This document shows positions 1 to 45,244 of a stretch of DNA of 45,244 bases, piece after piece. The notes under the pieces were generated by a model. That model saw nothing but the letters and a program-made list of their open reading frames with translations, was not told the DNA's origin and ran no database searches. The stretch covers positions 1 through 45,244 of the forward strand of contig NZ_JAOULD010000012.1 of assembly GCF_029882185.1 (NCBI RefSeq), written 5' to 3'. Every line of letters starts with the position of its first letter. Positions within the stretch are counted from its first letter, which is position 1. Made by a program: the position numbers and the translations under genes. The DNA is from Candidatus Nitrosopumilus sp. GTDB taxonomy: Archaea; Thermoproteota; Nitrososphaeria; Nitrososphaerales; Nitrosopumilaceae.

Positions 1-164
1 TTGATTGGTTAGGAAACAAACACAATGATTCTAAATGTATTGGGGTTGGAGCCAAATTAGAATCCATAATATTTGATTTGGTAAAATCCGGCGTAAAAAC
101 CAAAGATATTGGTGGTACTAGTAGCACTACTGAATTTACAAAACAGATTACTGACAATCTCTAA
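1..164 (+). CDS. 3' end of isocitrate/3-isopropylmalate dehydrogenase family gene (partial)
   Basis: The window opens inside this gene; frame 3 gives 53 residues before the TAA at 162-164. The tail contains KTKDIGGTSSTTEF, the C-terminal signature of the NAD(P)-dependent beta-decarboxylating dehydrogenases (isocitrate, isopropylmalate or homoisocitrate). The enzyme oxidatively decarboxylates a 2-hydroxy acid in the TCA cycle or leucine/lysine pathways; which substrate cannot be decided from the tail. The gene is the integration target of the casposon: the stop codon coincides with the first bases of the left terminal inverted repeat, so the reading frame is preserved. The 5' part is outside the window. 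Confidence 0.8.
   Translation, partial: DWLGNKHNDSKCIGVGAKLESIIFDLVKSGVKTKDIGGTSSTTEFTKQITDNL
151..161. repeat. left target-site duplication of casposon
   Basis: The 11-bp CTGACAATCTC here is repeated at 11131-11141, directly outside the right inverted repeat. Identity extends to 25 bp (148-172 and 11128-11152) because the native target downstream of the insertion point happens to match the start of the inverted repeat, so the true duplication could be 11 to about 14 bp. It encodes the last residues (T)DNL of the target gene. Confidence 0.75.
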
Positions 165-204
165 AAATAGAACACCCCTCTCTCAGGCGTAAAAACTGAC
201 AGGT
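162..204 (+). repeat. left terminal inverted repeat of casposon
   Basis: Aligned without gaps to the reverse complement of 11088-11130, 31 of 43 positions match. The first ten (TAAAAATAGA) and last twelve (AAACTGACAGGT) bases are identical, with a C-rich stretch in between. It starts inside the stop codon of the target gene. The conserved outer and inner blocks are where Cas1 would be expected to recognise the end. Confidence 0.8.
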
Positions 205-274
205 CTTGAAAAGTTATCAGAATAGTATTTTTTGGAAATTCCTTATGATCATGCTTTGGACTATGATTTTCGTT

Positions 275-1336
275 ATGACTCTAAAAGAAAAAAGAAATCA
301 TTACAACGTAAAATTCCTCAAAGGATACGGCCATTCCATTTCTGTAAAGGATTCCAAAATCATTCTAAAGGATTGCCATGATCCCTTTTCTCCACCATTC
401 ATTGAAGAATGGTTTCCAAACAGAATGCCATATGAAAAGATCGTACTTTCTGGCAAGGGATACGTCTCAACTGAAGCATTGGGCATGCTGTCAGAAAATA
501 ATCGTAATGTAATCCTAGTCAATTCCAAAGGGGACATCCAATGTGTGATGAGTGGAACAAAAAGCTCGCTTACTGCAACAAAGTATCGCATGGCCCAGTA
601 TGACACGTTTCGCATTGCATCAAAGAGGGATTACCTGTCAAGACAGGTAGTCAAAGCCAAGATTGGTTCGCAGATTCAGTTTCTAAAGAGCATTGAAAAC
701 CCACAAGTTGAATCAAGCATAGAAAAACTAGAAAAACATCTCAATGATCTGGGAAACAATGTTTTGCATGCAGAGGCAGTCACAAGCAGACTCTACTTTG
801 GGGCATTTTCAAAACTAATTGATGAGAGATTCAAGTTTTCTGCTAGGAATTTACCAATGACTGTGAAAAAGTATGGTGCGACAGACGTGATTAATGCCCT
901 GTTGAACTATGGCTATTCTGTATTGTCTGGGGAAATATCCAAATTCATTCACGGTGTTGGTCTTGACCCTTATTTTGGATTCTATCACAAGAATCATACA
1001 AGTTTCCAATCCTTGGTCTATGACATGATGGAGCCCTTTAGGTGGCTGGTTGAATGTGCAGTTTGGAACATCTCCAATGCAAAATCAAGGCATAGGATCT
1101 CAAAGAAACAGTATTCGTATACTAGAAAAGGAACAGTTGTGTTGGAGTATGATTTGATAAAGTCATTTTTGGAATTGTTGGAGAGAACTTTTCAGAAAGA
1201 GAGAAAATATGATTACAAATTTGGATTAAAGACCAAAGATGGGTTGAAATCAGTTCAGGAGATTACTATTGCAAAGATTGCAGTTCAGAATTTAGCAGAG
1301 CATTGTCTTGGAAAGAATAAAAATTTTGTAATTTAG
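275..1336 (+). CDS. cas1: casposase Cas1 (solo Cas1 integrase)
   Basis: Cas1 fold endonuclease/integrase, here expected to cut and join the casposon ends rather than acquire spacers. The N-terminal beta domain has VKFLKGYGHSISV and YEKIVLSGKGYVSTEALGML. The catalytic helical domain carries E167 in HAEAVTSRLYFG, H238 in GLDPYFGFYH and D250/E253 in LVYDMMEPFR, so all metal ligands are present. Length is 353 residues with this start, close to typical Cas1 plus a C-terminal tail. The frame is open back to a TTG at 206, but that would start 2 nt after the inverted repeat and add an odd Met-rich leader; ATG 275 leaves room for a promoter. No cas2 or array is nearby. The first palindromic repeat follows the stop by 5 nt. 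Confidence 0.9.
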   Translation: MTLKEKRNHYNVKFLKGYGHSISVKDSKIILKDCHDPFSPPFIEEWFPNRMPYEKIVLSGKGYVSTEALGMLSENNRNVILVNSKGDIQCVMSGTKSSLTATKYRMAQYDTFRIASKRDYLSRQVVKAKIGSQIQFLKSIENPQVESSIEKLEKHLNDLGNNVLHAEAVTSRLYFGAFSKLIDERFKFSARNLPMTVKKYGATDVINALLNYGYSVLSGEISKFIHGVGLDPYFGFYHKNHTSFQSLVYDMMEPFRWLVECAVWNISNAKSRHRISKKQYSYTRKGTVVLEYDLIKSFLELLERTFQKERKYDYKFGLKTKDGLKSVQEITIAKIAVQNLAEHCLGKNKNFVI

Positions 1337-1341
1337 ATAAT

Positions 1342-1367
1342 GCGTAATCCTAATGGAGATTATGAAA
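1342..1367. repeat. casposon junction palindrome, copy a (orientation A)
   Basis: Core 1345-1362, TAATCCTAATGGAGATTA, an imperfect palindrome with outer GCG/TATGAAA. It lies 5 nt after the cas1 stop and before the zinc-ribbon pair. Orientation A is defined by CCTA on the left arm. Confidence 0.75.
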
Positions 1368-1467
1368 TTACAAAAAATATGAAACCAATATTTTCATTGA
1401 TTCTAACAAAAGAGAATCTAATCCTTAACTTAAGATAATATGTGACATTATTTGGAAATTGTACATC

Positions 1468-1683
1468 ATGCATTTTTGCCACAATATTTGTATTAAATAC
1501 AAGGCGATGAAACCAAAAAATTACAAATCCAGGTATGAAGAAGGTCAAAAGTTTTGTTCTGGTTGCAGTATATTCATAGAATGGGAGGGCCTGTGGTGTC
1601 CGTGCTGTGGTTATCTCTTAAAACAAGGTCCAAAAAATCGTCACCTTCGAAATAAAATGAATCTAAAAAATGAGAAATCATGA
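1468..1683 (+). CDS. small zinc-ribbon protein (cargo), paralogue of the next gene
   Basis: A 71-residue basic protein with an N-terminal CxxxC (FCHNIC) followed by KYK, then CSGC, FIEWEGLWCPCCGY and a basic tail. CxxC plus CPCC should bind one zinc. The family is common and multicopy in ammonia-oxidising archaea, with unknown function, perhaps nucleic-acid binding. ATG 1468 is chosen because it aligns with the start of the next gene; a TTG at 1459 would add three residues. It overlaps the next gene by 4 nt and lies between palindromic repeats a and b. Confidence 0.7.
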   Translation: MHFCHNICIKYKAMKPKNYKSRYEEGQKFCSGCSIFIEWEGLWCPCCGYLLKQGPKNRHLRNKMNLKNEKS

Positions 1684-1889
1684 CATGTAAAGGAATTTGT
1701 GAACGATACAAAATAACAAAAGGAAAGAAAAATGAGTCTTGGTACAAAAAAGGTGCCAAGCGATGCACAGTCTGCACAATATTCATAGAATGGGAGGGAC
1801 TTTGGTGTCCATGCTGTGGATATATGCTTAGAAATAAACCAAAAGGTAATCAATATAAAAAAACTTTGAAAAGATCTAGAATCGATTAA
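1680..1889 (+). CDS. small zinc-ribbon protein (cargo), tandem paralogue
   Basis: A 69-residue paralogue of the preceding gene: CKGICERYK at the N-terminus, CTVC at about 31-34, then IFIEWEGLWCPCCGYML and a Lys-rich tail. The start overlaps the upstream stop by 4 nt (ATGA), so the two are probably translated from one message. The central block shared by the two is almost identical, pointing to a tandem duplication. Palindromic repeat b begins 23 nt after the stop. Confidence 0.75.
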   Translation: MTCKGICERYKITKGKKNESWYKKGAKRCTVCTIFIEWEGLWCPCCGYMLRNKPKGNQYKKTLKRSRID

Positions 1890-1911
1890 AAATGATGTCG
1901 AAATTTTGATT

Positions 1912-1935
1912 CATAATCTTAGATAGGCTTATGAA
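1912..1935. repeat. casposon junction palindrome, copy b (orientation B)
   Basis: CATAATCTTAGATAGGCTTA followed by TGAA; an imperfect palindrome in the orientation opposite to copy a. It lies between the converging ends of the zinc-ribbon pair and the micro-gene at 1946-2068. Confidence 0.7.
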
Positions 1936-1945
1936 GACAACAAGA

Positions 1946-2068
1946 TTATTCTAGTGGAAAATCGGTTTTACAAATTATACAACGTCCTCTCATTCCTTTG
2001 TATCCCTCATTATAATATTGAATAATTTCTTTTTCACAAATAAAACAAATTATCCTTTTTTCAGACAA
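1946..2068 (-). CDS. 40-aa double-CxxC zinc micro-protein (cargo)
   Basis: The minus strand gives a 40-residue ORF with CFIC near residue 8 and CIICKTDFPLE at the C-terminus, a classic two-knuckle zinc ribbon. The only plausible start is TTG at 2068 (an ATA lies further upstream), so the exact start is uncertain. It fills the interval between palindromic repeats b and c, which would otherwise look non-coding. Function is unknown; a nucleic-acid-binding or protein-interaction role is a guess. Confidence 0.5.
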   Translation of the reverse strand: MSEKRIICFICEKEIIQYYNEGYKGMRGRCIICKTDFPLE

Positions 2069-2097
2069 TACTTCTGATATGTATTCTTATGTTATAA

Positions 2098-2122
2098 GAT
2101 AATCTTAGATAGGATTATGAAG
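2098..2122. repeat. casposon junction palindrome, copy c (orientation B)
   Basis: Core 2100-2117, TAATCTTAGATAGGATTA, then TGAAG. It lies between two divergent genes (minus start at 2068, plus start at 2162), so this copy is at their shared promoter region. Confidence 0.75.
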
Positions 2123-2161
2123 TTTTATAGATAATCAAATATTTCTCAAATTTGTACAAAT

Positions 2162-2683
2162 ATGTCTGAATGGGATATTCCTAATTGGATCACATTGGTA
2201 GTTGAGATTGCTGTTGCAATCTTTGCAATTGCCATCTCCTTGAAATTTTACAAACGAGGAAAAGAACAACAAGAAAAGGCAAAGAAGATTCTTGACAGGA
2301 TTGAAGAATTTACAAAACATGAAACTGAACTAAAAAAAGACAGACATAAACAGTTATTTACTGAATTTGAAGGTATCAAAAAATTTCTAAATCAACTTGA
2401 TGAGGATGTTTATGATGTTCCTTCCGATAAAAATTACATCGAGACATTCAAAAAAGGAAAAGTCGAAATTCCAAGATTAATTAGTAATTATGGTGATCTT
2501 ATGACCTTCGATGAAAAAAATTTGTTTGAGGGATTAAAGGAACATTTTGAAGATATGGCAGAAAGAGATCAAATTAGTATTGAACAAATCCAACCAATAA
2601 TTCATCACATAGATTCTTGTTACCTACAACCCTTAACAGAAATTTATTCTAAAAAATTTTCAGGAGATAATTCGTCTCTTTAG
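2162..2683 (+). CDS. membrane-anchored coiled-coil protein (cargo), unknown
   Basis: 173 residues. One N-terminal transmembrane helix (about 9-29, WITLVVEIAVAIFAIAISLKF) is followed by a charged Lys/Glu coiled-coil (30-65) and a mostly helical cytoplasmic domain. I recognise no family. It sits alone between repeats c and d. The same plan (N-terminal membrane anchor, coiled coil, helical domain) recurs in the cargo gene at 4254-4949, which suggests a common type of role at the membrane such as exclusion or defence; that is inference. Confidence 0.7.
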   Translation: MSEWDIPNWITLVVEIAVAIFAIAISLKFYKRGKEQQEKAKKILDRIEEFTKHETELKKDRHKQLFTEFEGIKKFLNQLDEDVYDVPSDKNYIETFKKGKVEIPRLISNYGDLMTFDEKNLFEGLKEHFEDMAERDQISIEQIQPIIHHIDSCYLQPLTEIYSKKFSGDNSSL

Positions 2684-2691
2684 ATTTTTTA

Positions 2692-2716
2692 CATAATCCT
2701 ATACAAGATTAGGAAG
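2692..2716. repeat. casposon junction palindrome, copy d (orientation A)
   Basis: Core 2694-2711, TAATCCTATACAAGATTA. It starts 9 nt after the stop of the membrane protein gene and opens the interval with the two C2H2-like micro-genes. Confidence 0.75.
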
Positions 2717-2841
2717 TATTGTAACCTCTCAGTTCTATTGCCAGACTCATCTTGTTTTTTGAACTGGACATTCTTACTTGAAGATTACAGCAGGGGAAGA
2801 GAGGAAACTAATTATGGAATTACAGTAATGTTATGAAAAAA

Positions 2842-2879
2842 CCTGACTGCAAAAAGATGACTCCCAAGGTGCAGTCAGG
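2842..2879. repeat. 9-bp perfect inverted repeat in a gene-poor stretch
   Basis: CCTGACTGC at 2842-2850 and its exact complement GCAGTCAGG at 2871-2879 would form a hairpin with a 20-nt loop. It lies in the 2717-3180 stretch, where I see no convincing gene; a 30-codon ORF at 2833-2925 spans the repeat and is doubtful. It could be a structured RNA, a protein-binding site or a relic. Confidence 0.5.
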
Positions 2880-3180
2880 CCAGATTGGAATAACTAGTAG
2901 GTTAGACGGTATGACAGACGCTTAACTTGATTTTGTTTAATGTATTTTTGATAAAAAGGAAATGAGGTAAAGGATAGTAAGTATTTTTTACTTAGATCCT
3001 AGTATTCTCAACATGAAGAGTAGTTGCAGTAAACGAGGACGAGCCATATTTAATCATCTTTTTACATTTGATATGAATAGGAATCTAATGCAAACTAATC
3101 TTTCATAAAATTAAGTTTTCTAAACAAATCACTGATGATTTCTACGTGTCGCTTTAATACTAAAAATTCATAATACTTGT

Positions 3181-3300
3181 ATGCCATGTGATTGTTTCAA
3201 GTGTTATGTATGTGATTTAACATTCAGAGACGAATCAATATCGAACATTCACAAGGACATACTAAAGCACTCCATCAGTAAGATACAGGTTGTTTCATAA
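3181..3300 (+). CDS. 39-aa C2H2-like zinc micro-protein (cargo)
   Basis: ATG at 3181 opens a 39-residue ORF beginning MPCDCFKCYVCDLTFRDE. CYVC is followed by two His (IHKDILKH) at spacing compatible with a C2H2 finger (CxxC...HxxxxH). It is one of two finger genes in the interval between repeats d and e; its 3' end faces that of 3387-3512, 87 nt away. Archaeal single C2H2 fingers of this size are usually of unknown function and may act as DNA-binding regulators. The zinc spacing supports a real gene, but length alone does not. Confidence 0.5.
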   Translation: MPCDCFKCYVCDLTFRDESISNIHKDILKHSISKIQVVS

Positions 3301-3386
3301 AATGACCGCTAGAGATTACTATCAAAATGATCTTATTTTATATTTAATTCCAATGTAACTCATTGAAAGAGATTAAATCTTGCACA

Positions 3387-3512
3387 TCATGTCCAGAGGT
3401 TAAGTTCTTTTGATTCTTTCTTGCTTCTCCACTTGTGTTCTATTTGTAAGTGAACCTCCAGCTTGTGAGGAGTATCTAGGATTGTATGGCAGATTAGACA
3501 GCGGTAGGACAT
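3387..3512 (-). CDS. 41-aa C2H2 zinc-finger protein (cargo), paralogue of 38563-38691
   Basis: Minus-strand ORF of 41 residues: MSYRCLIC at the start, then LDTPHKLEVHLQIEHKW. The spacing C-x2-C, H, H-x4-H matches a C2H2 finger. A close full-length relative lies at 38563-38691 (N-terminal 29 residues almost identical at protein and DNA level). Conservation of reading frame with silent and conservative changes between the copies is good evidence for a real protein. The shared upstream segment (around 3513-3555) also matches upstream of the second copy, so the promoter travelled with it. Confidence 0.75.
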   Translation of the reverse strand: MSYRCLICHTILDTPHKLEVHLQIEHKWRSKKESKELNLWT

Positions 3513-3556
3513 GGGATCTAAGATAAATAATTTTGGAATTAAAGGAGAGGGTTATT

Positions 3557-3582
3557 GCGTAATCTTGTATAGGATTATGAAA
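3557..3582. repeat. casposon junction palindrome, copy e (orientation B)
   Basis: Core 3560-3577, TAATCTTGTATAGGATTA, flanked by GCG and TGAAA. It lies between the start of the minus-strand finger gene and the 3' end of the next minus-strand gene, 5 nt from its stop. Confidence 0.75.
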
Positions 3583-3586
3583 AATC

Positions 3587-4075
3587 TCATGGATTTTCAG
3601 AAGTTAAAAAATCCTCTATAGCTTCTTCTGCTGATGCATCAAAAACAAAAGTCTTAAACTGTATTCTGTGTGATTCAACATCATCACAAGATATCCATGC
3701 CGTCATGATCATTTCGTTTTCAATTTTAAAAATTTTTCCAGCCTTAGCAAACCCATGGAATTCTAAAACTATGTTAGATTTTTCTCCTGGAAATAAGGTG
3801 AAAGGGGATGAAAGAATTTCAGTGACTATCCTATCCTCTGGAACAAAATGTAAAATGCAATTTGTTGCAACATCATTCCCAAAATTGTTTATTGTAAAAT
3901 CCACAAGAAACCATTGATATGGTGATACTAATTTTGGATAATCTACAGCAGTAATTTCAATTTCATCATCACAACCCCCAAAAAAACATAATCCAACAAC
4001 AGATATTTCCATAACAATAAAAAATATTGCAATAGCTGCAACAATGCCTATTATTGCAATACTTTTTGGCTTCAA
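3587..4075 (-). CDS. membrane-anchored extracellular beta-domain protein (cargo), unknown
   Basis: 162 residues. An N-terminal transmembrane helix or uncleaved signal (about 7-32, IAIIGIVAAIAIFFIVMEIS) precedes CFFGGC and a beta-rich domain containing FTINNFGNDVATNCILHF, FPGEKSNIVLEFHGF and a later ISCDD. This resembles CARDB/immunoglobulin-like adhesion modules, and the protein probably faces outside the cell. No precise family is recognised. It is alone between repeats e and f. Confidence 0.65.
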   Translation of the reverse strand: MKPKSIAIIGIVAAIAIFFIVMEISVVGLCFFGGCDDEIEITAVDYPKLVSPYQWFLVDFTINNFGNDVATNCILHFVPEDRIVTEILSSPFTLFPGEKSNIVLEFHGFAKAGKIFKIENEMIMTAWISCDDVESHRIQFKTFVFDASAEEAIEDFLTSENP

Positions 4076-4170
4076 AGCATTTTTTTATTGTGTGTGGATT
4101 ACTTATCTAACAATCATGATTCTCAATTTTAGAAAATAATGATGTCAATATTTTGAATTATACCCAATTT

Positions 4171-4194
4171 GCATAATCCTATCTAAGATTACGC
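4171..4194. repeat. casposon junction palindrome, copy f (orientation A)
   Basis: Core 4174-4191, TAATCCTATCTAAGATTA, the most symmetrical copy, flanked by GCA and CGC. It lies between two divergent genes, 96 nt from the minus-strand start (4075) and 60 nt from the plus-strand start (4254). Confidence 0.8.
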
Positions 4195-4253
4195 AATCAT
4201 GTTGGATAGAAACATAGTAAAATGAAAAATAGTCCTTCTATGGAAATAATAAA

Positions 4254-4949
4254 ATGAATCCTCTCGTTGCACCAATTCCAATTTTAGTTGCAATAGGGTT
4301 TGCAATAGGTTTTATGTTTAATTATACTCCTGACCCATATGCTGAATTATCAATTATTCTTGGAGCAATCAGTATTGGGTTAGCTTTTGCTATTTTTATT
4401 TTACAGCAAAGCCAAAATCAAAAAATCAGTGATCTGGCAAAAGAACAGCATGAAATGATTCAAAAAATTAAGGAAATATCAATTCAACAACAACAAAATA
4501 GAAAAAGTAGGTTAAAACTTGCTCTGCCAAAAATTATAGATGAACTAAAAAATCTACAAACAAGCTACAAATCACTAAAGAGGATTTTAGATGACCCTAA
4601 AAGAGAAGAAATTCTTACACAATTTGAAATGACATCATATAAGAGAAATGATTCTTTTGTAACGGCTGCACGTATTCCACCGCTAATTTTGACTACTAAA
4701 TACGCTGAAAATAAGATGAGAGAATTGTTTAAAGATATTCAATCTGATCTAGATCGAATTATCATGGAAAATACAATTAATCATCCACATTGGGCATGGG
4801 AACATTTTGAGTTTTGTATAAAAAATAAAAATAATTTACAATTGATTAGAGATAGAGTTGATAGTATGGATTTTTCAGTTCAACTACAATATTGTGATTT
4901 TTTGATTGAATATTATGAGTCAGCATTAGCAGATGTCAAAAGTAACTAA
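4254..4949 (+). CDS. membrane protein with two N-terminal helices and coiled coil (cargo), unknown
   Basis: 231 residues. Two hydrophobic segments (about 5-22 and 32-50) are followed by a Gln/Lys-rich coiled coil (52-85) and a helical domain ending FLIEYYESALADVKSN. The architecture parallels the cargo gene at 2162-2683, but I see no direct sequence match. It lies between repeats f and g. A half copy of the palindrome (TAATCCTATCTCATAAAC) follows the stop at about 4950. No family is recognised. Confidence 0.7.
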   Translation: MNPLVAPIPILVAIGFAIGFMFNYTPDPYAELSIILGAISIGLAFAIFILQQSQNQKISDLAKEQHEMIQKIKEISIQQQQNRKSRLKLALPKIIDELKNLQTSYKSLKRILDDPKREEILTQFEMTSYKRNDSFVTAARIPPLILTTKYAENKMRELFKDIQSDLDRIIMENTINHPHWAWEHFEFCIKNKNNLQLIRDRVDSMDFSVQLQYCDFLIEYYESALADVKSN

Positions 4950-5010
4950 TCCTATCTCATAAACGAATTGAACAAAAATTTCTAATCCAGATTTATCAAG
5001 TTAAATTCTT

Positions 5011-5036
5011 GCATAATCTCCATTAGGATTACGAAA
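5011..5036. repeat. casposon junction palindrome, copy g (orientation B)
   Basis: Core 5014-5031, TAATCTCCATTAGGATTA. It lies between converging genes and contains the stop codon (and last codons) of the minus-strand gene 5029-5694, so the gene end is formed by the repeat. Confidence 0.75.
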
Positions 5037-5694
5037 AATTATTGTTAATTTTCCTAAACTCTATCTGCGCAGATTGTTTTTCTAACTTTGATTTTCTTTT
5101 TGAGTCAGATATTTTTCTAGAGAATAACGAAAATGTGCTGAAAATAGCTAAAATGATCATCAATTTCCCGTTCTTAACGTGATTATCAATAATTGGTTTC
5201 CACATCTTGGCCATAGTGTTTGACTCTTCTTTGGATAATCCTTCAATTAACGGGTAGTGGATTTTAGTCAGATCGAAGATCAATTTGCACATGGAACTGA
5301 CTGATTCTATTGGAATCTCAAATTTCGGGATATTATCATGAGAATTTACATCAATGAAAGTATCTGCAGCATCATTATTTTCAAATTCATTCAAAGGTAT
5401 GCTCTGAGGCATAGGCTCAAGTGTCACTATCATGTCACTTTGGATAGTTTCTTTTGTGCCTGAAAGTCCAAATGATCGGAGACTGTGGCCTCGCTTTGAT
5501 AGTTCTTTTTTCAAGATAAAGTGAAACAGTGGCTTGTGGTTTTTCTCATTAAAACCACCTGCGTTATGACCAGAATTTAGAAAATCATGAAAATTAATGG
5601 TCCTGTTTTGTTTTGTTGTATAATCAAAATCGTTGTCTAAATTATCATTAATCCATCTTCTTAGTATTTCTGATTTTGATAATTTTTCAGACAT
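5029..5694 (-). CDS. tail-anchored protein of unknown function (cargo)
   Basis: 221 residues, mostly hydrophilic, with a hydrophobic segment near the C-terminus (about 176-192, LMIILAIFSTFSLFS) and a short basic tail, suggesting a tail-anchored membrane protein. The N-terminal part (about 1-80: KSEILRRWINDNLDND..., ILKKELSKRGHSLRSFG) looks like a small helical DNA- or RNA-binding module. The family is not recognised. The stop codon lies inside palindromic repeat g. It is the last cargo gene; no repeat occurs on its other side. Confidence 0.65.
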   Translation of the reverse strand: MSEKLSKSEILRRWINDNLDNDFDYTTKQNRTINFHDFLNSGHNAGGFNEKNHKPLFHFILKKELSKRGHSLRSFGLSGTKETIQSDMIVTLEPMPQSIPLNEFENNDAADTFIDVNSHDNIPKFEIPIESVSSMCKLIFDLTKIHYPLIEGLSKEESNTMAKMWKPIIDNHVKNGKLMIILAIFSTFSLFSRKISDSKRKSKLEKQSAQIEFRKINNNFS

Positions 5695-5837
5695 GGAATA
5701 ATTAATGACGTTGAGAATTTAAAGACAGATTATGACGTTTTTAATGCGTGGATAATGATTAATGATATTAATTCTGTAAAACCGTGAGTGTCATTGAATA
5801 TTAATTTCTTTAATTCATGCGTGTAAAAAATCAATAA

Positions 5838-6680
5838 TCATTTCACATTGTTAACAGAGTCAATGATTCTTTCATTTTCTAGCTGATTTTTATAATTTGA
5901 TAATTCAGATGAGGAAAAATAACCATCATCTAAATCCAAAAAGGTGCTTCTTGCATGGACATACCAATCATTTACATCGTCTAAAATATTTGATTTTATT
6001 TTCAAAGAATTTCTTATTCTGTTGATTAATTGTTTTACAACCTCTTCTCTATCGCATTGTAACAAAATCATTGACAATTGTAATACTTTATTCTTCTTGT
6101 GTCTGTCACTGAGAACAGATAGTTGTGAAGGTTCCATGATTCCGATTGTTGCAAATACTCCTTTTTTTGACAATGACCAATATCGATAATTCTTTTGAAT
6201 TCTATACTGTTCATCTTTTTTGGAATCAACTTGTTTGCGACAACTAGTGCAAACAAGTGAAACAAACCGTCCTAGAACATGTTCTTTTTTATACCTAAAC
6301 CACTCTGTTGATTTGAAATTCTTCTTTTTCTTTGCAGCATCCCTTTTATTTTTATTATTCTCAAGTATTTTTAGCGAATTGGAAATATTTTCTCTTGTTT
6401 CAAAATAGGTATGTGATTTTTTACAAGACTCACATGAATGCTTGGTGCACGATAGGATCTGATATTCCGTCAAATGCCCCAATCTACTAAGATGCTTTAA
6501 TGTCACATTGACCCTTGTTGCCTGCTGACCAGTTCCTGTCAATCCAGAACGTATTGAGTTTGTGGATGACAATTCATGATCAAAAAGAAATCTCAAGATT
6601 CGCTGTGCTAGAATGTAGTCCCCCCAAGGGTGGGTCAGATAATTCTCAATTTTACCCCTTTTAGGGCCTGTTTTAGGCAT
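5838..6680 (-). CDS. zinc-containing winged-helix regulator of the casposon
   Basis: 280 residues. The N-terminal part (about 15-75: GDYILAQRILRFLFDHEL..., GLTGTGQQATRVNVTLKHLSRLGHLTEY) reads as a winged helix with a recognition helix near TRVNVTLKHL. Next come CTKHSCESC and a separated CTSC, likely one zinc site interrupted by a basic insert, then YRYWSLSKKGVFATIGI, which resembles the wing of PadR/ArsR-like domains, and a helical C-terminus. It is divergent from the polymerase operon, and the motif GGGTGGGTCA occurs both in its 5' coding region and its promoter, so it probably controls itself and the operon. The exact family is not recognised. Confidence 0.65.
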   Translation of the reverse strand: MPKTGPKRGKIENYLTHPWGDYILAQRILRFLFDHELSSTNSIRSGLTGTGQQATRVNVTLKHLSRLGHLTEYQILSCTKHSCESCKKSHTYFETRENISNSLKILENNKNKRDAAKKKKNFKSTEWFRYKKEHVLGRFVSLVCTSCRKQVDSKKDEQYRIQKNYRYWSLSKKGVFATIGIMEPSQLSVLSDRHKKNKVLQLSMILLQCDREEVVKQLINRIRNSLKIKSNILDDVNDWYVHARSTFLDLDDGYFSSSELSNYKNQLENERIIDSVNNVK

Positions 6681-6697
6681 AAACTAAAGGTGGGTCA
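6628..6697. promoter_or_regulatory. GGTGGGTCA direct repeats, candidate operator
   Basis: GGTGGGTCA occurs at 6629-6637 (inside the first codons of the regulator gene) and again at 6689-6697, 60 bp apart, in the divergent region between the HTH regulator and the AbrB-like gene. The spacing and position suit an autoregulatory operator. The first copy also encodes THPW, so chance is possible. Confidence 0.4.
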
Positions 6698-6744
6698 CTT
6701 GATGTATTAAAACACCATTAGCTAAATCATAACCAAAATTTTTC

Positions 6745-6984
6745 ATGCAAAAGATTGCAAGTCATAAAAAGAAACAAAATTCAGACTCCGAGTTTATTGA
6801 GACTGATTTTGGAGAGCGAACCATCAGCCAGCAGAACTTTAGTAGGATAATAGCAATCCCTCGACAAGCACTGGCTAACTGTGGGATTGAGCAAAAAAGC
6901 AAGGTCAATGTGACACTGGTTCAAAGCAACAATGAGAGATTCATCAAAATTTCTCCAATTGGCAGAGGTGACAAAGATGAGTAA
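6745..6984 (+). CDS. AbrB/SpoVT-like small DNA-binding protein
   Basis: 79 residues. After a basic N-terminus, IIAIPRQALANCGIEQKSKVNVTLV and RFIKISPI follow the swapped-hairpin AbrB pattern (I-x-IP-x-x-x-x-x-x-GI-x-x-x-x-x-V-x-V). Such proteins dimerise and bind DNA as transition regulators or antitoxins. It opens the plus-strand operon that leads to the polymerase and overlaps the next gene by 8 nt. It is divergent from the winged-helix regulator. Confidence 0.55.
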   Translation: MQKIASHKKKQNSDSEFIETDFGERTISQQNFSRIIAIPRQALANCGIEQKSKVNVTLVQSNNERFIKISPIGRGDKDE

Positions 6985-7312
6985 CGTGCTTGCACCTTTC
7001 ATAAAATGGGGAGATTGCAAGTCTCACTGCAAAGACAGAGTAGATTCACTTGAATTGCAAGTGCTAGACCCTCAAACATTTGAGACGCAATACTCTACAA
7101 ATGTCAGAGTACTGCACAAAGACAACGGAGAATGGATTGAAAAGATTCTTCCGTTGAAATCACACGAGTCTCCGAACTCTTCATTGCTCAACGAGTGGAA
7201 CAAGTATGAAAGAAAAGACCTCTTGCACAAAGACAAGCATTTCAAGATAGAGACATGTCTTGATGTATCAAAGAACGGAAGACCAATTAGAAGATTCAAG
7301 ATGGTCTTCTAA
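6977..7312 (+). CDS. small basic protein of casposon core operon, unknown
   Basis: 111 residues from ATG 6977, which overlaps the upstream gene by 8 nt; an ATG at 6932 is in frame but would lie deep inside that gene. The protein is charged, with beta-rich stretches (DSLELQVLDPQTFE, STNVRVLHKDNGEWIEKILPL) and two Cys/His near the start (CKSHCKD). It resembles a small single-strand-binding or zinc protein only in general character, and I recognise no family. Position between the AbrB-like gene and the polymerase suggests a role in replication. Confidence 0.6.
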   Translation: MSNVLAPFIKWGDCKSHCKDRVDSLELQVLDPQTFETQYSTNVRVLHKDNGEWIEKILPLKSHESPNSSLLNEWNKYERKDLLHKDKHFKIETCLDVSKNGRPIRRFKMVF

Positions 7313-7339
7313 TTCTTTATTTTTTTATATGGTGATGAT

Positions 7340-7669
7340 ATGATGGACAAATCTGAACGAATAAAAAAACTGAAACAAAGATTGGATGCGCTAAAGATAT
7401 TTCCAAACAACAAGGAAGTAAGAATCCTTAAAGAGAGAATTAAAAAACAACTCTCAAATCTTCAAAAGAAACAAGACAAAAAGAAAAAATCTCAAAAATC
7501 TAATTTGTCTCGTTCAGGAAAACTACGACGATACCACAACTACATCAGACAAATCAGAAACAGTTTTCCTAATTTGGAATACAACCAGATTCGAAGTCAG
7601 TTATCAAAACGTAAGCAGGGAAAAGAAGTTTCAATTCCTGATGTAATATGGCAGAATCCGTCCCCGTAA
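7340..7669 (+). CDS. very basic helical protein upstream of the polymerase (candidate terminal protein)
   Basis: 109 residues (an ATG at 7343 is an equal alternative), about one third Lys/Arg. The N-terminal half is a long helix (IKKLKQRLDALKIFPNNK, then a K-rich run); the C-terminal half has several Tyr and Ser that could be priming residues (KLRRYHNYIRQIRNSF, LEYNQIRSQLSKR). It overlaps the polymerase start by 22 nt, so the two are translationally linked. In protein-primed systems such as phi29 the terminal protein gene lies just upstream of the polymerase. The assignment is inference only. Confidence 0.6.
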   Translation: MMDKSERIKKLKQRLDALKIFPNNKEVRILKERIKKQLSNLQKKQDKKKKSQKSNLSRSGKLRRYHNYIRQIRNSFPNLEYNQIRSQLSKRKQGKEVSIPDVIWQNPSP

Positions 7670-9432
7670 CTGATTTCAAAGATCTCTCAAAGATCTATAC
7701 AAAAATCAGACAAAACAGAAACAATGCATGTTCAGATCTTCGGAAAATACATGCATTGGACACTGAAACGTACAATGGCAATATCTTTCTGATTTGCGAC
7801 TCTGATGGGCTATTTCTAGATGATATCACACCTGAATTAGTCATAAATTGGCTATTTTCACAAAAATATCAGGGCTCGTGGAATTTTTTCTACAATCTGT
7901 CATATGATGCAGAAGTTATCCTAAAACTGCTTGGCAAGGAACTTTTCAAATATAGGACAACTGGCAAGCTTGAGTTTAATTTTGTCAAGTATAGAATTGT
8001 GTATTATCCAAGCAAATGCCTCAAGATCACAGCAGGTCACCACAGTACAATTTTTTATGACATTGCACAATTTTATCATTCTGGTTTGGCTGATGCATAT
8101 CAGAATAACATTGGTAAACTATCTGAATCATATCTTGACATAAAAAAGAATAGAAGTCAGTTCACACTACGATATTACAATCACAATAAGAAAAAAATAA
8201 GAAACTACTGTACTACTGATTGTATCCTAACAAAACAACTGGCAGAAAAATGGGTAAAACTGTTTCACTGTGCATTCTCATTTTATCCTGCAAAGTGGCC
8301 ATCATCAGGATACTTGGCAGAAAAAGTTTTGATTAATCACGGAGTCAATTTTCCAAAGTTTGATACGATACCGTATCTAATTCAAGATTTATCATTTCGT
8401 AGTTACTTTGGAGGTAGATTTGAAATGATAAAACGTGGACATGTTGGTGAATCATATCTGTATGACATCAACTCTGCATATCCACATGCGATTGCAAACC
8501 TGCCTGATCTAAATGATGGAAAGTGGTTAAAGAAAAAAACAATGCACAAAGATGCAAAACTTGGATTCTTTAAAATATTATGTGACATACCAGATACAAA
8601 ACACATTCCACCATTTCCATTCAGAACAAACAACAACATTGTATTTCCAACAGGCAAGTTCATCACATATTGTACTTTAGCAGAACTTCAAGCCTGCAAA
8701 GATGATTCTCTTTACAGGATTCTTGAAGGATACCAGTTTTTTGCAAATTCTGATATTCATCCATATCGTGTTTTTATCGAAAAACTGTACCAGAAAAGAA
8801 TAGAACTAAAGAATCAAAACAATCCCTTACAGCAACCAATCAAGATTATTCTAAACTCCATCTATGGCAAGACGGGTCAAAAAGTAAACAGAGTGATGGG
8901 AAATTTGTTTAATCCTGTTATTTTTTCATACATTACGGGCTTTACTCGCGCTCAACTGTACAGGTTTATGCGTAAAAATGACCTAGAGCGAGACATTGTA
9001 GCATTTGCAACTGATTCTATCTGTTCCACACGTAAACTGGATGTAAATTCTACAAAACTAGGCGATTTCTCATTTGAAGGAGAATCAAGTGATACGTTCT
9101 TTCTGCAAAACGGATTCTATCGGTTCAACGGTAAATGGAAGCAGAGAGGAATTGGAAAACTAGGATCAAGGGAAATTGAACATCTTGATACGATAGAAAA
9201 AGACGGCAAGCTAATTGCAAAGTTGCAGGTTTTGAGAAATTCTAGATTGCGTTCAAGCATCATTCAAAATAAATTGCAAGATATAGGCAAAATCAAACAA
9301 ATTACAAAGGAAATCAATCTCAATGCAGACAGGAAAAGATTGTGGCTAGGCAAAATTGCAAGTATCAATCAAAAGGAATCAAATGATTCTGTGGCAATTT
9401 CATTGAATCATTTCAGGAAGGAGCAGGTTTAA
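7648..9432 (+). CDS. family-B DNA polymerase, protein-primed type, with 3'-5' exonuclease
   Basis: 594 residues. Exonuclease motifs: ExoI HALDTETYNG (D38, E40), ExoII FYNLSYDAEV (D87), ExoIII YCTTDC (Y187, D191). Polymerase motifs: A YDINSAYPH (D273), B KIILNSIYGKTG (K399-Y406), C FATDS (D456). The size and compact motif spacing match protein-primed PolB (pPolB) as in casposon family 1 and phi29-like replicons, which copy linear DNA from a terminal protein. The first Asp of the canonical DTDS in motif C is Ala here (A454); the main metal ligand D456 is kept. It is coupled to the basic protein upstream and converges with the HEPN gene (4-nt overlap). A decayed relative lies at 26674-26880. Confidence 0.9.
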   Translation: MAESVPVTDFKDLSKIYTKIRQNRNNACSDLRKIHALDTETYNGNIFLICDSDGLFLDDITPELVINWLFSQKYQGSWNFFYNLSYDAEVILKLLGKELFKYRTTGKLEFNFVKYRIVYYPSKCLKITAGHHSTIFYDIAQFYHSGLADAYQNNIGKLSESYLDIKKNRSQFTLRYYNHNKKKIRNYCTTDCILTKQLAEKWVKLFHCAFSFYPAKWPSSGYLAEKVLINHGVNFPKFDTIPYLIQDLSFRSYFGGRFEMIKRGHVGESYLYDINSAYPHAIANLPDLNDGKWLKKKTMHKDAKLGFFKILCDIPDTKHIPPFPFRTNNNIVFPTGKFITYCTLAELQACKDDSLYRILEGYQFFANSDIHPYRVFIEKLYQKRIELKNQNNPLQQPIKIILNSIYGKTGQKVNRVMGNLFNPVIFSYITGFTRAQLYRFMRKNDLERDIVAFATDSICSTRKLDVNSTKLGDFSFEGESSDTFFLQNGFYRFNGKWKQRGIGKLGSREIEHLDTIEKDGKLIAKLQVLRNSRLRSSIIQNKLQDIGKIKQITKEINLNADRKRLWLGKIASINQKESNDSVAISLNHFRKEQV

Positions 9433-10301
9433 TTTTGTTCAATTTGTTTACAAGTATTTTTTACATTATCTAGCATCTTTTTCAAATTATCTTTTTGTTC
9501 GAGATAAATTTCATCTGAAATTTTTTCATCAATTTGAAAAGGATATCTAGAAATTTCTTGATGTGGATAAGTAAGTGCTATAATATCTATCCAATCCATA
9601 CATTTACACAATTTAAGATATTTTGTCATATTTTGTGTTAAATCCCGCGATAATGTTTTTCCGCCAGAACCCCATCCAAAATTATTCATTACTTTGTTCA
9701 TTATTTCCATAGTTTTTTCAGGATTTTCCATTGAAAATAGATTTGGCAGATGTTGTAAAAATTCTAAACCTGCTTTTTCTCTTTCAGTTAATTTTGACGT
9801 ATCAATTTTGTCAATACCAATTTTATCAATTGCTGATTGATAATCGGATGAAACGACATTACTTTGTTCATAAAATTCATCCACATTTTTTAAGAATTTT
9901 GTGAATTTTCCTTGGAATAAATTTGATTCATGTTTATTTAACGACAACGCAAGTGATTCTTTCCAAATTGCTATTTTAGCTACTTCGTTGGATTCAATAA
10001 ACTCCAATAATTCATGAAGGTTTTCTAAAGCCCCCCAACTTAATTTTACATAATCGGTAGGGGGATCTAAATTAATTTTTTTTGCAGATATTATCATTTC
10101 ATCTATAATTTTTGGCATCTGAAGATGGCCTAGATTTTTTATATTGTGAACTATTTCATTTTTTAACAAATATGCTTTCAAGTGTTTTTCTAATGCCTGT
10201 TGTAAAAAAAATCCAGTTATTGGATAATCTCCATTTTTAAAGGCATTCTCTGCTCGTTGAATGTCTGTTTTTCCATACTGAAATAAATCTAAATAATTCA
10301 T
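9429..10301 (-). CDS. HEPN-domain protein
   Basis: 290 residues. The first 110 residues have the HEPN pattern: AENAFKNGDYPITGFFLQQALEKHLKAYLL, then LGHLQMPKIIDEM. HEPN proteins are often RNases of toxin-antitoxin or defence systems, or partners of a nucleotidyltransferase, which is absent here. I do not see a clear RxxxxH catalytic motif, so it may be non-catalytic. The C-terminal 180 residues are helical and unrecognised. It converges with the polymerase gene, overlapping by 4 nt, and is the last protein gene of the casposon. Confidence 0.65.
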   Translation of the reverse strand: MNYLDLFQYGKTDIQRAENAFKNGDYPITGFFLQQALEKHLKAYLLKNEIVHNIKNLGHLQMPKIIDEMIISAKKINLDPPTDYVKLSWGALENLHELLEFIESNEVAKIAIWKESLALSLNKHESNLFQGKFTKFLKNVDEFYEQSNVVSSDYQSAIDKIGIDKIDTSKLTEREKAGLEFLQHLPNLFSMENPEKTMEIMNKVMNNFGWGSGGKTLSRDLTQNMTKYLKLCKCMDWIDIIALTYPHQEISRYPFQIDEKISDEIYLEQKDNLKKMLDNVKNTCKQIEQN

Positions 10302-10883
10302 AGATGTTTTTATTTAACTTTATTAAAAAAGAATGTGAATTTAGTATTATAATTTACAATTAACTTAGAATTTTATAATATCCATCATGATTACAAAATA
10401 ACATATTGAAAAATTAATTTTATATTCTATAGAAAACAGTAATATCTATAAAATATGTTTAGAATTTCACTATTCGTAGAGTTTTGTAGAATCTATAGAT
10501 CTTGATTTTGATATGAATAGAAGATAATATCATGTAACATTCTATTCCTAGATGTTATGGCTAGTTATTGATCAGAAATAGTATATCTAATCATTATTAG
10601 TTCTATTAGACAATGCTAGATTTTACAAAAACTATCATCACAGTGTAACCTTTTTTTCAATTTCTATTCATAGACTGAAAATATTGTTTGTAGATTTCCC
10701 TGCAGCATCATTATCTTTTAGTGTAGAATTAGTATTTCTGACAAGTCTACTCTAGCTAATTTGTAGCTTTTGTAGATTTGAGAATTTTATGAATAGATGT
10801 CATATTGGATAACATAAATTGAATTAACGCAATTACATGAAAATCATGATCAATGTTAAATATCATTTTAACGTATCAATAAT
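10302..10883. other. AT-rich non-coding stretch of casposon with repeated ATGAATAGA/TCTATTCAT
   Basis: No ORF looks real. The hexamer-like word TCTATT or its complement recurs in several variants (for example TTCTATTCATAGAC near 10660, ATGAATAGAAG near 10513, ATGAATAGATG near 10791, ACTATTCGTAGAG near 10468). These may be protein-binding sites near the end of the element or remnants of a lost gene. It adjoins the structured segment at 10884-10985. Confidence 0.4.
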
Positions 10884-10985
10884 AACGAGAAATCTATCAC
10901 TCTGCGTCGTAGAGTGATCGGTCTGGAAAACATCTCATGTTAGGTTAACGTCCTAGAACTATAGTGTTTTCCATGTTATCTCGTT
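10884..10985. ncRNA. predicted branched structure (candidate structured RNA or DNA site)
   Basis: Three nested helices can be drawn by eye. P1: AACGAGA (10884-10890) with TCTCGTT (10979-10985). P2 hairpin: ATCACTCT (10896-10903), 7-nt loop, AGAGTGAT (10911-10918). P3: TGGAAAACA (10924-10932) with TGTTTTCCA (10965-10973), enclosing a small TAGG/CCTA hairpin. P2 and P3 sit side by side within P1, giving a three-way junction of 102 nt. It is about 100 nt from the right end of the casposon, and strand is undecided because all helices also exist in the complement. It could be a small RNA, a leader, or a cruciform recognised by Cas1 or the polymerase. Confidence 0.5.
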
Positions 10986-11087
10986 GTTTTTAATTTCAAA
11001 ACTCCTCTTGCAAAACCATTTCTATTAACAAAGTTTCCATTGCATCTTCAATGAAGAATTTTGAATGAATCAAGAACTACTTTCTAA

Positions 11088-11130
11088 ACCTGTCAGTTTG
11101 CAGGCACAAACGGGGGGCAGTCTATTTTTA
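11088..11130 (-). repeat. right terminal inverted repeat of casposon
   Basis: The reverse complement aligns with 162-204 at 31 of 43 positions without gaps, with identical outer TAAAAATAGA and inner AAACTGACAGGT blocks. The middle is more G/C-rich (CCCCCC) than in the left end. Confidence 0.8.
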
Positions 11131-11141
11131 CTGACAATCTC
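11131..11141. repeat. right target-site duplication of casposon
   Basis: CTGACAATCTC, identical to 151-161. The three bases before it (TTA) and eleven after (to 11152) also match the left side, giving 25 bp in total. Removing one copy together with 162-11130 restores an uninterrupted dehydrogenase 3' end and stop codon. Confidence 0.75.
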
Positions 11142-11170
11142 TAAAAATAGAATCCCTCCTTTTTGTGCCT
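11142..11170 (+). repeat. TIR-like sequence outside the right end of the casposon
   Basis: Read on the plus strand, this stretch matches the reverse complement of the right terminal repeat at 24 of 29 positions without gaps, including TAAAAATAGA and TTTGTGCCT. It is in the orientation expected for a left end. It is either the native terminator region of the dehydrogenase gene, which the element's ends mimic, or the remaining end of a second casposon. The 11171-11470 stretch that follows holds no gene I can support. Confidence 0.55.
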
Positions 11171-11470
11171 AGGTTTGTGCTATATTGAAACGATGTCTAG
11201 GTAATTACTTAGATTATAAACAAATTTTATTTGAATTTAATTTAACATGCATTAATTCTTCAAAGGAAGGAATCAATTCTTCAGAATAATCTTCATAATT
11301 ATTTTTGAATCCTTCATTCCTTTGGTAAAATGGGATTTTTGTATCGTTACCGTCATCATAAACTGGCGAAAAGCAACTAGGATTGTTTTCACAAGTACAT
11401 AGTATGATTCAATTTGTTTTGAATTAATTTTTATCTTTAAATGCGATGAAGTGTAATCAAAGCTGATCAA

Positions 11471-11752
11471 ATGAGTGCCACTTGGAGAGAAAGACTAAGT
11501 CAAAGGAGACAAGAAATAGGAATTGAAGGACCAGAATATGACTACATACAAAGATACATTGAATCCTATTGTTCTGAGGCTGACCGTCTATGCAAAAAAA
11601 TTGATATGAATAAAACTGTCGATGAGGTAATAGACGCTATGAAAGATGAAAAATTTGACAAGTTTACAAAAGGAATAATTGATTCTATTCATAAAAAGAG
11701 AGGATATGATCCTGATGACGACAGTAAAAAAGAGATTACTATTTCAAATTAA
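11471..11752 (+). CDS. small acidic/basic helical protein, unknown
   Basis: 93 residues from an ATG directly after an AT-rich promoter region. The sequence is highly charged and helical (WRERLSQRRQEIGIEG, VDEVIDAMKDEKFDKFTKGIID), ending in an acidic PDDDSKK tail. It has no membrane segment or recognised family. It is the first chromosomal gene after the casposon and may have been near the dehydrogenase gene before insertion. The 11753-12062 stretch that follows holds no other supported gene. Confidence 0.6.
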   Translation: MSATWRERLSQRRQEIGIEGPEYDYIQRYIESYCSEADRLCKKIDMNKTVDEVIDAMKDEKFDKFTKGIIDSIHKKRGYDPDDDSKKEITISN

Positions 11753-12062
11753 ACAATATATTTACAAAAAACTTGTTCTGAGACACAACAAAATTACTGT
11801 AAAGTTTATTCAGTCATCACTAAATGGCAGTCGAATCCGTGTGGTTATTGAATCTGAAAATTTTATTTGATGTTATTTAAAATCAAAAGTCAACAAGCAC
11901 ATTTTTAATTTACACGTGGGTCCTTTTCCAACTCAAACACCAGTATTTTCATCTTAAGGTGACACACTGCATTTGAAATCCATATGACGGGAGGAATCTA
12001 GTTCTCTCGTTATTGAGAATCATATCCTGTCTTTAAATCTAAAAATTCTCAAAATATTACAC

Positions 12063-12887
12063 TTGAGAAAATTAATTTGGATTATGTCTGCAGCATTAAT
12101 GATGATAATTCCATTACAATCAATTGCATTTGCCGAATCAACTTATGATATTAACATCCCTTCTGGTTCTGCTGACAAGGATTCCCCGTTTCATTGGTCA
12201 AGTGAGAAGGATGGAGACACTTCTGGATTCATTGAGATCATAGTAAATGATACGGTCTTTTGGAAGAACGGGGACATGGCTACCCATACTGTCACATCTG
12301 GAACTCCTCTAAACGGACCCGATGGGATTTTTGACAGTGGCAAGATGAATCCGGGAAAATTCTTTGTACAAAAGTTCACACAAGTGGGGGAGTTTCCATA
12401 TTACTGCACCATTCATCCGTGGAGAACAGGTCTTGTAAGCGTAGTTACCGGTAATAGTTACCTGTTTAATGTCGGTTCTGACTTTGGAGATGGCGCAAAT
12501 GTATTTGATTTGGAATACAAGTTCAATCGATTGGTTAACCGTGCAAGCATTGATGAAAGTACAAAATCAGTTTCTCTTGAATTAAGAGGAAACACAATAA
12601 ACGATGACAATACGTTGACTCTGTTTCTTCCATCTGCTTTGATCAGCGGAATATCTTCGGTATCCATCGATGGAGCCATGACAGAAGAATTTACCCAGGA
12701 ATTTGAGGATGAAATTACCGTGCTGGTAATTGGTGAAGTTCCTTCTGATGCAAAATCAGTCACCATAACTGGGACCACAATAGTTCCGGAATTTGGAACA
12801 ATTGCCACAATGATATTGGCAGTTGCAACCATATCGATAATTGCAGTTTCTGCAAGATCAAGACTTGGCATCATACCAAGAATCTAG
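12063..12887 (+). CDS. secreted blue-copper (plastocyanin-like) protein with PEFG-CTERM anchor
   Basis: 274 residues starting at TTG. Signal peptide 1-25 (cleavage near AFA-ES). Cupredoxin domain about 28-130: H75 in DMATHTVTSG, C115 and H118 in YYCTIHPW are copper ligands. The position that holds the axial Met in related archaeal proteins (HPWM) is Arg (HPWRTG). A second beta domain follows (about 140-255). The C-terminus has VPEFGTIA, a hydrophobic helix and RSR, the PEFG-CTERM signal processed by an archaeosortase, so the protein is anchored outside the membrane. A role as electron carrier for copper-based ammonia-oxidiser respiration is likely but inferred. Confidence 0.85.
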   Translation: MRKLIWIMSAALMMIIPLQSIAFAESTYDINIPSGSADKDSPFHWSSEKDGDTSGFIEIIVNDTVFWKNGDMATHTVTSGTPLNGPDGIFDSGKMNPGKFFVQKFTQVGEFPYYCTIHPWRTGLVSVVTGNSYLFNVGSDFGDGANVFDLEYKFNRLVNRASIDESTKSVSLELRGNTINDDNTLTLFLPSALISGISSVSIDGAMTEEFTQEFEDEITVLVIGEVPSDAKSVTITGTTIVPEFGTIATMILAVATISIIAVSARSRLGIIPRI

Positions 12888-12912
12888 ACAAGTTGTTTTT
12901 TTCTTTTTTATT

Positions 12913-13128
12913 CTAAACCCACTTCCACGTGGGTGCTAAAATAACAAATTCAGATTTGGGGCGAACAACAATTCTATAATATTCCCCATTAGGTCCCATT
13001 CCAGATTTTTTTCTCAATCTCCCTTCAGACTGTCTTAATGCTCGTTGGCGAGAAGTCATGCTCTGCCATTTTTCTTGTGTTTTTTTCACATTCTTTTTGG
13101 ATGCCTGAGTTTGTTTTGCAGTGGCCAC
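12913..13128 (-). CDS. small basic conserved protein, unknown
   Basis: 71 residues, rich in Lys/Gln/Arg: N-terminal half KQTQASKKNVKKTQEKWQSM, then SRQRALRQSEGRLRKKSGMG and a beta-like C-terminus EYYRIVVRPKSEFVIL ending in WKWV. No family is assigned. The gene converges with the cupredoxin gene 25 nt away. Composition suggests a nucleic-acid-binding or ribosome-associated protein, but nothing specific shows this. Confidence 0.6.
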   Translation of the reverse strand: MATAKQTQASKKNVKKTQEKWQSMTSRQRALRQSEGRLRKKSGMGPNGEYYRIVVRPKSEFVILAPTWKWV

Positions 13129-13285
13129 TAGGTCATTACAAAAATATGATATTTAACATAAGAATCTAAATTCTAATTACGGTTATTGAAAAAATCTCAG
13201 ACTCGTCAAAATACGAATTGGGAGTGACTATCATTCCTGAAAATCAAATCAATATACTTTATTTTGTATTGGTATATTGTGATCA

Positions 13286-14008
13286 ATGAGTTTGAAAGAC
13301 ACACAAAACGAAAAATTGTTAATTGTTGCATTTCCAAGTGTGGGGTTGGTTGGTGCTTTTGCAATATCATACCTAATTACTCAATTACAAATGAAGGATA
13401 TAGGAGAACTAGAGATTGGAAAAATATCCCCATCATATATGATTGAGAATGGGAATATTTATGGCCCCATCCGTATCTACAACAAAGACAACATTTATGC
13501 AATTTTAGCAAATATTCCTTTGAGCCCACTCTCCACATACGAATTAATTAACAAATCAATCGAATTTGCAAAAAGCAATAATATTGAGAAAATAATTATT
13601 CCGCGGGGATTAGAAGTAGGTAAAGATTTTAAAGAAAATCCCATCTCCTATGGTCTAGTGGCTAATCAAAATTCAAAACGCCTTTTGGATGAATATAGTT
13701 TGCCAATCATTCCAGGTGCAACAGTTCTTGGTGCAGATGCAAGTGTAATCTCTGCATTGAAAAATTCTGAGACATCATGTATTGTTTTATACACTACTTG
13801 TAGAATGATGTTGCCAGATGATGACGCCATAATAAAATCAATTAAAACACTTTCAGATATTATTAAGGTCAAAGTGGAAACTGAGAAATTTGAGGAGAGA
13901 CTAGAAAAAATTAGCAAAGACAACCAAAAGATGATAGAAGAAACTAGAAAATACTATGAGGATGCATCTGGAACACCTGCATCAATACAGCCTGCAGGAA
14001 TAGGATGA
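13286..14008 (+). CDS. PAC2-family protein (proteasome assembly chaperone-like)
   Basis: 240 residues. The N-terminal LLIVAFPSVGLVGAFAISYLITQL, then MKDIGELEIGKISPS and IYAILANIPLSPLSTYELINKSIEFA, fit the PAC2 family found in archaea and in eukaryotic proteasome chaperones. IIPGATVLGADASVISALK follows the nucleoside-phosphorylase-like fold. The C-terminal 40 residues are a charged coiled coil ending with a Pro/Ala-rich tail. Archaeal PAC2 proteins are thought to help proteasome assembly or act with ATP-grasp partners; its precise partner is not visible here. ATG 13286 is preceded by a clean AT-rich promoter. Confidence 0.85.
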   Translation: MSLKDTQNEKLLIVAFPSVGLVGAFAISYLITQLQMKDIGELEIGKISPSYMIENGNIYGPIRIYNKDNIYAILANIPLSPLSTYELINKSIEFAKSNNIEKIIIPRGLEVGKDFKENPISYGLVANQNSKRLLDEYSLPIIPGATVLGADASVISALKNSETSCIVLYTTCRMMLPDDDAIIKSIKTLSDIIKVKVETEKFEERLEKISKDNQKMIEETRKYYEDASGTPASIQPAGIG

Positions 14009-14238
14009 ATAACAAATCAGAAATTAACTGATAATGACTTTGGGTTCCTAATTTTCTTCTTTTTTTAAATTCAACATACAGAATTTCACGTGGTCTTTTT
14101 TCGTAGATTAGTAGTTAATTCAGTCCTTCCTTGCAGATATGCAAACTCCCACCACTACGTTACTGGTATCACATCAATTTCGCTTAAAAAGAGATTACTC
14201 CATTGCAGGTTAATTAGGATGAAATGACTATTGACATC

Positions 14239-14337
14239 ATGAATACGATGCAATCATGGAATCAAAAAATATGTTCAGACTGCAAGAGGTTACATTGTCA
14301 AAAAGGATGCAATTGTGATTGTTATTGGGAGCCTTAG
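14239..14337 (+). CDS. 32-aa Cys-rich micro-protein
   Basis: ATG 14239 gives 32 residues with CSDCKRLHCQKGCNCDCYWEP, six Cys and one His in twenty residues. Such density is unlikely by chance in AT-rich DNA and fits a metal-binding micro-protein of the kind common in these archaea. It lies in the gap between the PAC2 gene and a membrane protein. Confidence 0.5.
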   Translation: MNTMQSWNQKICSDCKRLHCQKGCNCDCYWEP

Positions 14338-14398
14338 AACAATTTTGGCACACGGTATGGTCACTTAGGATACATGTTCACATAACGCAAAAGTCAAG

Positions 14399-14470
14399 AT
14401 GGCAGGACTCAAGGACATGTACGAATGTACAAACTGTCACAAATTCATCCCCGTCATTGAATCAAAGTAG
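14399..14470 (+). CDS. 23-aa CxxC micro-ORF
   Basis: ATG 14399 encodes 23 residues with YECTNCHKFIPVIE, a single zinc knuckle. It resembles the first half of a zinc ribbon and may be a remnant or a genuine micro-protein. It lies 61 nt after the previous Cys-rich micro-ORF and 46 nt before the convergent gene. Confidence 0.35.
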   Translation: MAGLKDMYECTNCHKFIPVIESK

Positions 14471-14515
14471 ATGGAATTATTTTTAAAATAATAAAAAATA
14501 AGAGCAGTTGAAAAA

Positions 14516-15166
14516 CTAACTGCTTTTCATTGCAATTAGGATTTTAATTCCTGATTGTGCAGATTTTATCTGTGATTCAAGAAGTTGGGCCTTTTGAGTC
14601 AAGTTTTGTATCTTGTCATCATCATAGTTTAGCTTCTTGTATTGGCTGATCTTCTGGTTGACCTGTGTCAGGTTGTTCTTCATGTCATTCACTTTGACAT
14701 TAAACGAAGCGACAAGGGAATCAATGCCGTCTTGAGAGAACAGTGTCACATTTACGCTATCTGATTCTGCCATAACCTTTGCACCATATGTGGCACAGTC
14801 TCTATATTTCACACTATTCGAGTCAATTGGAACTGGTATTGCATCAATGTCTGAAGTTACAAGTGCACCTACTGACTCTTTGCTGTACTTGTTATGGCAA
14901 TAGTCAAACGTGACACTAGATGTGTTTTGTTTTAGATCAGTTACCCTGATGTCTCTTATTCCGTTCCTGTCAATCTCATCCTGGGAATATGCAAATGCAT
15001 ACTGCAACAGAATCATTGCAAGTAACACTGCAATCACAACCAGACCCAAGGCAAAGTTTGCAGATGTCACAAACCTATATGCAGGCAGTATCATCTTTGA
15101 CTTTAATTGCTCAGTATTGTGAGGGATTGCCCCATCAATATCTTTGATAATTTCATATATCGTCAT
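14516..15166 (-). CDS. membrane-anchored extracellular protein, unknown
   Basis: 216 residues. A hydrophobic helix at about 35-58 (FALGLVVIAVLLAMILLQYAFAYS) acts as signal-anchor; the C-terminal part is predicted outside. It includes a beta region (VTDLKQNTSSVTFDY, CHNK) and Cys residues that could form a disulfide (CHNKYS..., DCATYG), then a coiled coil (about 150-205, MKNNLTQVNQKISQYKKL). No family is recognised. The gene appears monocistronic. Confidence 0.65.
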   Translation of the reverse strand: MTIYEIIKDIDGAIPHNTEQLKSKMILPAYRFVTSANFALGLVVIAVLLAMILLQYAFAYSQDEIDRNGIRDIRVTDLKQNTSSVTFDYCHNKYSKESVGALVTSDIDAIPVPIDSNSVKYRDCATYGAKVMAESDSVNVTLFSQDGIDSLVASFNVKVNDMKNNLTQVNQKISQYKKLNYDDDKIQNLTQKAQLLESQIKSAQSGIKILIAMKSS

Positions 15167-15393
15167 TTTTTGTTCACCCCCAAAGGAACCTGTAGAAAAC
15201 AGATGATAACCAAATGTGGTTAATCAAGGGATTCAGTTAAGAATCTATTTTCTCATCTGCTTTCATTTTTGTGTTTTGGATTTTTGACCTCCAATAGGAT
15301 GATGTATAATCTTGCTTATTAGATACAGACAAGTTGATTTCATTCGGAATTAAATCATTTTCACGTATCCTTAATTCTCTCTGATACCATAAC

Positions 15394-15621
15394 ATGACAG
15401 AAGGTGAAAAAATGAATATTTATGACACAAGGACAATTTCATGTAGAAACTGTGGAAAGTCTATTGGCGAGATTGATTATGATGCAGAAGTAATTCTTCC
15501 TCAATGTGGCCAGTGTGCAAATCCGATGCCTGAAGGGGACAATATTGTATACACTGCAAGTTATTTCCAAAACAACACCCCATTGAAAAAATCAAAAACG
15601 CTTGAGCCGTTGACTCATTAG
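15394..15621 (+). CDS. small zinc-ribbon protein
   Basis: 75 residues (ATG 15412 is an alternative start). CRNCGKSIGEI and CGQCANPMPEG form two CxxC knuckles 21 residues apart, a standard zinc ribbon. The N-terminus carries an acidic helix. It converges with another zinc-ribbon gene 13 nt away. Function is unknown; proteins like this often bind nucleic acid or larger complexes. Confidence 0.65.
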   Translation: MTEGEKMNIYDTRTISCRNCGKSIGEIDYDAEVILPQCGQCANPMPEGDNIVYTASYFQNNTPLKKSKTLEPLTH

Positions 15622-15634
15622 GCAATACTTGTGA

Positions 15635-15805
15635 TCAATCCAATTCATCCAAATATTGTTCTTCATTCTCTGAAGGGTTGATCACAATTTGCTCAAAACT
15701 GGTACCCTTACACTGCGGGCATTCTGTAATTATTGTAACTCCTGCTTTCTTAGAAAACACATTGCCGCAAGACTTGCAAACTCGCAATTCATCTAATATT
15801 GCCAT
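15635..15805 (-). CDS. 56-aa zinc-ribbon protein
   Basis: Minus-strand ORF of 56 residues: MAILDELRVCKSCGNVFSKK, then TIITECPQCKGTSFEQIV and an acidic tail. Two CxxC knuckles separated by about 18 residues make a classical zinc ribbon similar to small archaeal Zn proteins and RNA-polymerase- or ribosome-associated ribbons. It faces the zinc-ribbon gene at 15394-15621. Confidence 0.65.
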   Translation of the reverse strand: MAILDELRVCKSCGNVFSKKAGVTIITECPQCKGTSFEQIVINPSENEEQYLDELD

Positions 15806-16178
15806 AAGGTAACAAGTGCACTATATCTATTTTAGATGTCGCAAAAATCCAGATTTGGTTTTAGAAATTGAATGTAACTTGTATCGATATGAGTTATGCA
15901 CAAAAGCAAGATCATACGCCATGTTTAAATCTATGAGATAATATGCAGTCTTGCCGTCAAAAGGTTTGTAGGCATTAACCTGGTTGGGAAACCCACACGG
16001 AAAGAAAAACCTTCAATATTATAAAATAAAAAAACACATATTTCTTTATGATGTATTTTGTTTCTGGAATGTATAATTATCTTTTGATATGATGTGACGG
16101 AATCAGTTTTCGTTTTTAGTCATAGCGTAAAATTTGTTCACAGTATTTGTTTTCATTGATGCAATATTCTTCATTACA
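15806..16178. other. gene-free stretch upstream of decayed corA, with small hairpins
   Basis: No ORF is convincing. Around 15957-16010, GGTTTGTAGGCATTAACC and GGTTGGGAAACC can each fold as short hairpins side by side, which might be a 5' regulatory RNA of the corA gene, now a pseudogene. The helices are only four to five pairs, so support is weak. Confidence 0.3.
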
Positions 16179-17202
16179 ATGCTAAAATTTCGAAAACATT
16201 CCTCAAAAAAGATAGGACTCCCCTAAGGCACCCTAGTTCACATCGGCGACAAGTATTCTGAGGGTACAAAGATACAGTAGATTCAGTATACTCAGGACAA
16301 TTCCAGGCAAATTTCAGTTGAATCAGTTTCAGAGTGCTCAAAATCCCTTGATGAGTCATCTGTTTTTTGGCTTCAGGTAACGGGCATTCACGATCCTAAA
16401 ATAATCCAACAGATTTGTGATTCTTTTGATATCAGTAATTTGACATTGGAAGAAGTAATGAATACAAACCAGCATCCCAAAATTGAAGAGTTTCAAAATT
16501 ATCTGTATGTAAACACTAGAACGTACTATTTTGACAAAGAATCAGGCAAAGCAAGATATGATAACATTTCAATCATTCTTGGTAAAAACTTTGTAATAAC
16601 ATTCCAAGAAAAAGAAAATGATCTCTTCGAGTCAATTCAAAATAGAATTAATGACAAAAACTCGCTGTTAAGAAAGGAGAAAAATGATTATTTGTTTTGC
16701 ACCATTTTAGATGCTGTAGTTGATCACTATTTTCCCACACTGGAGCACATTGAGGAAAAAATAGTCTCGCGTTTCATCATCTGACAAAAAAACACAGTAC
16801 GAGATTTATCAACTAAGGCAAGAAATGACAATATTCTCCAAAATTCTTCGTCCGCAAAGAGAGTTTCTTAGCATGTTGCTGCATAGCGATTCAGGCCTCA
16901 TTGAAGCAAGAACATCAAGAAACATTCATGATGTATATGAGCATGTCATTCATCTTTTGGAAACGCTTGATTTGAACCGGGAAAATCTGACAGGACTGCA
17001 TGATCTCTATCTATCCACAATTAGCAACAGAATGAACGAAGTGATGAAGATGCTTGCAATCATTGCCTCTCTATTCATTCCGATAACGTTTGTTGCAGGT
17101 GTCTATGGGATGAACTTTCAGCACATGCCGGAGCTAAACTCTTCTGTTGATTATCCTGCAGTATTAGTTGGAATGGCGGCATTATGTAAATGCTCAAAAT
17201 AA
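16179..17202 (+). pseudogene. corA: decayed CorA-family Mg2+/Co2+ channel gene
   Basis: ATG 16179 opens a CorA-like frame (KKIGLP*GTLVHIGDKYSEG...) with two in-frame stops, near codon 16 and codon 34. It then continues with WLQVTGIHDPKIIQQI, HPKIEEFQNYLYVNTRT and LDAVVDHYFPTLEHIEEKI, all CorA cytoplasmic-domain signatures. A frameshift near 16770 moves the rest to the frame at 16825-17202, which keeps the first membrane helix and the YGMNF selectivity motif. The second membrane helix is missing: the frame ends shortly after VLVGMAALCK. The gene cannot make a normal transporter, unless sequencing errors explain all four lesions. Confidence 0.85.
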
Positions 17203-17331
17203 TAATTAAGGCACTGGAGATTTGTAACTCATGCATTAGTAAAATAAATGACTATTTGTCTTTTAATTTTAGTTAATTCCAGTATTGAGATTTATGTTTA
17301 TACTATTATTCAGCAAATAACATGTTTCTTT

Positions 17332-17763
17332 ATGCTTCAAAACAGATTCAAGAAAATACTTGTTGGGATAGATGGCTCTGCAAACTCCATACGTGGATTG
17401 AATCAGGCGATATCACTTGCAAGACAATCTCAAGGAACAATTACAGGAATTCATGTATTACCGGAATTTCCCCCATCCTATGAAATAGACATAAAATCAT
17501 ACCGCGCGCAACTAAGCAAACAAGGAAAAAAGTTCATGGCGTCAGCCAAGACTAGCGCAGCTCGTCACGGAATAGAATTTCATGAAAAGATTGCCTCCTC
17601 AAAAAATGCAGTCGATACCATAGTAGGATTTGCCAGCAAGAACAAATTCGATGTCATAATTATAGGTTCAAGAGGGTTGGGATCTCCCAATGCAAACTAT
17701 GTTGGTAGCGTTGCACATGGAGTAGTGAATAATTCAAAGGTGCCCGTATTGGTTGTAAAATAG
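17332..17763 (+). CDS. universal stress protein (UspA family)
   Basis: 143 residues. FKKILVGIDGSANSIRGLNQAI at the start and GSRGLGSPNANYVGSVAHGVVNNSKVPVLVVK at the end match UspA; the GxxGx9GS nucleotide loop is complete, suggesting the ATP-binding type. ATG 17332 is chosen because the further upstream open frame encodes a non-homologous hydrophobic stretch. It is a single cytoplasmic domain. It follows the corA pseudogene and converges with phaC 30 nt away. Confidence 0.85.
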   Translation: MLQNRFKKILVGIDGSANSIRGLNQAISLARQSQGTITGIHVLPEFPPSYEIDIKSYRAQLSKQGKKFMASAKTSAARHGIEFHEKIASSKNAVDTIVGFASKNKFDVIIIGSRGLGSPNANYVGSVAHGVVNNSKVPVLVVK

Positions 17764-17793
17764 ATTATTAGGATTTTTTTAATAAACCATTTT

Positions 17794-19107
17794 TCAAGTT
17801 GAATGCTCTTTGAGCCACTTGCCAACCTCTGGCCATAGTTTTTTGTGTGCCGTTCTGCTGATACATAATCCAACGTGGCCTGTTGGAAATTCTATAGTTT
17901 GTTTGTCAGTGCTTGCAACTATGTCTGTAATTGTCCTACTAGAGTCGGCTGAAACAAGATCATCATTTGTTCCAACTATGTTCAATACAGGCATTGTGAT
18001 ATTCTTTAGATCAATAAGAGTATCACCCAACATCATCTTATTTTGGATGAGTAGGTTTTTTTTATAAATGTCATCTATGATCTGCTCAAATGTTTTCCCA
18101 ATTATTGGAACACTGTCATAAAGCCAAGATTCTACTGCAAAAAACTGTGTAGTTTCCTTTATTGTTCTGGGTTGGCTAAAGTAAAATTGATACTTTAAAG
18201 ATGCCTCCAATGGATTGCGAAGTATGAATGCAATGTTAAGAAAAGATGATGGCACATTTCCAAAGGTATTTACAAATTTTTTTACATCCAGATCTTTAAT
18301 CCATGATTCTAATACGGTTGGATGTTTTCCAAGATCTGCTGGAGTCGCATGCAAGATCAAGTTCTTCACATCTTTAGGATGCATTGCAGAATAAATCAAA
18401 GACAAAATTCCGCCCCAGCAATATCCAAACAAAGTAACATTTCTAGAGCCTGTGACTTCCTCTACTTTGTCAACTGCATTTTCAAGATAGTCATGGGCAT
18501 AACTTGCAAGCGGCATGTTTTCATCTTCAATAGTTGGCATCCTCCAGTCAGTAGCATAGACATCAAATCCAAGATGTTGAAAACGTCTAATTATGCTGGT
18601 TTCTGGAAGTAGATCCAAAATATAGTGTCTGTTGATCAAAGAACCTACAACAAGAATAGGTGTTTTGAATTTTTGAGGTGAATCTGTTTTGTAGTGATGA
18701 ACCTCAAATTTTCCCTTCATTGGAATTATTTCAGAAGGCGTTCGATTAATTGTATCTCGGATAGGCTCTATCAGGTTATCATAATGACCAATCATGGTTT
18801 CAAGATATTTGTATAATGAATCATGATGACCAACTGATGCAAATTCTGTAAATGAACCTACAAAAGATGATAGTGATTTTGAAAATTCTCTTTGTTCTAA
18901 ATTACTACGTAGTTCAGCATCAAAAGTAGATCTAATTTCATCTTGAATCTTTTTACCTGTAGACTCTTGTAAATTATTAGCAGACTCAATTGCTTGTAAC
19001 CATGAATTAAAAAGAATCAGACCATACCTTGATTGAAAATCAAATGATTTTATTACAAAATTAGTGTAAACAGATAACGGATTATCAGTGTTCTTTGAAT
19101 CTTTCAA
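17794..19107 (-). CDS. phaC: poly(3-hydroxyalkanoate) synthase subunit PhaC
   Basis: 437 residues. PHA synthases polymerise hydroxyacyl-CoA into storage polyester on granules. The lipase-like box is GYCWGG with catalytic C230; the other triad members are D382/D383 (GTNDDLVS) and H411 (FPTGHVGLC). YATDWRMPT and LEASLKYQFYF also fit the family. The length suits class III/IV enzymes, which need a PhaE or PhaR partner; none is seen next to it, though residues 1-110 form an extra helical region. It is divergent from the P-type ATPase with about 100 nt between starts. Confidence 0.88.
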   Translation of the reverse strand: MKDSKNTDNPLSVYTNFVIKSFDFQSRYGLILFNSWLQAIESANNLQESTGKKIQDEIRSTFDAELRSNLEQREFSKSLSSFVGSFTEFASVGHHDSLYKYLETMIGHYDNLIEPIRDTINRTPSEIIPMKGKFEVHHYKTDSPQKFKTPILVVGSLINRHYILDLLPETSIIRRFQHLGFDVYATDWRMPTIEDENMPLASYAHDYLENAVDKVEEVTGSRNVTLFGYCWGGILSLIYSAMHPKDVKNLILHATPADLGKHPTVLESWIKDLDVKKFVNTFGNVPSSFLNIAFILRNPLEASLKYQFYFSQPRTIKETTQFFAVESWLYDSVPIIGKTFEQIIDDIYKKNLLIQNKMMLGDTLIDLKNITMPVLNIVGTNDDLVSADSSRTITDIVASTDKQTIEFPTGHVGLCISRTAHKKLWPEVGKWLKEHST

Positions 19108-19208
19108 TCCACTATAACATTGAAAATTGACATATATTGTTATTCTTCAATATCATGTCTGACTTTCTTTTAATAATCTAATTACATCAAAATCATCAGA
19201 GTATCAAA

Positions 19209-21947
19209 TTGCAAGAAATATCAAAGACATCCTGGCATTCTTTGTCTGTCCAAAAAATTGCAGAGATGCTCCAGACTGATCCTAAACAAGGTTTGGACTT
19301 GAGTGAGGCAACTAATCGTTTGCAAAAGTTTGGAGAAAACGCATTATCTGTAAAAAAAGAACAAAGTCCAGCTATTTCATTTCTTTTGCAATTCAAGCAG
19401 CCACTAGTCTTGATTCTCATAATAGCTGGTTCCATAACTGTAATGTTACAGGAATGGATTGACACTGGTGTAATCTTTGGCGTAGTTATAGCCAATGCAG
19501 TTATCGGTTTTATTCAGGAACATAAAGCAGGCAAAGCAATTCAAGCTCTTGCACAGATTGTAAAAAGCGAAAATGTTGTTGTTAGAAACGGTGAAAAAAT
19601 CAGGTTATTCTCAAAAGAAATTGTTCCAGGTGATGTAGTACAACTTCGTTCAGGAGATAAAATTCCAGCTGATATGCGTCTATACCATACCAAAGATTTG
19701 AAAGTTGATGAATCAGTCCTAACTGGCGAATCAATCTCTGTCAAAAAGCAGACCGAAATTTTTCCATCAAACACGGACCTTGCAGAGCGTAAAAACATGG
19801 CCTATGGCGGAACTTTGGTTACAAACGGTTACGGTGTGGGAATAGTTGTCATAACAGGTGATGGTACTGAAACCGGCAAAATATCACAAACCATGTTCAA
19901 GGCAGAGGAACTTGAGACCCCTTTAACTAAAAGAATATCTCATTTTAGCAAAAAACTTCTTTTTGTAATTCTTGGATTATCTCTTCTGACATTCATTTTC
20001 GGAGTTTTGTTCACACAAAGAACCATGGCCGAATTATTCATGGAAGTAGTTGCCCTTTCAGTTGCAGTGATTCCTGAAGGATTACCAGCTGCCATAACCA
20101 TAACTCTTGCTATCGGTGTAGGATACATGGCCAAAAGAAATGCCATAATAAGAAAACTTCCTGCAGTGGAAACACTTGGCAGTATCACAATAATATGCTC
20201 AGACAAGACAGGAACTATAACTGAGAACCAGATGACTGTAAACGAAATCTATGCAGGTGGAAAATTTTTTGAGGTATCTGGAACTGGATTTCAACCCACG
20301 GGCGAAATTAAATATGAACAGAATAGCATCAATCTTGACGAACATCAAACACTCAAAGAGTGTCTCATTGCAGGACTGTTATGCAATGATTCGGATTTAA
20401 TTCAAAAAGAAAATAATTGGGAGGCAAAAGGGGATCCTACTGAAGTTGCATTAATCACGGCAGCTCACAAAGCAAACCTCAAACAAACTCTGGCAGAGTC
20501 ATTTTATAGAATTGATGCTATTCCATTTGAGTCCCATCTTCAGTTTATGGCCACACTACATGATAATGCAGGGGATAAGATGGTTTATGTAAAAGGCTCT
20601 GTTGAAAAAATTCTTGCAATGTCCTCGTATCAAATTAATGAACATGCAGAATATGAAAATGTTACAGAGATTGATATTTCAAAATTAAATAAAATTGCAG
20701 ACAGTATGGCATCAAAAGGCCTGCGAGTGTTGGCTTTTGCCAAAAAGAAAATAGTAGATGAAAATCATAAACTTGAAATTTCTGATGTAGATGATGGACT
20801 AATTTTTCTAGGCTTTCAAGCCATGCTAGATCCTCCTAGACCCGAAGTCATTGAAGCTATAAGGGAATGTCAAAATGCAGGAATACGTGTCAAAATGATA
20901 ACTGGTGATAATCTAAAAACAGCAATTAGCATAGGTGAGCAGATTGGTCTAAATCATTCATCTCAAGGAAATCGGCGCAATGTAACAGCAATCACGGGAA
21001 AGGAATTAGAGCAATACTCTGGGAATGAACTGGTTGAAATTATTGATAAAACAGATGTGTTTGCAAGGATTTTGCCTGAACGAAAATTTTCCATAGTAAA
21101 GACACTTCAATCCAAAGGTAACATTGTTGCCATGACTGGAGACGGTGTTAATGATGCGCCTGCTCTAAAACAAGCTGATGTAGGAATTGCAATGGGGATT
21201 ACAGGTACGGAGGTTGCAAAAGAGGCATCGGATGTGATTTTAACTGATGACAACTTTGCGTCAATCAAGGCAGCAGTGGAAGAAGGGAGACGAATTCTAG
21301 ACACTTTGATTAAATTCATCACGTGGACACTTCCTACCAGTTTTGGAGAGGGTTTGGTCATATTGACATCCATCTTTCTGGGTCTGCTTATGCCCATTCT
21401 ACCAGTCCAGATTTTATGGATCAACATGACTACGGTTCTTACGTTGGGAACGATGCTCATTTTTGAGCCAAAAGAGTCTGATGTGATGAAACGCCCTCCA
21501 AGACGACCCAACTCCCCAATTCTCACAAAGGATCTGGCAATACAGATAATCATTGTCAGCACATGCATTCTGATTTCTGTTTATGGCTTGTTTGAATGGT
21601 CAATAGAGGAAGGCAACACCATTGAAGAGTCAAGGACGATTGCAGTAAATACAATTGTAATGATCGAGATATTTTATATGTTCAACTGTAGGTCTCTGAC
21701 TAAATCTGTTTTTAGAATGGGATTTTTTTCAAACAAGTTGATTTTTCTCGGAGTCATAGTTATGATTTTGTTGCAGATTGCTTTTACATATACTCCTATC
21801 ATGAATGACATTTTCCAGAGTAAACCAATTGGAATTGAATCCTGGTTGAAGATAGTGGGAGTGTCCATAGTCACTTTTCTAATAATTGAAACAAAAAAAT
21901 TCATTAGTAACAAACTTGAGATTAAAACACAAAATAATAACTTGTAA
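19209..21947 (+). CDS. P-type cation-transporting ATPase (Ca2+-ATPase-like, P2 type)
   Basis: 912 residues starting at TTG. N-terminal cation-ATPase domain; actuator loop LTGESISV (172-175); M4 motif VIPEGLPAAITI (289-293); phosphorylation site CSDKTGTITENQM (D332); hinge MTGDGVNDAPALKQADVGIAMG; about ten membrane helices. PEGLP in M4 points to P2-type (Ca2+, Na+ or similar) transport. In M6 the usual NxxTD motif reads LWINMTTVLTLG, so the Asp ligand of SERCA is Thr, which leaves ion specificity open. It is divergent from phaC. Confidence 0.88.
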   Translation: MQEISKTSWHSLSVQKIAEMLQTDPKQGLDLSEATNRLQKFGENALSVKKEQSPAISFLLQFKQPLVLILIIAGSITVMLQEWIDTGVIFGVVIANAVIGFIQEHKAGKAIQALAQIVKSENVVVRNGEKIRLFSKEIVPGDVVQLRSGDKIPADMRLYHTKDLKVDESVLTGESISVKKQTEIFPSNTDLAERKNMAYGGTLVTNGYGVGIVVITGDGTETGKISQTMFKAEELETPLTKRISHFSKKLLFVILGLSLLTFIFGVLFTQRTMAELFMEVVALSVAVIPEGLPAAITITLAIGVGYMAKRNAIIRKLPAVETLGSITIICSDKTGTITENQMTVNEIYAGGKFFEVSGTGFQPTGEIKYEQNSINLDEHQTLKECLIAGLLCNDSDLIQKENNWEAKGDPTEVALITAAHKANLKQTLAESFYRIDAIPFESHLQFMATLHDNAGDKMVYVKGSVEKILAMSSYQINEHAEYENVTEIDISKLNKIADSMASKGLRVLAFAKKKIVDENHKLEISDVDDGLIFLGFQAMLDPPRPEVIEAIRECQNAGIRVKMITGDNLKTAISIGEQIGLNHSSQGNRRNVTAITGKELEQYSGNELVEIIDKTDVFARILPERKFSIVKTLQSKGNIVAMTGDGVNDAPALKQADVGIAMGITGTEVAKEASDVILTDDNFASIKAAVEEGRRILDTLIKFITWTLPTSFGEGLVILTSIFLGLLMPILPVQILWINMTTVLTLGTMLIFEPKESDVMKRPPRRPNSPILTKDLAIQIIIVSTCILISVYGLFEWSIEEGNTIEESRTIAVNTIVMIEIFYMFNCRSLTKSVFRMGFFSNKLIFLGVIVMILLQIAFTYTPIMNDIFQSKPIGIESWLKIVGVSIVTFLIIETKKFISNKLEIKTQNNNL

Positions 21948-21954
21948 TTAGATA

Positions 21955-22068
21955 ATGATGTTGCAACAACAAAAATGTCCATGTAAATGCGGTTGTGCCA
22001 AAACAATATCAAATGTGTATTATGATCTTTGTATCTTTTGTACACTTGGAACGCATAAATCTCAATAA
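21955..22068 (+). CDS. 37-aa Cys-rich zinc micro-protein
   Basis: MMLQQQKCPCKCGCAKTI then YYDLCIFCTLGTHKSQ: three N-terminal Cys pairs, CxxC and His in 37 residues. The pattern CPCKCGC...YDLCxxC recalls small metal-binding proteins common in ammonia-oxidising archaea. It starts 7 nt after the ATPase stop and may be co-transcribed with it. Confidence 0.6.
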   Translation: MMLQQQKCPCKCGCAKTISNVYYDLCIFCTLGTHKSQ

Positions 22069-22568
22069 AATAGCATATTGTGGATGATGTAAAATTTATT
22101 GTCATAATTGATTACACACTTAAAACTAATACAATTCTTTATCATTTTAACAAAATTAGTATGAAATACTATTATGAAAAATAATAGATGGCTGTAATGT
22201 TACTACGTCCGGAAAGAGGCCTCCAACCTGTCTATTATCATATGGTTTTGCAAGTTTTGTATAAAAGCAATGGGTAGAAATTATTCATACGTCATGTTAT
22301 AGGAATTTGCAACATTTTCACTTTGCATTTCTTTTCGTTTTTGAAATTGTTTTATCAACCAGTACAACGTGATGGGGAATATCGTTAGAGTGGAAGATTT
22401 TGTACTAATTCTAATTTAGATTTCTTATTGAATTTTTAGATCTAAAATATTGGTTCAATTCTAATGGACTCTCATCTTTTCATCCCAAAAAGACATGCAG
22501 ATATGCGTAAAATCTAGTTCCATATGATGCTTCAGTGTAATTAAGAAATTATCTTTTAATAATAAAAT
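22069..22568. other. 500-bp gene-free stretch with one possible hairpin domain
   Basis: No ORF is credible. ATAATAGA (22181-22188) pairs with TCTATTAT (22231-22238), closing a loop that contains GAGGCCTC and GTAATGTTAC, both self-complementary. This could be a small RNA of about 60 nt, but there is no further support such as a known family. Confidence 0.3.
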
Positions 22569-22889
22569 TTGAATACACTATTGTTGAATAGTTACGAACC
22601 TATCAAAAAGAAAGTAGAATCTATGAAAAACGTGACTACAAAACCGATGTTTGGTTATCAATGTTTTTCTATAGAAAAAAAATTCTTTGTAGGGTTTAGC
22701 AATAAGAACAGTTTACAGGTTATTGTTAGACTGCCTAAAGATCAACAAGAAATTGCGATTAAATCAAAAGCAATCAAGCCGTTTTCTCATGGCGCAAAAA
22801 TGGGGTGGATTGAGATTAATTCTAAAGAAACTACAACAACAAGTGCTATGAAATGGATTTTGAAATCTTATGAAAATGCAAAAAATTAG
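22569..22889 (+). CDS. TfoX N-terminal-domain-like small protein
   Basis: 106 residues starting at TTG. KKVESMKNVTTKPMFGYQCFSIEKKFFVGFSNKNSLQVIVRL fits the TfoX-N/YjbR-like fold (small beta-sheet domain with MFG near the start), followed by HGAKMGWIEI and a C-terminal helix. Family proteins have no known enzymatic activity. The assignment is by pattern only. Confidence 0.5.
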   Translation: MNTLLLNSYEPIKKKVESMKNVTTKPMFGYQCFSIEKKFFVGFSNKNSLQVIVRLPKDQQEIAIKSKAIKPFSHGAKMGWIEINSKETTTTSAMKWILKSYENAKN

Positions 22890-23317
22890 CATAGGATCCA
22901 TGAGAATTTGAACTTGTCTATTTGAGGGATTGATCTACCATTTTACGATAAATTTGAGTGTGAGTGGATATTATTTCAAAACTTTGTAATACAAATCAAC
23001 TAATTGATCATACTTTACATCTTAACAAATTCAAGTTTTGTCTCATTTTCTATATTTTTGAAGAGAGGTATTTCTTTGCCCAAAAGTATCGGAATAACAG
23101 ATATGATTATCTCATCTACAGTACCTTGATTAAGAAAAGATGCAAGAATTAATGAAAGATCATAATATGCACCAATGATGAATCCATAATATTGTACAAA
23201 AATTAGAAAATTTAGGTGTAAACATTGAGATCAAATTAATAGACATAATTGAAAAATCAAAAATATAATTTCTGCTGGTACCTCTAGTCTTAAATTTAGT
23301 ATTGATGTGGGCTACAT
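22890..23317. other. gene-free stretch with a possible gene remnant
   Basis: Near 23196-23267 the frame reads VQKLENLGVNIEIKLIDII before a stop, which looks like a protein tail without a credible start: a likely gene remnant. The 62-codon ORF at 22964-23152 has no protein-like features. An AT-rich promoter for the following secreted protein should lie at the right end. Confidence 0.35.
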
Positions 23318-24805
23318 ATGATGATGAATTTATTTTTGGTTTTATCTCTGGTTGCCCTATTCTCTATTTTAATGACCAGTGAGGCACATGCTTCACATTT
23401 TACAATTCCAATTCCTCAAGATGATCACATTTCCGGTATGAGAAGTGTCATTGACTTCTATGTACCAAGAAGTCATTCTGTAAATGCTGGAGACGTCATA
23501 ACTTGGACCAACGAGGATTCCATACCCCATACAATTACCAGCGGTAAGGGCACATCCTTGGTCAAACAGCTAAAAGAATCCGAAGGAAAACCTGACGGAT
23601 TCTTTGATAGTGGAATTATCAACCCACAAGAGTCATGGTCATTTACATTTTCAGACCCTGGCCAATACACATACTATTGCACACTCCACCCATGGGTGGA
23701 AAGAAGCATAACCATACTGGAGTCCGAACACAAGATACCAAGTCCTAGAGTACAGATAGAAGAAGGAGTCAAGCCCTATGACATCAAGTGTAATCTTGAT
23801 TATTCACTAGTCTTCAAGTCTTGGGATTTGAAACCTGTCTGCATAAAATCTGAGCATATGCAGAGACTGATGGATTTCGGATGGGCATCTACATATGATC
23901 CATATCCTATGATTGTGACGGCACCTGATGCAAAAGACAAGACATATGTCATATTGCAGGGAGATGATAAAGTCTCAGAAATCTTTTCTGAAAAGAAATG
24001 GAAGTCAGGTCCAAACATGACATATCTTGATTCATCTATGGATGGTTCATTATTACTGGCAGCAAGCAGCCAAAGTGATACAATTTATGCATTTGATATG
24101 GAATCAGGTGAACCCATCAAGGAAATTGCAGTAGGAAAGACTCCAAAAGGAGTAAAAATTCACCCTACCGGAAAGATAGCATTTGTTGCAAACGAGAATT
24201 CTGGAATGATTAGCGTGATCAATCTCGATACATTGGATGTCATAAAGGAGATTCAAGTTGGTAACCTCCCCCACAACATAGTGTTTCATCCAAACGGACT
24301 GGAGGCTTTTGTAACAATTCAAGGAGAAGATAAAATAGCAATAATTGATGTTAATTCGTTAGAAAAGACAGGTTTCATTCAGGTTGGAAATCTGCCTCAC
24401 AATCTCGACATAACACCTGATGGCAACACTCTATTTGTAACAAACATTGGAAGCAATGATGTTGCAGTAATTGATCTAGGTGACAAGGAGATAATCAAAC
24501 GCATTCATGTTAGCCAAGGACATCACGGTATTGACATTCCACCTACTGGAAATAGAATTTTTGTTTCAGGAATTGGAGATGACAAGATAAGTGTAATTGA
24601 TACTACATCATTTGAGGTCATAAAGCAAATTACTGTGGGTAAAGGGCCACATGGGTTAAGAACAGACTCTAGTGGAATCAAACTGTATGTAGGAGTAACT
24701 CAGACAAACGAAATTGTTGTGATTGATACTGAAATTCTGGAGATAACAGACAGGCTAAATCCCGGCAATACTCCATTTTGGGTTGCAATTCCTGGAAATC
24801 CATAA
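23318..24805 (+). CDS. secreted cupredoxin plus YVTN beta-propeller protein
   Basis: 495 residues. Signal peptide 1-25. Cupredoxin domain about 28-135 with H71 (DSIPHTITSG), C121 and H124 (YYCTLHPWVE); the usual axial Met after HPW is Val. A linker (VKPYDIKCNLDYSLVFKS...) shared with other secreted proteins of this group contains paired Cys. A beta-propeller (about 200-495) follows with repeats such as GKTPKGVKIHPTGKIAFVAN and VGNLPHNIVFHPNGLEAFVT, typical of YVTN/surface-layer propellers. It is probably an extracellular electron-transfer or surface protein. Confidence 0.85.
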   Translation: MMMNLFLVLSLVALFSILMTSEAHASHFTIPIPQDDHISGMRSVIDFYVPRSHSVNAGDVITWTNEDSIPHTITSGKGTSLVKQLKESEGKPDGFFDSGIINPQESWSFTFSDPGQYTYYCTLHPWVERSITILESEHKIPSPRVQIEEGVKPYDIKCNLDYSLVFKSWDLKPVCIKSEHMQRLMDFGWASTYDPYPMIVTAPDAKDKTYVILQGDDKVSEIFSEKKWKSGPNMTYLDSSMDGSLLLAASSQSDTIYAFDMESGEPIKEIAVGKTPKGVKIHPTGKIAFVANENSGMISVINLDTLDVIKEIQVGNLPHNIVFHPNGLEAFVTIQGEDKIAIIDVNSLEKTGFIQVGNLPHNLDITPDGNTLFVTNIGSNDVAVIDLGDKEIIKRIHVSQGHHGIDIPPTGNRIFVSGIGDDKISVIDTTSFEVIKQITVGKGPHGLRTDSSGIKLYVGVTQTNEIVVIDTEILEITDRLNPGNTPFWVAIPGNP

Positions 24806-24960
24806 TTTTGAAAAATTTTTCATTGTCTTTTGTATTGCCTTAGATTAATGGATTCAAAAAATACAGTTTTATAATTATTGTCCTGAAGATAAATGCACAC
24901 TAGACCGAGATTTTCAATCCAAAGAAATACAAGATCTATAGTTTTGGTTAGTAAAAATAT

Positions 24961-25482
24961 TCAATCATCTCCAACAACAATATGTAATATTACTAATGAA
25001 GCAAGCAGCATTACAAGACCAAACTGGCCATGAAGCAGCTTGCCAAATATTTTGGAGTTTCTAGATGATGTATACTTTAGCAGCAATCCGCTTACCATCA
25101 TGACGCTCATCACTATAGCCAAGGACAGAGAAACTGAATCCAGATGCCTGGATAGCATTAGACCGTGAGTCATTCCTGCAAAATATCCAATTGAATTAAG
25201 CATTATGTGAAAATTCAATACTGGTTTGTAGACAGTCCTGATCTGTTTTGTGACCTGCATTGTTGAACTGCCTGTCTTAAGTGCATATCTTCGGATTTTG
25301 TTCATTGCAATAAAAGGCACATTTGCCACTATTCCAGCTCCCACTGCAACCCATCCCAGATTTTCTACAACGTCTTCTGCATCGTCATCATCATCTGCAT
25401 ATGCTAAAGTTAGAGGAATCCCCAACAATATCAGTACTGACAAAAATACAACAAATTTCAGATTGGTTTTTTTGATTGTCAT
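24961..25482 (-). CDS. four-helix membrane protein with conserved His (cytochrome b-like?)
   Basis: 173 residues. Signal-like N-terminus with an acidic DDDDD stretch, then helices at about 45-65, 90-112, 120-137 and 150-168. His residues lie in or near the helices (FHIMLNSIGYFAGMTHGLMLSRH, LLHGQFGLVM, LVILHIVVGDD), suggestive of haem b ligation as in small cytochrome b or ferric-reductase-like domains. That is inference. It overlaps the upstream gene 25479-25745 by 4 nt, so the two form one unit. Confidence 0.6.
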   Translation of the reverse strand: MTIKKTNLKFVVFLSVLILLGIPLTLAYADDDDDAEDVVENLGWVAVGAGIVANVPFIAMNKIRRYALKTGSSTMQVTKQIRTVYKPVLNFHIMLNSIGYFAGMTHGLMLSRHLDSVSLSLAIVMSVMMVSGLLLKYTSSRNSKIFGKLLHGQFGLVMLLASLVILHIVVGDD

Positions 25483-25745
25483 GACTTTGGATCGGATTTT
25501 CTTTTTGATGATGTAATCTTAAAGGCAGTGTAAGCTACTGAGATTCCAATTGCTGCAATGGTGCCATACAGAATGACATTTCCAATGTCAGTACCTATTG
25601 GAATCCCTTCATCCTGATGTTCTCTTTCTCTTTTCATTTCCCCAAAACCTTCTCTGTCATCGTCTTCCTCAGCATATACATCTGGAATTACGTAGACTAC
25701 CGATATCATAACTAACAATACAAACACAATTGAGATTGATTTCAT
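25479..25745 (-). CDS. small secreted/membrane protein, first gene of pair
   Basis: 88 residues: signal peptide (about 1-25), acidic-basic linker (EEDDDREGFGEMKREREHQDEG), one membrane helix (about 54-75, ILYGTIAAIGISVAYTAFKI) and a basic end. It overlaps the next gene by 4 nt (ATGA). The two probably form a complex in the membrane. Charged linkers like this are also found in thaumarchaeal respiratory accessory proteins, but I cannot assign it. Confidence 0.6.
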   Translation of the reverse strand: MKSISIVFVLLVMISVVYVIPDVYAEEDDDREGFGEMKREREHQDEGIPIGTDIGNVILYGTIAAIGISVAYTAFKITSSKRKSDPKS

Positions 25746-25861
25746 ATGCTATTTTGTTTCGTTATTTTGTGGATTTAAAGAAATAATAGAATTTTCATGG
25801 GTGGAAATCAATTCAGAAAATCAGATGCCTCAATTAAGTATCTGAAAATTCTTTTTTCATC

Positions 25862-26004
25862 ATGGCAACAAAAAACCTGTAAAAAAAGTAGCATCGGCGC
25901 CGGCAAGATCAGGTCTTTCTGAATTTAACAGGATTTTTGACAATTTTAAAAAAGACATAGAAAAATCATTTTCTTCCTTTCCAATGTATCACACAGAGGA
26001 CTAG
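25862..26004 (+). pseudogene. gene remnant with N-terminal part of a Lys-rich protein
   Basis: ATG 25862 reads only a few codons before stop, but the frame shifted by one gives KKPVKKVASAPARSGLSEF and NRIFDNFKKDIEKSFSSFP before a TAG. This looks like the front of a protein (Lys/Ala-rich linker, then an amphipathic helix as in some small heat-shock proteins) that has lost its start frame and its rest. Low certainty. The rest of 25746-26135 holds nothing I can support. Confidence 0.4.
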
Positions 26005-26135
26005 CCAATGGCAACATGCTTTCTTGTAATCCTACAATTCCTCTTGATTTTTCATCATCATAACTGAGATATTTTTCCAAAACCCATCTTAAACAAACTA
26101 CACATTGTTATATCTCAAATTTAACACAGACTATA

Positions 26136-26600
26136 ATGGTAGAGGAATTTTTAGATATATTTTTCAAAGGGGATGAACTTGCAATTGCAATTGGTTTTGT
26201 GATTTCCATTGTTGGGGGATTTTTAATTGGCGTTGAAAGGGAGAGCAGAGGAAAGTCTGCAGGAATCAGCACCTACATACTAGTTATTGCGGGTTCCATG
26301 ATGTTCACATATCTTTCGGCTAATGTGGATCCATATTCCACGTCAAGAATTGCATCATATGTTGTTGCAGGAATTGGCTTTCTAGGTGGAGGGATGATCA
26401 TCCGGGGGGAAGGGAAGAGAATTTTCAACCTTACAACTGCTGCAAGCATTTGGTGTGCTGCGGCCATAGGCATGGCATTAGGCTATGAATATTATTTTCT
26501 TGCAGTATTGGGAATTATTCTTAGTATTCTCGGTCCAAGAATACCCAGCATCACAAAAAAATATTCATCTGACATAAAACAAAAAAATAAAGATGACTAG
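26136..26600 (+). CDS. MgtC/SapB-family membrane protein
   Basis: 154 residues, four to five membrane helices. VISIVGGFLIGVERESRGKSAGISTYILVIAGSMMF, ASYVVAGIGFLGGGMIIRGEG and LTTAASIWCAAAIGMALGYEY are the classic MgtC/SapB signatures. Bacterial MgtC supports growth at low Mg2+ and inhibits ATP synthase; the archaeal role is untested. The length matches the core domain without a C-terminal regulatory domain. Its presence near the decayed corA is interesting for magnesium homeostasis. Confidence 0.85.
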   Translation: MVEEFLDIFFKGDELAIAIGFVISIVGGFLIGVERESRGKSAGISTYILVIAGSMMFTYLSANVDPYSTSRIASYVVAGIGFLGGGMIIRGEGKRIFNLTTAASIWCAAAIGMALGYEYYFLAVLGIILSILGPRIPSITKKYSSDIKQKNKDD

Positions 26601-26673
26601 TGCCAAACATAGAATCACATTAAATATGATTTTAGAATATCTCCATTGGATTATGCCATAATGAAGGAAGTAA

Positions 26674-26880
26674 TCAAATGAAAAATTCTCCCCGTTTTGT
26701 AGAATGCACATCCAATTTCTTGGTTGTACATATGGAATAAGTGGTAAAAAACATCACATCTTTTTCAATACCCTGCTTATGCACAAAATTATACAGTTGG
26801 GCACGACAAAAACTTGTGATAAATGCAAAAATCAACTGCATTATGTTGCGTTCTCTTGCACTAAACTCATCAAACTCCAT
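26674..26880 (-). pseudogene. fragment of casposon-type protein-primed PolB
   Basis: The frame reads RNIMQLIFAFITSFCRAQLY, then NFVHKQGIEKDVMFFTTYSI and CTTKKLDVHSTKRGEFF. It aligns with residues about 415-475 of the casposon polymerase (IFSYITGFTRAQLYRFM, ERDIVAFATDSICSTRKLDV). It lacks the rest of the enzyme, and the catalytic Asp of motif C is Tyr (TTYS), so it is inactive. It is evidence for an old casposon or related element at this site. A sequence resembling a degenerate junction palindrome (ATCTCCATTGGATTATG, about 26638) lies just beyond its 3' end. Confidence 0.8.
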
Positions 26881-27068
26881 TTCTTCATTTTTTTTATTTT
26901 TAAAAACACTAAATTTATGTAATTAATTTATGAACAATTCATCATTTTCAATTTTCCAACACTTTCCAAATTTTTTCAATACTTGGATGAGATGTGACAC
27001 CAGTCGTCTAAACCTGTCATAAGCATTGTTTGTAAACTATGGGAGTAAGAATTTTAAAATATTTTCAA

Positions 27069-27533
27069 CTAATCCTCTACACCAACCAACATAATTGGAC
27101 AGTGAACATTTTCTTGAACCTGCTTTGCCACACTACCTATCTTAAGAAATGATTTGTAATTAGGAATTTTTCTCTTTTTCCCCATTATGATAAGATCAAT
27201 TTGCTCATCGTTTGAGTATTTGATGATGGTCTCTGAGGGATTCCCTGTTCTGAATATTCCTTTACAATCTATTCCTTCTTTTTTGCATGTCTCTACGCGT
27301 TCAGCAAGAAATTCTTTTACATTTTTTTCTACATGAGAAAAGATTTTCTCTATTTGCGTTTTGACATATTTTTCATCTTTTCTTATCACTCCAAAACTAT
27401 GATCATGCCAAGTATGTATTACATATAGAATTGTAATTTTAGATGATTCTAATTTTGAGATATGAATTGCATGTTTTAAAGCCTCATCCCCACTATCTGT
27501 ACCTCCATGAGGAACCAATATTGTTTTGTACAT
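27069..27533 (-). CDS. universal stress protein (UspA family)
   Basis: 154 residues. MYKTILVPHGGTDSGDEALKHAI at the start and LIIMGKKRKIPNYKSFLKIGSVAKQVQENVHCPIMLV at the end are UspA. The nucleotide-binding loop is altered (GKKRKI... in place of GSRGxG), so it may not bind ATP like the copy at 17332. It is cytoplasmic and monocistronic. Nothing else is seen between 26881 and 27068. Confidence 0.85.
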   Translation of the reverse strand: MYKTILVPHGGTDSGDEALKHAIHISKLESSKITILYVIHTWHDHSFGVIRKDEKYVKTQIEKIFSHVEKNVKEFLAERVETCKKEGIDCKGIFRTGNPSETIIKYSNDEQIDLIIMGKKRKIPNYKSFLKIGSVAKQVQENVHCPIMLVGVED

Positions 27534-27681
27534 GCTCTTATTGCAATAAGTAAGATAATTAAATTAGATGAATATCTGAAAATCTTTCCTGGTTGAATTC
27601 TGTCTGGATTTATATCAGAAACAAACCCCAAAAAATCATTTAGATTAATAATGGCATCAAAAATATCGTAAATAGAAATTA

Positions 27682-28164
27682 GTGAATATTTTGTTTGAAA
27701 ATTATTATTTTGTCTTGGTTTCCTTTATTGTTTCGATTACACTGTTTTTCCTAGTCCGATACCTAATCAACAAAAAAATGAAGCATTTGAGTGGTGCTCA
27801 AAAACTATTGGGAATAGCATCACTCCTTATCATAATCTCTGAAATTACATATTTGGGAGCATCTCTTGGATTGTTTGAAATTGCATTAGAAGTAATCACT
27901 TCAATAGGTGTAGGGATGGTGATATTTGGAATTGCGTTACAACATCAGCTAAAGAATATTGCTGCAGGTATTGGGGTTTTTTTCAGTTCTGATATTAACA
28001 TTGGAGATTCAATTACCATTAAAGACATGCACGGAGTGATAATAGAAATTCACTTGACAAAAATTGTTGCATTAACTGAAGATGGTGGAAGAATTATCAT
28101 CCCGACCCAAAAACTTGCAGAAGATGTTGCAATAGTATACAACAAACAAAGAAAATCTCATTAG
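27682..28164 (+). CDS. small MscS-type mechanosensitive channel protein
   Basis: 160 residues starting at GTG. Helices at about 8-28, 42-64 and 70-90 are followed by GIALQHQLKNIAAGIGVFFSSDINIGDSITI and VIIEIHLTKIVALTEDGGRIIIPTQKLAED, the pore-helix and beta-domain signature of MscS. It is short: the C-terminal cage domain is missing, as in several archaeal homologues. Channels of this type release solutes upon osmotic down-shock. Confidence 0.8.
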   Translation: MNILFENYYFVLVSFIVSITLFFLVRYLINKKMKHLSGAQKLLGIASLLIIISEITYLGASLGLFEIALEVITSIGVGMVIFGIALQHQLKNIAAGIGVFFSSDINIGDSITIKDMHGVIIEIHLTKIVALTEDGGRIIIPTQKLAEDVAIVYNKQRKSH

Positions 28165-28219
28165 AATTGCTGACAATCATGTGTTTTTTGATTATTCAAA
28201 ATAATCTTTTGAAAATTTG

Positions 28220-28346
28220 TGGTCCCGCGGGGCGGAATTGAACCACCGACAACCCGGTTTCTGTATGCCTGATATGCTGTTTTTCGGTCAGCCATCTAAA
28301 GCCAACAACTACAGCCGGAAGCTCTACCAGGCTGAGCTACCACGGG
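28220..28346 (-). tRNA. tRNA-Tyr(GTA) with 50-nt intron
   Basis: Minus strand: acceptor CCCGTGG (28340-28346) pairs with CCGCGGG (28224-28230), discriminator A, encoded CCA (28220-28222). The D arm is TAGCTC...GAGC; anticodon stem TCCGG/CCGGG with loop CT-GTA-G...A; T arm GGTGG/CCGCC with TTCAATT. The intron (28259-28308) is inserted after position 37, the canonical archaeal site cut at a bulge-helix-bulge motif by the splicing endonuclease. The anticodon is GTA, decoding Tyr. A recombinase gene starts 780 nt away, but the tRNA 3' end faces the other way, so it is unlikely to be the attachment site of the second element. Confidence 0.92.
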
Positions 28347-28454
28347 ACAAAAAAACGAGGATCAATACTATTAAAAAACTATCGTAGATAATTTTCCATA
28401 TGTGATCGTCAGACTCTCTAAAGCATAAATACTCTGAAAAATGGTTAATGTATC

Positions 28455-29066
28455 ATGTCAAAATTAGAATTGTCTTATTCGGGTTATGTATGTGCCCCAT
28501 ATCTGCATAATCATGAATCTATTGAACTAAAAGAAAATTGGATGAACTCAAAAAACATTGAAAATCTATATTTTGTAACTGGTACTTTTTCTAGTGATAG
28601 TAAACCATATTTTTCTGACTCTACAAATCATTATCTTTTGGCAAAATTCAAAGACAGTAGAAATATTTCTAAGATTCTTTCTAAACATAATCAAGACAAA
28701 ACATCTTTTATGTTTAACATCAAAGATGAACTTTTCAAACGAGAGGTTGTAGGGAATGTCAATTTTATCTCTGTATATTATTTGGAATATGGTGATGATG
28801 TAGAAGATCTACAAGAAATTGCAAACCTTTTACTAAAAAGAGATAAAATCGAGGCAACTGGATTAGGAAATATGAAAACATTTTGCTCAAAACCTTCAAA
28901 ATTTACATTTCCTTACTCTGAAAATATTGTTGTAATTGAAGTTGCAAGTGAAAAGAGTCATCAAAGTGTAAAGCAATACTGTGATCAAACTAAACGTGAT
29001 GCAAATAGAAAAGGGATGGCACTGTCTAATTTATTCAGTCTTTCAATTCTTGAACAACTAAAGTAG
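28455..29066 (+). CDS. conserved-looking cytoplasmic protein, unknown
   Basis: 203 residues with no membrane segment. It contains aromatic/Tyr-rich strands (YSGYVCAPYLHNHESIEL, FISVYYLEYGDDVED) and a C-terminal charged helix (CDQTKRDANRKGMALSNLF). I recognise no family. The start ATG is preceded by an AT-rich promoter. It lies between tRNA-Tyr and the second element's recombinase, and may be chromosomal. Confidence 0.6.
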   Translation: MSKLELSYSGYVCAPYLHNHESIELKENWMNSKNIENLYFVTGTFSSDSKPYFSDSTNHYLLAKFKDSRNISKILSKHNQDKTSFMFNIKDELFKREVVGNVNFISVYYLEYGDDVEDLQEIANLLLKRDKIEATGLGNMKTFCSKPSKFTFPYSENIVVIEVASEKSHQSVKQYCDQTKRDANRKGMALSNLFSLSILEQLK

Positions 29067-29128
29067 AAAAGTTAAAGTTTCTGCACGTGAAGCGGTGTTA
29101 AAATACTATTCTACCCATACTATATCTG

Positions 29129-30229
29129 TTGAAACAAAGAAGCTTGCTTTTATTTGAAAATAGCATAAAATCTGAGGCCACAAAGAAGGAATATTTTAAG
29201 AGTCTCAACAGATTCAAGGAATTTTTCAAATTAAAGGATTTTGATAGCATAATCAAGATGGAACCAAAACAGATCCAAATTATGATTGAGGACTACGTGA
29301 TGGAAATTAAGAACCATCTGTCTCCTAATACTGTCCCTACTAGGATTTTTCCGATTCAGACGTTCTGTGATGTTAATGATGTTATTCTAAACTGGAAGAA
29401 AATAAGGCGGTTGTTCCCTGCCAAGGTTAAAAGATCCGGTGCAAAGCCATGGACTACCAAGAATATTCAAAAGATGCTGGAATATTCTCCTGATGCTCGC
29501 TCAAAGGCACTGATTCATTTCCTTGCTTCAACAGGTGTCCGAATTGGTGCAATTTCTGAGTTGAGATTGAAGCATTTGGCAGAGATGTCAGGTGGTTGCA
29601 AGTCCGTGATTGTATACCCTGATTCGACTGAGGAATATGTGACATATATGACTCCTGAGGCCTCAAAAGCACTTAATGTTTATCTGAACAAGAGGCGTGA
29701 TGATGGTGAACTGATTAAACCTGACAGTCCAGTGTTTAGAACACAATATCAGATTGGAATTCAGAAGGTCACACCATTAAGTGAACGCGGAATGAGCAAT
29801 GTAATGCAACGAGTAATCAAAAGATCTTTGATAAAGAGAGAGAAAAACAATGGCCCAAGATATGATGTGCAGCTTGATCATGGATTTCGCAAGCGATGGA
29901 ATACGATCTTAAAATTAAACAAGGATATTTCGCCAGCTGTTGTCGAGAAGATGATGGGACACAAAGTAAACCTTGATCATGTCTACATGACTCCAACAGA
30001 TGATCAAATGTTTGGAGAATTTCAAAAGGCTATTGCTGATCTTACCATAGATGATTCTGAAAGAGTAAGGGTTGAAAATGAAAAGCTTGAAACTGAAAAG
30101 ACAGAGCTTGAAAAGAAGGTAGATGAGATTGAAGAAATGAAGCGCCAGCAGGCCGACGAGAACGCAAGGCGTGACCAGGCCTTGGAGTACCTAATGGCCA
30201 AAGAGAAGGCACGGGAAGAGAATATTTGA
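29129..30229 (+). CDS. tyrosine recombinase/integrase
   Basis: 366 residues from TTG. N-terminal SAM-like core-binding domain (about 5-95) and catalytic domain: R138 in STGVRIGAISEL, H251 and R254 in LDHGFRKRWNTI, H278 in MMGHKV and the nucleophile Y286 in DHVYMTPT, so the RHRHY set is complete apart from a Lys I cannot place. The C-terminal 65 residues are a charged coiled coil (VENEKLETEKTELEKKVDEI) that might mediate oligomerisation. It converges with 30231-31148 with a 1-nt gap. It should integrate and excise the element. Confidence 0.88.
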   Translation: MKQRSLLLFENSIKSEATKKEYFKSLNRFKEFFKLKDFDSIIKMEPKQIQIMIEDYVMEIKNHLSPNTVPTRIFPIQTFCDVNDVILNWKKIRRLFPAKVKRSGAKPWTTKNIQKMLEYSPDARSKALIHFLASTGVRIGAISELRLKHLAEMSGGCKSVIVYPDSTEEYVTYMTPEASKALNVYLNKRRDDGELIKPDSPVFRTQYQIGIQKVTPLSERGMSNVMQRVIKRSLIKREKNNGPRYDVQLDHGFRKRWNTILKLNKDISPAVVEKMMGHKVNLDHVYMTPTDDQMFGEFQKAIADLTIDDSERVRVENEKLETEKTELEKKVDEIEEMKRQQADENARRDQALEYLMAKEKAREENI

Positions 30230-30230
30230 A

Positions 30231-31148
30231 TTATTTTAATGTAAAAATGTCTTTAAACGGATGATTGTTTTCTAATTCTTTATTCCATTTCTTCAGATTT
30301 TTCTTAATTATTTCCATAATCTCATCATCCGATTTCAAAATCTTAACCATTTTCTGTGTAGGATTGTTTTTTATCATTTTATTATAGCAATTATTTAGAT
30401 AATCCCTCCGTTCATCATCCAAGTTATCATATTTTCTTTTTGGAGATGTTCTCTGACAAATTTCATGTAACAATACATCATCTCTTAATATTCTAAGTAA
30501 ATTAAAATAAAAAAGAAATGATGATTGGTTAACGATATTTTCTTGTATGCTTTCTTCTTTTTCAAGATTAATGCCTAAGATTGGTTTCGATCTAATCTCT
30601 TCCCATTCTTTCAAATCAGACTCAGTCCAATTGATAAATTCTTGTTTTAATGTTAGACTGAGAGAATGATTGCGACTAATGGTAGTTGATAATTGAAAAT
30701 ATGAATCTGCAAAGAACTCTTCGGTATGATGTGGCCTGATGATTAGATCTATATTGCTTATTGAAATTTTCAAAAGCTCTAGTATCATATCTTCTTGGCC
30801 ATGATGGATTTTCACAATATCATTCCAATGGGTTGATATTTTTGGGAGAAAGTCTGAAAATCTTTTTGTCTTGATTTCTCTTTTCAATTCTTTTCTGGAC
30901 ATATTCTGCAATAAACTAAAAAATCCAAGAGGCGTAATATCATAATATTCGCGTTGTTGTTTTCCGGCTTTTACTGATTTGACAACCTGAATGATTTTAT
31001 TTTTTAGTAAATGTTCTCGATTAATCTCAAAAGTTCTTCTTGAAAATTGGTATTTTCCGATGCTGTATGTAGAGATCCCCTCTTCATTGTTTCCATATTT
31101 TAAGAGCAATTTTAAAATCCTGATTTGTGTGTCTGTGAGTTGTAACAT
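30231..31148 (-). CDS. winged-helix protein of second element
   Basis: 305 residues. The N-terminus (about 1-80: LTDTQIRILKLLLKYGNNEEG, REHLLKNKIIQVVKSVKAGKQQREYYDITPLGFFSLLQ) is a winged helix like MarR/PadR regulators. The remaining 220 residues are helical and unrecognised. It is divergent from the five-gene operon starting at 31209 (60 nt), so it probably controls that operon, for example as a copy or lysogeny regulator. It is 1 nt from the recombinase gene. Confidence 0.6.
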   Translation of the reverse strand: MLQLTDTQIRILKLLLKYGNNEEGISTYSIGKYQFSRRTFEINREHLLKNKIIQVVKSVKAGKQQREYYDITPLGFFSLLQNMSRKELKREIKTKRFSDFLPKISTHWNDIVKIHHGQEDMILELLKISISNIDLIIRPHHTEEFFADSYFQLSTTISRNHSLSLTLKQEFINWTESDLKEWEEIRSKPILGINLEKEESIQENIVNQSSFLFYFNLLRILRDDVLLHEICQRTSPKRKYDNLDDERRDYLNNCYNKMIKNNPTQKMVKILKSDDEIMEIIKKNLKKWNKELENNHPFKDIFTLK

Positions 31149-31208
31149 GATACTTTAACTATCATGTTATAGAATATTGCATATATATTAAGTTTAACAA
31201 GGAATTAC

Positions 31209-31349
31209 ATGCAGACAAGAAACCCTGTAAGTGTCTCATTGGACAAACCAGTTTTGGATGAACGGTATAGAAGAAGAGGACTTTCTTCAAGATCCAGGTA
31301 TCTGGAAGTTTTATCTTTGAATCACATTCAAGGACGGTGCCACCAATGA
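31209..31349 (+). CDS. 46-aa ribbon-helix-helix-like protein
   Basis: MQTRNPVSVSLDKPVLDER then YRRRGLSSRSRYLEVLSLN: a short beta strand (VSVSL) and two helices in the RHH/CopG-like arrangement, about 46 residues. Such proteins repress plasmid replication genes. Its stop overlaps the next ATG (ATGA, 31346-31349), so it leads the operon. Confidence 0.55.
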   Translation: MQTRNPVSVSLDKPVLDERYRRRGLSSRSRYLEVLSLNHIQGRCHQ

Positions 31350-31555
31350 GTGTCAGTCTTCAATGCTGTGAGAACAAACCAGTTTACGAGGTTGAATATG
31401 AAATTGGTACCACCTATCTTGTTTGTAATGATTGTTTAGAGAAACCTCATTTCCAGAGAGGAATTAAAAATAAAAAAGAGATTGGTTGTGCCGGCAAGCC
31501 TAGACAATCTCAAACAAAAACCGACAAACTAACGGGGGATTCTGTATGCTGTTAA
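31346..31555 (+). CDS. small Cys-rich protein of the replication operon
   Basis: 69 residues from ATG 31346, overlapping the previous stop by 4 nt (a GTG at 31337 would be an upstream alternative). LQCCENKPVYEVEYEI and TYLVCNDCLEKPHF supply four Cys in CC...CxxC form, a probable zinc site, then a basic tail with a final CC. No family is recognised. The next ORF overlaps it by 10 nt. Confidence 0.55.
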   Translation: MSVSLQCCENKPVYEVEYEIGTTYLVCNDCLEKPHFQRGIKNKKEIGCAGKPRQSQTKTDKLTGDSVCC

Positions 31556-31635
31556 CCAATACGGTGTCTTCAGATCATTGTTTTGAACAATCACATCAAC
31601 GAGCTGACTTGACATACAAGCTAGGTGAGATATGA
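31546..31635 (+). CDS. 29-aa linking micro-ORF
   Basis: ATG 31546 encodes 29 residues (MLLTNTVSSDHCFEQSHQRA...) and its TGA overlaps the ATG of the next gene by 4 nt. Its protein features are weak; its main argument is the perfect overlap at both ends, so it might exist to couple translation along the operon. Confidence 0.35.
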   Translation: MLLTNTVSSDHCFEQSHQRADLTYKLGEI

Positions 31636-31829
31636 TGGATGACGAAATAAAATCAAGATTTCTAAAAAGAGAAACTCAATGTTATTTCTGCGGCGATACA
31701 CTTCATAATTTTACAACTGAAAAACTGGCTGACGGTAGAATTGTAACTTCATGTTACGAGTGCCACAGAACCGTCGAGTTGGGAAAACAACACTACTATT
31801 CAAAAGCTCGTGAGGTTGCAGCATCTTGA
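31632..31829 (+). CDS. small zinc-ribbon protein of the replication operon
   Basis: 65 residues. CYFCGDTLHNF and CYECHRTVELGK form two CxxC knuckles about 23 residues apart. The C-terminus is a basic helix. Its stop overlaps the start of the PrimPol gene by 4 nt (TTGA), so expression is linked to replication. It may be a DNA-binding accessory factor. Confidence 0.65.
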   Translation: MMDDEIKSRFLKRETQCYFCGDTLHNFTTEKLADGRIVTSCYECHRTVELGKQHYYSKAREVAAS

Positions 31830-34177
31830 TCACCTCTGAAAATAAAATGGCAAAAAGATTTGTTGAAGAGAATTCTTTCAATGTGATTCCGGTATTGCAA
31901 AACAAGAAGGCAATTGCAGATAAAGAATATGCTAGGTGGTTTACTGAGATATGGGGTGAATCGATTCCTCAAGGGCAAAACATAGGTGTGATTCTTGGTC
32001 GAACTTCACAGAACTTGGTTTGTTTTGATATTGATGCTCATGAATTATATGAGTATTTCAAAAAATATGAGGGGCAAACATTCATTGTAAAATCGGGCAA
32101 GAAAGGATATCACGTTTACTTTAGATTGATGGATCTGCCAAAATTCAACAGTGCGAAACTGATCAAGGGTGATAAGGTTATCGAATTCTTCGCTCAAAAA
32201 AGGATGATGATATTGCCCCCATCATTCATTGATGGTGATAGTGAACAGCCATATGAGATAGTATGTGATAAAAAACCAAAACACATTTCACGCATTGAAT
32301 TTCAGGATATCTTTGAAAGACTGCAGGAGAAAGAAGGGTTTAGAATTGAATATGGCGGTCATGGAGATAAGAAAATCCTTGGTGGTAATGCAAGAAAGAA
32401 AACTCTTGAACTAGAGACTGAAGATTGGCCGGTTGGCACAAGATACGACAACGGTCGGGACCTGGCACTTAGAAGGTTTCATTCGGGCTGGAATTATGAA
32501 CAGGTTGAGCAAGAGGCATTAAAGAAAAATTCAAGTTTGTCTGTTCCAGCTGATTATGATCATGTGGTTGAATGGGTGCAAGCCGGACAGAGACTCTATC
32601 AAAGCAACATCGAATCCGACAACGGTTTTTTCAAGCCAACAGGGGACTTTCTGAAAGATAATGAATCTGCAGAAGTTGAGAATAGTAAATCAAAAAGGAA
32701 GAAAAATACAAAACAAATCCTGGCTTTTCGTGTCGGCAGTGAACTAATCCAAGAACAAGTGAAAAATGAAAATGATACAGAGCAGGTGATTGTTAAAGTT
32801 CCAAAAAATGGCAAACCGATATGGGTTGATCTGTTTTCTCCAACCTTTGAACAGATGCTCAGGGTTGGAGTGCAAGATAAATTTGGTGGAATTTACGGAG
32901 ATTCGATTTATCGTGATGCGACCAAGAACCTGCATGCACAGGCCTTACTAGGAGAAATAGAAACTAAACAAATCTACAAAACATGTGCAATGGAAAACGG
33001 CTGTTTATACTATAACACCAATGATGATCAAGGTACAATCTACAAAGTATCAAAGGATGGTATTGGCAAGCTTTGCGATGATGATGTGCAACCGATATTC
33101 CTAAAAAAACAGAATGTTCATGCCAACATAAACCGTAATGTTGTATTTGGCAGTGAGTCGGCGATAAAGGATTTCTCTAAACTCTGCAGAATACCTGATG
33201 ATGACAGGATTGTTTTTGAGGTACATGTTATCTGTGAGTTTCTGAAAAACATCCCGATTCCAATAATGATTAATCACGGTGAACAGGGCTCTGCCAAGAC
33301 CTCAGTGTCAAACGGTGTCAAGTATATGATAGATCCTGAAGTTGAAAATTCACTTTCAATGCCAACTGACATTGATGATATTGCTGTCACTTTGTCCAAA
33401 AGAGAGATTTCAAGCTTTGATAATATTGACGAGTTTACAAAGCAGATATCTGATTTTCTCTGTAGGACTGTAACCGGCACACTGCATCCTAAAAGAAAAC
33501 TATACACAAACGGTGAGGAGTTCAATCTGTTATTAAAAGAGAAAATTATTCTCAACGGTATCACTCCTTCAATTGATCAAGCTGATCTGCTAGAGCGTTC
33601 AATATTTTATGAACTGCCAAAGATTGACAAAACTGAAAGAATGTCTGACGGGGAATTCAAAGATAGATTAAATGAATCAAGGCCGCATGTTGTTGGGCAA
33701 GCACTGCAGACAATCCAGAAGGCCATGCTGATTATCGATCAAGTCAAACAGGATACAAAAAACAAACTGCCCAGGATGGCTGATTTTGCTATTTGGGGTG
33801 AGGCAATATCCAGGGTACTGGGTAATAAACCAAACAAATTTCTGAACAAATATTGTGAGAGATTAGAAATTTCTAATTTGGTGTTATCGGATGAAAAACC
33901 TCTTGTAAAGATAATTGCAGGTTTGCTGGATACTTCACAAGCTGAGTCCAGCATGACTGCCACTGATATGTTTGAGAAAATAAATCCTGAGGATCAATAT
34001 GGTAAAAGGAACAAGGATCTTCCTCAGAATGTTCGAGAGTTTGGAAGACAGCTCAAGCAGATTGCACCAATACTCCGAGCAGTTGAGATTGGAGTAGAAT
34101 CAAAGACTTACAACAAGAAAGACGGGGAATTCCCCCGTGGCAGTAAAATCGTTACAATTTGGAGGTTATCTGAATGA
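31826..34177 (+). CDS. PrimPol (AEP primase-polymerase) fused to helicase-like ATPase
   Basis: 783 residues. N-terminal AEP domain (about 1-190): LVCFDIDAHEL (D68, D70), KSGKKGYHVYFRL (H96) and MILPPSFIDGD, matching the catalytic Dx(D) and sxH motifs of archaeal plasmid primases. A middle region is followed by an ATPase with Walker A HGEQGSAKTS (about 484-493) and Walker B-like SSFDNIDEF (about 530), resembling superfamily 3/D5-type helicases. Such fusions start replication of archaeal plasmids. TTG 31826 overlaps the previous gene; ATG 31847 is an alternative. Iterons begin 5 nt after its stop. Confidence 0.82.
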   Translation: MITSENKMAKRFVEENSFNVIPVLQNKKAIADKEYARWFTEIWGESIPQGQNIGVILGRTSQNLVCFDIDAHELYEYFKKYEGQTFIVKSGKKGYHVYFRLMDLPKFNSAKLIKGDKVIEFFAQKRMMILPPSFIDGDSEQPYEIVCDKKPKHISRIEFQDIFERLQEKEGFRIEYGGHGDKKILGGNARKKTLELETEDWPVGTRYDNGRDLALRRFHSGWNYEQVEQEALKKNSSLSVPADYDHVVEWVQAGQRLYQSNIESDNGFFKPTGDFLKDNESAEVENSKSKRKKNTKQILAFRVGSELIQEQVKNENDTEQVIVKVPKNGKPIWVDLFSPTFEQMLRVGVQDKFGGIYGDSIYRDATKNLHAQALLGEIETKQIYKTCAMENGCLYYNTNDDQGTIYKVSKDGIGKLCDDDVQPIFLKKQNVHANINRNVVFGSESAIKDFSKLCRIPDDDRIVFEVHVICEFLKNIPIPIMINHGEQGSAKTSVSNGVKYMIDPEVENSLSMPTDIDDIAVTLSKREISSFDNIDEFTKQISDFLCRTVTGTLHPKRKLYTNGEEFNLLLKEKIILNGITPSIDQADLLERSIFYELPKIDKTERMSDGEFKDRLNESRPHVVGQALQTIQKAMLIIDQVKQDTKNKLPRMADFAIWGEAISRVLGNKPNKFLNKYCERLEISNLVLSDEKPLVKIIAGLLDTSQAESSMTATDMFEKINPEDQYGKRNKDLPQNVREFGRQLKQIAPILRAVEIGVESKTYNKKDGEFPRGSKIVTIWRLSE

Positions 34178-34182
34178 TTTTC

Positions 34183-34437
34183 GACAGCTACGACAGCTAA
34201 CTCCTAATTTCCTATCTGTCAGTGTTTGTGCCTATTTTTGGCCCAGACAGCTAAGACAGCTACGACAGCTAACTTTTACTCTGTTGGATATTTTTATTAT
34301 AATCAAGAAAGAAAAAAAGAAAAAGAATCGTGAAATCCTAGCTGTCCTTACTGTTCTAGCTGTCAAAACTGATTTCGTGCCTAAAAACACCCAATATATG
34401 ACAGCTACAAAATCAATTCCTAGCTGTCGTAGCTGTC
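34183..34437. repeat. iteron array GACAGCTA/TAGCTGTC, candidate origin
   Basis: Direct GACAGCTA at 34183, 34192, 34246, 34255, 34264 and 34400; inverted TAGCTGTC at 34339, 34357, 34421 and 34430, plus a degenerate TTACTGTT at 34348. Within clusters the spacing is exactly 9 nt. The left cluster is direct and the right mainly inverted, so the array is a long imperfect palindrome around an AT- and purine-rich centre (34275-34335). Position right behind the PrimPol gene suits a replication origin or the site where the RHH or winged-helix protein binds. Confidence 0.7.
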
Positions 34438-34714
34438 AGGACCCAACCCCATGTCCAACGTCTGCCACGGCGACTGCACCCGATACGCTCTGCAGGGCAT
34501 AAAACCCGCAGAATACTACACCGACGGCCGCAAGCGCTACATAATTTAACTGAGGAATAAACCCTTCTAAAATAAGTAATAACTGTGAGGCCCAAAACAA
34601 TAATCTCTCATGATCTTGTTTATTCAGATATCTAAAATATGATGGACTGTTTGTAACGCAAACCCATTCTTGTCCGCCTTCTGTCTTTTCTAGTAATCCA
34701 GTTTTTACTTGCAA
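34436..34714 (-). CDS. possible 92-aa protein at the edge of the element
   Basis: The first 55 residues (KTGLLEKTEGGQEWVCVTNS, YLNKQDHERLLFWASQLLLILEGFIPQLN) look like a genuine protein front with a helical segment. The rest overlaps the truncated zinc-ribbon gene on the other strand and is probably not original coding sequence. It may be a chromosomal gene cut by the element's insertion near 34550. It overlaps the end of 34705-35985 by 10 nt. Confidence 0.3.
   Translation of the reverse strand: MQVKTGLLEKTEGGQEWVCVTNSPSYFRYLNKQDHERLLFWASQLLLILEGFIPQLNYVALAAVGVVFCGFYALQSVSGAVAVADVGHGVGS
34451..34549 (+). pseudogene. truncated zinc-ribbon gene (N-terminal half)
   Basis: MSNVCHGDCTRYALQGIKPA then EYYTDGRKRYII and stop, 32 residues. 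It matches the N-terminal part of the casposon zinc-ribbon proteins (CKGICERYK...GAKRC), but the second half (CxxC and WCPCCGY) is missing. G/C content is visibly higher than the surroundings, suggesting a different source. It may mark the right border of the element. Confidence 0.5.
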
Positions 34715-35985
34715 TGGTCATGATTGTTTATTTTGACCATTATGTCATATGCCAATTTATTGTCTAAATCAGACGCATTAGAATTCCAAAATAACAATGG
34801 CTCTTTAGTATGGCAGATCAAGTATACCATCATTTCTTCATAGTCTTCTTGATTTAGATCATTTTCTGGATAACTGAAATATGGAATCCATGCCATGTTT
34901 GGAATGTCTGATGAATTCTTAATGGCCTCAAATATTTTGATCTGCCATTCCAACACCGTATTTGAATCATGTCCTATTTTATCCCCGTACTGCCGAATGT
35001 CGCCATAAAATGATTTTGCATTATGTGTTCCAAAATTTGAAAAATAATATTGTTTGTGGCCGTTTTTTTCTGGAATGACGTGGTCCATGTCAACAACATA
35101 ATCGTTGTAGTTTGAAGCTTTGACATTTGGATATAGTTTTTTTACAGGTTCAAAGATGGCTTTGTTTCTTGCATCCACCAGCATCTCATCCTGAATGGCA
35201 TTCCATTGTATGTATGCACTGTGATTTGCATGTGGTCTATTCATAACCAGATCCAATGATGTCTGGTTTAATTTTGGAATTAGTGTACTGAATCTGGGAT
35301 CATTCTCTATTGCATCTGCCCATCCAGGGTTTGCCTGTAATGACCAATTTCCAAAACTAGACTCATCATCTAATATTAGATAGTCTAATACACCTCCTGC
35401 ATCCTTGTATTTTCCAAACCACTCTGCTGTCTTTTCTTTTATTGATATGATTCCATTATCCAACCAAGGACATTGGAATTTTGTGTATTCCCTGGTTGTG
35501 GAATCTATGCATCTATCGTCTGCATCCGAATATAGTCCTCTTGTGAATTTCCATGCAAATACTGCAGCATATCCTTCAGGTTTCTCATTACTTTTTTTGG
35601 CCATTTTTATGGGATCTGAATTCTCATCAATCCAAATCATGCGTACTATGAATTCTTCTTGTTCCTCTGGTACGTCATGCCATGAAAGAATACGATACTT
35701 TGGTTCTCCTGCAATGATCTTCTGATTGAATATTTTGGTGATATATGTCTCCCTTTGAATCAGTATTTCTGCAGTAGAGTTGGAAACGCATGCAGGTGAA
35801 TTATCAGAGTTTTTGAATATTAATTTTAAATCTTTATTGCACTTGATGTCTTGTAAGGATACTCCATTTTTCACTTGTTTTGTCGGAGAAATCTCCTCCA
35901 TGGCATAACTGACTTGAGCAGATGACATGATGCTGACAATAGCAGCTAGAAGTGAAAATACAAGTAAAAAATACAATAAGGACAA
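34705..35985 (-). CDS. large secreted protein, possibly glycoside-hydrolase-like
   Basis: 426 residues. Signal peptide 1-28 (cleavage near SYA-ME). It has the linker seen in other secreted proteins here (VSLQDIKCNKDLKLIFKNSD...ACVSNSTAEIL). The main part contains AGGVLDYLILDDESSFGNWSLQ and MNRPHANHSAYIQWN, with Asp/Glu at the end of a predicted strand as in TIM-barrel hydrolases, but I cannot name a family. Several Cys may form disulfides. It is extracellular and ends next to the second element. Confidence 0.6.
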   Translation of the reverse strand: MSLLYFLLVFSLLAAIVSIMSSAQVSYAMEEISPTKQVKNGVSLQDIKCNKDLKLIFKNSDNSPACVSNSTAEILIQRETYITKIFNQKIIAGEPKYRILSWHDVPEEQEEFIVRMIWIDENSDPIKMAKKSNEKPEGYAAVFAWKFTRGLYSDADDRCIDSTTREYTKFQCPWLDNGIISIKEKTAEWFGKYKDAGGVLDYLILDDESSFGNWSLQANPGWADAIENDPRFSTLIPKLNQTSLDLVMNRPHANHSAYIQWNAIQDEMLVDARNKAIFEPVKKLYPNVKASNYNDYVVDMDHVIPEKNGHKQYYFSNFGTHNAKSFYGDIRQYGDKIGHDSNTVLEWQIKIFEAIKNSSDIPNMAWIPYFSYPENDLNQEDYEEMMVYLICHTKEPLLFWNSNASDLDNKLAYDIMVKINNHDHCK

Positions 35986-36166
35986 TTAGAACCTTGTGAA
36001 ATTAAGTATTCTTAAAGTTATGATCTTACATCTTATGACATGATTCTCGTTGTCATGAGATAATTTTGTAAAGAATGTGGTCCATAGACTGTTATTGTGA
36101 CCCTATTTACGATCGAGTTGAAAGTTTACATGTCAAAATCATCACCTTATTTTACTAAACTTCTTA

Positions 36167-36180
36167 GTTCCACGTGGAAC
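36167..36180. promoter_or_regulatory. 14-bp perfect palindrome GTTCCACGTGGAAC
   Basis: GTTCCACGTGGAAC is fully self-complementary and lies 48 nt before the ATG of a 48-residue ORF. It closely resembles bacterial parS (TGTTCCACGTGAAACA) and is followed by an AT-rich stretch. In an archaeon it is more likely an operator; only its symmetry and location support it. Confidence 0.45.
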
Positions 36181-36227
36181 AAATATAATCATAATTTTTA
36201 ATTCTGAGAAAAACAAAATTCTCAGTT

Positions 36228-36374
36228 ATGGCAGCAATTTATGGAATTTCAGAAAATACAAGGAAATTCCTAAAAAATATGCCAAAAGAAATAAAATCAC
36301 TAGACGATGTATCAAAAATCCATCAAAAATTAACTGAGGAATACGATGCATTAGAAAACAAAAATAAAAAATGA
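36228..36374 (+). CDS. 48-aa charged helical protein, unknown
   Basis: MAAIYGISENTRKFLKNMPK then EIKSLDDVSKIHQKLTEEYD: a compact amphipathic helical protein ending in KNKNKK. It converges with the multicopper oxidase gene, 2 nt between stops. The ATG follows the GTTCCACGTGGAAC palindrome. No family is recognised. Confidence 0.5.
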   Translation: MAAIYGISENTRKFLKNMPKEIKSLDDVSKIHQKLTEEYDALENKNKK

Positions 36375-36376
36375 GG

Positions 36377-37666
36377 TTAAATCACTTTGAAAAGTGACAT
36401 CATTCCTGCGGAGATATGATCATTGACGTGACAGTGGAACATCCAAGTTCCAACATTGTCGGGAATAAAGTCAACAGTCTTTAGACTGGCTGGCATTAAC
36501 TCCAGTACGTCTACTCTCATTCCATTCCACAAAACAGTGTTTCCATGCCAATGTGGTGTATGCAAATCCACTTCAGTTCCCATGCCAATTAGATACCAAC
36601 GTACATGTTCACCTTTGTTCAAGGTTTGTCCTGGCTGATTGCCATAAACATATCCGTTAATACCATGCATGAGATTACTTTCAGCAAAGTCATCATCTCC
36701 AACTAATTCCTCATTATCACAAGTCTCATCGGTGAATCTTTCTAGATTATCACACAGATAGTGACTGGAATTTTCATCAGAGACTGTAAAGAGGCTCACC
36801 ATTTCTCTATCTACATCCATGGGTCTACCGTTTGAATCAGCCATTCCTTTAGCTGTTACAACCATTGGACCGACGAGTCCTGAATTGGTATCCATTGGAG
36901 AATCAACATGTGAATGATACATCCAAATTATTGAACTTGGATCATTTGGTCCAGGTCCCGCACGTTCTGGTACTTTCCACTCATAGGTATGAGTTTGACC
37001 AGGAGAAACTATTCCATCAGATTTGCTACTAGCTGATGTTCCGTCATTGTATTCTGCACCTTCTGAATCCTTGTCATAAAAGACGCCATGTGGATGAACA
37101 GAGTAATCTAGTTCTTCAGAATTATTTTTGAATACGACTTTGATTGTATCACATACTTCAGCATGAATCATGGGTCCAAGTGTTCCAAGATGTTCCCATT
37201 CAGAAGATCTTGGTTTGAGTTTTGAAAATGTATCATCGGTATACTCACGATATAATGCCTTGATGTAAGTACTCCCAATTCTATCTGAAGAATTTTCAAC
37301 AAATACATTTTCATCTTCATTAAACTCTTGTCCCTTCATTTGGTTTATTCCCAAAGGGGCATAATCCCATTCTACTTCGTCTGCAGCAATGTAATAGGTG
37401 CGTGTTTTACCTTCATTGCTTTTGCATTCACTAGTTTCAGATGTTGTTTGAACTGAGGCTTCTTCTGGGGAATAATAGTTTGAAGCTGATTCAGAACATA
37501 ATCTATCTCCACAAACTTTGTCAGATCCAATTGCTGGCAGTCCCACTCCTTGACCTTTAGCGGCTTCACTTTCTTGAAGCAAACCAACAGACAAGGATGC
37601 TACAAGTGTTGCAGATAATACAATTAGCATAAGAGATGTTCTTGATTTAGTCATTGTACAGATCAA
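36377..37666 (-). CDS. two-domain multicopper oxidase, secreted
   Basis: 429 residues. Signal peptide 1-35. Domain 1 (about 90-275) has HPHG (H191, H193) and WMYHSHVDS (H251, H253). Domain 2 has LHTPHWHG (H369, H372, H374) and WMFHCHVNDHISAGMM (H411, C412, H413, H417, M422). Only domain 2 carries the type-1 Cys, so it is a type-B two-domain MCO, which forms a trimer with type-2/3 copper between subunits. In ammonia oxidisers such enzymes may oxidise metals or nitrogen intermediates. It is not a clear NirK, because ligand motifs are laccase-like. Confidence 0.88.
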   Translation of the reverse strand: MICTMTKSRTSLMLIVLSATLVASLSVGLLQESEAAKGQGVGLPAIGSDKVCGDRLCSESASNYYSPEEASVQTTSETSECKSNEGKTRTYYIAADEVEWDYAPLGINQMKGQEFNEDENVFVENSSDRIGSTYIKALYREYTDDTFSKLKPRSSEWEHLGTLGPMIHAEVCDTIKVVFKNNSEELDYSVHPHGVFYDKDSEGAEYNDGTSASSKSDGIVSPGQTHTYEWKVPERAGPGPNDPSSIIWMYHSHVDSPMDTNSGLVGPMVVTAKGMADSNGRPMDVDREMVSLFTVSDENSSHYLCDNLERFTDETCDNEELVGDDDFAESNLMHGINGYVYGNQPGQTLNKGEHVRWYLIGMGTEVDLHTPHWHGNTVLWNGMRVDVLELMPASLKTVDFIPDNVGTWMFHCHVNDHISAGMMSLFKVI

Positions 37667-37880
37667 AGAAATTTTTCTTTTAAACTGTAGGTACGTTCTT
37701 TAAAGTTATTCTAATTTTTGGGAACGAAATTTGGATTACTGAGATTTATCCTGTCCATTGTTTACAAGATATTGGATCTCATGAAAGAAAAAAAATCAGT
37801 ACGTGAAATTGAGATGGATTGGATTTTAGATGTTGCAAATATCCTTTCAAAACAATTATTCAAAAATAAAAATTCATTCA

Positions 37881-38114
37881 TTATTGGATTTTGGTAGTTA
37901 GTTCAAGTGGAATCTCTGCACTTCCAAATGATTCATCAATTAATAGGATGTATTCTTTTGAAGGGTCATATTGAAAATCAACATAGTTACCATATCCTTG
38001 GCCCGGACCATACACGATATTGAGGAATCTTGCCTGTCCTGGATTGATTCCGATATTGCCTGCATGAAAATTCGGCAGAATTGTATGATGAATGCCTTTC
38101 ACACTTGCAGGCAT
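37881..38114 (-). CDS. 77-aa fragment-like protein, unknown
   Basis: GIHHTILPNFHAGNIGINPG, FLNIVYGPGQGYGNYVDFQYD and EYILLIDESFGSAEIPLELT read as a beta-rich protein with His/Gly/Tyr-rich loops. The short N-terminus suggests it may be the surviving C-terminal part of a larger secreted protein, but an intact small protein is possible. No family is recognised. Confidence 0.4.
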   Translation of the reverse strand: MPASVKGIHHTILPNFHAGNIGINPGQARFLNIVYGPGQGYGNYVDFQYDPSKEYILLIDESFGSAEIPLELTTKIQ

Positions 38115-38562
38115 ATTTCATACGGTGATTTTATTTTTTTCACAATAACCTCTCTCTCTTAAGCCAGCCTCGCAAACTCATCTTACAAGTCATCATGGTC
38201 ATCACCTGCACTCTGCAAGAGACAGCTTCAGTTTGATACCTGCTGGGTCAGGTGTGATCATTGGTGTCACAGATATGCGTCGGGCATGTTGCACATCTTG
38301 AGAGGATGGAGAGGTTCTTTTGATTAAATCTTGTTCAAAAATTATCCTGTGGATAAACAAATGTTTGATATGTCTTCAAATCTCTTTTTATTCCACAGTT
38401 ACATATTGATTATGACAGCAGTCAAGTAATTCCAAACATTACAAAAGTATCTGTATTGTTGTAATGACTGGTTGCTATATGCAACAAGGTGGTTTTGATT
38501 TCTGTCATGCTTTTTCACAATAACCCCTCTCTTTAATTCCAAAATCGCCCATCTTAGATCCC
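38115..38562. other. gene-free stretch with two copies of CACAATAACCYCTCTC
   Basis: CACAATAACCTCTCTCTC (about 38140) and CACAATAACCCCTCTCTT (about 38516) are near copies. The second precedes the C2H2 gene at 38563 and matches, in reverse, the segment upstream of the casposon finger gene (about 3540-3557). The first may be what is left of another copy, since no intact ORF follows it. Confidence 0.45.
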
Positions 38563-38691
38563 ATGTCCTACCGCTGTCTAATCTGCCAAACAGTCCTAGA
38601 CACTCCTCACAAGCTGGAGGTTCACTTGCAGATAGAACACAAGTGGAACCAAAAGAAGGAAGCACCAAAAGGACTTGACAGTTGGACATGA
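38563..38691 (+). CDS. 42-aa C2H2 zinc-finger protein, relative of casposon cargo gene
   Basis: MSYRCLICQTVLDTPHKLEV then HLQIEHKWNQKKEAPKGLDS. The C-x2-C, H, H-x4-H finger is intact. DNA and protein are close to the casposon gene at 3387-3512, including upstream sequence. Its stop overlaps the start of the next gene (ATGA), so the two are coupled. It is likely a DNA- or protein-binding micro-factor. Confidence 0.75.
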   Translation: MSYRCLICQTVLDTPHKLEVHLQIEHKWNQKKEAPKGLDSWT

Positions 38692-38846
38692 TCTGTAACG
38701 CCGAAGGCCATGTCAAGGTGATGCGGTTTTATTTTCACGATAAAGATTCCAAACCGTTTTGCAAGGATACCATGCGATACTGTGAAAACCATGCAAGAAA
38801 TATTGTTGCAGAAGACCCGAATGTCAGAATTCATGTTCTGTCATAA
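38688..38846 (+). CDS. 52-aa Cys/His-rich small protein coupled to the finger gene
   Basis: MICNAEGHVKVMRFYFHDKD, then SKPFCKDTMRYCENHARNIV and AEDPNVRIHVLS. Three Cys and several His could form a metal site. It overlaps the upstream gene by 4 nt, strong evidence for an operon. No family is recognised; no copy of it follows the casposon finger gene. Confidence 0.6.
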   Translation: MICNAEGHVKVMRFYFHDKDSKPFCKDTMRYCENHARNIVAEDPNVRIHVLS

Positions 38847-38892
38847 ATCAAAAACACATATGGTATTAATATCACAAAAATCAAATTCTCTC

Positions 38893-39039
38893 ATGTCAAA
38901 ACGAATCACGATAATGCTTGATGATGACTTGGCTACAAAACTGAGAAAAATCCAGGCAGAAAGCATCAAAAAATCAAACGGTTCTACAAGTTTCTCATAT
39001 GTGGTCAATGAGACCCTGAAAAAGGGTTTGAAAGTCTAG
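38893..39039 (+). CDS. 48-aa ribbon-helix-helix protein
   Basis: MSKRITIMLDDDLATKLRKI then QAESIKKSNGSTSFSYVVNE: the strand RITIMLDDDLA and two helices match CopG/RHH repressors. ATG 38893 is preferred over the longer open frame back to 38782, which overlaps the previous gene. Such proteins often regulate plasmid genes or act as antitoxins; no toxin is visible. The remaining stretch to 39265 holds no supported gene. Confidence 0.65.
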   Translation: MSKRITIMLDDDLATKLRKIQAESIKKSNGSTSFSYVVNETLKKGLKV

Positions 39040-39265
39040 GCCAGTTTTGTCTGTGTGAACATTTTGCGGTTTCTCTTTATGATGATATAATACTGGATTA
39101 TTTCTGAAATCTTTTCGTCTAGCCGTAATCCTGAACTGTTAGCTGCCGGTTGAAAGTTCTAGTCCTTGTCTTTGATCTTGATGGTGATCTCCCTCATAGA
39201 GCATTTACTGAGAGAATGAAAAATTTAGCATGATGCCTCTAGATTCATAACGCTCCAACTCAAAA

Positions 39266-39520
39266 TCATTTCATGCCTTGCAGGGGAATATGTCCTAGAT
39301 ACAAGGCAGTAAAACCTCCTGCCCGTGCCAATCCCTCACCAATTAGAACTAAAACACCCAATGGAATGGTTCTTGCTGATTTTAGGTCTAAAAGATGCCC
39401 TCGATTATTATTAGATGAGGATACAACAAGTAAAACTATCACACCAACAATCAATCTTAGTGAGGAATATTTTTCATAAGGGTTGTTTATCTCAAATGTA
39501 TCACCGTTTGCGGTGTCCAA
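39266..39520 (-). CDS. possible small membrane protein
   Basis: 84 residues with hydrophobic segments at about 25-38 (RLIVGVIVLLVVSS) and 50-75 (RTIPLGVLVLIGEGLARAGGFTALYLGHI). On the opposite strand the same DNA starts MPCRGICPRYKAVKP, which matches the N-terminus of the zinc-ribbon family. Only one can be functional, and I cannot decide by eye; the minus-strand protein looks more like a membrane protein remnant. Confidence 0.35.
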   Translation of the reverse strand: MDTANGDTFEINNPYEKYSSLRLIVGVIVLLVVSSSNNNRGHLLDLKSARTIPLGVLVLIGEGLARAGGFTALYLGHIPLQGMK

Positions 39521-39580
39521 GATGAGCTGTTCTTCAAAGGGTGTACCGTCACTAAAGAATCCATTTTCTGCATATTTTGT

Positions 39581-42274
39581 CTAGTTTGTTTTTCTAAGAA
39601 TATAACTCAATCCGATTCTTGAGCCTTTTTGCGGATGGTTTTCAACATTCAAAAAGCTCACTCCGATTTCTTGAGGAAGTCTGGGTATTCTTAGATTGAA
39701 AATTTTGTAGATGCTGTCTAAAACCTGTATGGTGCTTGCACCAGAGTTTATGCGATTTTCCAACTCTAAAAGTGAAAACCTACTGCTTTGCAATAATGAC
39801 CAATCTGTTACCCATTTACCTACGACAAAGCCAGGTCTGATCATTCTTAGTTCGTCATGAAATGGTGTAAAATCATCAAATCTGAACAAATCCTCATTGG
39901 CAGACACTTCAGAATGCCCTCGGATAAGGTTTGAAAAGTTGTAATGCATTTGGTATTCCCCGTTTCCATCATAATCAAAATCAAAGACTTGGCTTCTAGG
40001 GGTTACAAAGGAATCTGAAACAAGTACTCCTTCCCACCTTCCTGCCATCTCGTCTTTTGTAGGGGTATGGCTAAACCTGTCATTATAAAATAAAGTTGCA
40101 AGATCATCCTCGCCAATAAAATCAACTGAATATGTCCGAGACATGCTAAAATCAAATAATTGCTGCCCCCTTCCAAATGGACCCAAGAATGCCTTTCCTA
40201 GAATGTGATTTTCATCTACCATCTTAAGTATGTCATATGCTTGGTTGAAGGGCGCATCTTCATATTCCAGATGAATCACTTGGCCATGTCCGGGCAGTTC
40301 TTTTTGTTTTGCAAGACTTTTTGCAAACACTGGAACATTAAACGGCTTGGTAACCCCGCTAAAGGATTCGGAGTTTAGTTTTCTAAATCTCTTGTAAAAC
40401 CCTCCAAAGGCCCTTAATCCCGCAGTTGTGATATCTGCATTTCTGCCATAGAACCCCTTCCAGTATAGATCATTTGAAATCGTCAATGTATTTTTATCAA
40501 ATTGCCAATTCTCTCCAGGAATAATTTCATTTGATGCAGAATTCTCTAGTTTTTCAAATAATTCAGACTTGTGTTCTGTGACTGCAAACATTTCTCCAAT
40601 AGTATCGGATGAACAATTCTGCGGCTGGGACAAATCACAAGTGTTTCCAAGTGAATGAGGAATCGTGATATCTGAAGGCCAGTTTGCAAGGATTTTGTCT
40701 GCAGTTAATGCCCCAAGTGCCATCACAGTCAACTGAGGATTTACACCAAGGGCGGTTGGAAAAACACTTGCATCACATACATAGAGATTCTTAAATCCGA
40801 ATGCCAAACAGTCAGAATCAACAACTGCCTTTTCTGGATCATCGCCAATTCTATTCCCGCCTTGAGGATGTGCTGATCCCACTCTAAGACCGTCAGGATT
40901 TTCTCGTACTGCTTTCTCAAGTCTTGGAATGTCCCATACGCCTCGAAGTTCAGGCACATCGTTGTGTGATGTAACCACATAGTCTGCGCCTATTTCAAAC
41001 CACATTCGTGCAAGAATTGCCATGCCTCGGGCCATGTCATTTATTGTTTCATCTGTTAACTCATACAGAACTTTCGGGTTGTTTCCAAAAGTTTTTACGA
41101 TTTTTCCTACAGAGTCATCTCTTACCATTATTCCTGCAAGTGTATAGTTATTGAATTCGGCCATTAGTCTTGCATGATCAATACCAAAGGTTGGTATGGC
41201 AAGTGCCATTTGAAATATTGGCAAAAATATGCTCTCAATTAAAAATCCGCCCCTACGAACATTGTTTGTTACACCAAACTGATGACAAGTATAGGACATT
41301 GGAATTCCTCTATTGCCGTAAATATTCTCTTCAAAGTGGCCCATAACAAATGGTGCAGGATGCAATGCCAGTCCCTCTCCGATATTTTTGTTGGCTATGC
41401 CTGATTTCTGTAGAATGTTTGAGGATGCTATTGCACCGGCACTAACTACAACTACCTTGGCATTAACTCTGATGCGGTATTTTTCATTTCCTGTATTGTC
41501 AACAAGTGAACCTTCAACCCCAGTTACCACTCCGTTTGAATGGACAAGTTTGGTTACATCACAATTACAGTATGCGGTAAAATCATTACTGCTATGTAAT
41601 GCATCATGGATGTATGTAACCAGCATGCTTTGTTTTGTGTCATAATGACATCCTAAATGACAAAAACCGCATTGTACGCATGATTGAAGTGACGGATCAG
41701 TCCAAGAGGGACCGCAGTTTCTCTCATTTACTCGATGTTCTGTAATTGGTTGACCGTTAACCTGTATGGTTGAGCATGCTTTTCTGAGTTTTTTTGCATT
41801 CTCATTTAATTCATCTTCTGTCACCTTTGTGACATTAATTCTATCTGATACCTCGTCATTTGCATACTCCCATTCCTCCTTTGAGATATTCACTCCCAAG
41901 TTGTTCCATTGCTCAATCACAAGGTCTGGAATCCTAAAACACACTGCATCATTGATTACAGTTGATCCTCCAAGACAGGAGCCCTGGGCTATTGCAATTT
42001 TCAGATTAGATGTAAAGTTGGCCCCACTGTTTTTCCAAAGCAATGAGATCATGTCATTTTCTTGTTGATTCATGGACTCGCCGTCATAGTAGCTTCCTTT
42101 CTCCAATAGGACTACAGACTTTCCAGCAGCAGCTAATTTTCCTGCAAGTATTGCTCCTGCAGCTCCCGATCCAATTACGCAGACATCAACATTTCTGATT
42201 ACGTCTTTTTGAATCACTTTGTAAGGTTCTGCACGTTGCTCAAATTCCTCAATTCCAAAAATGGTGTTTGTCAT
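39581..42274 (-). CDS. GMC-type FAD oxidoreductase with extra C-terminal domain
   Basis: 897 residues. The N-terminal 550 form a GMC oxidoreductase: FAD loop CVIGSGAAGAILAGKLAAAG (35-40), GSCLGGSTVINDAVCF, a four-Cys cluster CVQCGFCHLGC (C199-C209), and the C-terminal motifs SAHPQGGNRIGDD and CDASVFPTALGVNPQLTV. The Cys cluster resembles that of long-chain alcohol oxidases. Residues about 560-897 are an added beta-rich domain (GEYQMHYNFSNLIRG, IGLSYILRKTN) of unknown type, perhaps a lipocalin-like binder. It is translationally coupled to the upstream gene (4-nt overlap). The substrate is unknown; a lipid-like alcohol is suggested by the family. Confidence 0.8.
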   Translation of the reverse strand: MTNTIFGIEEFEQRAEPYKVIQKDVIRNVDVCVIGSGAAGAILAGKLAAAGKSVVLLEKGSYYDGESMNQQENDMISLLWKNSGANFTSNLKIAIAQGSCLGGSTVINDAVCFRIPDLVIEQWNNLGVNISKEEWEYANDEVSDRINVTKVTEDELNENAKKLRKACSTIQVNGQPITEHRVNERNCGPSWTDPSLQSCVQCGFCHLGCHYDTKQSMLVTYIHDALHSSNDFTAYCNCDVTKLVHSNGVVTGVEGSLVDNTGNEKYRIRVNAKVVVVSAGAIASSNILQKSGIANKNIGEGLALHPAPFVMGHFEENIYGNRGIPMSYTCHQFGVTNNVRRGGFLIESIFLPIFQMALAIPTFGIDHARLMAEFNNYTLAGIMVRDDSVGKIVKTFGNNPKVLYELTDETINDMARGMAILARMWFEIGADYVVTSHNDVPELRGVWDIPRLEKAVRENPDGLRVGSAHPQGGNRIGDDPEKAVVDSDCLAFGFKNLYVCDASVFPTALGVNPQLTVMALGALTADKILANWPSDITIPHSLGNTCDLSQPQNCSSDTIGEMFAVTEHKSELFEKLENSASNEIIPGENWQFDKNTLTISNDLYWKGFYGRNADITTAGLRAFGGFYKRFRKLNSESFSGVTKPFNVPVFAKSLAKQKELPGHGQVIHLEYEDAPFNQAYDILKMVDENHILGKAFLGPFGRGQQLFDFSMSRTYSVDFIGEDDLATLFYNDRFSHTPTKDEMAGRWEGVLVSDSFVTPRSQVFDFDYDGNGEYQMHYNFSNLIRGHSEVSANEDLFRFDDFTPFHDELRMIRPGFVVGKWVTDWSLLQSSRFSLLELENRINSGASTIQVLDSIYKIFNLRIPRLPQEIGVSFLNVENHPQKGSRIGLSYILRKTN

Positions 42275-42846
42275 GATTCATCATTCCATTTTAATTTGTG
42301 AGTATGAGGATTGCGCCAAGGATAACGTTCCACTTGGGGCCCATCATATTTGATGAGATTCCATTTGACTTCATTTGTGTAAAGCAACCACGCATTAATG
42401 GTCTGAGTTAGTAGCCCAAAAGAATTCCTAACATTGCCTGTCAAATCTATGCTGTCTCCAACGCTTGCAAATGCTGCTATCCTTTTGATATTTGCCGCAT
42501 CGTATGGACTGTCCACAAAAGGTTTTTCTTTTAGAATGGCAATATCGAAAGTTAGATTTTCCGCATCATCTGGACTTGATGGACTTTTAGTATCAGTTGT
42601 GAAACATATGGTTCCTGATTTGTCTCTTACCACTGCAAATAATTCAGGTTTTCCTTCAAGCCAATTATCTTTATACAAATCATCAGTAAAAGTAATCTCA
42701 AATTTTCCAGAATTATCAGTCCAAGAAGAACCCAGGAGATCATCAATTTTATCATCAAACCAATGTTGATCGTTGTCTAGAATTTCGACATAGAATTTTG
42801 AATTACTGGCATCCTGAATTTGACCCTTGACAGTATAAGTTGCCAC
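42271..42846 (-). CDS. transthyretin-like beta-sandwich protein coupled to GMC oxidoreductase
   Basis: 191 residues. ATYTVKGQIQDASNSKFYVEILD and SSWTDNSGKFEITFTDDL resemble transthyretin-like/carboxypeptidase-regulatory beta-sandwich folds, such as the modules of prealbumin-like or intradiol dioxygenase proteins. C-terminal helices follow. No signal peptide. Its stop overlaps the start of the GMC gene by 4 nt, so the two are made together and probably interact, for example as substrate binder or small subunit. Confidence 0.6.
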   Translation of the reverse strand: MATYTVKGQIQDASNSKFYVEILDNDQHWFDDKIDDLLGSSWTDNSGKFEITFTDDLYKDNWLEGKPELFAVVRDKSGTICFTTDTKSPSSPDDAENLTFDIAILKEKPFVDSPYDAANIKRIAAFASVGDSIDLTGNVRNSFGLLTQTINAWLLYTNEVKWNLIKYDGPQVERYPWRNPHTHKLKWNDES

Positions 42847-42877
42847 AAATCTTTTAGTCGTGCAAAGTAATTAAGAA

Positions 42878-43804
42878 TTGATGTTTCATTTCTCCTATAG
42901 ACAGGAAATATACGACGAAATAAAAGAGTCCAGAAGGTACTATCTCTCTTGGAGAAATAAAGAAAAGGTCTGGGATTACAAAAATTGCAGTGTCAGAGTA
43001 ATTGGAATGGGCGACAACAAAGCAAGAGTAATAGTCAGAAGGAGAAAATCAGGATTTTCAAAATTCATGAAATCAGATTTTGAGGTGAATCTGATGATGG
43101 GATTTATTGCATCGAATGTAAGAAAAGAGACAATTGATCATAGAGACATTCTTGTCTTTGATTTGGAGCAGAGTAACGATAATCATCACAGGGAACTAAA
43201 AGATGTCAAAATATGGTCAGATTATGAGCATGAAACAGACGATCTTTACAATACCGTACTTCAAGAAAGAAACAATGATTCTGGTACAAAAATAATAGAA
43301 GCAGATTATTTGGAAAGAAATAACTCTGTAATTCCAGTGATCTATCAACCAAAAATCGATGCATGGGAAAATTTTCTCAGGGAGATTCACGTGTACAAAG
43401 AAGATGATGGTTCCTTTCAGATAACATTGGTTTTTCAAGATGAGGTTTTGAGGATGCATGGAATCTTGGATGGCATCTATAGGTATATTCGATTACTGAA
43501 ATACAAAAGAACCGTAGATATTGAAACATTTTATTTTAATGGCCATGAATTTTTCTTTGATAATATTTACAGTGGAAAAAGCAATCTGTTTGAAGATACC
43601 ATTCACAATCAAAAGACAATTCCTGTAAAATATTATTTTCAAGATACAAATCATCCTGTAATTTTTGTCAACACCTCAAACCATGCTCTTGCACCTCATG
43701 ACAATAACCATGATCTATGGAAATGGGAATATGTTCCATGGAGTAAAAAAATCCCAATTAAATCAGGCAATAAGTCCAGACAAGAAATCGAATCTTTTTT
43801 TTAA
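42878..43804 (+). CDS. large charged cytoplasmic protein, unknown
   Basis: 308 residues, Tyr/Lys/Asp-rich, no membrane segment. Regions such as FSYRQEIYDEIKESRRYYLSWRN, YLERNNSVIPVIYQPKIDAWENF, GSFQITLVFQDEVLRMHGI and TFYFNGHEFFFDNIYSG read as an alpha/beta protein with no recognised motif. It is divergent from the GMC pair with 31 nt between starts, a likely shared promoter. It converges with the HAD phosphatase. Confidence 0.6.
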   Translation: MMFHFSYRQEIYDEIKESRRYYLSWRNKEKVWDYKNCSVRVIGMGDNKARVIVRRRKSGFSKFMKSDFEVNLMMGFIASNVRKETIDHRDILVFDLEQSNDNHHRELKDVKIWSDYEHETDDLYNTVLQERNNDSGTKIIEADYLERNNSVIPVIYQPKIDAWENFLREIHVYKEDDGSFQITLVFQDEVLRMHGILDGIYRYIRLLKYKRTVDIETFYFNGHEFFFDNIYSGKSNLFEDTIHNQKTIPVKYYFQDTNHPVIFVNTSNHALAPHDNNHDLWKWEYVPWSKKIPIKSGNKSRQEIESFF

Positions 43805-43816
43805 AAAAAGTATGTT

Positions 43817-44470
43817 TTATGAGATGATGATGTTTCTTAATTCATCTGGCGAATTAACCAGAAAATCAGGATTTTCTTTAATCAGCACATCTTTTGTGTT
43901 GTATCCCCATGTAACTGCGATTGACTTGATTTCAGATTTTCTGGCAGTCTCTATGTCTCTTACTTCGTCGCACACATAGAATACCTCCCTTTTGTTTACA
44001 TGTCTTTGTTTTATGATCTTGTTGATCATGTGACTCTTTCCAAAGACGCTTTTTCCAGTACGAATAAAATCAAAAAAATCCAATTCATTCTTGCCAAGAA
44101 ATTGTCTTACATTTTTCTGCGTGTTTGATGTCAGAATTCCCATTTGAAAATGCTCGTCATGGTGTAGTTCAGACAACAGGGGGGAGATGTTCACTGTTGG
44201 TACCATGTTAGTTATCTCCTTGTTGATTTCTGAATGTATCTTCTTTATCCATGATGGAAGCTTGAATATGGAAATACCAAGATACGAAAGAATCTCTCTT
44301 GATTTCTTGCCTTGCAGGTATGGAATGTCTTTCTTTGTCACTTTTTTGTAGTCAAAGTGTTCTGCATGGTCATTGACTATCCTAACAACTGAATCCAGGG
44401 TATCTGCAATGGTTCCATCAAAATCAAAAATTATGGTCTTACTTATCTTTTTTCCAAATGGAGTTTGCAA
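43817..44470 (-). CDS. HAD-superfamily phosphatase (phosphoglycolate phosphatase-like)
   Basis: 217 residues from TTG. Motif I TIIFDFDGTIADTL (D16, D18), motif II MGILTSNTQKNV, motif III KREVFYVCDEVRDIETARKS and SIAVTWGYN. The cap domain is helical, of the PGPase/Gph type. The enzyme likely hydrolyses a small phosphate ester. It overlaps the upstream FAD gene by 32 nt, so the two are co-expressed. Confidence 0.8.
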   Translation of the reverse strand: MQTPFGKKISKTIIFDFDGTIADTLDSVVRIVNDHAEHFDYKKVTKKDIPYLQGKKSREILSYLGISIFKLPSWIKKIHSEINKEITNMVPTVNISPLLSELHHDEHFQMGILTSNTQKNVRQFLGKNELDFFDFIRTGKSVFGKSHMINKIIKQRHVNKREVFYVCDEVRDIETARKSEIKSIAVTWGYNTKDVLIKENPDFLVNSPDELRNIIIS

Positions 44471-45244
44471 TTAACTGCAACAATATCACAGGATGAAATA
44501 TTATTGCAGGGGATCTTATCATGTGCATCATCTGTAGAAATGATTTTGTAGCGAGTTTGCTTTTAGGTCCAAGCAGCAATACTTTTTGAGCATGATTTTG
44601 TACTAATTTTGTAATTATGTTTGGTTTTTTACCTACAGTTGTAGGCCATCTGAGGTCCTCACTTGTACCAAGAATCCATGGTAACGATATTGTTTTTGCA
44701 AGCCTTTTTTGAAATTTCTTTGCGAAATTCTTATCAAAATTTTGGTTTCTTAACATGTTGTCTAGTACTTTGACACCTAGTGCAGCTGAAGTAATGCCTT
44801 GGCCATAAAATGGATTGAAAACTGCGACTGCATCACCCAACACTATGAAATTCTCAGGCCAACTGGACATCGATTCATAATGATATCTTCGACTTCCCTT
44901 TACTCGATATCCATATATCTCTGAATCTGGAATGGCATCTTTCATGGCATCGTATAATTCTTCACTTTCCAGACTCTTTGCAAATTCTAAAAATCCTTTC
45001 TCTTCTGTAGGAGGATAGACTTTGCTAATCCCAGACAAAAAAACTAACCATTTGTCATCTTCTATTGGATATATCGCCCCTAGTCTGGGATTGGTTGTTG
45101 GATTGCTCAATATTGATAGCATCTTCCATTTTCTCTCAACATTCTTTGGTGGAATGTATCTTCTCGTTGCATAGCCTACAAAGGAATCCACTCTGGTATC
45201 TGTGAGTTTTGGATAGCCTATATTTTCTAACCAATCAGGCGTTC
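44439..45244 (-). CDS. FAD-dependent monooxygenase/hydroxylase (C-terminal part, partial)
   Basis: The frame is open to the window edge (…PDWLENIGYPKLTDTRVDSF), so the N-terminal FAD loop is outside. FIVLGDAVAVFNPFYGQGIT SAALGVKVLDNML is the GD...P..G.G motif of aromatic-ring hydroxylase/2-polyprenyl-6-methoxyphenol-hydroxylase-type flavoproteins. SRRYHYESMSSWPEN precedes it. The C-terminus is a basic helix. The substrate is unknown. The end overlaps the HAD gene start by 32 nt. Confidence 0.75.
   Translation of the reverse strand, partial: TPDWLENIGYPKLTDTRVDSFVGYATRRYIPPKNVERKWKMLSILSNPTTNPRLGAIYPIEDDKWLVFLSGISKVYPPTEEKGFLEFAKSLESEELYDAMKDAIPDSEIYGYRVKGSRRYHYESMSSWPENFIVLGDAVAVFNPFYGQGITSAALGVKVLDNMLRNQNFDKNFAKKFQKRLAKTISLPWILGTSEDLRWPTTVGKKPNIITKLVQNHAQKVLLLGPKSKLATKSFLQMMHMIRSPAIIFHPVILLQLIANSIWKKDK

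Follow-up and report, generated by a model that had tools for sequence, protein, structure and literature searches.

dif-like repeats in a casposon as putative recombination sites of a cassette system in Nitrosopumilus-group archaea

A palindromic repeat occurs seven times between genes near one end of a 45,244-nucleotide stretch of DNA from Candidatus Nitrosopumilus sp. (the window), and the question is what it does there. An earlier note, made from the sequence alone, had read the copies as exchange sites of a cassette system. All seven are located within a casposon of approximately 11 kb, which encodes a casposase of the Cas1 family (206..1336, +; PF01867, E 6e-47) and a protein-primed-type family B DNA polymerase (PolB; 7648..9432, +; PF03175, E 1e-23). 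Its terminal inverted repeat (TIR) regions (162..211, +, and 11081..11130, -) pair with 72% complementarity over 50 nt, and 25-bp target-site duplications are present on the left (148..172, TTACTGACAATCTCTAAAAATAGAA) and the right (11128..11152). In Cas1, PolB, TIR and target duplication the carrier meets the criteria for a casposon and resembles the family 1 casposons of thaumarchaea, from which it differs by holding the array as additional cargo.

Each repeat is a 28-bp site composed of an 11-bp arm, a 6-bp core and a second 11-bp arm (consensus TTTCRTAATCC-N6-AGATTAYGAAA), the geometry of dif and pdif sites. The first site (1340..1367, +) reads ATGCGTAATCC-TAATGG-AGATTATGAAA. It is followed by CTTCATAAGCC-TATCTA-AGATTATGAAT (1909..1936, -), CTTCATAATCC-TATCTA-AGATTATCTTA (2095..2122, -; right arm decayed), TTACATAATCC-TATACA-AGATTAGGAAG (2689..2716, +), TTTCATAATCC-TATACA-AGATTACGCAA (3555..3582, -), TTGCATAATCC-TATCTA-AGATTACGCAA (4169..4196, +) and TTTCGTAATCC-TAATGG-AGATTATGCAA (5009..5036, -), the last being the inverted same-core partner of the first. 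Read in order, the cores nest as inverted same-core pairs, TAATGG(TATCTA(TATACA..TATACA)TATCTA)TAATGG. A position matrix recovered all seven copies in the orientations given by the earlier note, at 24-33 bits, compared with 13.5 bits for the best match in two shuffles of 202 kb. The next-best position in the window (10371) scored 13.3 bits, and no further copy was detected in the polymerase half, from which the repeat had been said to be absent. When up to three mismatches were allowed, the 18-bp core pattern matched the window 19 times versus 4.9 expected, a count reached in 0 of 100 shuffles. The information of the dif-like sites sits mainly in the arms, the core is variable, and the sequence outside each 28-bp site in the window is not conserved. 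Folding each copy as single-stranded DNA, a check that the earlier note had proposed, yielded only weak hairpins (-1.1 to -3.6 kcal/mol), and a terminator or attC-like hairpin is therefore not indicated.

The TAATGG/TATCTA slot encodes two tandem related small proteins of 74 and 69 aa (1459..1889, +), whose paired CxxC motifs are zinc-ribbon-like by eye and whose relatives lie close to arrays in other genomes. The TATCTA/TATACA slot encodes a 173-aa protein (2162..2683, +) with an N-terminal membrane segment predicted by eye and no Pfam family above its cut-off; its first 33 aa are 85% identical to the product of a gene that adjoins a TATACA site of another contig (C73). A 162-aa protein without a Pfam family occupies the TATACA/TATCTA slot (3587..4075, -), and a predicted membrane protein of 231 aa, with no Pfam family above its cut-off, occupies the TATCTA/TAATGG slot (4254..4949, +). 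The claim of one repeat in every gene gap held roughly. It failed for two intervals without an ORF of at least 50 aa: 159 bp after 1936 (1937..2094), flanked by direct TATCTA sites, and 838 bp after 2716 (2717..3554), flanked by inverted TATACA sites. No Rfam family was found in the latter interval, and a scan of the first 12 kb of the window gave no Rfam match. Some gene ends in the window abut or overlap a site.

Sites with at most one mismatch were found in 33 of 250 genomes of the family (reversed-pattern controls, 0), and sites with at most two mismatches in 27 of 95 genomes of the genus (reversed-pattern control, one match). They occur in clusters (median interval, 710 bp), and the arrays outside the window consist mostly of single-gene cassettes. 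Arrays are located on archaeal chromosomal contigs and in a casposon. The repeat is not a random genomic palindrome; it is not found in random intergenic DNA, which would have refuted the cassette reading. Identical cargo in relatives, which would also have refuted it, was not seen, and only one of 29 other cas1 loci has a site nearby (a truncated locus in G052). A casposon-specific repeat was rejected, since the other casposon cas1 loci are without sites bar this one. The window array is extra cargo of this casposon, not a casposon feature.

Judged from sequence comparison, it is likely that the repeats serve Nitrosopumilus-group archaea as double-strand recombination sites in a Xer/dif-like tyrosine-recombinase cassette system, in which site-specific exchange would be gated by the core. 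A XerA-like tyrosine recombinase of 300-320 aa (family A, or A1) adjoins arrays in several MAGs. It matches P. abyssi XerA (4a8e; E 2e-21) and keeps the catalytic tyrosine recombinase residues R, K, HxxR and Y; the best PDB matches of its predicted model (mean pLDDT 83) are XerA, with modest overall TM-scores (0.37-0.46). At 12 of 14 Nitrosopumilales family A loci, sites start 35-1300 bp downstream of the recombinase gene, with none on its upstream side. When regions of the same size were compared, sites were present at 5 of 6 family A loci versus 0 of 52 other integrase loci (P 1e-6). A diverged recombinase copy (L197) is accompanied by sites with different arms, CTGCGCATACT/GGTATGCGCAA. Family A does not qualify as an ortholog of XerA (NF040815, 76-93 bits versus a cut-off of 220) or as IntI (TIGR02249, at most 40.5 bits versus 265). 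It is present in only 11 of 250 genomes, all recombinase-bearing loci are from MAGs, and most site-bearing genomes, including that of the window, are without an intact copy. We therefore regard the window array as an orphan, like a CALIN. The integrase at 29129-30229 of the window was rejected as the enzyme; it is not family A and has no sites near it. Distant relatives of family A (Bathyarchaeota, Hadesarchaea and others) had no convincing dif-like sites alongside, and neither family A nor sites were found in the viral contigs searched.

A housekeeping Xer of the host might instead move the cassettes, as in Acinetobacter, where dif modules, described as unique to that genus, are mobilised by host XerC/XerD (PMC13141974); family A would then be just one of the enzymes that use a general dif-type site. 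The geometry of the sites equals that of dif and most arrays are in genomes without family A, as this explanation would have it. No intact family A copy was found in the complete genomes G022, G045 and G067, all of which bear sites. However, the complete genome G022 has no PF00589 match despite its many sites, the complete genomes G006 and G060 likewise have no PF00589 match, and elsewhere a dedicated XerA-like enzyme is present. Nor is there one dif per chromosome: some genomes have many sites and most have none, and a dif-like single copy of the motif is absent in most genomes examined. The other integrase loci examined also lack sites. We consider movement by the host Xer unlikely.

We observed a defined order of slots in the arrays. 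A cassette slot is a pair of different cores, and slots with the same core pair contain unrelated genes. The arrays contain 28 recurrent pairs of adjacent cores versus 6.3 expected (maximum 14). Core order and orientation agreed between arrays at 84%, compared with no more than 57.5% in 500 shuffles and at most 69% in a null in which strands were kept. The ATAGTA/TATACA slot has seven different contents, including a multicopper oxidase, a histidine kinase with a phosphonate-binding protein, a YCF48-like protein and two methyltransferases whose mutual similarity is undetectable. Overall, the cargo of the arrays includes multicopper oxidase, sensor kinase, chemoreceptor, transporter, methyltransferases and a PARIS-like defence protein. 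Of 94 neighbouring site pairs, 61 are inverted and 33 have the same orientation. The nested inverted cores of the window would also be expected if the sites were terminal inverted repeats of MITE-like non-autonomous elements inserted into one another, each same-core pair being the two ends of an element. We consider this very improbable because neighbouring sites elsewhere usually have different cores, each site is common to the cassettes on its two sides, and independent arrays repeat the same core pairs in the same order around unrelated genes. Further, no transposase was recognised among the Pfam-scanned cassette proteins, whereas a tyrosine recombinase adjoins arrays.

Homology between loci breaks at the sites: 50 of 234 ends fall there, versus 16.9 in a shifted null (maximum 28). 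Loci L186 and L187 share 1924 bp at 99.7% identity, ending at the next-to-last base of a site, and are unrelated thereafter; beyond the switch, the next cores are again ATAGTA- and TATACA+. This clearest switch falls inside one MAG, and a mixture of strains could be involved. All four site-ending blocks with at least 97% identity join same-core sites (chance approximately 1e-5, comparative evidence only). Certain homologous cassettes end at sites with unlike cores (TATACA versus TAGTAG), and the core rule is therefore not absolute. The window array has no clean counterpart among the loci compared that would make an empty/occupied pair; at the tRNA/pyrophosphatase locus of G064 a larger island is inserted, and this locus was therefore rejected as an empty site. 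Blocks ending at sites, the switch resolved at a site end, the unrelated genes in same-core-pair slots and the recombinase family beside arrays thus back the earlier proposal of cassettes with repeats as exchange sites. Regulatory palindromes (operators, terminators or promoters) common to accessory genes are barely credible: the sites are palindromic and intergenic and gene ends can abut or overlap them, but they lie in convergent, divergent and tandem gaps, as had been noted in arguing against a simple terminator or promoter, their hairpins are weak, core order is kept though the genes differ, gene context and homology breaks led us to reject a terminator or operator, and linkage to one recombinase family is left unaccounted for.

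In the cassette system that we favour, recombination itself is inferred. Each of the two near-identical 11-bp arms would bind one recombinase protomer, strand cleavage would take place where the 6-bp core meets the arms, and exchange would require two sites whose cores are identical or nearly so; the binding, the cleavage and the chemistry of exchange are inferences. An accessory gene would sit between two sites, usually inverted, with different cores, and a cassette could therefore give way to any other that carries this pair of cores, in the manner of recombinase-mediated cassette exchange. Excision would be possible between direct same-core pairs and inversion between inverted ones, and core identity would be the address that maintains cassette order. 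The recombinase is most likely family A, the gene of which immediately precedes the array in complete platforms, although its action on the sites is likewise inferred; cassettes of the orphan, casposon-borne window array would be mobile only with an enzyme supplied in trans. More tentatively, and with reservations, this may be a new archaeal platform in which a dedicated XerA-like recombinase builds ordered arrays, with 6-bp cores as addresses and slots specific to core pairs. Orthogonal recombinase-mediated cassette exchange would then have a natural counterpart, one that could travel on casposons and would differ from both integrons and host-Xer dif modules.

Ammonia-oxidising archaea rank among the most abundant marine microbes, and, to our knowledge, the routes by which they gain and exchange accessory genes are poorly known. 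If the proposal is true, they have an integron-like route of gene exchange served by a Xer-type enzyme of its own, dif-type exchange of modules extends beyond Acinetobacter, and a naturally orthogonal set of cores exists for ordered DNA assembly. Since swappable cassettes are combined with 28-base sites and, beside some arrays, a Xer-type recombinase, the system looks like an archaeal counterpart of bacterial integrons and Acinetobacter dif modules; we found no published description of it.

The arrays resemble integrons and CALINs in that cassettes adjoin a tyrosine recombinase gene and many arrays are orphans. attC sites have RYYYAAC/GTTRRRY boxes and a stable single-stranded DNA hairpin. In contrast, the archaeal sites are double-stranded and dif-like; none of 146 has both boxes, and identity with attC was rejected on this motif and the weak fold. 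The integron-like logic of the earlier note was thus retained, and its comparison with attC gave way to an 11-6-11 dif-like site. Further, unlike integrons, including those described in archaea (PMC9668308), the arrays have genes on both strands and a non-IntI recombinase, and lie always on the 3' side of its gene. Archaeal XerA/dif chromosome resolution is similar in recombinase fold, closest relative (4a8e, 5hxy) and site geometry, but the arrays have many cargo-flanking sites per genome, and family A is an accessory recombinase that scores far under the cut-off of the XerA family. Acinetobacter dif modules are carried on Rep_3/OrfX plasmids and bounded by inversely oriented, alternating sites. 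They share with the archaeal arrays the 28-bp sites with 11-bp arms and 6-bp core, the unrelated accessory genes between sites, exchange linked to identical or near-identical cores (inferred by comparison for the archaeal arrays), and possible inversion and deletion. Neighbouring sites are mostly inverted in both, although in the archaeal arrays this holds for only 61 of 94 pairs. However, the archaeal arrays are chromosomal or casposon-borne rather than on such plasmids, their arms are unrelated by eye to XerC/XerD sites, and they adjoin a dedicated XerA-like recombinase instead of depending on host XerC/XerD. A further difference from Acinetobacter dif modules is the fixed order of core types.

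The earlier note had described seven palindromic repeats in the window, and these were all present between approximately 1340 and 5036, far above chance. Aligning them in one orientation established a 28-bp unit in which a 6-bp core lies between left and right arms of 11 bp each, and no conservation was found beyond this unit in the aligned flanks of the seven repeats. The 11-6-11 design is common to these archaeal repeats and to dif and pdif sites. Across 146 sites, the information content reached 1.9 bits in the arms and was almost absent at the core centre. The window cores, with orientation, were in order TAATGG+, TATCTA-, TATCTA-, TATACA+, TATACA-, TATCTA+ and TAATGG-. The inverted TATACA sites enclose an 838-bp cassette-like interval (2717-3554) with no ORF of at least 50 aa and no Rfam match.

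The window array is carried by a casposon, which encodes Cas1 (206-1336; PF01867) and PolB (7648-9432; PF03175) and is bounded by a 25-bp direct repeat (148-172 and 11128-11152), with imperfect terminal inverted repeats just inside. The genome (1.66 Mb in 102 contigs) has relatives at the genus level that include MAGs named Nitrosopumilus sp. When the window Cas1 was used as query, 31 of the 95 genus genomes proved to contain relatives. Because a site lay nearby at only one of 29 further cas1 loci examined, a truncated cas1 in G052, the array is extra cargo rather than part of casposon anatomy. The insertion point is apparently the 3' end of a gene (1-172, 11128-11152) whose last 53 residues presumably resemble the C-terminus of isocitrate/isopropylmalate dehydrogenase; a Pfam search of these residues gave no match. 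Such a target was absent among those we found named for thaumarchaeal casposons. A HEPN-domain protein (PF05168; 9429-10301) adjoins PolB inside the casposon. A 366-aa XerC-like phage-type integrase (29129-30229) has no dif-like sites nearby and probably belongs to another integrated element.

With up to two mismatches, sites were detected in 27 of 95 genus genomes (one match for the reversed control pattern), and with up to one mismatch in 33 of 250 family genomes representing six genera (no control match). Arrays were present in three single-contig genomes (G022, G045 and G067) and the pattern is therefore independent of binning. The median distance between sites was 710 bp, mostly with one ORF per interval. 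A lone site in G067 (L091, 2582-2609) adjoins a CARF/HFX_2341-type regulator gene (1672-2436).

Adjacent sites mostly had different cores, and the same core pairs recurred 28 times, against an expectation of 6.3 and no more than 14 in any of 500 shuffles. Comparison of whole arrays demonstrated 84% agreement in core-type order and relative orientation among comparable pairs, whereas agreement did not exceed 57.5% after full shuffling or 69% with strands kept. Read from the recombinase side, the order in several genomes was TTAGRT, TAGTAG, GTAGTT, ATAGTA, TATACA, with some cores missing from any single array. The contents of these slots, each defined by a pair of different cores, were unrelated between arrays. 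The ATAGTA/TATACA slot had seven different occupants, among them a multicopper oxidase, a histidine kinase paired with a phosphonate-binding protein, two methyltransferases without detectable mutual similarity and a YCF48-like protein. One small protein family occupied three different slots. For one 645-aa cassette protein (L089, 8400-10337), which resembles a PARIS-like defence ATPase with AriA and AriB fused (AriAB), the best PADLOC match had E = 7e-88. An ORF-less CTGGGA-to-TAGTAG segment of 91-92 bp, 84% identical in two genomes (L096, 5339-5457; L105, 2383-2502), may be a structural component of the array.

Homology between arrays was observed to break at the sites: 50 of 234 homologous-block ends lay on sites, compared with a mean of 16.9 and a maximum of 28 for shifted ends. 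The clearest switch was between contigs L186 and L187 of MAG NORP47, which are 99.7% identical over 1924 bp containing the recombinase gene and three sites. Identity extends to the penultimate base of a GTAGTT site, beyond which the sequences are unrelated, and the next cores are again ATAGTA- and TATACA+ in both. Where blocks at least 97% identical ended at sites, same-core sites were joined in all four cases (chance of a common core for two random sites, 0.058). The core rule is not absolute: among more distant homologues, the end sites sometimes differ in core.

Several arrays adjoin a XerA-like tyrosine recombinase (family A), found through PF00589 searches. Its 300-320-aa members conserve R, K, HxxR and Y. 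The closest solved relative is P. abyssi XerA (E = 2e-21), and scores fell far under the XerA and IntI family cut-offs; the predicted structure (mean pLDDT 83) had XerA as its best PDB match, and overall TM-scores were modest. Linkage to the sites was evident at 12 of 14 Nitrosopumilales loci carrying the gene, where sites start 35-1300 bp downstream (sign test, P = 5e-4) and none occurred in up to 8 kb read upstream. In same-size windows, sites accompanied 5 of 6 family A loci versus 0 of 52 other integrase loci, and a locus of another genus had the same layout of recombinase gene and array. At L197, the two sites that follow a diverged copy (46% identical) have different arms, CTGCGCATACT-TGGTAA-GGTATGCGCAA (9519-9546) and TTGCGCAGTCC-TAGTAT-AGTATGCGCAA (10264-10291); in 432 kb of control sequence, one pair passed the same test. 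This single case is consistent with co-variation of arms and enzyme. We infer that family A is the acting enzyme.

Family A was present in 11 of 250 genomes; 7 of 8 genus genomes with it also had sites (P = 5e-4), and most site-bearing genomes lacked it. Broken remnants were found in G016 and G067, and the window genome had no family A member; that its array was once mobile is an inference. Integron CALINs are similar, in that arrays outlive or outnumber recombinases. In G022, a 445-bp block, 99% identical, ends at a TGGTAT site, and no PF00589 protein was detectable in this genome. Such recent events would need a trans-acting enzyme, recent loss or an unrecognised enzyme.

Most likely, two same-core sites would synapse; a recombinase bound to the arms would cleave at the core edges and exchange strands. 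Inversion would then result from inverted pairs and excision from direct ones, and a cassette flanked by two heterospecific sites could be replaced by another. The comparisons show the anatomy of the sites, the core order, the breakpoints and the linkage to the recombinase; arm binding and the recombination chemistry are inferred from sequence.

The earlier note knew of no description of such a system, and we likewise found none for archaea in the open-access literature (subscription papers and preprints were outside the search); the passages found of a survey of thaumarchaeal mobile elements (PMC6563490) do not mention such sites. The closest system in anatomy is the Acinetobacter dif modules, stated to be unique to that genus (PMC13141974), and the closest in layout is the integron, which occurs in archaea with IntI and attC (PMC9668308). 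We placed the archaeal arrays under neither, because defining features of both systems were tested and found lacking.

Follow-up and report, generated by a model that had tools for sequence, protein, structure and literature searches.

Introduction

The closest working model for the locus described here appears, by analogy, to be the dif module of Acinetobacter plasmids (pdif/XerCD), in which a 6-bp spacer match on both sides lets one module be replaced, according to the available part of PMC13141974. In common with the modules described there, the archaeal locus combines 28-bp sites, with 11-bp arms and a variable 6-bp spacer, with cassettes of unrelated genes and a Xer-type recombinase. It differs in lying on archaeal chromosomes and in a casposon instead of on bacterial plasmids, in the sequence of the arms, which here are alike except at one inner base, in a centre order conserved across species, in the presence of the recombinase gene beside some arrays, and in showing no strict alternation of orientation. 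Integrons, including the archaeal ones in the available text of Ghaly et al. 2022 (PMC9668308), offer a second comparison: they too form cassette arrays with a tyrosine recombinase at one end (here in some genomes), and many arrays likewise lack the recombinase (CALIN-like); unlike integrons, the present sites are not attC-like and their centres are ordered. The main text of that paper contains no word starting with 'Nitroso', and the accessible text of a 2019 mobile-element survey (PMC6563490) places integrons among the classes not detected in ammonia-oxidising archaea. The dif sites of the archaeal XerA/dif system share the 11-6-11 plan, and the nearest solved relatives of our recombinase are XerA-type, but dif is a single chromosomal site where we find an array (PMC2958812 and PMC8371274, in the portions available); the former describes Thaumarchaea as having no xerA gene.

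In this work we analyze a window of 45,244 nt (the whole stretch of DNA under study) from Candidatus Nitrosopumilus sp. (GCF_029882185.1, contig NZ_JAOULD010000012.1, positions 1-45,244, forward strand). Few marine microbes are as abundant as ammonia-oxidising archaea, and the row of cassettes with recombination-like sites found in this window points to what may be an undescribed route of gene trading among them. A sequence-only reading of the window had concentrated on five tiny zinc-type genes and overlooked what the repeats around them signify; the repeats are the stronger finding. We consider it probable that the micro-genes ride along in an array of cassettes moved by site-specific recombination, with ordered slots and changing genes, and that this array is nested in a family-1 casposon. 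No published description of such ordered arrays with distinct centres was found in the open-access literature.

The casposon and its array of sites

The element carrying the micro-genes is a family-1 casposon. As in that family, its polymerase is of the protein-primed type, and its core is homologous to that of other casposons; terminal inverted repeats (arms 162-211 and 11081-11130, 72% complementary) and a target duplication are also present. Cas1, protein-primed-type PolB, small conserved genes and terminal repeats are likewise the features given for family-1 casposons of Thaumarchaeota in the available text of PMC6563490 and PMC4046053, from which the element departs in its site array, here an insertion in the element. 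Between the casposase and the casposon core, seven 28-bp near-palindromes (TTKCRTAATCY-N6-RGATTAYGMAA) divide positions 1340-5036 into intervals that each hold one or two ORFs. The sites form two head-to-head arrays, one reading e-f-g along the + strand and the other d-c-b-a along the - strand (centre names are given in the next section):

148..172, left 25-nt direct repeat flanking the casposon (target duplication), with an identical 25 nt at 11128-11152
206..1336, + strand, casposase (Cas1 family) of the casposon core, Pfam PF01867 at 6.3e-47
1340..1367, + strand, site a, centre CTAATGGA (U3 on the - strand), directly after the casposase stop
1468..1683, + strand, zinc-ribbon micro-gene 1, 71 aa (ORF list, family alignment, homologues)
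1680..1889, + strand, zinc-ribbon micro-gene 2, 69 aa (ORF list, homologues)
1909..1936, + strand, site b, centre TTAGATAG (U2 on the - strand)
1946..2068, - strand, double-CxxC micro-gene, 40 aa, TTG start (ORF list, homologues)
2095..2122, + strand, site c, centre TTAGATAG (U2 on the - strand)
2162..2683, + strand, cassette gene, 173 aa, hydrophobic stretch at the N-terminus
2689..2716, + strand, site d, centre CTATACAA (T1 on the - strand)
3181..3300, + strand, C2H2-like micro-gene, 39 aa (ORF list, homologues)
3387..3512, - strand, C2H2 micro-gene, 41 aa (ORF list, homologues)
3555..3582, + strand, site e, centre TTGTATAG (T1)
3587..4075, - strand, 162-aa cassette gene
4169..4196, + strand, site f, centre CTATCTAA (U2)
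4254..4949, + strand, 231-aa cassette gene, with a partial homologue in another casposon (G080)
5009..5036, + strand, site g, centre TCCATTAG (U3)
7648..9432, + strand, casposon family-B DNA polymerase, PF03175 at 1.2e-23
9429..10301, HEPN protein at the casposon end, PF05168, possibly a defence or toxin gene
11128..11152, right 25-nt direct repeat, identical to the left copy

The 28-bp site was absent at up to 3 mismatches from all 11 other casposase-bearing regions (12 regions fetched from other genomes) and present at that threshold in one of 29 casposase loci, that of genome G125; being absent from the former and rare in the latter, the array is not a standard casposon part. In IMG/VR no relatives of the casposase were found, and the exact T1, U2 and T2 site sequences matched 0 contigs each. 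A casposase fragment lies 72 bp from a T1 site on contig 27 of genome G218.

Pieces of casposon also recur next to 28-bp sites at two further loci. At one, a polymerase fragment lies 29 bp from a T1 site (L148); at the other, on contig C73 of the window's own genome (L086, 109-2194), a U3 and a T1 site enclose the beginning of the window's 173-aa gene, joined to a stretch resembling the C-terminus of the casposon polymerase. Shortly past the casposon's right end begins another terminal repeat of the left type (11142-11170, 83% complementary to 11102-11130), which suggests that a second casposon, or a remnant of one, may stand in tandem at the same target.

Sites and order of their centres

At up to 3 mismatches the core pattern has 11 matches in the window, seven of them being copies a-g, and 0 of 100 shuffles reach 11. 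Sites with at most 1 mismatch occur in 38 of 80 same-genus genomes, totaling 297 against 20 for a reversed-pattern control, with as many as 49 per genome versus 0-2 for the reversed pattern; the T1 form extends to 28 of 250 family genomes and 6 of 22 genera. The consensus of 177 sites comprises two 11-bp half-sites around a 6-bp centre, with a T at position -13, outside the search pattern, conserved in 90% of them. The half-sites vary independently at an A/G position (55 mixed among 134, 48-67 expected), and one inner base gives most sites a polarity, C/C combinations being observed once where 20.6 are expected (n=152). Neighbouring sites alternate in polarity 60 times and agree 32 times (35:25 by distinct kinds, a trend); strict alternation as in dif modules was dropped, since these counts show a trend only.

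Across genomes, the central 8-mers of the arrays recur in a conserved order and orientation, yet they separate unrelated genes. The recognised centres are:

T1, TTGTATAG
T2, CATAGTAA
T3, TAACTACA
T4, TTCCCAGA
T5, TCTACTAG
T6, TACCTAAG or C
T7, TGGTACTA
U2, CTATCTAA
U3, TCCATTAG

Two series starting from T1 dominate, T1-T2-T3-T4-T5-T6-T7, whose members are often absent, and T1-U2-U3; genome G124 inserts CTGGTATA-TTCCTTAG ahead of U2-U3. With 70 adjacent pairs that include an unclassified centre left out, pair directions were 12:1 for T1 to T2, 9:0 for T2 to T3, 8:0 for U2 to U3 and 9:1, plus one divergent, for T1 to U2; the arrays were gathered partly through T1 sites and more sequence was taken downstream of T1, a sampling that favours T1-first pairs and does not favour T2 to T3 or U2 to U3. 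Adjacent typed pairs were co-oriented in 102 of 117 cases, and order consistency reached 0.82 against a shuffle mean of 0.59 and maximum of 0.75 (2000 shuffles); these counts, like those of content and density below, leave out sites above 2 mismatches and 2-mismatch sites without a recognised centre or, in pair counts, without a near neighbour.

Grouped by homology, the contents of equivalent slots are almost all different: 12 T1-T2 intervals fall into 11 groups, 9 T1-U2 intervals into 9, 9 T2-T3 intervals into 9 and 8 U2-U3 intervals into 8. As six homology groups turn up in two or more slot classes, the slots are not sealed, and a slot code, if there is one, is a loose one. The idea that T1 docks at one conserved place in the chromosome was rejected, its outer neighbours recurring in a few genomes at most, and half-site domino chains between neighbouring centres were dropped, only some pairs fitting by eye.

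Among the cassettes seen elsewhere, an array in G124 (L211) has two in which a cyclase-like ORF comes after a response regulator, and histidine kinases and response regulators recur as cassettes in the G218 arrays; the G124 names and the G218 regulator name are readings of the sequence.

Homology breaks at sites

Counting homology ends more than 40 bp from a locus end, 34 of 266 unique ends are found no more than 30 bp from a site centre, where 500 random placements give a mean of 3.8 and a maximum of 12; ends at sites are nonetheless a minority, which counts against the cassette model. When ends within 1.5 kb of a site are considered, 34 of 169 fall at site centres where 6.5 (maximum 15) are expected. 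Flank matches between sites are one-sided in 89 of 107 cases, a figure obtained without a separate control and with overlapping contigs and the ends of contigs counted in. Individual examples are sharp: two G218 arrays match perfectly for 200 bp along one flank of a TAACTACA site and are unrelated along the opposite flank, and the 41-aa finger cassette aligns with a copy at 38563 from just past the stop codon to the edge of site e, where the alignment ends.

A XerA-like tyrosine recombinase

Two of the G218 arrays end beside a tyrosine recombinase (PF00589, 1.5e-14) whose best NCBIfam model is XerA; it scores 75.7 and 77.9 bits with the archaeal XerA model NF040815, below the cut-off of 220, and is hence called XerA-like only. 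Its PDB sequence matches are limited to the XerC-like recombinase 4a8e, which we take to be Pyrococcus abyssi XerA, and to Thermoplasma acidophilum XerA 5hxy, and its AlphaFold model (mean pLDDT 44.1) is too poor for use. In 7 of 9 copies a site lies 20-323 bp past the 3′ end of the gene, or near 5 of 7 genes when the two copies that first drew attention are omitted. The family is present in 5 of the 80 genus genomes (38 with sites), including three of the four with at least 20 sites, and a contig scan returned five loci with the recombinase, four in a single MAG (NORP47) and one in Nitrosopumilus OFTM383.

The adjacency of recombinase and array is an integron trait, present at 7 of the 9 copies and not in the window's genome. 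Membership of the integrons was nevertheless rejected on two counts: the integrase model TIGR02249 gives 38.8 and 27.0 bits against a cut-off of 265, and the attC core motif, RYYYAAC/GTTRRRY, occurs in 16 of 134 perfect sites. Nor does every array-bearing genome have the enzyme: the window's own genome lacks the XerA-like family, though it has three other PF00589 proteins, and the complete genome G124, which carries 15 sites, yielded nothing with PF00589. Arrays of this kind may therefore be relics, be served in trans, or depend on another, unrecognised enzyme.

Existence and spread of the zinc micro-genes

The five zinc-type micro-genes of 39-71 codons proposed from the sequence alone were all recovered, and the intervals between sites b and c and between d and e, which had seemed non-coding, enclose the 40-aa gene and the two fingers, respectively. 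The ATG at 1468 of zinc-ribbon gene 1 agrees with the family alignment (MHFCHNICIKYKA versus MTCKGICERYKI). The claim that the cargo consists largely of such genes holds by gene count (5 of the 8 ORFs between sites a and g) and does not hold by codons (260 of 826). In all four families median pS is higher than median pN, indicating purifying selection: 0.90/0.22 for the 41-aa finger (30 distinct copies including self), 0.78/0.38 for the zinc ribbon (28 copies), 0.87/0.33 for the 39-aa finger (6 copies) and 0.70/0.38 for the 40-aa double-CxxC protein (3 copies), copies with an internal stop being left out and pN being biased downwards because the homologues were collected by protein similarity. 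Third codon positions are the commonest place of substitution. Frameshifts do not affect most homologues: 35 of 41 copies of the 41-aa finger, which is present in 32 of 250 family genomes, lack an internal stop, as do 10 of the 12 zinc-ribbon copies in the window's own genome. Judged by their sequences, the micro-genes appear to be real, or at minimum to have been so until recently. No micro-protein matched Pfam, NCBIfam or PHROGs above cut-off (the best PHROGs matches, from a library without a curated cut-off, had E of at least 0.0039), which makes it plausible that the genes are poorly annotated, as had been proposed.

Other expectations were not borne out. Zinc micro-proteins are no hallmark of this cargo: the comparison found no enrichment, micro-ORF density being 0.14/kb in array intervals (19 in 131 kb, or 14 when the window is left out) and 0.11/kb outside (83 in 739 kb). 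Neither are the genes peculiar to casposons: their homologues lie mostly outside such elements, and the chromosome carries many further copies. In G125 (L190) and G208 (L205) the two C2H2 genes are again paired, with no sites nearby. Most likely the micro-proteins are small zinc proteins widespread among these archaea, of which some have turned into cassettes; this view would recast presumed casposon regulators as small mobile cassettes from widespread zinc-protein families. Their putative zinc binding is read from paired cysteines, the AlphaFold model of the zinc ribbon (mean pLDDT 44.0) being too poor for use, and the type of motif suggests that they may bind nucleic acid. No zinc ribbon was found in phage records. 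By description they resemble the zinc-finger micro-proteins of Haloferax volcanii, which in the accessible accounts are also archaeal, under about 70 aa, with paired cysteine motifs and many per genome; the nearest precedent in those accounts comes from zinc micro-proteins of haloarchaea that have roles in regulation or stress.

Alternative explanations

That the micro-ORFs are chance open frames is barely credible. The ORFs are very short and one has a TTG start, but five ORFs with a zinc motif (35-80 aa, double-CxxC or CxxC...H..H/C) were observed in 1365-5011 against a mean of 0.016 and a maximum of 1 in 500 dinucleotide shuffles, and their homologues are under purifying selection. It is very improbable, too, that they are ordinary fixed cargo of the casposon, serving as its own small regulators: they do sit between casposase and casposon core, yet sites are missing from the 11 other casposase-bearing regions and the homologues of the genes are mostly found outside casposons.

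The palindromes themselves could be transcription terminators, regulatory hairpins or operators that do not move genes, a reading suggested by their near-palindromic, intergenic nature and by the location of sites a, b, d, e and g within about 25 bp of a stop codon. We regard it as unlikely: a bacterial-type scan of 1300-5100 returned no terminator-like site, no Rfam match was found, the independence of the half-sites and the tolerance of A-C mismatched arms argue against an RNA-hairpin constraint, centre order is conserved although genes change, and homology breaks fall at sites. About equally improbable is a dispersed (REP- or MITE-like) repeat family, or the termini of nested non-autonomous transposons, with passive genes in between. 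The window copies form nested inverted pairs (a/g, b,c/f and d/e), the pattern expected of nested insertions, but nested transposons do not predict the same ordered centres across genomes with unrelated contents, nor a XerA-like recombinase beside the array. Unsystematic inspection brought no target duplications to light at the sites.

Proposed mechanism of cassette exchange

The preferred reading, a cassette array moved by site-specific recombination, would work as follows. Each 28-bp site would be a putative crossover site for the XerA-like tyrosine recombinase, which the position of its gene suggests may act on the sites, and the cassettes between them would usually hold one to two genes on either strand. 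Since neighbouring centres mostly differ, a cassette would not simply be deleted; it could be exchanged with another array where centres match on both flanks, matching centres presumably steering the exchange. The outcome would be slots that are fixed and ordered, with genes that change freely. Neither excision circles nor inversions were observed, which counts against this reading. The best reading is of an archaeal cassette system working like bacterial dif modules or integrons, with slot-specific site centres added.

A broader scheme, which we put forward tentatively and at somewhat less than even weight, is that Nitrosopumilaceae practise address-coded exchange, in which a XerA-like recombinase and ordered, incompatible centres would allow slot-by-slot swaps, a natural form of recombinase-mediated cassette exchange. 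Casposons would sometimes ferry arrays from genome to genome, and cassettes could capture genes from the chromosome, the 41-aa zinc finger being an example. If true, this would explain part of the accessory-gene turnover in ammonia-oxidising archaea and provide a natural example of slot-specific cassette exchange; it also suggests recombinase-site pairs that can be tested directly.

Additional observations

In Nitrosopumilus OFTM383 (L107, 10001-11251), a lone site lies 309 bp downstream of a XerA-like gene, an arrangement that resembles a cassette-less integron. An ORF adjoining the final site of another array (L098, 2045-2521) joins the N-terminal half of the tyrosine recombinase family encoded at window positions 29129-30229 to a XerA-like C-terminus. 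The window also contains a second copy of the 41-aa C2H2 gene at 38563-38691, near which an ORF at 39273-39479, starting MPCRGICPRYKAVKP, resembles a truncated zinc ribbon.
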